Assembly (NCBI RefSeq): GCF_000455125.1
Contig: NZ_AUWR01000072.1
Span: 1 to 37,779, forward strand
Direction: 5' to 3'
Length of the DNA stretch: 37,779 bases
DNA from: Mycobacterium sp. UM_WGJ
Lineage (GTDB): Bacteria; Actinomycetota; Actinomycetes; Mycobacteriales; Mycobacteriaceae
Below are positions 1 through 37,779 of the stretch, piece after piece. Under the pieces are notes generated by a model. That model was not told the DNA's origin, did no database searches, and worked only from the letters and a program-made list of their open reading frames with translations. A program made the translations under genes and the position numbers. Numbering within the stretch: the stretch's first letter is position 1; every line of letters begins with the position of its first letter.

Positions 1-1388
1 CTCGCTGAACCGCCGGCGACTTGCCGCAGCACCGTGTTGGTCAGGGTCCGGGTGACGTTCCACGGCTCGGTGTCGCCGAACTGCCAGGGCCGGGTCGCTC
101 CGGTCAGCTCGCCGGCCGCCCCGGCCCGACGATGGTCGCGTTCGCCGCGGCGTCCCGAAAGTTGCCGCGCCACATCACGTAACGCCGTTTCGCCGAGCCG
201 GCGCATCGCCTTGGGCGACAGCCGCCACTGCCCGTCGGAGCTGCGGTCCAGGAAACCCTGGTTGAGCAGCGCACGTTCGAGCTCGGCCAGCGTGCGCGCG
301 TCGACGGCGGCCTGATCGCCGAGCTGGCGGGCCAGCGCATCGAGGTCGACGTCGTCCATGCTCGCGCCCGGATACGCCTGTGACAGCTGCTCGGCCAGCT
401 GTTCTAGCTCGGCGATATCGGACAGTGCCTGGGCGCCCTCCCCCATCCCGAGCGGGTTATTGCCGGAGAACTCCGACGAGCCGGTCCAGTCCTCTCCCGG
501 ACGGGCCGCCTGCAGATGTGCGTCCAGTCGTCCCAGCGCCTGTTGCAAGGCCGGCGAGCCGAAGGCCTGTTCGGCCAACGCATCCAACTCGGCGCGCTGC
601 TCGGCGCTCAGGCTGTTACGGAAGCGCTGCGCGGCGGCCGCCCGCTGGGCCAGCGAGTCCAGCAGCTCCTCGACATTGCGCGGGTTCTCCGGAAAGAACT
701 CACCGTGTTTGTCCATGAACTGCTGGAAATCCGCACTCGTGTCTTTTCCTTGAGAGTGCTTGTCCAACAGGTCATTGAGATCGTCGAGCATGTCGCTGAC
801 TCGTTGCCGGTCGGCGTCGGTGGCGCCCTCCAGCGCCTGCTTCATGCCGGCGAATCGCTGGTCGAGCATCTCGCGACCGAGCAGATCCTTGATCTTGTCG
901 TAGGATTCGCGGGCCTCGCCGCTGCGCCAGTCGTAGTCGGCCAGTTCCTGCACCGCTTTGGCCGGCGACGGCGACAGCCCCTCGATCTGCATCTCGGCGA
1001 AACGGGCGTCGTCGTCGAGCGCGCGGGCCAGTTCTTTGCGTTCAGCGAGCACTGCTTCGTCGAGCAGCCTTTTAACCTCGGCCAGCGTTCCATCTAAGTT
1101 GTTGCGGCGCAACAGTTCCCGTCGTCGCCGCTGCGCCTCGGCGGCCAGCTGGTCGGCTCCAGTCAGGTTCTTGGTGCCACGGCGCAGCAACTCTTGCAGT
1201 GCCCGCCGCGGCGACGTCCCCTCCATGACGTCCCGGCCGATCTCCTCCAGCGCCTCGGCCAGGTCGACCGGCGGCGCCAACGGATCCGGCCCACCGGAGT
1301 AGGCCGAATACCGGGAAGCGTGGCTTCGTGACGATCGCAAGCGCGGCGAAGCCGGGCGCAGCGGGTCGTCACCATCAGATCTAGCCAT
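1..1388 (-). CDS. VWA-domain partner of MoxR ATPase (Rv0959-like), 3' end outside window
   Basis: An open frame of 462 codons runs from ATG 1388 off the left edge. It encodes a charged, mostly helical protein (for example ASPRRALQELLRRGTKN near the N-terminus, then repeated Leu/Glu/Gln-rich helices). I recognise it as the Rv0959 family, about 670 residues in M. tuberculosis, where a C-terminal von Willebrand A domain follows this helical part; that domain would lie outside the window. The start overlaps the end of the MoxR gene by 8 bases (ATGGCTAG), so the two are probably translationally coupled. MoxR/VWA pairs are generally thought to act as chaperones inserting cofactors or remodelling complexes; the substrate here is unknown. 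Oddly, codons 6 to 20 lie inside a palindromic repeat element (1328-1372) that also occurs between genes near 10,000, giving an Arg/Ser/Pro-rich N-terminus. Confidence 0.85.
   Translation of the reverse strand, partial: MARSDGDDPLRPASPRLRSSRSHASRYSAYSGGPDPLAPPVDLAEALEEIGRDVMEGTSPRRALQELLRRGTKNLTGADQLAAEAQRRRRELLRRNNLDGTLAEVKRLLDEAVLAERKELARALDDDARFAEMQIEGLSPSPAKAVQELADYDWRSGEARESYDKIKDLLGREMLDQRFAGMKQALEGATDADRQRVSDMLDDLNDLLDKHSQGKDTSADFQQFMDKHGEFFPENPRNVEELLDSLAQRAAAAQRFRNSLSAEQRAELDALAEQAFGSPALQQALGRLDAHLQAARPGEDWTGSSEFSGNNPLGMGEGAQALSDIAELEQLAEQLSQAYPGASMDDVDLDALARQLGDQAAVDARTLAELERALLNQGFLDRSSDGQWRLSPKAMRRLGETALRDVARQLSGRRGERDHRRAGAAGELTGATRPWQFGDTEPWNVTRTLTNTVLRQVAGGSA
1328..1372. repeat. 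Palindromic element, core family A, copy 1 (inside a CDS)
   Basis: Perfect 7-bp inverted arms GTGACGA (1328-1334) and TCGTCAC (1366-1372) enclose a 31-bp core (1335-1365). The core differs at only three positions from the one at 10005-10035, but the arms are different there. The core contains an inner palindrome, GGC-gaa-GCC flanked by GCGC on both sides. The element lies within the first codons of the VWA-protein gene. Confidence 0.7.
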
Positions 1389-2781
1389 AGACGGTTTCAC
1401 CCTCGTCGGAAGTCTTGTCGATGCGCTTGGCCAAATACAGCGCTTCCAAGGCCAACTCGAGCGCGGCGGCGCGTTCGCCGTCGGACTCCGCCCCCAGGCG
1501 CTGCGCGATGGCGTCGATCACCGGCAGATCCGGCAACGCCGCCAGCACCGCTTTGGCCGAAATGCGCTCGCCCGTCGTCACCGTCGCGTTCTCGACCGCC
1601 GCCACCAGCGGTCCCACGTCGATCCCGCCCAGTGCCCGCGACGCGGTATCGGCGGTAGCCCGGCGCAGCAGGTGCTCCAGCACTGCCTGCTCGCGGCCCT
1701 CCTCGCCGGATTCGAATTCCAGCTTGCCGCGCAGCACGTCGACGATCGTGCTCAGATCCACCACCCGAGCCACCGGGTCGGTTTCGCCCAGCACCGCACC
1801 GCGATGACGCGCCGAGGCCGCCACCGTCTCCGCGGCGGCGATCGCGAAGCGCGCCGAAACACCGGAGCGCTGATCCACCGAGCGCGACTCACGCAGATAG
1901 CGCGCGAATCGAGCCAGCACCGCCAGCAGGTAGTCGGGCACCTGGGCGCTCAGGTGTGCCTCTTGCGCGATCACGCCGACCTCGGCGTCGAGTTCCAGCG
2001 GGTAGTGGGTGCGGATCTCGGCGCCGAAGCGGTCCTTGAGCGGGGTGATGATGCGGCCGCGGTTGGTGTAGTCCTCAGGGTTGGCGCTGGCTACCACCAG
2101 CACGTCCAGCGGCAGCCGCAGTGTGTAGCCGCGCACCTGGATGTCGCGCTCCTCCATCACGTTGAGCATCGCCACCTGGATGCGCTCGGCGAGGTCGGGC
2201 AGTTCGTTGACGGCGACCACGCCACGGTGCGCCCGCGGGATCAGGCCGTAGGCGATGGTCTCGGGGTCCCCCAGGCTGCGGCCTTCGGCCACCTTGATCG
2301 GGTCGATGTCGCCCACCAGGTCGGCGACGCTGGTGTCGGGGGTGGCCAGTTTCTCGGTGTAGCGCTCGCTGCGGTGCCGCCACGCGACCGGCAGGTCGTC
2401 GCCGAGCTCGGCTGCCCGGCGAATCGACTCGGGCGTGATCGGCGAGTACGGGTGCTCTCCGAGCTCGGCGCCGGCGATCACCGGGGTCCACTCGTCGAGC
2501 AATCCGCTCAACGCGCGCAGCAGCCGGGTCTTGCCCTGGCCGCGCTCGCCTAGCAGCACGATGTCGTGACCGGCGATCAGCGCGCGCTCGAGCTGCGGCA
2601 GCACGGTGTCTTCGAACCCGAAGATGCCGGGCCAGATGGCTGCGGCATCGTCACCGTCGGCGAGTCGGGCCAACAGGTTCTCGGCGATCTCCTGTTTGAC
2701 CCCCCTCTCACGATGGCCGGCAGCACGCAGCTCACCGAGAGTCTTGGGCAGATCGTGCGGGGCATTCAGCGCGGTCACCAC
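1381..2781 (-). CDS. MoxR/RavA-type AAA+ ATPase, annotated as magnesium chelatase subunit in relatives (Rv0958-like)
   Basis: A 466-residue AAA+ protein. Walker A is GERGQGKT at residues 78-85 and the Walker B-like strand is VVAVNELPDL at 188-197, followed by a region with the sensor motif VVASANPEDYTNRGRI. Mycobacterial relatives are often called magnesium chelatases, but no chlorophyll or cobalamin genes lie nearby and the pairing with a VWA protein (1-1388) fits the MoxR/RavA chaperone class better. The frame opens with two consecutive GTG codons (2781 and 2778); either may be the start, and no strong ribosome binding site separates them. The stop codon lies inside the start region of the downstream VWA gene. 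The gene is divergent from the hydrolase at 2861, with 79 bases between them. Confidence 0.9.
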   Translation of the reverse strand: MVTALNAPHDLPKTLGELRAAGHRERGVKQEIAENLLARLADGDDAAAIWPGIFGFEDTVLPQLERALIAGHDIVLLGERGQGKTRLLRALSGLLDEWTPVIAGAELGEHPYSPITPESIRRAAELGDDLPVAWRHRSERYTEKLATPDTSVADLVGDIDPIKVAEGRSLGDPETIAYGLIPRAHRGVVAVNELPDLAERIQVAMLNVMEERDIQVRGYTLRLPLDVLVVASANPEDYTNRGRIITPLKDRFGAEIRTHYPLELDAEVGVIAQEAHLSAQVPDYLLAVLARFARYLRESRSVDQRSGVSARFAIAAAETVAASARHRGAVLGETDPVARVVDLSTIVDVLRGKLEFESGEEGREQAVLEHLLRRATADTASRALGGIDVGPLVAAVENATVTTGERISAKAVLAALPDLPVIDAIAQRLGAESDGERAAALELALEALYLAKRIDKTSDEGETVYG

Positions 2782-2847
2782 TCCACGCTACGACGGGCGT
2801 GGTGGTCCGTCACGGTGTCCCGGTTTATCCGGTCGACCAATACCCGA

Positions 2848-2853
2848 TACCCT
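2848..2853 (+). promoter_or_regulatory. -10 box of a leaderless promoter for the hydrolase
   Basis: TACCCT (TANNNT type) ends 7 bases before the GTG at 2861, and no ribosome binding site precedes that GTG. This arrangement is typical of mycobacterial leaderless transcripts. No clear -35 box is visible. Confidence 0.45.
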
Positions 2854-2860
2854 GGGTACT

Positions 2861-3898
2861 GTGAACTTTCCGGAATGGCGCGAACGACCGGCTCAGACCT
2901 ATTTCGGTCCGGCCTCCTGGCAGGCTCGACTGCTGGCTGCGGCCGCGGCGATCTTTTTGCGCACCTCGATCGCAGTGCTGACCCTGGTCGGCATGGTCGT
3001 CAACCGGTTCTGGCCCGCCGCTCTGCAGCGGGCGCGCCTCGACCTCATCGACCAGCCGATGCGCTACATCCGGGCCCTGCCCGGCACCGAGGTGACACCG
3101 GAGCGGTTGACCGACTGCCCGGCCGAGTGGGTGGTGGCACCGGGCGCGCGCGACTCGAACCGGGTGATCGTCTACTTCCACGGTTCGGCACTGATCACAC
3201 TGGGCCTCAATTCCCACCGCCGCTTCGCCAGCAAGCTCTCCGCGGTCACCGGCGCGAAGGTGTTCAACGTCGGCTACCGGTTGGCGCCGCTGGCCGGGAT
3301 CGATGAGGCCGTCGCCGACGGTCTGTGCGCCTATCGCCGCGTCCTCGACGCCGGGTTCACCGCAGATCACATTGTGGTGGCGGGAGATTCGGCCGGTGGC
3401 CTGATGGCGGTGAACACCGCGATCGCCGCACGTGATGCCGGGCTGCCGGCGCCCGCAGCTCAGGTGTTGATGTCACCGCTGACGTCGTCGGACATGGAGA
3501 TCAAACGCGAGGCCGCGCGCAGCCACCGCGACCCGTTCTTCCCCTTCATGGCGTTCATGTTCATCTACCGCGTGTTCGCCACCGTGAACGGCACCCGCGA
3601 GCTGCCGGTGATGCCGCCGGAGGCAGAGCTGCGCGGGCTCGGGCCGTTCCTGCTGCAGGTCGGCAACAACGAGTTGCTGCGCAACGACGCGTTCGTGCTG
3701 GCCGACAAGCTTGCCTTCGCCGGGGTGCCGGCCTGGGTTCAGGTCTGGGACCGTGCGTTGCACATGTTCCAGCTCACCTTCGACTTCAACCCCGACGCCC
3801 GCCGAGCCGTCGCCGAGATCGCCGACTTCGTGGACTACGCGACGGCGGCCGCACCGAGCAATGCCGACTCGGCGCGCTCAGATACGGCCGTCCAGTAG
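2861..3898 (+). CDS. Alpha/beta-hydrolase of the hormone-sensitive lipase family (esterase/lipase)
   Basis: A 345-residue alpha/beta-hydrolase fold-3 protein. The oxyanion motif HGSA (in VYFHGSA), the nucleophile elbow GDSAGG, an acidic stretch ELLRNDAF and the histidine motif RALHMFQL form the expected Ser-Asp-His layout. A hydrophobic N-terminal stretch (AAAAAIFLRTSIAVLTLVGMVV) suggests a membrane anchor. The frame is open further upstream but would overlap the opposite-strand ATPase gene; GTG 2861 is chosen because a -10 box lies 7 bases before it. The last 21 bases overlap the convergent TetR gene. The substrate is not predictable; mycobacterial Lip enzymes commonly cleave short to medium acyl esters. 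Confidence 0.85.
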   Translation: MNFPEWRERPAQTYFGPASWQARLLAAAAAIFLRTSIAVLTLVGMVVNRFWPAALQRARLDLIDQPMRYIRALPGTEVTPERLTDCPAEWVVAPGARDSNRVIVYFHGSALITLGLNSHRRFASKLSAVTGAKVFNVGYRLAPLAGIDEAVADGLCAYRRVLDAGFTADHIVVAGDSAGGLMAVNTAIAARDAGLPAPAAQVLMSPLTSSDMEIKREAARSHRDPFFPFMAFMFIYRVFATVNGTRELPVMPPEAELRGLGPFLLQVGNNELLRNDAFVLADKLAFAGVPAWVQVWDRALHMFQLTFDFNPDARRAVAEIADFVDYATAAAPSNADSARSDTAVQ

Positions 3899-4465
3899 CG
3901 TCAACAGCAGCGGAATCCGATTCGCCTCGATCTCGGGCTGGGGCAGCACGGCGCGCACGATCGCCGCACCGTCGAAGGTGTTGGTCAACAGCGCCACCAG
4001 ATTCGGAAAGAGTTCCGGCGGAAAGGCATCCGCGCCGGGCAGCACCCGGGCGGCTTCGCCGATCTTGGAGCTGTATTCGGCGAGCACATGTTGCAGGGTG
4101 GCTCGCAGCTTCTCGTCGGTGCGCGCAGCGATCAGCAGCTCGTAGAGCACCGCGTTGGTGGAATTGGCGGTCAGGTCGCGCAGCACCGTCAGCACCGCCT
4201 CCAGCGCCGGCACCTCGGCCGGGATCTCGGCGACTTGCTTGCCGAACCGCTCCAGTTGGCGGCGCAGGACTTCCTGCGCGGTGGCCGCCATGAAGTCACC
4301 CATGGTGCCGAAGTGGCGGAACAACGCCCCGTCGGACACCCCGGCGCGCGCGGCGATCACCTTCGCCGACGCCCGGGCATAGCCGATCTCGGCGATGGTG
4401 GCGATGCTGGCGTCGAGCAATCCGGCGACAGTGGTCTCGCGGCGCTCCTGCTGAGTTCTGGCCAT
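3878..4465 (-). CDS. TetR-family transcriptional regulator (Rv2912c-like)
   Basis: A 195-residue TetR protein. The N-terminal helix-turn-helix is visible around residues 30-60 (ASAKVIAARAGVSDGALFRH); the rest is the helical ligand-binding domain. It starts 3 bases after the amidohydrolase stop, so it is the second gene of an amidohydrolase-tetR operon. Length and partner match my memory of M. tuberculosis Rv2912c (195 residues) next to Rv2913c. A palindrome in the operon promoter (6278-6289) is the obvious candidate operator, making this a likely autorepressor that senses a substrate or product of the amidohydrolase. It overlaps the convergent hydrolase gene by 21 bases. Confidence 0.92.
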   Translation of the reverse strand: MARTQQERRETTVAGLLDASIATIAEIGYARASAKVIAARAGVSDGALFRHFGTMGDFMAATAQEVLRRQLERFGKQVAEIPAEVPALEAVLTVLRDLTANSTNAVLYELLIAARTDEKLRATLQHVLAEYSSKIGEAARVLPGADAFPPELFPNLVALLTNTFDGAAIVRAVLPQPEIEANRIPLLLTLLDGRI

Positions 4466-4468
4466 GCG

Positions 4469-6244
4469 CTAGACCGATTGCAGCTCACGGGATCCGGCGC
4501 GCAGGAATCGGCCGGTCTTCACCGTGGTGCCGTAGCCCTCGCAGAACTGGCCGTTGCGGAACACCACCGTGCCACCCACGCCGGTCGCGACCACCGCGTC
4601 GTCGTTGCGGTTGACCATCCGGCTCAGATCGCCATAGAACGGCACCTTCTCCTCGTGGTAGCCGTCGACGGCGTCGGTCAGGCCCGCCGGGTCGATCACC
4701 ACAAAGTCCGCACGGTCACCCTCTCGCAGCGTGCCAGCGTCGAACCCGAACCAATCGGCGACCTCGGAGGTCAGCCGGTACACCGCCCGCTGGACGCTCA
4801 TGAACGGTCGTCCGGCCGCCTCGGCGTCGCGGACGCGCTTGAGCAGGCGCAGCGAGAAGTTGTAGAAGGCCATGTTGCGCAGGTGCGCTCCAGCGTCGGA
4901 GAACCCCATATGGATCACCGGTTCGTTGGCCAACTTGTCCAGCTGCTTGGGCCGGTGGTTGGCGACGATCGTGGTCCAGCGGACGTTGCGTTCGCCGTTG
5001 TCCACCAGTACGTCGAGGAACGCATCCAACGGGTGCAGCCCGCGTTCCTGAGCGATCTGGCCGAAGCTCTTGCCGACCAGGCTGGCATCCGGGCATTCGA
5101 CGATCACCGCGTCGTGGAAGTCACGGTGCCACAACGACGGTCCCAGCTTCTTGCGGTCGAAGGCCTTGCGGAAGTTACGGCGGTACTCGGTGTCGGCCAG
5201 CAGCGCGTTGCGCTCCAGCTGGTCGCGCAGATGCAGAGCGGCGGTTCCCGCCCCGAACTCCTCGAACACCGGCAAGTCGATTCCGTCGGAATACAACTCG
5301 AACGGCACCGGCAAGTGCTGGAACCGGACGCTGGAGCCCAGCACGGTGTTGAGCAGCCGAGCGCCGGGACCGAATACCCGGACCGCGCCCGGCGCCGACT
5401 TGGCGTCCGCGGAGACCAGCAGGCTCATCCGAACCCCGCGCCGCCGGCCGAACATGCCACTGCTGGTGAGGAAGAAGTTCAAGGCCGTCAGCGGGTTTCG
5501 GACGTCGGGTGCGCTCTGCAACATCCGGCCACGCTTGCGCAGCACCTTGATCAACCGACGGCGCTCCCGCCAGGTGGCGAACGTCGACGGCAGCGCCCGA
5601 GACCGGAACCGGTCACCGTCGAGCTTGTCGATGGGGGCGTCCATCCCGGACATGCCCAGCAGTCCGGCGTCGAGACCCTGATCGAGCAGGGCGGCCATCT
5701 TCTCCAGTTCGTCGTCGGTCGGGACGACGCCGTCGGTGGTGGCGCGGTCCAAGCCGAGCACCGCGGTCCGCAGATCCGAGTGGCCCAGCATCGAGCTGAT
5801 GTTGGGTCCGAGCGGCAACTCCTCAAGGGCACTCACGTACTCGGCGGGCGTGGACCAGGTCTTCTTGGACTGCAGCGCATCCAGCACGAACTTGCGCGGG
5901 ACCGCCTCGACCCGGCTGAACAGGTCGGCGGCGTCCTCGGACTCGGCGTACACCGTCGACAGCGAACAGTTGCCCAGCAGCACCGTGGTGACACCGTGGC
6001 GCACCGATTCCCGCAGACCCGGGTCCAGCAGTACCTCGGCGTCGTAGTGGGTGTGCACGTCGATGAAGCCTGGGACCACCCACTTGCCGGCGGCGTCGAT
6101 CACCTCCGGGCAGCCGGCCTCATCCAGCTGCCCCGCGACGATGTCGGCGACGATGCCGTCGCGAATGCCCAGGGTGCGGACCTGCGGGGCGTTGCCCAGG
6201 CCGTCGAACCACAGTCCGTTGCGGATGATCAGGTCATAGCCCAC
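4469..6244 (-). CDS. D-aminoacylase-like amidohydrolase (Rv2913c-like)
   Basis: A 591-residue metal-dependent hydrolase of the N-acyl-D-amino-acid deacylase group. It begins with the typical small beta domain (YDLIIRNGLWFDGLGN), then the metal motif DVHTHYDAE, the loop GNCSLS, GHSDLR, and the late SDAGAH signature, and ends with a second beta-sandwich segment (DRADFVVIDP). The frame is open up to a TTG at 6304, but that TTG is the first triplet of a TTGACA -35 box. GTG 6244 is therefore chosen; GGGAGA lies 5 bases before it. It is co-transcribed with the TetR gene behind it. The natural substrate is unknown: an N-acyl-D-amino acid, a dipeptide or another cyclic or acyl amide. Confidence 0.88.
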   Translation of the reverse strand: MGYDLIIRNGLWFDGLGNAPQVRTLGIRDGIVADIVAGQLDEAGCPEVIDAAGKWVVPGFIDVHTHYDAEVLLDPGLRESVRHGVTTVLLGNCSLSTVYAESEDAADLFSRVEAVPRKFVLDALQSKKTWSTPAEYVSALEELPLGPNISSMLGHSDLRTAVLGLDRATTDGVVPTDDELEKMAALLDQGLDAGLLGMSGMDAPIDKLDGDRFRSRALPSTFATWRERRRLIKVLRKRGRMLQSAPDVRNPLTALNFFLTSSGMFGRRRGVRMSLLVSADAKSAPGAVRVFGPGARLLNTVLGSSVRFQHLPVPFELYSDGIDLPVFEEFGAGTAALHLRDQLERNALLADTEYRRNFRKAFDRKKLGPSLWHRDFHDAVIVECPDASLVGKSFGQIAQERGLHPLDAFLDVLVDNGERNVRWTTIVANHRPKQLDKLANEPVIHMGFSDAGAHLRNMAFYNFSLRLLKRVRDAEAAGRPFMSVQRAVYRLTSEVADWFGFDAGTLREGDRADFVVIDPAGLTDAVDGYHEEKVPFYGDLSRMVNRNDDAVVATGVGGTVVFRNGQFCEGYGTTVKTGRFLRAGSRELQSV

Positions 6245-6274
6245 TACCGTCTCCCAACTTCGAGGTTGAGATAG

Positions 6275-6304
6275 ATAGTGAGCGCTAACAATCTTTATTG
6301 TCAA
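6275..6304 (-). promoter_or_regulatory. Promoter with overlapping palindromic operator for the amidohydrolase-tetR operon
   Basis: Reading the minus strand, TTGACA (6304-6299) is followed after 18 bases by CACTAT (6280-6275). Between and over the -10 lies GTTAGCGCTCAC (minus strand, 6289-6278), a near-perfect palindrome around AGCGCT in which 10 of 12 bases are symmetric. Overlap with the core promoter and the TetR gene in the operon suggest direct repression. Confidence 0.6.
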
Positions 6305-6390
6305 GGGGTCAGCGCCCCGGGGAGTTATCCCCAGTTCGAGTTTGATCCACAGATTCGCGTTCTGCCTGCGTCAATCCCGGACAGACTCAA

Positions 6391-6396
6391 TAGAAT
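6391..6396 (+). promoter_or_regulatory. -10 box of a leaderless promoter for the 13E12 gene
   Basis: TAGAAT ends 6 bases before ATG 6403 and there is no ribosome binding site, so the transcript is probably leaderless. The -35 region is poor. Confidence 0.45.
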
Positions 6397-6402
6397 TAGC
6401 AC

Positions 6403-7779
6403 ATGCATTCGAATAGCCGGGAAGCGATCGTCGCGGTGTTCGACGCGCTGGCCGCCGGGCTGGACCGGGCGCTGGACCTGGACTTCGAGGCGCTGACCCC
6501 GCGCGAGTGCCTGGCACTGCTGCGGCGCTGCGAAATGCTACGGCGCCGGCTCCCGGCAGTGGAACACCCTCTGGTCAACCAGATCGCCGCCACCGACCCC
6601 GCCGAGCTGGGCGGCAAGCCCCGCTGGGTGTTGGCGGACGCGTTGCACCTCACCCGCGGTGAAGCGGGCCGCCGTCTCACCGACGCCAAAGAACTGGGTC
6701 CGCGCCGGGCCATGACCGGCGAGCCCATGGAACCGGTGCTACCGACGGTGGCCGCCGCTCAGCGAGATGGACAGATCGCGGCCGCCCACATCGCAGTGAT
6801 CCGGGCCTTCTTCAACTACCTACCCGACGACGTCGATGCGGGCACCCTGGCCCAGGCCGAACAGCAGCTGTCCGGTCTGGCCGCCGAGTGCCGGCCCGAC
6901 GAGCTGGCCAAACTGGCTCAGCGGCTCGCCGACTACCTGCACCCCGACGGCAACTACACCGACGACCAGCGCGCCAAGCGACGTGGCTTGGTGCTGGGGC
7001 CCCAAGATCGTGACGGCATGAGCCCGATCAAAGGATTCCTCGATCCCCAGGCACGCGCCACCCTCGAGGCGGTACTGGCACGCTGGGCTGCCCCCGGCAT
7101 GTGCAACGCCAACGACGAGACCCCTTGCACCAGTGGCACTCCCTCGCAGGGGGCGATCGACGCCGATACCCGCAGCGCCGCACAACGCAACCACGACGCG
7201 CTCACAGCCATGGGCCGCGCGCTGCTGGCCTCCGGAGAATTGGGGCAACACAACGGGTTACCGGCCAGCATCATCGTCTCGACCACGCTGGCCGACTTGG
7301 AAGCCGGTAGTGGGAAAGCCCATACCGGCGGCGGCAGCTGGCTACCCCTGCGTGATGTGATCGCCATGGCGAGCCACGCTCACCACTACCTGCGGATCTA
7401 CGACGGCGCCAAGGAGTTGGCGCTGTTCCATACCAAGCGGCTGGCTTCGCCGGGGCAGCGAATCGTGCTCTACGCCCGAGAACGCGGCTGTTCCCACCCC
7501 AATTGCCCCGTCTCCGGCTACTACTGCGAAGTGCATCACGACGACACCTACGCGAACACCAAGCGCACTGACATCACCGGCCTGACCCTGCGCTGCGGCC
7601 CCCACCATGAGCTCATGACCTCAGGCGGCTGGAAGACCCGGAAACGCCACGATGGCACCACGGAAACACTGCCGTCGCCACACTTAGACCACGGTCAACC
7701 GCGGGTCAACTATTACCATCACCCCGAAAAACTACTGGGCGAGCACGGTTCCGGCGCCGACGAAGACGACGGACCCTAG
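6403..7779 (+). CDS. DUF222 / HNH endonuclease family protein (13E12 repeat family)
   Basis: A 458-residue protein. The long N-terminal helical DUF222 part (about residues 10-300) is followed by a C-terminal HNH nuclease motif: Cys pair in [19 protein letters not shown], then [21 protein letters not shown]. These are the hallmarks of the multicopy mycobacterial 13E12 (REP13E12) family. Family members have been attachment targets of prophage-like elements in M. tuberculosis; whether the protein cuts DNA in the cell is not established. The stop lies 1 base from the convergent purH stop. The gene separates purH from the MoxR operon, which are adjacent in M. tuberculosis, so it is part of an inserted segment. 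Confidence 0.9.
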
Positions 7780-7780
7780 C

Positions 7781-9358
7781 TCAGTGCGCGAAATGCCGCG
7801 CTCCCGTCAGGTACAGCGTGATCCCGGCCTCGGCCGCCGCCGCGGTCACCTCGTCGTCGCGCACCGAACCACCCGGGTGCACGATCGCCTTCACCCCGGC
7901 CGCGGTCAGCGTCTGCAGGCCGTCGGGGAACGGGAAGAACGCATCCGATGCAGCCACCGCACCGGCCACCCGCTCGCCCCCGCGCTCCACCGCCAGTCGG
8001 GCCGCGTCGACCCGGTTGACCTGGCCCATGCCCACGCCGATGGTGGCGCCGTCACCCGCGACCACGATCGCGTTCGATTTGACCGCGCGGCAGGCCCGCC
8101 AGGCGAAGACCAGGTCGGCCAGGGTGGCCGCATCGGCCGGTTCGCCGGTGGCCAGCGTCCAGTTCACCGGGTTGTCCCCGGAAGCGTCGAGGCCGTCGCG
8201 GCTCTGCATCAACAGCCCACCGCTGATCTGGCGCCATTCGGTGCCGCCGCGCAGTGGTTCGGAGGCCAGCAGCACCCGGATGTTCTTCTTGCGCGCCAAG
8301 ATCTCCACGGCCCCGGCCTCGTAGGCCGGCGCGACGATCACCTCGGTGAAGATGGTGCTGACGTACTCCGCCATCTCCACGCTGACCTCGGTGTTGGCCG
8401 CGATGACGCCGCCGAACGCGCTCAGGGGGTCGCACTCGTGCGCCTTGCGGTGGGCATCGGCCACCGTGGTCGCCGAGACCGCGATGCCGCACGGGTTCGC
8501 GTGCTTGATGATGGCCACGCAGGTCTCTTCGTGATCGAACGCCGCGCGCCATGCGGCATCTGCATCGGTGAAGTTGTTGTAGGACATCTCTTTTCCGTGC
8601 AGCTGCTCGGCCTGAGCCAAGCCCGGCCACGCGCCGGCGTCACAGTAGAGCGCGGCCTGCTGGTGCGGATTCTCGCCGTAGCGCAGCTGCGCAGCGCGGC
8701 GGTAGGTGCGCCCGTACCATTCCGGCAGTGCTTGACGCGGCTCTCCCGCCGGTTCGGAGGGGGCCAGCGTCGACGACATCCAGCTGGCGACGGCCACGTC
8801 GTACTCGGCGGTGTGCCGGAATGCCAGGGACGCCAAGCGCTTCCGCTCTTCGAGGGTGAAGCCGCCGGCGTTGACCGCGGCCAGCACACCGTCGTAGCCG
8901 AGCGGGTCGACCACCACGGCGACGCTGGGGTGGTTCTTGGCAGCCGCCCGGATCATCGAGGGCCCGCCGATGTCGATCTGTTCGACGCACTCGTCCTGGC
9001 CGGCACCGGAATCCACGGTCTCGCTGAACGGGTACAGGTTGACCACGACCAGCTCGAACGCTGCGATCTCCAGCTCATCGAGCGCCGCGGCATGCTCGGG
9101 CTTGCGCAGGTCGGCCAGCAGTCCGGCATGCACGCGGGGGTGCAGAGTCTTGACTCGGCCGTCGAGCACCTCGGGGAAGCCGGTCACCTGCTCCACGGGC
9201 GTCACCGGAATACCCTCGGCCGCAATCGACTTGGCGGTGGATCCGGTGGAGACGATATCCACGCCGGCGGCGTGCAGGCCGGCGGCCAGGTCGACCAGTC
9301 CGGTCTTGTCGTAGACGCTGATCAACGCCCGGCGAATCGGTCGCTTGCCGTCGGTCAT
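7781..9358 (-). CDS. purH: Bifunctional AICAR transformylase / IMP cyclohydrolase
   Basis: A 525-residue enzyme for the last two steps of IMP synthesis in the cytosol: formyl transfer from 10-formyl-THF to AICAR, then ring closure. Residues 1 to about 150 form the MGS-like cyclohydrolase domain ([29 protein letters not shown]); the rest is the transformylase domain with the catalytic KHANPCG motif (Lys285, His286) and a C-terminal [12 protein letters not shown] segment. Length matches the mycobacterial enzyme (about 523). The start overlaps the purN stop by 4 bases (ATGA), so the two are translationally coupled, as in M. tuberculosis. Confidence 0.98.
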
Positions 9359-9981
9359 CCTAGGGTTGCCTTTCGTCCGTTCCAGGTCACGCCGCCGGTC
9401 GCCAAGGCGGCCAGTACGTCAACCAGGAGCTTGCGCTCCACCTTCTTGATGCGTTCATGCAGAGAGTCTTCGTCGTCGCCGTCGAGCACGGCGACCGGTT
9501 CTTGGGCCAGCACCGGGCCGGTGTCGGTGCCGGCGTCCACCAGGTGCACGGTGCAGCCGGTGACCTTGACCCCGTAGGCCAGCGCCTCGGGGACCGCGTG
9601 CGCGCCCGGGAAGGAGGGCAGCAGTGCCGGATGGGTGTTGACGGTGCGCCCGAGAAACCGGTTCAGGAAATGCGATCCCAGAATCTTCATGAAGCCCGCC
9701 GAGACCACCAGATCGGGGTTGTGGGCCGCGGTGGCCTCGGTCAGCGCAAGGTCCCATGCCGCCCGGTTCGGATAGTCCCCCATCCGGACGGTGAACACCG
9801 GCAGCCCCGCCGCGGCAGCGACCTCCACCGCCCGGCAGTCGCGGTCGGTGCCGACGGCAACCACCCGCGCGGGGTAGTCGTCTACCGCTGCGGCCAGCAG
9901 CGACTCGAGCAGCGACCCGGTGCCCGACGCCAGCACCACCATCCGGGCGGGGACGCTGGGGGCCACATGGATCGGTTGCAC
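9355..9981 (-). CDS. purN: Phosphoribosylglycinamide formyltransferase (GAR transformylase)
   Basis: A 208-residue folate-dependent GART that formylates GAR in purine synthesis. Visible signatures are the phosphate-binding loop [11 protein letters not shown], the catalytic [14 protein letters not shown] (Asn115, His117) and VDAGTDTGP with the catalytic Asp153. The N-terminus up to VVLASGTG resembles the M. tuberculosis protein as I remember it, which supports the start at 9981. It is the first gene of the purN-purH operon. The 292 bases upstream hold two kinds of repeat element instead of an obvious promoter. Confidence 0.97.
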
Positions 9982-9997
9982 GGTGACTGAGCCTAAC

Positions 9998-10042
9998 GCG
10001 GTGATCGCAGGCGCGGCGAAGCCGGGCGCCGCGGCTCACCGC
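9998..10042. repeat. Palindromic element, core family A, copy 2
   Basis: Perfect 7-bp arms GCGGTGA (9998-10004) and TCACCGC (10036-10042) enclose a 31-bp core (10005-10035) that differs at three positions from the core at 1335-1365. The arms are unrelated to those of copy 1 yet complementary to each other. It lies 16 bases upstream of the purN start and may affect purN transcription. Confidence 0.7.
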
Positions 10043-10070
10043 CATCGGCGGTGGCGGTTGCGCACGTAGC

Positions 10071-10277
10071 GAAGCTGGAACCGGCGCGAGAACCCGGCGG
10101 TTCAGCGAGGCTCGACGCAGGAGAGCCGAAGGTGGAACCGGCGCAAGAACCCCGCGGTTCAGCGAGGCTCGACGCAGGAGAGCCGAAGCTGGAACCGGCG
10201 CGAGAACCCGGCGGTTCAGCGAGGCTCGACGCAGGAGAGCCGAAGGTGGAACCGCCGCAAAACCCCCCGCGGTTCAG
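10071..10277. repeat. 57-bp tandem array, core family B, 3.6 units in A-B-A-B order
   Basis: Units start at 10071, 10128, 10185 and 10242 (the last is partial). Units 1 and 3 are identical; unit 2 differs from them at three positions, and unit 4 shares two of those changes, so there is a higher-order 114-bp period. In each full unit CGGTTC and GAACCG arms alternate and enclose an inner stem GGCTC/GAGCC. The array begins in the stop codon of the unknown gene at 10274-10753 and fills most of the gap to purN. It has VNTR character. Confidence 0.85.
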
Positions 10278-10753
10278 GCGGAGCGCTGCGCTCGCGCCCG
10301 GGCGACCCGAAGTGCGGCCGCCACGCCGTCCGTCCAGATCTCGACCATGTCCCAGGTGACCTCGGGATGGCCCATCGGCTGAGTCATCTTGCCGAGCTTG
10401 CTGACTCTTGCATACGCCAGGTCCTGAAAGTCGGGGTCGTCCAACTCGGGGAACTCGTCGTACTCACTGCAGAACCCCGCACCCTCCAGCTCGTCGTAGA
10501 GGGACTCGGCCACGTCATCGCTCAATCCGAGAGGTCGCGACTGCGGTGACGGCTCGGTCATCTGCATTCCGGCCTGGACGCCGTCCACCCAGATCAGGAC
10601 CACCACGTCGAGCACCCGCTCATGGCCCGGCGGCAGGATCTGCCCGGTCAGCATCTCGGCCCGGACGCCCGCCAGCATGTTCAGGTTCCGCCGCCTGGGC
10701 ACGCCAGATGAGCCATTCTTGCGGGCTGGCTCGGCGCTCACGACGTCGGTCAT
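10274..10753 (-). CDS. Conserved-looking protein of unknown function with an internal repeat
   Basis: A 159-residue protein that I do not recognise. ATG 10753 is preceded by AGGGGG 5 bases upstream, a good ribosome binding site. The composition is protein-like and acidic in the middle (ELDDPDFQDLAY). Two segments resemble each other: DVVVLIWVDGVQAGMQM near residue 50 and DMVEIWTDGVAAALRVA near the C-terminus, which suggests an internal duplication of a strand-loop-helix unit. No signal peptide or membrane segment is seen. It lies between perM and purN, where I remember no gene in M. tuberculosis. Its stop codon is part of the tandem repeat array. Confidence 0.75.
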   Translation of the reverse strand: MTDVVSAEPARKNGSSGVPRRRNLNMLAGVRAEMLTGQILPPGHERVLDVVVLIWVDGVQAGMQMTEPSPQSRPLGLSDDVAESLYDELEGAGFCSEYDEFPELDDPDFQDLAYARVSKLGKMTQPMGHPEVTWDMVEIWTDGVAAALRVARARAQRSA

Positions 10754-10819
10754 GTCGTCCCCCTGGAGTTCGGACGGTCGGCACCACCCATCCGATCAGC
10801 CAGCGGCGACATATATAAG

Positions 10820-10831
10820 GGACCGAAGTCC
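10820..10831 (-). terminator. UUCG-type hairpin just after perM
   Basis: On the minus strand GGAC-TTCG-GTCC begins 5 bases after the perM stop and is followed by CTTATATATG. A short stem capped by the very stable UUCG loop with a T/A-rich tail fits a terminator for the Rv0954-like/perM operon. Confidence 0.5.
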
Positions 10832-10836
10832 TTGAT

Positions 10837-12306
10837 TTAGCGGTCGTATCCGTCGTCGTCGGTAAACATCAGGTCCTCGGGGTCTTCCAGCGGGCCCGGC
10901 GGCTGCGTCGGCGTGTGTGACCGAAACGTTCGCGGCGGCTCGGGTTCAGGCCTCCACTTCAACTCGCCGTCATCGGTGACCTCATCTGACTGGAAGCCCG
11001 GTTCGAAGTCATCGTCGAACAGCTCGTCGGTTTCGAAGGGCTCTCCGACGACAACGAGGTCCTCGGGATCGACGTCGGCGAGGGGCGCCGGCCCAGATAC
11101 GGAGACGCCTTCGGGCTCCACGGGCCGCTCCGGGGCGGGTGGCAGCACACGCTGTGGCCCGACCACCGCGTCAGCCCGGACCCCGCCGATCATCACCACC
11201 GTCAGTGCTCCGATCGCGGCGAACCACCCGAACACCGCCGGACCGAACGTCAGCTGATCCACACCGACGTCGCCGAAGTTGCCCAACCGGCCTCCACCGG
11301 CCAAGCCGAGTACGGCCATCGACACCGCCGCGATGAATGCCGCCACCGCCACCTTGGCCAGAGCTGGAAGCAGCGGCAGCGGCCGGCGGGCGCACTGCTG
11401 GCCTACGGCAACCCCGGACGCCGCCCCGATGATCAGCAGCGCCACCCACGCGGGGCCCAACGGCGGGACGGGCGCCGCAGCCAGGATCGGCAGCGCGGGG
11501 ATGTCGCCGCCGAGAACGGTGAAGGCACTGAACAGCGCGGGACCGATGTGTGCGCTCGAGCCGACCGCCATCGCCGTCGCGCCGACGAGCACATTGGGCA
11601 CATACAGCAGGGCCAGCAGCGTCAGGCTGAGCTGGCCGAACAGTGAATCGGTGATCGCGTAGAGCTCATGCATAGTCCCCCAGTGCCAGATCAAGGAGCA
11701 CACCGTCACCGCCCCGGCCAGGCCGAACAGCGCCAGCATGCCGGTGATCGCGGCTCGTACCGAGTCCGCCAGCCAATCCGGTAGCCGGGCCTCGGCCAGC
11801 GCCCGACGGCCCACCCGCGTCCCCAAGCCCAGCGCCGCACCGATCACGTGCACGAAAAACACGTGCGCGAAGGCGCTCAGGGCATGGGGGGTCTGCAGTT
11901 CGGTGATGACCGAGGCCGCGTCGTGAATGACCGCCAGGGAGACCGCGGCGATCAACAGTGGTCCACCCACCGCGGAAGCCACGATCCAGCGGATGACGAA
12001 CCAGGAGGCTCCACGGGCGGTGGCCTGCGCGGTGGTTCGGGCCGTACCGGCCACCATCAGCAGCACCGGCAGCAGCGGCAGCGCGCCCAGGTCACGGCCG
12101 CCTATCGATACCGGCACCTGGTGCACGGCCAGCCACATGCTGGCGATGGCACCTGAGGCCCCGGTCATGTCACTGTTGGCGATCAGCAACTGCAGCAGTG
12201 TCACCGCTGCGATGATGGTCAACGCCACCACGGACGGCCCGAAGGCGACCCGTAGCAGGTCGCGGGTCGGGTTCGAGCCTGGTTTGACGCCGGTCACCGA
12301 TGTCAC
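10837..12306 (-). CDS. perM: Integral membrane protein PerM (Rv0955-like, DUF6350)
   Basis: A 489-residue polytopic protein. About residues 15 to 380 contain many hydrophobic segments (for example [18 protein letters not shown] and [12 protein letters not shown]); the last 110 residues are an acidic, Pro-rich cytoplasmic-type tail ([20 protein letters not shown]). I recognise it as the Rv0955 family. In M. tuberculosis PerM was reported to be needed for persistence and for cell division under low magnesium, acting through the divisome protein FtsB. GTG 12306 is taken as start; GTG 12297 is an in-frame alternative. It follows the 34 kDa-antigen-like gene by 36 bases on the same strand, so the two form an operon. 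Confidence 0.88.
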
Positions 12307-12342
12307 GCTGCGAGCACGTTCAACTCGGCGCGCGGGCGCGGG

Positions 12343-13245
12343 TTAGGGCTGCGCCGGCCCCGACGAGGTGGAGCCACCCTGCGACTGCTGGCCACCCGTC
12401 GAGCTCTGATCCGAACCGGCTGCGCTGTGGCCACCGGTCGACGCACTCCCCGACCCACCGGAAGACGGCGGGTTGTAGGACGGAAATCCGGTCGGCGGGG
12501 TCGGCGGCCCCTGCGGCGCCGCCTGCTGTGCGCCGGAGTTGAAAGCGCCCGTCGAAGGGGAGCCCTGCGCCTGCTGCGCGCCGAAGCCGCCGCTGGAAGG
12601 CGCGGAGGGGTAGCTGCCGTACGAGGACGGGTAGCCGGGCTGCTGTGGAGCCTGCTGGCCCTGGTGTCCCGGGTGGCCATAACCCTGCTGGCCGGGCTGA
12701 CCGTAGTAGTTACCGCCCGGCGGCAGGCCGTACTGGGCATAGGGGTCGTACTTGGGACGCGGCGCCGGGGCAGTCACCACGCCGGCCTCCAGCAGCAGCG
12801 ATCCGACCGCGGCGGCAGCCTGCAGGACGCTGAAGATCAGGATCAGCCACAGCCCCCAACCGATGGTGTAGCTACCACTGGCACCGGCGATCGTCGAAAT
12901 AGCCAGCAGCGCACCCAGCGTCGAGACCACGGCGACCACCGCCGTGTAACTCTTCGCCTTGGGCAGCAGGGCCACCGCGGCCAGCAGTGCGGACAGCACC
13001 GCCAGCGGAACGGTGTGGCCTGCGTCGCTGAGGATCAGGGGGTAGTCAACATCGGTGATCGTCACGATCGGACCGAAGTTCGCCAGGTAGACACCCAGCC
13101 CCAACGCAACGACCGCGATTCGGAGGTATTGCGGCACTTTGCTCTCGACGTCGCCACCCGATTTCGCGAACGATGGGGTCGGTTGTCCGTAGGAGCCTGA
13201 TGGTTGTGAGGGCTGGTAGCCGGGATTCCCGGGCGAGTAGGTCAT
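12343..13245 (-). CDS. 34 kDa antigenic-protein-like membrane protein (Rv0954-like)
   Basis: A 300-residue protein. After a polar N-terminus rich in Pro, Gly and Ser ([11 protein letters not shown]), four hydrophobic segments follow (for example [70 protein letters not shown]), then a long low-complexity tail rich in Gln, Gly, Pro and Ser. This matches the mycobacterial 34 kDa antigen family; Rv0954 has been reported as part of the cell-division complex. ATG 13245 is chosen because AGGAGAGG stands directly before it; the frame is open further upstream. The pairing with perM supports a role in septum or envelope assembly. Confidence 0.88.
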
Positions 13246-13365
13246 GACCTCTCCTGTGCTTGTGGGCAGGCGCTGGTGGGCGGTGCGGCGCGCTTCGACC
13301 ATCCACGCTAGCGCACTCGCGGGCCGAGTCGGTGGGTCAACACTGCGCGACCGGCACCCCCCCCG

Positions 13366-13394
13366 TTGCCCACCGAACAGGAACACGTTCTAAT
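13366..13394 (+). promoter_or_regulatory. Promoter of the LLM oxidoreductase
   Basis: TTGCCC (13366-13371), a 17-base spacer and TCTAAT (13389-13394). The -10 box ends 7 bases before ATG 13402, so the transcript is likely leaderless or nearly so, although GGGGA stands before the ATG. Confidence 0.55.
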
Positions 13395-13401
13395 CGGGGA
13401 T

Positions 13402-14250
13402 ATGGATTACGGACTCGTGCTATTCACCAGTGACCGTGGCATCAACCCGGCAGCGGCCGCCAAACTCGCCGATGATCACGGCTTCACCACCTTCTATGTA
13501 CCGGAGCACACGCATATTCCGGTGAAGCGACAGGCCGCGCACCCGACCACCGGCGACGAGTCCCTGCCCGATGACCGGTACATGCGCACCCTGGATCCGT
13601 GGGTCAGCCTGGGAACCGCATGCGCCGTGACCTCGCGGGTGCGGCTGTCCACCGCGGTGGCACTGCCCGTCGAGCATGATCCGATCACGCTGGCGAAGTC
13701 GATCGCCACCCTGGATCACCTGTCCGGCGGACGAGTCAGCCTGGGCGTCGGATTCGGCTGGAACACCGATGAATTGGCCGACCACGGCGTTCCCGCCGGC
13801 CGCCGGCGCACCATGCTTCGGGAGTACCTGGAGGCGATGCGGGCGCTGTGGACCGAGGAAGAGGCGTCCTTCGAAGGCGAGTTCGTGAACTTCGGCCCGA
13901 GTTGGGCTTGGCCCAAGCCCGTGCAGTCGCACATTCCGGTGCTGGTCGGTGCCGCCGGGACCGAGAAGAACTTCAAGTGGATCGCCCGCAGTGCCGACGG
14001 CTGGATCACCACGCCGCGTGACTTCGACATCGACGCCCCGGTCAAACTGCTGCAGGACACCTGGGCGGCCGCCGGCCGCGACGGAGCACCGCAGATCGTG
14101 GCGCTGGATTTCAAGCCGGTGCCCGAGAAGCTGGCGCACTGGGCCGAGATCGGGGTCACCGAGACTCTCTTCGGGCTGCCCGACAAGTCCGAGTCCGAGG
14201 TGGCGGCTTATGTGGAGCGCCTGGCTGCCAAGCTGGGGCTCAGCGCCTAG
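13402..14250 (+). CDS. LLM-class F420-dependent oxidoreductase (Rv0953c-like)
   Basis: A 282-residue luciferase-like monooxygenase-fold protein, the length I recall for Rv0953c. Typical segments are FYVPEHTHIPV near the N-terminus, ATLDHLSGGRVSLGVGFGWNTDEL in the middle and IPVLVGAAGTEKNFKWIARSADGWI after it, the pattern of the TIGR03619-type F420 group. It probably uses F420 rather than FMN; the substrate is unknown. ATG 13402 is chosen over the TTG at 13366 because that TTG is part of the -35 box. It is divergent from the 34 kDa-antigen-like gene, and a bidirectional hairpin separates it from the convergent thiolase-like gene. Confidence 0.88.
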   Translation: MDYGLVLFTSDRGINPAAAAKLADDHGFTTFYVPEHTHIPVKRQAAHPTTGDESLPDDRYMRTLDPWVSLGTACAVTSRVRLSTAVALPVEHDPITLAKSIATLDHLSGGRVSLGVGFGWNTDELADHGVPAGRRRTMLREYLEAMRALWTEEEASFEGEFVNFGPSWAWPKPVQSHIPVLVGAAGTEKNFKWIARSADGWITTPRDFDIDAPVKLLQDTWAAAGRDGAPQIVALDFKPVPEKLAHWAEIGVTETLFGLPDKSESEVAAYVERLAAKLGLSA

Positions 14251-14266
14251 CGCAAGAGCCCCCACT

Positions 14267-14332
14267 CCGCGCGAAGGTGCGTGTTTGTACGGCGACACGC
14301 CAGTTCTGCTGACATTCTGTGCACCCTCGCGG
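14267..14332. terminator. Bidirectional palindrome between convergent genes
   Basis: An outer imperfect inverted repeat, CCGCGCGAAGGTGC (14267-14280) and GCACCCTCGCGG (14321-14332), encloses a perfect inner stem GCGTGT (14279-14284) / ACACGC (14295-14300). It sits between the stops at 14250 and 14349 and can fold from either strand, so it probably terminates both genes. Confidence 0.55.
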
Positions 14333-14348
14333 CGGAACGGTGGCGGGG

Positions 14349-15881
14349 TCAGCGCGGGGAGCAGCGGTTGCCGTAGTCGAGTGCGTGCACCGTCACCGGG
14401 GCGCCCAGCGGGTCGCCGTCGGACATCAGCGCCACCAGATCTTCGTCTTCGGTGGTCGCCAGGAACCGGGTGCCGTCGGCGTCGAGTCGGCCGATGATGA
14501 TCCCGGTCCGGGTCTCCCAGTCGTAACGGACGCTGTAGGTCTCGATGGTGCCCGGCCCCTCGGCACTCTCGGTGACCGGCACGGTGGGCGCGGTGTCGGC
14601 CTGCGCCTGCAGTTCGGCGCTGCGATCGGCCTTCCACGGCACCGGAGTGGTCGAATACACCCCGGTCGAGTACTTGCTCATCATGCCGCCGTTGGCCCCG
14701 ACGAACGTGAATTGGCCTGGGACACTTCGCGCTGAGGCGACGGCCTCGGCGATCGCATGCATGGAGTAGTTGTTGCCGGCGCCGCCGAAGAAGGGCAGCC
14801 CGCCGGTCAGGGTGAGGCCGCGCGGGTCGTCGGCCGACAGGCCGAAGGCATCGCAGATGGCGAACACCGGGACTGGGAAGCAGCTGTAGAGGTCCATCGC
14901 CGCGACGTCGTCGAATCCGATCCCGGCCATCTCGAGCGCCTCGGTGGTGGCCGTGATGGCGGCCGGGTAGGCACTCAGGTCCGGGCGCTCCAGGAGGCGC
15001 TGCTCACGCATGTCTGCGTGGCCGTGCAGGTAGACCCAACGGTCTTGCGGGACGCCCAGGCGGGTGGCGGCCTCCGCCGACATCACCAACACCGCGGCAC
15101 CCTGGTTGACCTGATCCCGCGCCACCAGCAGTCGCGGGTAGGGGTCACAGATCAGGCGGTTGCCGGCGTTGATCGTCGTCAGCTCTTCAACGGAACGCTC
15201 CACCGGCGAGGCCGAAAACGGGTTCTTGGCTGCGATCTTGGTCATCGGGGCGAACAGCTCGGCCATGGCCTGTAGGTAGTCGGCCTTGCTCAGGCCCAAC
15301 CGCGCCCGCCGAGCGTTCTCCAGCAGCCCGTACTGCACCGTGGCACTGGTCAGCCCATGAATGACGGTGTAGTGCTCGACGAACTCCTCAAGCCCGAAAC
15401 CCCGGTCTTCGAGCTGCCCCTCGACCGTCTCACTGAAGTCCGGCTTGTTGTCGGCCTTGGCGAAGTGACGCAGCGTAGAAGTCGCGTCGGACCCGCACAG
15501 CAGCACCACGTCGGCGGTGCCGGCCATGATCTCGCCGGCGAATTCGGTCAGCAGCTTCTGCGGCCCCTGACCGCCCACCTTGTCCAGCACCGCGCGAGCC
15601 GGCTCCGCCCCGATCAAACGCGCAACGGACCGAGGGAAGTTGTTGGACTTGCCTAGCGGCGCAGGGGCTTTCGGAATCGAGATCTCAAACTGGCGGGTGG
15701 CCACCACCGCGTCGATGGCCGACGCGACCTGCTCTGAGCTCGCTCCGCAGTCCACCAATGCCGCCTGCGCCGCGGCTGCGGCCAGCTCCACCGGCGACAT
15801 CGCCCGGTAGTCGGCGTCGTCGATGTGCTCGGCGGCCTGCCCGACGCCGACGACGACGGGAGTGCGGGGGTCAATGCTCAC
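14349..15881 (-). CDS. Thiolase-superfamily protein, acetyl-CoA acetyltransferase-like
   Basis: A 510-residue thiolase-fold protein of the group annotated as acetyl-CoA acetyltransferase in mycobacteria (Rv1867 resembles it in size and motifs as I recall). Visible pieces are PVVVGVGQAAEHI at the N-terminus, VVLLCGSDATSTLRH, MDLYSCFPVPVFAICDAFG and GGLPFFGGAGNNYSMHAI, with a C-terminal beta extension (TGIIIGRLDADGTRFLATT). The classical GHP-x-G-x-S-G motif of biosynthetic thiolases is absent, so activity on acetoacetyl-CoA should not be assumed; a lipid or sterol acyl-CoA substrate is as likely. GTG 15881 has AGGTG 5 bases upstream. It lies between sucD and the LLM gene, where M. tuberculosis has no such gene, so it is a lineage-specific insertion or loss. 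Confidence 0.82.
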   Translation of the reverse strand: MSIDPRTPVVVGVGQAAEHIDDADYRAMSPVELAAAAAQAALVDCGASSEQVASAIDAVVATRQFEISIPKAPAPLGKSNNFPRSVARLIGAEPARAVLDKVGGQGPQKLLTEFAGEIMAGTADVVLLCGSDATSTLRHFAKADNKPDFSETVEGQLEDRGFGLEEFVEHYTVIHGLTSATVQYGLLENARRARLGLSKADYLQAMAELFAPMTKIAAKNPFSASPVERSVEELTTINAGNRLICDPYPRLLVARDQVNQGAAVLVMSAEAATRLGVPQDRWVYLHGHADMREQRLLERPDLSAYPAAITATTEALEMAGIGFDDVAAMDLYSCFPVPVFAICDAFGLSADDPRGLTLTGGLPFFGGAGNNYSMHAIAEAVASARSVPGQFTFVGANGGMMSKYSTGVYSTTPVPWKADRSAELQAQADTAPTVPVTESAEGPGTIETYSVRYDWETRTGIIIGRLDADGTRFLATTEDEDLVALMSDGDPLGAPVTVHALDYGNRCSPR

Positions 15882-15902
15882 GGTTTCACCTCACCACAAA
15901 TG

Positions 15903-15961
15903 CCGACCGTGCCGTCTCATACGCGACGCGCTGCTGGCGGCGTACGAAACGGCACGGTCGG
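15903..15961. repeat. Large imperfect palindrome downstream of sucD, probable terminator
   Basis: Arms of 22 bp (15903-15924 and 15940-15961) pair with two mismatches around a 15-base loop; the outer 13 bp (CCGACCGTGCCGT / ACGGCACGGTCGG) are perfect. It starts 12 bases after the sucD stop and ends before the thiolase-like gene, so it probably isolates sucCD from that gene. There is no long T tract. Confidence 0.65.
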
Positions 15962-15973
15962 GGTTGTTCTTAC

Positions 15974-16876
<903 letters not shown>

Positions 16877-16879
16877 GAC

Positions 16880-18058
<1,179 letters not shown>

Positions 18059-18201
18059 GGGCTCACTGTCTTATTACGGGTAGCCGGAAGGCCGGCACTG
18101 TCGGATTGTGAGAGATTTCGCTCCCGAGGCACTGTATCGAGCCTGCGCCGGGGTTCCCTCCTCGCGTACCACTGCTGTGGCACATCTCACCGCCAGAAAA
18201 A

Positions 18202-18217
18202 CGTGATTCGTTTCACA
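18202..18217. promoter_or_regulatory. Candidate CRP (Rv3676-type) binding site between sucC and the M23 gene
   Basis: CGTGATTCGTTTCACA fits TGTGA-N6-TCACA at all but the first base. It lies about 145 bases upstream of the sucC start and 112 upstream of the M23 peptidase start, so it could serve either gene. Confidence 0.6.
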
Positions 18218-18265
18218 TTAACGCCGGGATTCGGGCGATAGCTTGCCACGCCCCAGCGGGAGTGG

Positions 18266-18295
18266 TTACCGTCACCAAGTCCAGGTCTTTATAAC
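18266..18295 (+). promoter_or_regulatory. Candidate promoter of the M23 peptidase gene
   Basis: TTACCG (18266-18271), an 18-base spacer, then TATAAC (18290-18295). The predicted start is near 18302, leaving a short leader with GAGGAA before ATG 18329. The GTTACCGTCACC stretch over the -35 might be a response-regulator site such as MtrA, but this is only a guess. Confidence 0.45.
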
Positions 18296-18328
18296 GTTCT
18301 GATCACGACCAGAGGAACTTCCAGGCTG

Positions 18329-19345
18329 ATGCAGCACGGTGCACCGATGCGTCCGGTTTCCGGTGGGGCTCTCCCTCGACGTCGAAACGGCGCTACGGCA
18401 GTTGCGATCCGCCCGTCGGCACCCAGTCCCACCGAGGTCACCGACATCATCCCGTTCAACGAGTTCGGCTGGCCCGAGGACGACTTCAGCGAAGACGTGT
18501 TCGACGAGGCGTCGGACGTATTGCTGGCCCCTGAGCTCGACGACATGACCGACACCGACAACATGCCGGTTCTGCAGTTGGCGTTCCCCCGCGGCGGCTA
18601 TTCGGACAGCTACTACCGTCCGCACGGGGCGGCCCAGCTGCCCCCGCGCCGCGGTAAGCACCGCAGCCAGCCCGCCAGTGCTGTCAAGAGTCGCGTGATG
18701 ATCGCGGCGATGGCCGCCGGTGCGGCCGCTGCCGCCGCGCACGCCGCCACCCACCAGTCCGACGAGACCGTTGCCCGACCGGCCGTGCTGGCGGCCAGCA
18801 AGACCGCGCTAAACAACGGCACCACGACGTCCAGCCACGGCTTGCAGATGATCACGGTGAAGGCTGCGGCCAGCGTCGTCGTGCACAACGAGGAGCTGGC
18901 CAAGGGCATGGCGTTCGCTCAGGAGCGCGCCGAGCGTGAAGCCCGGCTGCAGCGCCCGTTGTTCGTCGCCCCCACCCAGGGCGCGTTCACCTCGAACTTC
19001 GGCTACCGCTGGGGCGTGCTGCACGCCGGAATCGACATCGCCAACGCCATTGGCACCCCGATCCTGGCGGCCTCTGACGGTGTGGTGATCGAGTCGGGCC
19101 CCAGTGCGGGTTACGGCATGCTGGTCAAGCTGCGCCACTCCGACGGAACCGTGACGCTCTACGGCCACATCAACCGGTCGCTGGTCAGCGTGGGTGAGCG
19201 GGTGATGGCGGGCGACCAGATCGCCGAGATGGGCAATCGCGGCTACTCGACCGGTCCGCACCTGCACTTCGAGGTGCTGCAGAACGGCACCAACCGGATC
19301 GACCCGACTTCCTGGCTCGCCAAGCGCGGGATCAATTTCGCCTGA
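18329..19345 (+). CDS. M23 (LytM-type) zinc metallopeptidase, membrane-anchored (Rv0950c-like)
   Basis: A 338-residue protein. The N-terminal 115 residues are acidic and probably cytoplasmic; a hydrophobic segment around 121-140 (SRVMIAAMAAGAAAAAAHAA) is the membrane anchor. The M23 domain fills 210-330, with zinc ligands H232-x3-D236 (HAGID), the conserved His280 (LYGH) and HLH at 311-313. All key residues are present, so this should be an active peptidoglycan endopeptidase rather than a degenerate EnvC-type activator. It is divergent from sucC, as in M. tuberculosis. A long palindrome (19352-19418) follows the stop. Confidence 0.92.
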   Translation: MQHGAPMRPVSGGALPRRRNGATAVAIRPSAPSPTEVTDIIPFNEFGWPEDDFSEDVFDEASDVLLAPELDDMTDTDNMPVLQLAFPRGGYSDSYYRPHGAAQLPPRRGKHRSQPASAVKSRVMIAAMAAGAAAAAAHAATHQSDETVARPAVLAASKTALNNGTTTSSHGLQMITVKAAASVVVHNEELAKGMAFAQERAEREARLQRPLFVAPTQGAFTSNFGYRWGVLHAGIDIANAIGTPILAASDGVVIESGPSAGYGMLVKLRHSDGTVTLYGHINRSLVSVGERVMAGDQIAEMGNRGYSTGPHLHFEVLQNGTNRIDPTSWLAKRGINFA

Positions 19346-19351
19346 TACGAC

Positions 19352-19418
19352 GGCGCCGGCCTGTCCCCCGCAAGCGGGTGGTGCGCCAGCGCCCGGCTCC
19401 ATCGCGCTTGCCGGCGCC
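19352..19418. repeat. Palindromic element downstream of the M23 gene
   Basis: Perfect 9-bp arms GGCGCCGGC (19352-19360) and GCCGGCGCC (19410-19418) enclose a 49-base core with its own small hairpin CCCGC-aa-GCGGG. It lies 6 bases after the M23 stop and 11 before the next ORF, so it can end M23 transcription and also abuts the next promoter. Confidence 0.6.
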
Positions 19419-19429
19419 GCTAGCCTGGA

Positions 19430-19984
19430 ATGGTGAGCGACCGCCACCAGCCACCGACCGGCGCCAGTTCCTCCAGACCCTCCGGGACCGATCCGGCGAG
19501 TCCTCCCAGCCGCATCATCCGCCGGGCACCCACCGGCGCCATCCCGATCGTCACCGGCTCGGGCCGGATACCGCCGGCCATCCAGCCCAGCCCCGCGGCA
19601 TTGCCGGCGCAGTTCCCGTCAGCCGGCGTCGCGATCAGTGCCTGCGTGCTCGCCCTGATCGGCTGTTGGGCCACCTCGGTGGTCTCCACCGATCTGATCG
19701 CCAGCTGGTGGCATACCGACCGGCTGTTCTGTGTCGCGGTGGGTTTCTTGAGTCTGGTGTTCGCCGGGACCACGGTGTCCGGCGTGATCATGCTGCTGCT
19801 GCGGCGGCCAGTCAGCCGCTACCTGATCGCGGTCGGAGCGGTGGTCGCCCTGCTGACTTACGGCAGTCTGTTCCTGGCGGGGGCCCGCGTGCCGGGGATC
19901 GTGCACGTCATCCCGGTCATCCAGATCGCCACCGTAGCCACAGCACTGCACCCGGCTACCAGGCGCTGGCTCTTCGGCAGTTAG
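19430..19984 (+). CDS. Small membrane protein of unknown function
   Basis: 184 residues. The first 60 are polar and rich in Pro, Ser and Arg; four hydrophobic segments follow (ISACVLALIGCWATSVV, LFCVAVGFLSLVFAGTTV, YLIAVGAVVALLTYGSLFL, VIPVIQIATVATAL), joined by short Arg-containing loops. No known domain is recognised. ATG 19430 and GTG 19433 are both possible; TAGCCT ends 4 bases before the ATG and 7 before the GTG, which favours a leaderless GTG start. The gene ends inside the palindromic cluster at 19974-20068, convergent with uvrD1. Confidence 0.7.
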   Translation: MVSDRHQPPTGASSSRPSGTDPASPPSRIIRRAPTGAIPIVTGSGRIPPAIQPSPAALPAQFPSAGVAISACVLALIGCWATSVVSTDLIASWWHTDRLFCVAVGFLSLVFAGTTVSGVIMLLLRRPVSRYLIAVGAVVALLTYGSLFLAGARVPGIVHVIPVIQIATVATALHPATRRWLFGS

Positions 19985-20068
19985 CGAGCCTCGACGCAGG
20001 AGAGGCGAAGCTGGACTGCCGACGAAAATCGGCAGTTAGCGGGACTGCCGACTCAAAACTTCGGCAGT
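19974..20068. repeat. Cluster of nested palindromes between convergent genes (core family B)
   Basis: Five alternating 8-bp arms occur: TCGGCAGT at 19974, 20029 and 20061, and ACTGCCGA at 20015 and 20044. Between the first two lies the same core as in the 10071-10277 array, but with inner stem GCCTC/GAGGC instead of GGCTC/GAGCC. The other gaps are loops of 6 and 9 bases. The arms include the stop codons of both flanking genes, so the cluster should terminate transcription in both directions. Confidence 0.75.
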
Positions 20069-22389
20069 TAGAGCTTGGTCACCGGCGCATGGTTGTGCAT
20101 CAGCTTGACCCGCCCGGAACTGCCGAAGTCGATCAGCGACATCGCCGACTCGCCGACCCCGGAGACTTCCTCCACCCGCCCCAGGCCGTACTTGTCATGG
20201 GTGACCCGATCCCCCGGCGCCAACACCAGTAACGGCCGGCTGCCCGATCGGCTCGGTGCCGGTCTGGGGGTCCCGAACCGGCCCGCGCCGCTGACCGGAG
20301 CGCTCGGCGAGGCGGTGACGTCGGTCCGGCGCCAATCGATGAGCTGCTGCGGGATCTCCCGTAGGAATCGCGACTCCGGGTTCAACATCGGCTGTCCCCA
20401 TGACGAACGCACCTTGGCCCGGCTCAGATACAGCCGTTGCCGTGCTCGGGTCAGGCCGACGTAGGCCAGCCGCCGTTCCTCGGACAGCTCGCGGGCATCC
20501 CCCAGCGAGCGCATGTGCGGGAACATGCCGTCCTCCCAGCCGACGACGAACACCACTGGGAACTCCAGCCCTTTGGCGGTGTGCAGCGTCATCAGGGTGA
20601 CCATGCCCGACCCGTGCTCGGGGATCTCGTCGGTATCGGCGATCAGCGAGACCCGCTCCAGAAACGCCGCCAGCACCCCGACATCAGGTACATCCTCCTC
20701 ATCGAGGCCGCCGTCTTGGTCAGCGAGTGCGTTGGCCCGGTCGATGCTGAACTCGTGTGCGACGCTGACGAGCTCGTTGATGTTGTCCAGACGGGCCAGA
20801 TCCTGCGGATCGGTCGAAGCCTCCAGCTCGGCGCGGTAGCCGGTGCGGTCCAGCACCAGCTCCACCAGGCCACCGAGGTCGTCGTCGCCGGTGTTCAGAT
20901 GCGCCCGCAACTCCTCCAGCATCGCCACGAAGGCGGCGATCGCGTTCTGCGAACGGCTGTTGAGCATCGGCACGCCGCCCTCTGCGGCAGCAGCCAGCGC
21001 CGCGGCGAACCCCGTGCCGGTGTTCTCCGCATGCACCGACACGCAGGCCTCGGCACGGTCGCCGATACCGCGGCGCGGGGTGTTGAGGATGCGCCGCAGG
21101 CTCACCGCGTCGCCGGGATTGTCGAGCACTCGCAGGTAGGCGATGATGTCGCGGATCTCCTTGCGTTCGTAGAAGCGCACGCCGCCAACGACTTTGTACG
21201 GGATACCGCTGCGGATGAACACCTCTTCCAGCGACCGCGACGCGTTGTTGGTGCGGTAGAACACCGCGACGTCGCTGTAGTTGACCGCGCCCGCATCGGT
21301 CAGCTCATCGATCTCCTGAGCGACGAACCGCGCCTCGTCGTGTTCGTTGTCGGCGACGTAGCCGACGATCAGCTCGCCGTCACCGGCGTCGGTCCACAGT
21401 CGCTTCTCCCGGCGCCCGGAGTTGTAGGCGATCACCGCGTTGGCCGCCGAGAGGATGTTCTGCGTGGAGCGGTAGTTCTGCTCCAACAGGATGGTGGTCG
21501 CGTCGGGGTAGTCGCGCTCGAAATCCTCGATGTTGCGGATGGTGGCGCCCCGGAAGGCGTAGATCGACTGATCGGCATCACCGACCACGCACAGTTCCGC
21601 CGGCGGCAGGTCGTCGCCGCCCGCGCCGGCCTGCGGTCCGTGCCCCGCGAGCTCGCGCACAAGCATGTACTGGGCATGGTTGGTGTCCTGATACTCGTCG
21701 ACCAGGATGTGCCGGAATCGGCGCCGGTAGTGCTGGGCGATCTCCGGAAAGGCCTGCAGAATCGCGACCGTCTCACCGATCAGGTCGTCGAAGTCCAGCG
21801 CGTTGGCCGACCGCAGCCGGCGCTGATACTCCGCGTAGACCGAAGCCACCACCCGGCTCAGGTCATCGGAGCTCTCGGTGAGGTCGGCCAGCGCCCGGTC
21901 CGGGTCGATCAGTTCGTTCTTCAGGTTGGAGATCGCATTGGCCAGCAACCGGGGCGAGTGCCGCTTGACGTCCAGGCCCATGTCGCGGCCGATCATCAAC
22001 AGCAGCCGCCGCGAATCGTCGGCGTCATAGATCGAGAAGTTCGAGTTCAGCCCCGGGACGACCGAGGCCTGGTTACGCAGGATCCGCACGCAGGTGGAGT
22101 GGAACGTCGACACCCACATCACCCGGGCCCGGGGCCCGACCAGACTCGACACCCGCTCGCGCATCTCCGCGGCGGCCTTGTTGGTGAAGGTGATCGCCAG
22201 GATCTGCCCCACTCCGACGTCGCGGGCGGCCAGCAGATAGGCGATACGCCGGGTGAGCACCGCAGTCTTTCCCGAGCCGGCCCCGGCCACGATCAGCAGC
22301 GGGGAGCCCTCATGCAGCACGGCCCGGCGCTGCTGCGGGTTGAGCCCGTCGAGGAGGTGATCGGTCTGCGGAGTCGCGTGCACTGTCAT
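20068..22389 (-). CDS. uvrD1: UvrD1/PcrA-type SF1 DNA helicase
   Basis: A 773-residue superfamily 1A helicase (M. tuberculosis UvrD1 about 771). Motif I is GAGSGKT at residues 36-42; motif Ia (ILAITFTNKAAAEMRER), motif II (DEYQDTN), motif III (GDADQSIYAFRGA), motif IV (QNYRSTQNIL), motif V (TLHTAKGLEFPVVFV) and motif VI (VGLTRARQRLYL) are all present. The C-terminal KYGLGRVEEVSGVG stretch is the Tudor-like domain that contacts RNA polymerase or Ku in related proteins. ATG 22389 is chosen over an upstream extension that only overlaps other genes. It acts in excision repair and replication-fork maintenance. The gene is divergent from chorismate mutase. Confidence 0.98.
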   Translation of the reverse strand: MTVHATPQTDHLLDGLNPQQRRAVLHEGSPLLIVAGAGSGKTAVLTRRIAYLLAARDVGVGQILAITFTNKAAAEMRERVSSLVGPRARVMWVSTFHSTCVRILRNQASVVPGLNSNFSIYDADDSRRLLLMIGRDMGLDVKRHSPRLLANAISNLKNELIDPDRALADLTESSDDLSRVVASVYAEYQRRLRSANALDFDDLIGETVAILQAFPEIAQHYRRRFRHILVDEYQDTNHAQYMLVRELAGHGPQAGAGGDDLPPAELCVVGDADQSIYAFRGATIRNIEDFERDYPDATTILLEQNYRSTQNILSAANAVIAYNSGRREKRLWTDAGDGELIVGYVADNEHDEARFVAQEIDELTDAGAVNYSDVAVFYRTNNASRSLEEVFIRSGIPYKVVGGVRFYERKEIRDIIAYLRVLDNPGDAVSLRRILNTPRRGIGDRAEACVSVHAENTGTGFAAALAAAAEGGVPMLNSRSQNAIAAFVAMLEELRAHLNTGDDDLGGLVELVLDRTGYRAELEASTDPQDLARLDNINELVSVAHEFSIDRANALADQDGGLDEEDVPDVGVLAAFLERVSLIADTDEIPEHGSGMVTLMTLHTAKGLEFPVVFVVGWEDGMFPHMRSLGDARELSEERRLAYVGLTRARQRLYLSRAKVRSSWGQPMLNPESRFLREIPQQLIDWRRTDVTASPSAPVSGAGRFGTPRPAPSRSGSRPLLVLAPGDRVTHDKYGLGRVEEVSGVGESAMSLIDFGSSGRVKLMHNHAPVTKL

Positions 22390-22603
22390 ATCGCAACCCA
22401 ACGTACCGCCGCCCGACGACACTCTTTGCGCTGGCACGACCCTTAGTGGCAGACTCGGTTCGTGCTCGACATGCAGCGTCGATTTTGCTCCCCCACTTTT
22501 TATGGGCACTCCCCAGCGGAGCCCGTGGTTTAGCTGCAACGCCAAGCCCTGCGGTCCGCTTCGCCGACCCGGGGCTCGTCTGTTGTGTGAGGCCGGATCG
22601 CCG

Positions 22604-22645
22604 ATGGGACCAGAAACCACCAACAGCGAGAACCTGGAGTTTTGA
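22604..22645 (+). other. 13-codon upstream ORF before chorismate mutase
   Basis: ATG 22604 opens MGPETTNSENLEF and stops at TGA 22643-22645, 2 bases before the chorismate mutase ATG and in another frame. Its residues loosely resemble the N-terminal extension once annotated on M. tuberculosis Rv0948c. No strong ribosome binding site precedes it. It could couple or regulate translation, or be accidental. Confidence 0.3.
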
Positions 22646-22647
22646 TC

Positions 22648-22911
22648 ATGTCTGCCCAACCCCAACAGCTGCCCGACATTGACGAGCTGCGCCATGAGAT
22701 CGACCGGCTCGACGCCGAGATCCTGGCCGCGGTGAAGCGCCGCACCGAGATCTCGCAGGAGATCGGTAAGGCCCGGATGGCGTCCGGCGGCACCCGCCTG
22801 GTGCACAGCCGCGAGATGAAGGTGCTCGAGCGCTACAGCGAGCTCGGCCAGGACGGCAAGGACCTGGCGATGCTGTTGCTGCGGCTCGGCCGCGGCCGGC
22901 TCGGCCACTAA
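22648..22911 (+). CDS. aroQ: Intracellular chorismate mutase, AroQ delta type (Rv0948c-like)
   Basis: An 87-residue helical enzyme that converts chorismate to prephenate for Phe and Tyr synthesis. The AroQ pattern is clear: DELRHEIDRLDAEILAAVKRR, then GKARMASGG and the conserved C-terminus LLRLGRGRLGH, which in M. tuberculosis contacts DAHP synthase AroG and raises mutase activity in the complex. ATG 22648 has GGAG 8 bases upstream; the in-frame TTG at 22642 has no such site. pgi follows 54 bases later on the same strand. Confidence 0.93.
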   Translation: MSAQPQQLPDIDELRHEIDRLDAEILAAVKRRTEISQEIGKARMASGGTRLVHSREMKVLERYSELGQDGKDLAMLLLRLGRGRLGH

Positions 22912-22953
22912 GGCGCCGCGACCGGCGCCGCACCGGCGACGGCGACCCGCCGC

Positions 22954-22959
22954 TAATGT
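22954..22959 (+). promoter_or_regulatory. -10 box for a leaderless pgi transcript
   Basis: TAATGT ends 6 bases before ATG 22966. The GGAG next to the ATG is too close to act as a ribosome binding site, which supports a leaderless start within the gap after chorismate mutase. Confidence 0.45.
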
Positions 22960-22965
22960 CGGAGT

Positions 22966-24630
22966 ATGAGCCCCGTTCGCCAGAGCACGGACATCTCCAC
23001 CACGCCGGCCTGGAACGCGTTGCGCAAGCATCAGCAGCAGATCGGCGACACCCACCTACGCGAGTTCTTCGCCGACGATCCCGGCCGCGGCACACGGTTC
23101 ACCGTCACCGTCGGTGATCTCTACATCGACTACAGCAAGCACCGGATCACCTCCGAGACCGTGCGCCTGCTGGTCGACCTAGCCAGGACGGCCGGCCTGG
23201 AGGACCGGCGCGACGCGATGTTCGCCGGGGTGCACATCAACACGTCCGAGGACCGGGCGGTGCTGCACACCGCGCTGCGGCTGCCGCGCACCGCCGATCT
23301 ACACGTCGACGGCCAGGATGTCGTGGCCGACGTGCACGCCGTGCTCGACGCGATGGGCGATTTCACCGACCGGTTGCGCGGCGGCGAATGGACCGGTGCC
23401 ACGGGCAAGCGGATCGAGACCGTGGTCAATATCGGTATCGGCGGCTCGGATCTGGGTCCGGTGATGGTGGACCGGGCGTTGCGCCACTACGCCGACGGCG
23501 GCATCTCGGCACGGTTCGTCTCCAACGTCGACCCGGCCGACCTGACCGCGAAACTGGCCGGCCTGGATCCGGCCACCACACTGTTCGTCGTCGCTTCCAA
23601 GACGTTCTCGACCCTGGAGACGTTGACCAACGCGACTGCGGCCCGCCGCTGGCTCACCGATGCCCTGGGCGACGCGGCGGTGTCCAAGCATTTCGTTGCG
23701 GTCTCCACCAACGCGGTGCTGGTCGAGGAGTTCGGCATTGACACCGCGAACATGTTCGGGTTCTGGGACTGGGTCGGCGGTCGCTACTCGGTGGACTCGG
23801 CGATCGGCCTGTCGGTGATGGCGGTTATCGGCCGGGAGCGCTTCGCGGAGTTCCTGTCCGGTTTCCATATCGTCGACGAGCACTTCCGCACCGCGCCTTT
23901 GGAATCCAATGCGCCGGCCCTGCTGGGCCTGATCGGGGTGTGGTACTCCAACTTCTTCGGCGCGCAGTCCCGCGCGGTGCTGCCCTACTCCAACGATCTG
24001 AATCGCTTCGCCGCCTACCTGCAGCAGCTCACCATGGAATCCAACGGCAAGTCAGCCCGCGCCGACGGCACACCGGTCAGCACCGATACCGGCGAAATCT
24101 ATTGGGGCGAGCCGGGAACCAATGGCCAGCACGCGTTCTACCAACTGCTGCACCAGGGCACCCGGCTGATCCCGGCCGACTTCCTGGGCTTCTCCCAACC
24201 CGTCGATGACCTGCCGACTGCGGACGGCACCGGCAGCATGCACGACCTGTTGATGAGCAACTTCTTCGCCCAGACCCAGGTGCTGGCGTTCGGCAAGAGC
24301 GCCGAGGAGATCGCCGCCGAAGGCACTCCCGCAGATGTCGTGCCGCACAAGGTCATGCCCGGAAATCGCCCGACGACCTCGATCTTGGCTACCCAGCTGA
24401 CACCGTCGGTGCTGGGCCAGCTGATCGCCCTCTACGAACACCAGGTGTTCACCGAGGGTGTGGTGTGGGGCATCGACTCCTTCGACCAGTGGGGAGTGGA
24501 GCTGGGCAAGACTCAGGCCAAGGCGCTGCTGCCGGTGCTCACCGACGACGCTGCTCCACCGTCCCAGACCGACAGTTCCACCGATGCGCTGGTGCGCCGC
24601 TATCGATCGGAGCGGGGCCGGGCGACCTAG
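22966..24630 (+). CDS. pgi: Glucose-6-phosphate isomerase
   Basis: A 554-residue enzyme interconverting glucose-6-phosphate and fructose-6-phosphate in glycolysis and gluconeogenesis. Visible motifs are [14 protein letters not shown], the phosphate-binding [27 protein letters not shown] (signature 1) and the C-terminal [14 protein letters not shown] (signature 2). The length matches the mycobacterial family. A hairpin overlaps its stop codon. It is next to chorismate mutase as in M. tuberculosis, but cysT-cysW separate it here from the SDR gene. Confidence 0.98.
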
Positions 24631-24638
24631 ACCCGGCC
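24616..24638 (+). terminator. Hairpin over the pgi stop codon
   Basis: GGCCGGG (24616-24622) pairs with CCCGGCC (24632-24638) around a 9-base loop containing the stop codon. It is followed by TTCGGCATTTCC and later a run of six T at about 24662. A plausible terminator. Confidence 0.5.
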
Positions 24639-25037
24639 TTCGGCATTTCCCTCACCCTGACTTTTTTCGGCGGCCGCCGCCCTCCATGCACTGTGCGCAG
24701 GGATCGTCCCGTGCCAGGAGCGTGCCGCGGCGGCATCGCCCACAGCGCTCCGGTGCGTATGACGGCGGCCAGCAGCAGAGCGCATCTGGCCCTGACCGAA
24801 GCCTGCTCCGGGCCGAATTATCGCTGTTGACAATGGGTTTTGCCCCCTGCTTCAGGACGGGCGACGACGGACCGCCAGCGCTGCGGGGCTGAGTGCACGT
24901 CTGCCCAGTCGCGGAGCGGCAGGCGCTACCGCCGCTTGGCAGAGGCGACCCGACAGCACAGTCGGTGGCCGCCGGGTGAACTCCGGCCGAGAAAAACCTA
25001 TCGCGGCACGACAAAGATTTCGGCACCCAGGTTTCCT
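24639..25037. other. Gene-free stretch between pgi and the cysT leader
   Basis: About 400 bases without a convincing gene. Open frames are present on both strands but have Arg/Ser/Pro-rich shadow composition. The minus-strand frame ending at 24652 contains a C-x2-C...C-x2-C cluster but lacks a good start. No tRNA or transposase remnant is seen. The right end presumably carries the -35 region of the leader promoter. Confidence 0.5.
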
Positions 25038-25043
25038 TAAGCT
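25038..25043 (+). promoter_or_regulatory. -10 box for a leaderless cysT leader transcript
   Basis: TAAGCT (TANNNT) ends 7 bases before ATG 25051, with no ribosome binding site between them. Transcription would start at or next to the ATG, as described for mycobacterial small-ORF leaders. Confidence 0.5.
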
Positions 25044-25050
25044 ACGCGCC

Positions 25051-25152
25051 ATGCAGATGCCACGCCGGGTTGGGCAGAGCGCCGCAATGGCGTTCGGCCG
25101 CCGCGGAGCCCTCGGGAGCGGCTTGGCGGGCTTTGCACACTGTTGTCGCTGA
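25051..25152 (+). CDS. Candidate Cys-codon leader peptide of the sulfate permease operon
   Basis: A 33-codon ORF. The C-terminus reads GLAGFAHCCR and then TGA, so two adjacent Cys codons (25141-25146) lie just before the stop; an in-frame ATG at 25087 would give a shorter form. Mycobacteria are known to carry upstream ORFs with Cys codons before sulfur-assimilation genes, where ribosome stalling at low cysteinyl-tRNA changes expression of the next gene. One such leader is described upstream of the sulfate-binding-protein gene in M. smegmatis. Position, a leaderless start and CC before the stop all fit. A hairpin (25187-25205) and a coupled mini-ORF (25230-25259) follow. Confidence 0.6.
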   Translation: MQMPRRVGQSAAMAFGRRGALGSGLAGFAHCCR

Positions 25153-25186
25153 CTCCCCTGCCACTTGCTAATTCTCGGTAGTCACT

Positions 25187-25205
25187 TTCGGTGACCGGTG
25201 CCGAA
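25187..25205 (+). promoter_or_regulatory. Hairpin between the Cys leader ORF and cysT
   Basis: TTCGGTG and TGCCGAA pair over 7 positions (two G-U pairs in RNA) around loop ACCGG. It begins 35 bases after the leader stop and 14 before the ribosome binding site at 25219. It may be part of the attenuation switch. Confidence 0.4.
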
Positions 25206-25229
25206 CATCTCGGGCATTGGAAGGCCAGC

Positions 25230-25259
25230 ATGCACTCTTCTTTCGGATCCAGCCGATGA
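25230..25259 (+). CDS. 9-residue mini-ORF translationally coupled to cysT
   Basis: ATG 25230 is preceded by GGAAGG (25219-25224) at 5 bases, the best ribosome binding site in the region. It encodes MHSSFGSSR and its TGA overlaps the cysT ATG as ATGA (25256-25259). cysT itself has no good site, so ribosomes probably reach it by coupling from this mini-ORF. Confidence 0.5.
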   Translation: MHSSFGSSR

Positions 25260-26140
25260 CAGTCACAACTCCTCTCGACCCGGCGCCACGCGTCGACCCC
25301 GACACGGACGTGGTGGACACCGCCGCTGCGCTGCCTGCCGCTCCGAACCGGTCCGTCGTCACCCCGCTGCGCATCGGCGTGACGACGCTGTGGTTGTCGG
25401 TGATCGTGCTGCTGCCGTTGGTCGCCATCGCGTGGCAAGCCGGCGGTAGAGGCTGGAACGGCTTCCGGCTGGCCGTCACCTCGCACGCGGCGCTCGAATC
25501 ATTCCGCGTGACATTGACCATTTCGGTCCTGGTCACCGTGCTCGATGTGGTGTTCGGCTTGGCGACCGCCTGGGTGTTGGTGCGCGACGACTTCGTCGGA
25601 AAAGGAGTCATCGATGCGCTGATCGATCTGCCTTTTGCACTGCCGACAATCGTCACCAGCTTGGTGATGCTCGCCCTCTACGGCAACTCCAGTCCGATCG
25701 GCATTCACCTGCAGCACACCCCACCCGGCGTCGCGATGGCACTGGCCTTCGTCACGTTGCCACTGGTGGTCCGTGCCGTCCAGCCGGTGCTGATGGAGAT
25801 CGACCGCGATGTCGAGGAGGCGGCCGCGGCCCTCGGCGCGACGCGCCTGGTCACCTTCAAGACGGTGGTGCTGCCGTCCCTGCAACCGGCGTTGTTGACC
25901 GGTGCCGGACTTGCGTTTTCGCGGTGCGTAGCCGAGTTCGGCTCGGTCGTAACGATCGGCGGCGCCGTGCCGGGCAAGACCGAGGTGTCGTCGCAGTGGA
26001 TTCGCTCGCTGATCGAGAACGATGACCACACCAGCGCGGCGGCGATTTCGATCGTGTTGTTGGCGATCTCGTTCGCCGTGCTGGTGCTGCTGCGGACCGT
26101 GGGTGGACGGGCGGCCAAGCGCGAGGAGGACGCCGAGTGA
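25256..26140 (+). CDS. cysT: Sulfate/thiosulfate ABC transporter permease CysT
   Basis: A 294-residue inner-membrane permease with about six hydrophobic segments (for example LWLSVIVLLPLVAIAW near residue 45 and AAISIVLLAISFAVLVLL near 265). The ABC EAA loop is clear (EEAAAALGATRLVTFKTVVLP), as is DLPFALPTIVTSLV, typical of CysT/CysU. With CysW it should form the channel for sulfate or thiosulfate. ATG 25256 is favoured by overlap with the mini-ORF; TTG 25217 is an in-frame alternative but sits within the ribosome binding site of that mini-ORF. It overlaps cysW by 4 bases (GTGA). No binding-protein gene precedes it, unlike the M. tuberculosis subI-cysT-cysW-cysA1 order. Confidence 0.93.
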   Translation: MTVTTPLDPAPRVDPDTDVVDTAAALPAAPNRSVVTPLRIGVTTLWLSVIVLLPLVAIAWQAGGRGWNGFRLAVTSHAALESFRVTLTISVLVTVLDVVFGLATAWVLVRDDFVGKGVIDALIDLPFALPTIVTSLVMLALYGNSSPIGIHLQHTPPGVAMALAFVTLPLVVRAVQPVLMEIDRDVEEAAAALGATRLVTFKTVVLPSLQPALLTGAGLAFSRCVAEFGSVVTIGGAVPGKTEVSSQWIRSLIENDDHTSAAAISIVLLAISFAVLVLLRTVGGRAAKREEDAE

Positions 26141-26967
26141 CGGCCCGGTTGGAGAAGCATCACGTTCTGCGCTTCACCGTCTTGACCTATATCGGTGTCA
26201 TGCTGATCGCTCCGGTGTCGGTGATTCTGTACCGAACGTTTGAGCACGGGTTAGCCCAGTTTTGGGCCTGGATCAGCACCCCCGCGGCGATCTCGGCGCT
26301 GAAACTGTCGCTGCTATTGGTGATCATCGTGGTTCCGCTGAATGCCTTGTTCGGCGTTTCGACATCGATCCTGCTGGTACGCAACAAATTCCGCGGCCGA
26401 TCAACCCTTCAGGCGATCCTGGACCTGCCGTTTGCGGTCTCTCCCATCATCGTCGGGGTCGCCCTGATCGCACTGTGGGGATCGTCGGGGGCGCTGGGCT
26501 TCGTCGAGAACCACCTGGGGTTCAAGATCATCTTCGGGCTGCCCGGGATGGTGCTGGCCAGCATCTTCGTCACGCTGCCGTTCGTGGTGCGCGAGGTTCA
26601 GCCGGTGCTCGTGGAGATCGGAATCGAACAGGAGCAGGCCGCGGCGACTCTCGGTTCCAATGCGTGGCAAACGCTTTGGCGGGTCACGCTGCCATCGATC
26701 CGGTGGGGACTGACCTACGGCGTGGTGTTGACCACGGCGCGCACACTCGGCGAGTTCGGCGCGGTCATCATGGTGTCATCGAATCTGCCGGGTCACTCCC
26801 AGACCCTGACTCTGTTGGTCAACGATCGCTACCACCGCGGGGCCGAGTACGGCGCCTACGCCGTGTCCACGCTTCTGATGGGGGTGGCCGTTGCGTTCCT
26901 GATCGCCAAGGCGGTGCTGCTGATCTACCGCCGGCGAGCCAAAGCCCTGCAGTGGATGGCCCGCTGA
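26137..26967 (+). CDS. cysW: Sulfate/thiosulfate ABC transporter permease CysW
   Basis: A 276-residue permease, partner of CysT. Hydrophobic segments include FTVLTYIGVMLIAPVSVIL and the long LSLLLVIIVVPLNALFGV; DLPFAVSPIIVGVALIALWG and the EAA loop (EQAAATLGSNAWQTLWRVTLP) identify the family. GTG 26137 overlaps the cysT stop. After its stop only 16 bases remain before the convergent SDR gene, so the ATPase gene cysA, which normally follows, is absent here and must be encoded elsewhere for the transporter to work. Confidence 0.93.
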   Translation: MTARLEKHHVLRFTVLTYIGVMLIAPVSVILYRTFEHGLAQFWAWISTPAAISALKLSLLLVIIVVPLNALFGVSTSILLVRNKFRGRSTLQAILDLPFAVSPIIVGVALIALWGSSGALGFVENHLGFKIIFGLPGMVLASIFVTLPFVVREVQPVLVEIGIEQEQAAATLGSNAWQTLWRVTLPSIRWGLTYGVVLTTARTLGEFGAVIMVSSNLPGHSQTLTLLVNDRYHRGAEYGAYAVSTLLMGVAVAFLIAKAVLLIYRRRAKALQWMAR

Positions 26968-26983
26968 GGCGAGCGGGAACCGA

Positions 26984-27733
26984 TCACGCGAAGCGCTTGG
27001 TGTACCGCGGCGGCATGCGGCGCAACAGCCAGACCAGCGGGGCCCACGGCCAGGACGGGACCACGGCCCGGCCGGTTTCGCGTTCGATCGCACGCACCAT
27101 GGCCTTGACCCCCGATTCGTTGTCCACCATCAACAGGGTGGACGCCGATTTCGCGGTCATCTCCGATTCGATGTAGCCCGGTTCCAGCACGGTCACCTTG
27201 ATCGGTCCGCGCGAGTACTCCGCACGCAGCGACTCCCCCAGCGACGACACCCCGGCTTTGCTGGCGGCGTATGCGGCCTTCACGCCCGGAACACCTTTGT
27301 TGCCCAACACCGATGAGATCAGCACCAGGTGGCCGCTGCCGGCAGCCTTGAATATCTCCAGCGCGGTCTCTATCTGCACCAGTGCAGCCACCAGGTTCGT
27401 TTCAACGGTGGCCTTGTTGGCCCACAGCTTGCCGGATCCGAGCGGTGCGCCCTTGCCGACGCCGGCATTGACGATGACCCGGTCTATTCCACCCAACTCG
27501 GCGGCGAAATGGTTGAACACCTTGGGTATTTCGTCGTGGTCATTTACATCCAGCGCGGCCACCGCTACATTGATTCCTGGAAACTTGTCTGTCAGTTCGG
27601 CTTTCAGTTCATCAAGCCGGTCGGTCCGGCGGGCGCACAGGGCCAGGTCACGTCCCTGCGCAGCGAAAACGCGGGCCATGCCGGCGCCCAGTCCTGAACT
27701 GGCACCGGTGATGAGGATTCTCTGACGGGTCAC
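26984..27733 (-). CDS. Short-chain dehydrogenase/reductase (Rv0945-like)
   Basis: A 249-residue classical SDR. The NAD(P) motif is ITGASSGLGAGMARVFA; NAG (in VIVNAGVG), the Ser of VLISSVLGNKG and the YxxxK pair in AAYAASKAG complete the active site. CARRTDRLDEL after the second strand suggests NADP preference. The C-terminal WAPLVWLLRRMPPRY could contact the membrane. Substrate unknown. The position next to fpg2 and pgi matches M. tuberculosis apart from the intervening cysTW. Confidence 0.92.
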   Translation of the reverse strand: MTRQRILITGASSGLGAGMARVFAAQGRDLALCARRTDRLDELKAELTDKFPGINVAVAALDVNDHDEIPKVFNHFAAELGGIDRVIVNAGVGKGAPLGSGKLWANKATVETNLVAALVQIETALEIFKAAGSGHLVLISSVLGNKGVPGVKAAYAASKAGVSSLGESLRAEYSRGPIKVTVLEPGYIESEMTAKSASTLLMVDNESGVKAMVRAIERETGRAVVPSWPWAPLVWLLRRMPPRYTKRFA

Positions 27734-27781
27734 CAGGGCAGCTTAACGGCGCTGGCAGCCTGCCGAAGTCACGTCGAAGAA

Positions 27782-28645
27782 TTACTTGAGCAGTCGCGAC
27801 ATCCGCCGATCGGCCAGCACCTTTCCACCGGTCTGGCAGGTCGGGCAGTACTGAAATGACTTATCGGCGAAAGAAATTTCCCGAACCGTGTCGGCGCATA
27901 CCGGGCACGGCAGCCCGGTTCGGGCATGAACCCGCAGACCGGAACGTTTCTCCCCCTTCAAGGTGGCGGCCTGTTGGCCGACCGAGCGGGTGACGGCGTC
28001 GGCCAGCACGGTGTGCATGGCCTCGTGCAACGCGCTCAGTTGGTCTGCCGACAGCTTGCCGGCGGTGGCGAATGGCGACAGCCGGGCGGTGTGCAGGATC
28101 TCGTCGCTGTAGGCGTTGCCGATTCCGGCGATCACCTTCTGGTCGGTCAGGACGGTTTTGATGCGACCGGTATTGCCGGCCAGCAATCCAGCCAGCTCCT
28201 CGGCGTTGACCGCCAGCGCGTCCGGCCCCAGTGTGGCGATACCCGGCACCTTCAGCGGGTCGTCGACCAACCAGACCGCCAGCCTCTTCTGGGTGCCGGC
28301 TTCGGTCAGATCGAAGCCGGGGGCCTGCCCCGGGACGCCCAGGTGCACCCGCAGCGCAATCGGTCCCTTACCCGGTCGCAGCGGCGCCGCCGCCAGCTGA
28401 TCCGACCAGCGCAGCCAACCCGCCCTGGACAGGTGGGCGATCAAGAACAGCTCACCGGCCTGCAATCCCAGATACTTGCCCCAGCGGTGCGCGCCGGTCA
28501 CCTGCTGACCGTGCAACGCCGTCGGCGGCGGGGCGAAGGTTTTGAGCACCGACAGCGCCGCCACATCGATCCGGCCGATGGCGCAATCGACGGCGTGCCG
28601 CCGCAGGTGATCGGCGAGTGCTTCGACCTCGGGCAGCTCCGGCAT
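27782..28645 (-). CDS. fpg2: Fpg/Nei-family DNA glycosylase, full-length Fpg2 type (Rv0944-like)
   Basis: A 287-residue protein starting MPELPEVEAL, with the catalytic Pro2-Glu3 pair, the beta-strand Lys57 (RWGKYLG), the helix-two-turn-helix (DQKVIAGIGNAYSDEIL) and a C-terminal CPVC...CPTC zinc finger. All parts needed to remove oxidised bases such as 8-oxoG or pyrimidine lesions are present. As I recall, M. tuberculosis Rv0944 is much shorter (about 158 residues) and considered truncated, so this copy may show the ancestral form. It is transcribed in the same direction as the SDR gene, 48 bases upstream of it. Confidence 0.93.
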   Translation of the reverse strand: MPELPEVEALADHLRRHAVDCAIGRIDVAALSVLKTFAPPPTALHGQQVTGAHRWGKYLGLQAGELFLIAHLSRAGWLRWSDQLAAAPLRPGKGPIALRVHLGVPGQAPGFDLTEAGTQKRLAVWLVDDPLKVPGIATLGPDALAVNAEELAGLLAGNTGRIKTVLTDQKVIAGIGNAYSDEILHTARLSPFATAGKLSADQLSALHEAMHTVLADAVTRSVGQQAATLKGEKRSGLRVHARTGLPCPVCADTVREISFADKSFQYCPTCQTGGKVLADRRMSRLLK

Positions 28646-28708
28646 GCCCCCGAGTCTGCCCGTTTCCCCGGCGGCGCGCCCGACTCTTCGGCGCGTGGTA
28701 GCGGGAGG

Positions 28709-29125
28709 CTATCCCGTCGCCGCGGCGGGGCTCACCACGACCGAGACCGTGACGGCGCCGGAGTCCGAGGCGACGGCCAGTTCAGCGGCATTGGCTGCCG
28801 AGACGACGTGCCCACCGCTGACGACGACGTCGTAGCCGCCGGGGTAGGCGAGCGCCGGCACCGAAATAGTGGTGATGGAGCCGTCGGCAAAGCTGCCCGA
28901 CCCATTCGCCATCGCGGTGGAATAGCTGAAGTGCAGGGCGCCGTCGACCATTGACCAGTTTGTCGGGGTTCCGGAAACCACCTGGGGATAGGGCTCGGCC
29001 AACAGGCCCAACTTCGCGGCGTCCACGTTGTCCCCGGTCGGCGCCACCGCGGGGTCGTGGACCAGCCACCCATGGCCACCCCCGGTGGTGGTGATGTCAC
29101 CCCGGTCGCTGTACTCCCACTCGGT
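28709..29125 (-). pseudogene. C-terminal fragment of a GH5 endoglycosylceramidase-like glycosidase
   Basis: The minus-strand frame is open from a stop near 29140 to TAG 28709. From about 29122 it reads like the end of a mycobacterial GH5 cellulase/endoglycosylceramidase: EWEYSDRGDITT, GWLVHDPAVAPTGDNVD, LLAEPYPQVVSGTPTNW, then the C-terminal beta-sandwich (SYSTAMANGSG, VPALAYPGGYDVVVSGG). Only about 137 of an expected 450 to 500 residues remain and the catalytic barrel is missing. Its upstream end runs directly into the LuxR-type fragment of the opposite strand. No start codon or promoter suggests expression. Confidence 0.8.
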
Positions 29126-30846
29126 ATCAGCCCGAGATCAAGGCACGCCATCTGGCCCTGTCCGCGAGCAGCGGTGATCAGCTGACCTTGTCGACGCTCG
29201 ACGCGGCCGCCGAATCCACGTCCGCGCGAGGCGCACCGGCGGTGGCCGCCGAATTGATCGAGCTGGCGATCAACTTGGGCGGTGACACCCCGCAGCGACG
29301 GGTCCGCGCCGGAGAGCTGCAGTTCCGCGCCGGATCACTGGTTGCCGCACGTCGGCATCTGCAGACCGCCTTGAAAGACGTACCTTCAGGAGCACTGCGG
29401 TCGATGGCACTGCTGTGGTTGGGCGCGGTGCTGGGATACGACGACGACACGGTGGGTTCCGCGGAATCGATGGCCGCGGCGGCCGATGAGGCCGGCGACA
29501 ACGCCGCACTGCGGCTGCTGTGCCTGCTGCGCTTGGTCCTGCCGCTGGCCATGCTCGGCCGGCTCGACGATGCGGTCGCACGCGCCGACGAGGCCGTCGA
29601 ACTCGCGAATCAACTTGGCGTGCCGAACCTGCGGAGCCAGGCGTTGTCGATCATGGTTTTCGCCAAATTCGCACGCGGGCTCGGCGAAGATCGCGACGCC
29701 CTGCAGCTGGCACTGGAGCTGGAGGACCCGCACGGCGGCGCGTCCACCTGGTTTCGGGCCAGCGGCGCCGCGGCAATGATGCCGGCCTACCGCGGCGACC
29801 TCGAGAGCGCGCTGACACGCATGCGCGCACTACAGCAACAGTTGCGCGAGGGCGGCACTGAGGTGGACATTCTCTGGGCGGCCGTTCGGATTTCCATGAT
29901 CACGCTGTGGGCGGGCCGATATCAGGAGGCAGATGCTGCGGCACGCGAGGCGGTCGAGCGCGCCGAGCAGATGGATGGCCGGCTGGCGCTGGTCACCGCC
30001 TGGACGGTCCAGGCTGCGGTCGCGGCATACACCGGCCGCGAAACCGAAGCACGCAATGCGGTCGCGGCCTCGATCGAGACCGCCGATCGCATCGGGGCAC
30101 CACTGTTGACCAAAGAACCCAGCCTGATCCTGGGGTTCCTCGAGGTCTCGCTAGAGAACTATCCGGCGGCGCTGGCGGTGCTACAGCCCCTCCTCGACGG
30201 ATTCCGCACCGCCCCCAGCTGCGATGTCCAAGGCGGCGGATATCTTCCCGACGCCATCGAAACGCTGACCGCGCTGGGTCACATCGACGACGCCGAGCAT
30301 CTGGTCGACACGCTGGAGCAACACGGCACCATCCATGATTGGCCGTGGACGCTGGCGGTGGCGGCACGCGGCCGGGCCCATGTGCTGGCGGCTCGCGGCG
30401 AGTTGCCTGCCGCGCTCGCGGCCCTCGATCGGGCGGTGACACACCATGCGCGGCTGCCGATGCCCTTCGAACAGGCCCGCACCCAGTTACTGCTGGGCAC
30501 AGTGCAGCGCCGCCGACGACGCCACTCGAGTGCAACGGCGAGCCTGCGCGCGGCGCTGCAGATTTTTCAGCAGCTCGGCGCGCCACTGTGGGCAGCGCGA
30601 GCACATGCCGAACTGGGCCGTGTCGATCAGTCCCAGGGTGCCACCGCGACTTTGACCGCCGCAGAGCACCGGGTGGCAACCCTGGCCGCGGATGGCATGT
30701 CCAATAAGCAGATCGCGGCGCAGCTCTACATCTCGGCCAAGACCGTCGAAATGAATCTGAGCCGCGTCTACCGCAAACTGGGCATCCGCTTGCGCGCTGG
30801 ATTGTCCGCGGCATTGGCCGGCGCCCAAGCCACGGACGCGAACTGA
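29126..30846 (+). pseudogene. 5'-truncated LuxR/LAL-family regulator
   Basis: The frame contains a long helical-repeat (TPR-like) region and a complete C-terminal LuxR helix-turn-helix (LTAAEHRVATLAADGMSNKQ, then KTVEMNLSRVYRKLGIR). It is clearly paralogous to residues 353 to 924 of the intact regulator at 31685-34459 (QPEIKARHLAL matches EPEVKARHLAL; ARGAPAVAAELIELAI is shared). The whole N-terminal ATPase part, about 350 residues, is missing: upstream of 29128 the frame meets TGA at 29092-29094 after unrelated codons. The first possible start is a TTG at 29188 without a ribosome binding site. The remaining 552 codons show no stops, so loss is recent or a short product is still made. Confidence 0.8.
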
Positions 30847-30882
30847 TCGCCTGCCGTAGTCACCCGCGGCCGGCCGGTCAAC

Positions 30883-31275
30883 CTATCTGGCGATGCGTCC
30901 GGCGACTAGCGACAACACCCAGCCCACCAGCGACAAAACGATCGCCGCCCAGATCGCGTCCCACCAGAAATCGGCGATGTAGAGGCCCCAGTGTTTGGCC
31001 GTCTTGTCGGTGATCCACGCGGTGATCCACAGCATCAGCGCATTGACCACGATGTGGAACAGCCCCAGGGTGACGATGTACAGCGGTATCGACAGCAGTT
31101 GCACCACCGGTTTGATGAAGGCGTTCACCAGACCGAAGATCAAGGCGATGACGAAGATGATGCCCACCCGTTGCAGCGTGGTGTCGCCGCCGACGATCTC
31201 GATCCCCGAAACGATCTGAGTGACGATCCACAAGGCGAGTCCGGTCAGCGCAGCGCGGAGCAGGAAGGGTCCCAT
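30883..31275 (-). CDS. Phage-holin-4-like (PF04020-type) small membrane protein
   Basis: 130 residues with four hydrophobic segments: LLRAALTGLALWIVTQIVSG, VGIIFVIALIFGLVNAFI followed by KPVVQLLSIPLYIVTLGLFH, ALMLWITAWITD, and IWAAIVLSLVGWVLSLVAG. The NAFIKPVVQLLSIPLYIVTLG stretch is characteristic of the family called phage holin family 4 superfamily IV, which is common in bacterial chromosomes and not a sign of a prophage. ATG 31275 fits the start of family similarity; the longer frame upstream is not membrane-like. Function unknown. Confidence 0.85.
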   Translation of the reverse strand: MGPFLLRAALTGLALWIVTQIVSGIEIVGGDTTLQRVGIIFVIALIFGLVNAFIKPVVQLLSIPLYIVTLGLFHIVVNALMLWITAWITDKTAKHWGLYIADFWWDAIWAAIVLSLVGWVLSLVAGRIAR

Positions 31276-31301
31276 GCGCAGATCTTGCCACGGGGCAAAC
31301 G

Positions 31302-31322
31302 TTGAGAACCTGACTTTCTCAA
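31302..31322 (-). terminator. Hairpin between the small gene and the holin-like gene
   Basis: TTGAGAA (31302-31308) and TTCTCAA (31316-31322) form a perfect 7-bp stem around a 7-base loop. On the minus strand it follows the stop at 31359 and precedes the holin-like start by 27 bases, so it may be a terminator or an operator. Confidence 0.4.
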
Positions 31323-31358
31323 TTGCGTCGGGTTGGAGCCCGGGACGCCCAGACCCGA

Positions 31359-31649
31359 CTAAAGCCAGCTCCCGGCAGCCTCGGCGCGGGCCCGCACCCC
31401 CGCCGTGATCCGGTCGGCGTGCCACCCGGCCTGACGACAAGCCGTCAGCACCGCGTCAGAGGAGTCGGCGGCGACCACCCCGAACAAGGTCTCGTCGCTG
31501 GGCGAGCTCAAGGCAACCACCAGCCTCCCGCGCACGGCGACCGCGGCGGATGCCAGCCGGTCGATCACAGCGTCGACGGTTGATTCGCCCAGGTCCGGTT
31601 GATACCACTCCACCAAGAAACACTGACGCGCCGCTTCGATGTCGCCCAT
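31359..31649 (-). CDS. Small protein, DUF4242-like
   Basis: 96 residues without membrane segments. The pattern of strands and helices (QCFLVEWYQPDLGESTVDAV, RGRLVVALSSPSDETLFGVV, DAVLTACRQAGWHADRI) resembles small ferredoxin-like-fold proteins of the DUF4242 type, but the match is by eye only. ATG 31649 is chosen because TAGCGT ends 7 bases before it, suggesting a leaderless transcript; the longer frame upstream overlaps the end of the LAL regulator gene. Function unknown. Confidence 0.65.
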   Translation of the reverse strand: MGDIEAARQCFLVEWYQPDLGESTVDAVIDRLASAAVAVRGRLVVALSSPSDETLFGVVAADSSDAVLTACRQAGWHADRITAGVRARAEAAGSWL

Positions 31650-31684
31650 GCGCCCGACGCTAGCCAACCCGACCCCGCAGCGAA

Positions 31685-34459
31685 TCAGGGTTTTCCCTGG
31701 ACTCCTCCTGAATTGAGCGCAGCAAACAGCCCGGCACGGGAGCGGATGCCCAACTTGCGGTACACGGCGCTCAGCGTCATCTCGACGGTTTTGGGGGCGA
31801 TGAACAACTCCGCGGCGATCTGTTTGTTGGACAAGCCCGCTGCCGCGTGTTCGGCGACTCGCCGCTCGGCGGTGGTAAGTCCCGACCCCAGGCCTGCCGC
31901 GGCCATCCGGTCCAGCTCGGCACGGGCACGGCGGGCCCACAGCGGAGCCCCCACCCTCTCGAAGGTGGCCAGCGCCGTACTCAAGCTCGCCTGAGCATCC
32001 TGTTTGCGCCGACGACGGCGCTGCACCTGACCCAGCAACAACTGCGTGCGCGCCGTCTCGAACGGCATCGGCAGCCGCCCATGGTGCAGCAGCGCCTCGA
32101 TGGCCGTCCGCTCTGCGGCTTCGAGCTCTCCCCGCGCAGCCAGCCAGTGGCTGCGCCCGCGGGCGCCAACCGCCAACATCCAGGGCCGATCAAGCCGCGC
32201 TCCGTTGGTCTCCAGCGCCACTATCAGCGGTTCGGCCTCGTCGAGACGTCCCAGCGCGGTGAGAGCCTCTACCGCGTCGGGCAGGTATGCGCCGACGACG
32301 ATCTCGGTGTCGTGATCGGGATCGAATCCGCAGAGCAACGGCTCCAGTGTCGCGACCGCAGCCGCGTAGTCGCCCCGCGACACCTCCAGAAATCCCAGTG
32401 CCGCCGTCGCCGATGCCACCAGAAACGCGGCCCCGGTATCCGAGGCCGCCTCGATCGCCGTCGTCGCGATGCTCCGTGCCGCGTCTTCGTCGCCACGCAA
32501 TGCCGCGATCTCCGCTTGCGTGCACCAGGCATGGACGAGCAGGTGCGTTCCGCCCATCTGTTCAGCTCGCTGGACGCTGTCTTCGGCGAGATCCGCTGCG
32601 GCTGTCAGATTTCCCAGCCACAAGTCGAACCTGGCGACGTAATTGGCCGCCCACAGCGTGTCGACCTCCGTCCCGTGGGCTAGAAAACGCTGGTGAATGG
32701 CGCGCATCTGGTCGCGCCCCACCTGCACCTCCCCGGCCACGGCAGCCATGACGGGCAGGGCTGCACTGGCCCGGAAGGTGGCCGCGGCGCCACTGCTGTG
32801 GTCTTCGATCTCCGCGGCCCAGCGCAAGGCCTTGCGGTCCACGCCCAGCCCGTACAGGAGACGCACATGCGCAGCAATCGTCAGGGCTTGGCTGCGAAGC
32901 GGCGCGATATCCAAGTCTTCCGCCTGTTCCACAGCGGTGTTCGCCAGTTCGACCGATCTCTTCATGTCCCCGATCAGCCCCGCCACCGGCACGAGCAGCA
33001 GCCTTGCCCGCAGCTGCAGAACGGGATGATCGGCGGCTTCAGCTACGGCCTTGGTGAGCAGCTCGGCGGCCGTCACCAGACTTTCGACATAGCCGGTGAC
33101 AGCGGCAAGGAGCATCAGCGCCATGCATCGCAGCGGGTTCCCGGACGGCAGATCATCGAGAATGCACTGCAGATGCGAACGCGCCAGGGCCACCTCGCCG
33201 GATCGGAAATGCTGCTCTGCGGCCTGAATTCGACGGACCGGGTTGTCATCGCCGAGTTTGATCGCCAGCTCGATCAACTCGGCGGCCACCGCGGGGGCGC
33301 CTCGAGCCCGAGTAGCGGCGGCCGCTCCGTCCAGCGCCTGCAGCACTTCGGGGTCGGCGGTGGTGGCCGCCAGCGCCAGGTGCCGGGCCTTGACCTCGGG
33401 TTCGGTGACGATGCGGCTGAGCCGGCGGTGCATGGCCCGGCGCTCCGACGGACCGGCGGCGCTGTAGACGCCGGTGGCGAACAACGGATGCCGGAACCGG
33501 ATCCGGCTGCCGTCGATTCCGACGACTCCGCTCGCCGGTGCGGATTCGGCCACCTCGACTACGCGCTCGGGGCTGATGCCGGTGGCCAGGCTCACCCGCT
33601 CCACGGTCGGCGGTACCGAGCAGGCCGCAGCCAGCAACACCGCACCGACTTCCGCGTCGACCTGCCCGATGTGTTCGCGCACCAGCGTCGCCAGGCTGTC
33701 GGGCAGGCCGATCGCGGCCCTGTCGGGATCCTCGACGATGAACCGCGCCAACTCGAGGGCGAAAAATGGGTTCCCACCGGATGTTTGGTGAATCCGGGTG
33801 ATAGTGGGGCGGGGCAAGGTACGCCGCAGCCGTGCCGATATCAGCGCGTGCACTCCGCCCAACGTCAACGGGGTGATCCGTACGCGCTCGATCGACCCGG
33901 GAAGAGCAGGGCTGAGCCAACTCAAGTCGGCGACGTCTGTCTCGCCGGTTCGCAGGGCCAACAACAGACCCACCCGCCCGGTGAGCCGTCGTTCGGCGAA
34001 CCCGATCACCATCTGGCTCGACATGTCCAGCCACTGAACGTCATCGATGCACAGCAACACCGGGGTCTTCGAACTCAGCTTGCGGATCACCGCCAGAAAG
34101 GCGGTGGCGACCATCCGCTCGTCGCTCGCCGGCCCGTCACCGCCGCCGAGCAGGATCCGGTCCACTGCGGCGCGCTGTCCGTCGGGCAGCTGCTCCAGCA
34201 CGTCGGCCTCGACACCGCCGAGCAGGTCAGCCACCGCGGCGTAGGCGTAGCGGACCTCGGTCGGAGCGCCCGACGCCGAGAGCACCTGGAAGCCCCGCTC
34301 GACCGCCGCGGCGGCCGCCCCCCACAGGAGCGTGGACTTTCCGATGCCCGCTTCGCCTTCGAGCAGCAGCGTGGCGGGTTCGGTCAGGGCCGCTTCCAGG
34401 AAAGCGCAGACGGCTGACATCTCAGCCTTTCGGTCCGCCAAACCCAGTCGCATGGCCAC
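31685..34459 (-). CDS. LuxR-family ATPase regulator of the LAL/MalT type
   Basis: A 924-residue STAND-type regulator. The N-terminal AAA/NTPase has Walker A GEAGIGKST (35-43) and Walker B VLLCIDDVQWLD (134-145); a long TPR-like helical region spans about 350 to 840; the C-terminal LuxR helix-turn-helix is LTTAERRVAEHAAAGLSNKQ, then KTVEMTLSAVYRKLGIRSRAG. Such proteins bind ATP and a ligand and switch on nearby genes. It is divergent from the AurF-type oxygenase operon (34663 onward), the natural target. ATG 34459 or the in-frame ATG 34453 may be the start. The truncated paralogue at 29126-30846 lies inverted 0.8 kb away. Confidence 0.92.
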   Translation of the reverse strand: MAMRLGLADRKAEMSAVCAFLEAALTEPATLLLEGEAGIGKSTLLWGAAAAAVERGFQVLSASGAPTEVRYAYAAVADLLGGVEADVLEQLPDGQRAAVDRILLGGGDGPASDERMVATAFLAVIRKLSSKTPVLLCIDDVQWLDMSSQMVIGFAERRLTGRVGLLLALRTGETDVADLSWLSPALPGSIERVRITPLTLGGVHALISARLRRTLPRPTITRIHQTSGGNPFFALELARFIVEDPDRAAIGLPDSLATLVREHIGQVDAEVGAVLLAAACSVPPTVERVSLATGISPERVVEVAESAPASGVVGIDGSRIRFRHPLFATGVYSAAGPSERRAMHRRLSRIVTEPEVKARHLALAATTADPEVLQALDGAAAATRARGAPAVAAELIELAIKLGDDNPVRRIQAAEQHFRSGEVALARSHLQCILDDLPSGNPLRCMALMLLAAVTGYVESLVTAAELLTKAVAEAADHPVLQLRARLLLVPVAGLIGDMKRSVELANTAVEQAEDLDIAPLRSQALTIAAHVRLLYGLGVDRKALRWAAEIEDHSSGAAATFRASAALPVMAAVAGEVQVGRDQMRAIHQRFLAHGTEVDTLWAANYVARFDLWLGNLTAAADLAEDSVQRAEQMGGTHLLVHAWCTQAEIAALRGDEDAARSIATTAIEAASDTGAAFLVASATAALGFLEVSRGDYAAAVATLEPLLCGFDPDHDTEIVVGAYLPDAVEALTALGRLDEAEPLIVALETNGARLDRPWMLAVGARGRSHWLAARGELEAAERTAIEALLHHGRLPMPFETARTQLLLGQVQRRRRRKQDAQASLSTALATFERVGAPLWARRARAELDRMAAAGLGSGLTTAERRVAEHAAAGLSNKQIAAELFIAPKTVEMTLSAVYRKLGIRSRAGLFAALNSGGVQGKP

Positions 34460-34556
34460 ATTGTGGCAGGCGACAACCCGCCCGGTACGTAGTTGCGATG
34501 CGCCGCAGCAAACTTGACGGCCGTGTTTCAGCAGTGTTTCCCGCCGGGCGGACGCA

Positions 34557-34572
34557 TGTGACGGGCATCACA
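34557..34572. promoter_or_regulatory. Perfect CRP-type site upstream of the AurF-type gene
   Basis: TGTGACGGGCATCACA matches TGTGA-N6-TCACA exactly. Its centre is about 75 bases upstream of the predicted AurF-operon start site (near 34640) and about 105 upstream of the LAL regulator ATG. Activation of the oxygenase operon by cAMP-CRP is plausible. Confidence 0.65.
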
Positions 34573-34604
34573 GATCGAACCGACGGTATCCGGTACCGCC
34601 GGTA

Positions 34605-34633
34605 TTGACATGTCTGGTCGCGGCTCCTAGTTT
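34605..34633 (+). promoter_or_regulatory. Promoter of the AurF-type oxygenase operon
   Basis: A consensus -35 box TTGACA (34605-34610), a 17-base spacer and TAGTTT (34628-34633). The leader has AGAAGGG 8 bases before ATG 34663. Just upstream is a small symmetric stretch, CGGTA-TCCGG-TACCG. Confidence 0.7.
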
Positions 34634-34662
34634 TTGAAGTCCGAGCGAGAAGGGATTCCGCG

Positions 34663-35565
34663 ATGACCACTGCGGTGCGGCCGAGCGAACCGACCCGGGA
34701 GGAATTTGCCGAGCGGCTACTGAAGGGCTCGGTGAAGAAGTCCTACGCGCCGGTCGTCGACATCGACTGGAACGCCCCGCTGGAGGAGGACAGGTTCTTC
34801 CTGCCGCCACGGATGTGCACGCTCTACGGCACCCGCCTGTGGGAGTCCATGACCCGCGAGCAGCAGATCGAGATGTCACGCCAAGAGCTGGTCAACGTCC
34901 TGTCGGCCGGCATCTGGTTCGAAAACATCCTCAACCAGGCGCTGCTGCGCGACATGATGCACAAGAACCCCACCGCGCGCACCACCCAATACTCGTTGAC
35001 CGAACTAGGCGACGAGACCCGTCACATGCTGATGTTCGGCAAGACCATCGACCGGATCGGCGGCGTACCGGTACGCCCGCGGCTGCACCAGCGCATCGCC
35101 ATCAACGCGCTTCCGTTCCTGTTCCGCGGCAGCATCCTGTGGGGAGCAGCACTGGTCGGCGAGGAGATCTTCGACTCGCTGCAGCGTCAGATCCTCGACG
35201 ATCCCGACCTGCAGCCGATCGTGCGGCGGGTGATGCGCATCCACGTCACCGAGGAAGCCCGCCACATTCAGTACGCCCGCGACGGTCTGCGGCGCAGCGT
35301 CCCGGCGATGCCCCGCTACCGCCGGATACTGCTGGCCAACCTGCAGGGCGTCGGCGGACCGTTCTACCGCCACCTGTTCACGCTGCCGGTCATTTACAAC
35401 CGAGTCGGGCTGGACGGTCGCGAAGCTCGCCGCGTGGCGCGGGCCAACCCGCACTTCCAGGCGGCGTCCCGCTCGTCGTTCGCACCGCTGGCCGCGTTCT
35501 TCACCGAAGTCGGACTGATGGGCGGGCTGGCCCGGCGGATGTGGCGGCGGGCCGGATTCCTGTGA
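34663..35565 (+). CDS. AurF-type diiron oxygenase
   Basis: A 300-residue helical protein of the AurF/diiron-oxygenase family (PF11583 type). The expected iron ligands are visible: Glu87 (WFENIL), Glu118 and His121 (DETRHMLMF), a Glu at 167/168 (GEEIFD), and His194, Glu198, His201 (HVTEEARHIQY). AurF oxidises aryl amines to nitro groups; mycobacterial relatives are uncharacterised, so N-oxygenation is only one option next to hydroxylation of a lipid or polyketide. It is the first gene after a strong promoter with a CRP site and overlaps the DUF4873 gene by 4 bases (GTGA). Confidence 0.9.
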   Translation: MTTAVRPSEPTREEFAERLLKGSVKKSYAPVVDIDWNAPLEEDRFFLPPRMCTLYGTRLWESMTREQQIEMSRQELVNVLSAGIWFENILNQALLRDMMHKNPTARTTQYSLTELGDETRHMLMFGKTIDRIGGVPVRPRLHQRIAINALPFLFRGSILWGAALVGEEIFDSLQRQILDDPDLQPIVRRVMRIHVTEEARHIQYARDGLRRSVPAMPRYRRILLANLQGVGGPFYRHLFTLPVIYNRVGLDGREARRVARANPHFQAASRSSFAPLAAFFTEVGLMGGLARRMWRRAGFL

Positions 35566-36287
35566 GCCGCAACGGCGTCATCGACGTGGTGGTGCTCGGC
35601 GACCCGGCGCCCCTGCACGGGTTGATCGACGGAGTTCGGGTGGTCGACGCGGCGAACGTGACCACCCGATTCGACAGCGGCACCGACACCTGGACGGTGA
35701 CCACCTCCGACGGCGAAAAGCTGAGTGCCCGCGCGCTGATCGGCACCGCCGCCTCAACCGACGACGCCGTCGCCAGACATGGCGTCCCCAACCGATTTCA
35801 GATACCGGGCCCGCACACCCGCCGGCAGGCCCGCTATGTGGCGCGGCTCATCGATGCCCTCCGGCGCAGCGGGGCCAGCCGCATCGAGTCTCGCTCGCCA
35901 CGGCTGCGGGTGCGCCCGCTGCTGCCGACCCGGGGGATCTCCCGGTTCTATCTCACTGGGTGCGGTGGCGTTGATTTGGAGAACGCAGAAACCTACGACG
36001 GCCCAGCGATTCTCACCCACAACGGCGAGGATTACCCGACGCAAGTCCGGCTGACCGGGCATTTCGATCCGGTTGATGGCCAATACCATTGGCAGGGAAT
36101 GCTTTTCAATGACCTTCCCGGGGCGAGTGTCACCGGCTCGAAGGTCAGCATCCGGATCGGCGAGCACACCGCCGAAGGGCGCGTCGCCGAGCGGACACCG
36201 TGGGGCACGCTGACCGTGGTCGGCGCCGCCGGATATCCGCCGTATCCCTTGGCGGATGTCGAGGTCGCGATGCCGCCGCGGATGTGA
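35562..36287 (+). CDS. DUF4873 protein, possibly derived from a flavin monooxygenase
   Basis: A 241-residue protein. The C-terminal part (YDGPAILTHNGEDYPTQVRL, GHFDPVDGQYHWQGMLF, ending in VGAAGYPPYPL) fits DUF4873. The N-terminal 120 residues (DVVVLGDPAPLHGL, ARALIGTAAST, HGVPNRFQIPGPHTRRQARYVARL) resemble in layout the last part of Baeyer-Villiger/FMO-type monooxygenases to which DUF4873 can be fused, but no GxGxxG dinucleotide motif is present. It may be a stand-alone partner or electron-transfer helper of the AurF-type enzyme. GTG 35562 overlaps the previous stop, indicating coupling. Confidence 0.75.
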   Translation: MSRNGVIDVVVLGDPAPLHGLIDGVRVVDAANVTTRFDSGTDTWTVTTSDGEKLSARALIGTAASTDDAVARHGVPNRFQIPGPHTRRQARYVARLIDALRRSGASRIESRSPRLRVRPLLPTRGISRFYLTGCGGVDLENAETYDGPAILTHNGEDYPTQVRLTGHFDPVDGQYHWQGMLFNDLPGASVTGSKVSIRIGEHTAEGRVAERTPWGTLTVVGAAGYPPYPLADVEVAMPPRM

Positions 36288-36369
36288 ACGCAGTCCCCAC
36301 TCGGGCCGGGCAGGGCCAGTCTGCTATGCAGAGAACAGCGCCCCACCACCGAAAGACCGAGGAGACGAC

Positions 36370-37242
36370 GTGCGGTTCACTTACGCCGAAGCGATGACCG
36401 ACCCGAGCTATTACATTCCGCTCGCCAAGGCCGCCGAGGCCGCTGGGTACCACAGCATGACGATCCCCGACAGCATCGCCTACCCGTTCGAATCTGACTC
36501 GAAATACCCCTACACCCCCGACGGCAACCGGGAATTCCTCGACGGCAAGGCCTTCATCGAGACGTTCGTCTTGATCGCGGCACTGGGCGCAGTCACCAGC
36601 ACGCTGCGTTTCACCCCGTTCGTGGTCAAGTTGCCGATCCGCCCGCCGGCCTTGGTCGCCAAGCAGGCCGGCTCGCTGGCCGCGATGATCAACAACCGGC
36701 TGGCACTGGGCGTGGGCACCAGCCCGTGGCCGGAGGACTACGAATTGATGGGGGTGCCGTTCGCCCGGCGCGGTAAGCGGATGGACGAGTGCATCGAGAT
36801 CATCCGGGGCCTGACCACCGGCGACTACTTCGAGTTCCACGGCGAGTTCTATGACATCCCCAAGACCAAGATGACCCCGGCCCCGTCGCGGCCGATCCCG
36901 ATCCTGATCGGCGGCCATGCCGAAGCCGCGCTGCGGCGCGCGGCCCGGCACGACGGCTGGATGCACGGCGGCGGCGACCCGGCCGAGCTCGACGGGCTCA
37001 TCACCCGGCTCAAGCAGCTCCGCGAGGAAGAGGGTCGCGCCGATGACCCGTTCGAGATCCACGTGATCTCGGTCGACGGATTCACCCTCGATGGCATCAG
37101 GCGGCTGGAGGACAAAGGCGTCACCGACGTCATCGTCGGCTTCCGGGTGCCCTACATCCTCGGGCCCGACACCGAGCCGCTGGAGAACAAGATCCGCAAC
37201 CTGGAGAGGTTCGCCGAGCACGTCATCGCCAAGGCGGGGTGA
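36370..37242 (+). CDS. LLM-class F420-dependent oxidoreductase (second in window)
   Basis: A 290-residue luciferase-fold protein. Key segments are AAEAAGYHSMTIPDSIAYPF, LALGVGTSPWPEDYELMG, RRGKRMDECIEIIRGL, PIPILIGGHAEAALRRAARH and DGWMHGGGDP, the TIGR03619/F420 pattern. GTG 36370 is preceded by GAGGAGA at about 5 bases; the upstream extension is not protein-like. It follows the DUF4873 gene by 82 bases on the same strand and is probably the third gene of the AurF operon. A hairpin overlaps its stop codon. Confidence 0.9.
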   Translation: MRFTYAEAMTDPSYYIPLAKAAEAAGYHSMTIPDSIAYPFESDSKYPYTPDGNREFLDGKAFIETFVLIAALGAVTSTLRFTPFVVKLPIRPPALVAKQAGSLAAMINNRLALGVGTSPWPEDYELMGVPFARRGKRMDECIEIIRGLTTGDYFEFHGEFYDIPKTKMTPAPSRPIPILIGGHAEAALRRAARHDGWMHGGGDPAELDGLITRLKQLREEEGRADDPFEIHVISVDGFTLDGIRRLEDKGVTDVIVGFRVPYILGPDTEPLENKIRNLERFAEHVIAKAG

Positions 37243-37263
37243 CACCGGTCATGTCTTGACCCC
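37236..37263 (+). terminator. Hairpin at the end of the LLM oxidoreductase gene
   Basis: GGGGT-GACA (37236-37244) pairs with TGTC (37252-37255) and ACCCC (37259-37263) with a 3-base bulge. It includes the stop codon at 37240-37242. Probable end of the AurF operon. Confidence 0.45.
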
Positions 37264-37408
37264 CAGGTGCGCACCCTCACCGTTTTGCCCTGCCGAATCG
37301 GGATCAATTTCGCCGCCACCGGCGTTGACCCCTATGTGCGCTGACCGTCCACCCACATCGGTCAGGTACTGCAGTTCTCGTTGCGTGACCTGCAGGGGGT
37401 AATCACAC

Positions 37409-37555
37409 ATGAAGACACAAAAGTATTCACCGGTCGAGCCACGAATCGGCCATGGCGACCACCAGCGGGTTATCCGCCTGCTTCGCGCCGCCGCAGCTGA
37501 GGCCGGGCAGAGCGACGCCCGGCGTCAGTGGATTCGCGCCGCGACGCAATGTTGA
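37409..37555 (+). CDS. Candidate small basic protein
   Basis: A 48-residue ORF, MKTQKYSPVEPRIGHG and then a basic, helix-compatible stretch (RVIRLLRAAAAEAG, QWIRAATQC). CAGGGGG stands 9 bases before the ATG and a compact hairpin follows the stop. No homologue is recognised. The surrounding 440 bases otherwise have no gene. Confidence 0.4.
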   Translation: MKTQKYSPVEPRIGHGDHQRVIRLLRAAAAEAGQSDARRQWIRAATQC

Positions 37556-37559
37556 TCGG

Positions 37560-37574
37560 GCTCCCCCCGGGAGC
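37560..37574 (+). terminator. Short hairpin after the small ORF
   Basis: GCTCCC-CCC-GGGAGC forms a 6-bp GC-rich stem with a 3-base loop, 4 bases after the small ORF stop and followed by TCTTGCGC. Confidence 0.4.
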
Positions 37575-37686
37575 TCTTGCGCGCTGAAGCACCGGCTTTG
37601 CGTGGCAACCTTGCGCAACACTAAACCCGCGAACTACCTTCTTAGCTACACCTCAGGATTGAGGCCTGCAGAAGGAGCGCGTCGGA

Positions 37687-37779
37687 ATGTCTCACCGCAG
37701 CAAGGTTGTCGGAGTAGCCGCGTTTTTGGCGCTAGCTCCCATTGCCCCGTCGGCTCAGGCTGATTTCGACGACATGCTC
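37687..37779 (+). CDS. N-terminus of a secreted protein, cut by the window edge
   Basis: 31 codons are visible. MSHRSKVVGVAAFLALAPI is a Sec-type signal peptide with a basic start and hydrophobic core; SAQA at residues 23-26 is a likely signal peptidase I site, giving mature ADFDDML or DFDDML. GAAGGAG lies 11 bases before ATG 37687. The family cannot be assigned from this short piece. Confidence 0.7.
   Translation, partial: MSHRSKVVGVAAFLALAPIAPSAQADFDDML

Follow-up and report, generated by a model that had tools for sequence, protein, structure and literature searches.

The window, by which we mean the whole stretch of 37,779 nucleotides of DNA that was analyzed, carries copies of a palindromic repeat at two loci. 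At the first, Tandem Repeats Finder reported a tandem array at 10070-10277 with 3.6 copies of a 57-bp unit, and the cores of the array lie at 10104-10134, 10161-10191, and 10218-10248. The second has a separate core at 19983-20013. The near identity of the cores at the two loci was already noted in a preliminary description of this DNA and is borne out here, with the second core ending at 20013 instead of 20014. That description was without the core-less derivative at 20029-20059, the truncated unit at 10070-10091, and the element arm at 1-17, which are included in the following list of features.

1-17, minus strand: left arm of a further copy, cut by the contig end; GCCGGCGGTTCAGCGAG on the minus strand reaches the contig end
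10070-10091, plus strand: right end of the truncated first array unit, CGAAGCTGGAACCGGCGCGAGA
10092-10099, plus strand: 8-mer ACCCGGCG, resembling a target duplication and forming the outer left arm of the first full unit
10100-10148, plus strand: array unit 1, 49 bp, core 10104-10134
10157-10205, plus strand: array unit 2, core 10161-10191
10214-10262, plus strand: array unit 3, core 10218-10248
10271-10276, plus strand: partial terminal left arm GGTTCA, in which TCA provides, on the minus strand, the TGA stop of ORF 10274-10753
19973-20028, plus strand: short-arm copy with left arm TTCGGCAGTT, core 19983-20013, and right arm ACTGCCGA at 20015-20022
20029-20059, plus strand: core-less derivative unit TCGGCAGTTAGCG-GGACTGCCGACTCAAAAC
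20060-20071, plus strand: direct repeat TTCGGCAGTTAG at the right end, including the stop of a pcrA/uvrD-type gene

The 8-mer at 10092-10099 was placed by analogy with the pooled comparison of filled and empty alleles described below, no empty allele of the array site having given a junction. The letters previously given for the inner stem, GGCTC..GAGCC in the array and GCCTC..GAGGC at 19983, are correct, and the difference between them amounts to one base pair only (G-C versus C-G). Likewise, the outer arms CGGTTC/GAACCG of the array and TCGGCAGT/ACTGCCGA of the 19983 locus are present and self-complementary within each locus. The left arm TTCGGCAGTT of the copy at 19973-20028 consists of the final codons of the ORF ending at 19984 together with its TAG stop. 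At this second locus TTCGGCAGTTAG is the end of an ORF with its stop, the same 12 bases recur at the right end, with inverted copies, ACTGCCGA, in between. A pattern search of the window returned three matches where 0.04 were expected by chance, the pattern detecting the array only. The predicted fold of 19976-20024 has an energy of -25.9 kcal/mol, and the 19983 copy, alone or together with the core-less derivative, folds better than 200/200 shuffles (z -4.9 for the copy); for the first array unit z was -2.1, and 9/200 shuffles were equal or better.

The two convergent genes of the second locus abut directly in Mycolicibacter sp. MYC340 (L082; ..TTCGGGAGTTAgagc), and the window holds the element at the same junction. 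Four cores with 56-bp spacing occupy this junction in L084; the other relatives inspected showed no core at this place. At the upstream array locus, no core was seen in any of the 11 relatives inspected, and L084 retains a piece resembling an element end. A different, GC-rich palindrome-like repeat of GATCGCAAGCGCGGCGAAGCCGGGCGCCGCGG type lies at 9998-10043 of the window, upstream of purN, and occurs twice in L084; a similar sequence of this type is found in L087 and L091 at the exact gene junction that bears the present element in the window.

Size and distribution of the repeat family

The two window loci belong to a large interspersed family, of which 88 cores were found at ≤3 mismatches in the window's genome (4.47 Mb in 116 contigs), and a reversed control gave none. 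When the genus was searched at ≤2 mismatches with one extra core position left free, the core was present in 14 of 248 genomes at 1 to 155 copies each, with zero control matches in each genome listed. Among named genomes, the window has orthologues at 15 loci of Mycolicibacter (L079-L093) and at 50 more in genomes named Mycobacterium or Mycolicibacterium; among the first 22 loci examined, those with cores were two Mycolicibacter loci, L082 and L084, and these named relatives point to Mycolicibacter as the identity of the 14 core-bearing genomes. A covariance model (R1) matched 29 of the 248 genomes, with counts per genome that are lower bounds set by the candidates scored, and the best loci in the 15 genomes added by the model look longer or diverged. 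Across 301 genomes of the taxonomic family, R1 matched seven at E ≤1e-4, all from one genus out of 31. No match was found in the phages, plasmids, and viral contigs searched, and published titles and abstracts among the matches listed included none describing the present repeat family, which is a weak negative.

The window's genome also has a long-type two-unit array (contig C4). Spacing is 57 bp in the arrays inside genes of this genome (L039 and L061) and 55, 56, 57, or 58 bp elsewhere. At least six contig ends lie in repeat copies (window 1-17 and the ends of C1, C13, C46, C75, and C78); copy number is therefore probably underestimated, and arrays break the assembly. Several isolated occurrences were noted in other genomes. 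A 6.0-Mb genome (G117) has a single short-type copy (L152) that is its sole core match, possibly a recent transfer, and diverged-subtype tandem arrays occur in two other mycobacterial genomes (L160 in G175 and L171 in G056). In L166, L168, L169, and L170, from four genomes, one gene has the long subtype at what appears to be its 3' end, and the repeat seems to supply its TGA stop.

Insertion sites and gene context

Three relatives were compared, 400 kb each. Pairs of filled and empty alleles differing by exactly 57n bp (57 bp or the array length) numbered 17 at eight distinct sites, and only these pairs entered the pooled analysis; the empty alleles are from sister species and serve as proxies for the ancestral site, and 2/17 pairs use an allele of G022 that may be a loss. 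With the first core base taken as 0, the empty allele follows the left copy as far as about -13, after which, beginning at -12, it follows the right copy, and joint agreement is best at -12 to -5, although it is modest at -9 and -7 (0.53 to 0.65 over the 17 pooled pairs). The majority host letters at -12 to -5 are ACCCGGCG, with C at -6 in 16/17 pairs and G at -5 in 14/17. These alignments suggest a 49-bp element with an 8-bp target duplication like ACCCGGCG, a length drawn from columns pooled over eight sites. The pairs that were excluded differ by 51 bp (L031, in a Mur ligase gene), 60 and 63 bp (two apparently coding sites), 55 or 56 bp (L073), and other amounts.

Copy number differs at the same site between genomes: L061 has three units and its counterpart in G069 one, and L034 has one unit where G069 has three. 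At the site of L003, which is filled in G069 also and empty in G016, G022 lacks 57 bp yet retains a left-arm-like stretch; the G022 allele looks like a unit-length loss.

Sixteen of the 65 loci in the window's genome are situated in a single stop-free frame whose codon score is the best on either side, ten of them in plus frame 1, five in minus frame 0, and one in minus frame 2. The remainder lie between convergent (11), tandem (12), or divergent (2) genes or in an unclear context (24). Where a left-hand plus-strand gene has its stop near the element, that stop falls within -15 to +20 of the left edge in 21 of the 27 genes listed. A Pfam match spans the insert in, for example, Mur ligase, AMP-binding, SRAP, GT87 (with two units), and ADC genes. 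The Mur ligase gene with the insert has the middle and C-terminal Mur ligase domains, with a MurD-like N domain below the cut-off, and a nitrilase-type gene carries three units. In the Pfam scan of 20 frames, L001, L060, and L074 were without any match; L037 and L069 look gene-internal by Pfam but failed the codon criterion. The pcrA-type gene of Mycolicibacter sp. MYC340 is 57 nt longer than that of the window in one aligned frame, with a copy at that place. The linker of this gene holds a short copy in L082; it holds a longer homologous copy in L113, L117, L129, and L133, and in other species the linker is short or shows possible remnants.

Covariation of the outer and inner stem

From the two window loci, the preliminary description had argued for covariation at two levels of the stem. 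In an alignment of many copies, one unit was taken from each of 63/65 loci (two at contig ends were excluded); the arms were long/long in 52, short/short in nine, and mixed in two, and 61 loci were left after removal of two of mixed or unclear arm length. The control consisted of 5000 shufflings of whole right arms among loci, which, as copies of one element, are not independent. Paired outer-arm cells amounted to 457/488, versus 439.2 (SD 2.3) after shuffling, and there were 13 double changes versus 1.96 (SD 1.29), with none of the 5000 shuffles as high. A count on an ungapped alignment, in which the short-arm rows are shifted, was concordant (91.7% versus 84.8% paired). The claim therefore stands for the outer arms.

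All 13 double changes are located at the five outer pairs, in counts of 1, 2, 1, 4, and 5; by the pooled comparison of filled and empty alleles, these pairs take their left base from duplicated host DNA. No double change occurs at the three more internal pairs, with their nearly invariant left base. At the outer five pairs, 29 variant left bases are accompanied by 13 pair-restoring right changes, seven wobble pairs, and nine unpaired positions; opposite a left base of the common kind, 18/276 right bases differ. The double changes at L001 and L063, two of the 13, occur in right arms that otherwise pair poorly. The right arm is unique among the 63 loci in seven of the 13 restored-pair loci and common to one to three other loci in six, and donor choice by arm homology is possible. 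Unmatched right arms also occur (L032 and others), so that the match between arms and landing site is frequent but not universal. The outer covariation does not look like slow compensation between copies.

At the inner level, a compensated double change is not supported: a single pair is involved, and it commonly has G opposite G. In the 61 loci, inner pair 2 is G/G in 27, G-C in 16, C-G in 12, T-G in two, G-T in one, and other combinations in three, with C/C in none. Because the commonest state, G/G, is unpaired, the inner swap represents two single steps and not one compensated exchange; each of the window stems, once described as a compensatory swap, is one substitution from the commonest form (G/G, 27/61). 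Slow double compensation of the inner pair was also considered and is unsupported by the pair-2 counts. The longer subtype in L113, L117, and L133 likewise has G opposite G at this pair. The absence of C/C gave a Fisher p of 0.012 in the 61 loci. In other genomes, 99 places among the matches listed, tallied by hand with one per array and C or G required on both sides, comprised one C/C, 13 C-G, 25 G-C, and 60 G/G (p 0.11). Both sets together gave p 0.003, a value that includes orthologous copies, which are not independent. C/C at inner pair 2 is avoided to some degree.

Origin of the repeat and comparison with known systems

The 88 cores versus none in the control, the presence of the core in 14/248 genomes, the filled and empty alleles, the in-frame loci, and the varying unit number together argue strongly that the family is a small non-autonomous mobile palindromic repeat. 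By analogy, it is best read as working like the palindromic elements of Rickettsia, REP, and MITEs. The element proper would be ~49 bp, GTTC-AGCGAGGCTCGACGNAGGAGAGGCGAAGCTG-GGACCGCCGCATGA, and insertion at ACCCGGCG-like targets with duplication of ~8 bp would give the host 57 bp (19 codons). With at least one stop-free frame per strand, copies persist inside proteins, and others persist beside stop codons; copy number at a site shifts by whole units, and the core is sometimes lost. The outer stem would be half host, its left side being the duplicated target and its right side being carried by the element and often, but not always, matching the local target. We infer that the copies moved, that a factor acting in trans moves them, and that the arms were re-matched by hairpin-templated repair, template switching, or selection. 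The transposase search covered the Y1 family (PF01797) and gave no match in the window's genome (G000, a draft of 116 contigs), whereas 5/14 control genomes matched. The left-arm pattern at one mismatch gave 132 matches versus 20 for a control. Sixteen left-arm stretches among the matches listed proved to be the long-type array on C4, copies that are core-less or diverged, ends of contigs, or probable chance matches; no parent insertion sequence sharing the ends of the element was recognized among them.

How arm and target come to match is approached here tentatively. The target may complete the hairpin: the element would bring one side of the outer stem, the duplicated host site would be the other, and an inverted host copy would then be written into the element arm. 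If this is true, the covariation is a trace of insertion and not of RNA selection, and the repeat is an RPE-like system in Actinobacteria without RAYT. Microhomology-driven template switching would need no enzyme; a nascent strand would leave a GGCGGTTCAG-like target, copy the element elsewhere, and return, so that direct repeats and a target-matched hairpin are left behind. We regard this route as rather doubtful. It is consistent with the lack of a Y1 transposase in the genome, with the unique right arms at 7/13 restored-pair loci, and with host sequence right of the insertion that resembles the element left arm at several sites (G016 GCCGGTTC and L060 GCGGTTA, judged by eye and unscored), but the pooled duplication is centered on 8 bp and does not have a free range, and the core is very uniform across genomes.

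The preliminary description had proposed a selected fold in RNA or single-stranded DNA. The outer covariation that it invoked is present, but double changes occur only at host-derived left bases, and the inner pair is commonly unpaired. A conserved structured RNA (a terminator, 3'-end stabilizer, or attenuator) with a stem kept by selection would fit the arm covariation in excess of shuffles, the stable folds, the 11 convergent versus 2 divergent loci, and the stops at the left edge. It is nonetheless unlikely, given that 16/65 loci are within open frames and a terminator there would truncate the message, that G opposite G is the commonest inner pair 2, that double changes are confined to pairs with a host-derived left base, and that occupancy varies between close relatives. 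No T-run (U-tract) follows the stem at either window locus, a weak test as 0.4 and 0.2 were expected by chance, and Rfam at gathering scores returned no match for the window or for four loci. Ordinary VNTR/MIRU-type minisatellites expanding only in place would fit the 55-58-bp tandem arrays, which are like the 53-57-bp units of M. intracellulare typing markers (PMC2861668), but are very improbable here, being already contradicted by the single-copy occupancy of many unlinked sites for which relatives have empty alleles.

The mobile palindromic repeat thus remains the preferred reading, and it has counterparts among known systems. In-frame palindromic repeats are best known from Rickettsia, and to our knowledge how they move is an open question. 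In the excerpts available of PMC3733652, RPE/REP are short interspersed palindromes found mostly downstream of genes, between unidirectional or convergent genes, with some in frame in ORFs, including that of a UvrD/REP helicase, and with stop codons supplied by the repeat. The present repeat is similar in these respects, including RPE-like in-frame insertion in protein-coding genes. It differs from REP/RPE in having no GTAG or CGTC tag at its inferred ends (GTTC and ATGA), CGTC occurring only in the loop, and from REP with RAYT in that the window's genome is without a Y1 (IS200/IS605-type) transposase. A different, mycobacterial sequence, a 57-bp gain, and an apparent 8-bp duplication forming half of the outer stem also set it apart. 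Bacterial MITEs (NEMIS, RUP, and others), as excerpted from the same article, are likewise non-autonomous, palindromic, often beside genes, and associated with an apparent target duplication. The present repeat is ~49 bp, in contrast to the 70-300 bp quoted there (PMC3733652); its inverted repeats are not at the extreme ends, and no parent insertion sequence was recognized.

MIRU of M. tuberculosis and its relatives, in the parts available of PMC12548453 and PMC4128351, are also mycobacterial, short, interspersed, arranged in tandem arrays, and in contact with start or stop codons. They are apparently mobile and insert at start codons (PMC12548453, in part) with -4 coupling, whereas the present copies are mostly after stops or inside frames, a comparison made by description only. 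A MIRU10 primer had a sole match at one mismatch (G071) among 396 genomes of the genus, and no array was seen there. The MIN 31 primer, taken from the available portion of PMC2861668, matched 3/18 genomes; L251 had no tandem repeat, and R1 had no match in L251, L252, or L253. In M. tuberculosis, a tandem duplication of 57 bp has been reported at the dop promoter (PMC12817950).

The present family offers sites that are filled in one genome and empty in a close relative, a candidate target and duplication, and copies inside Mur ligase and pcrA-type helicase genes. It also carries a warning that covariation in a mobile palindrome need not signify a selected RNA fold. Mobility, protein tolerance, and arm re-matching all become testable in this repeat.
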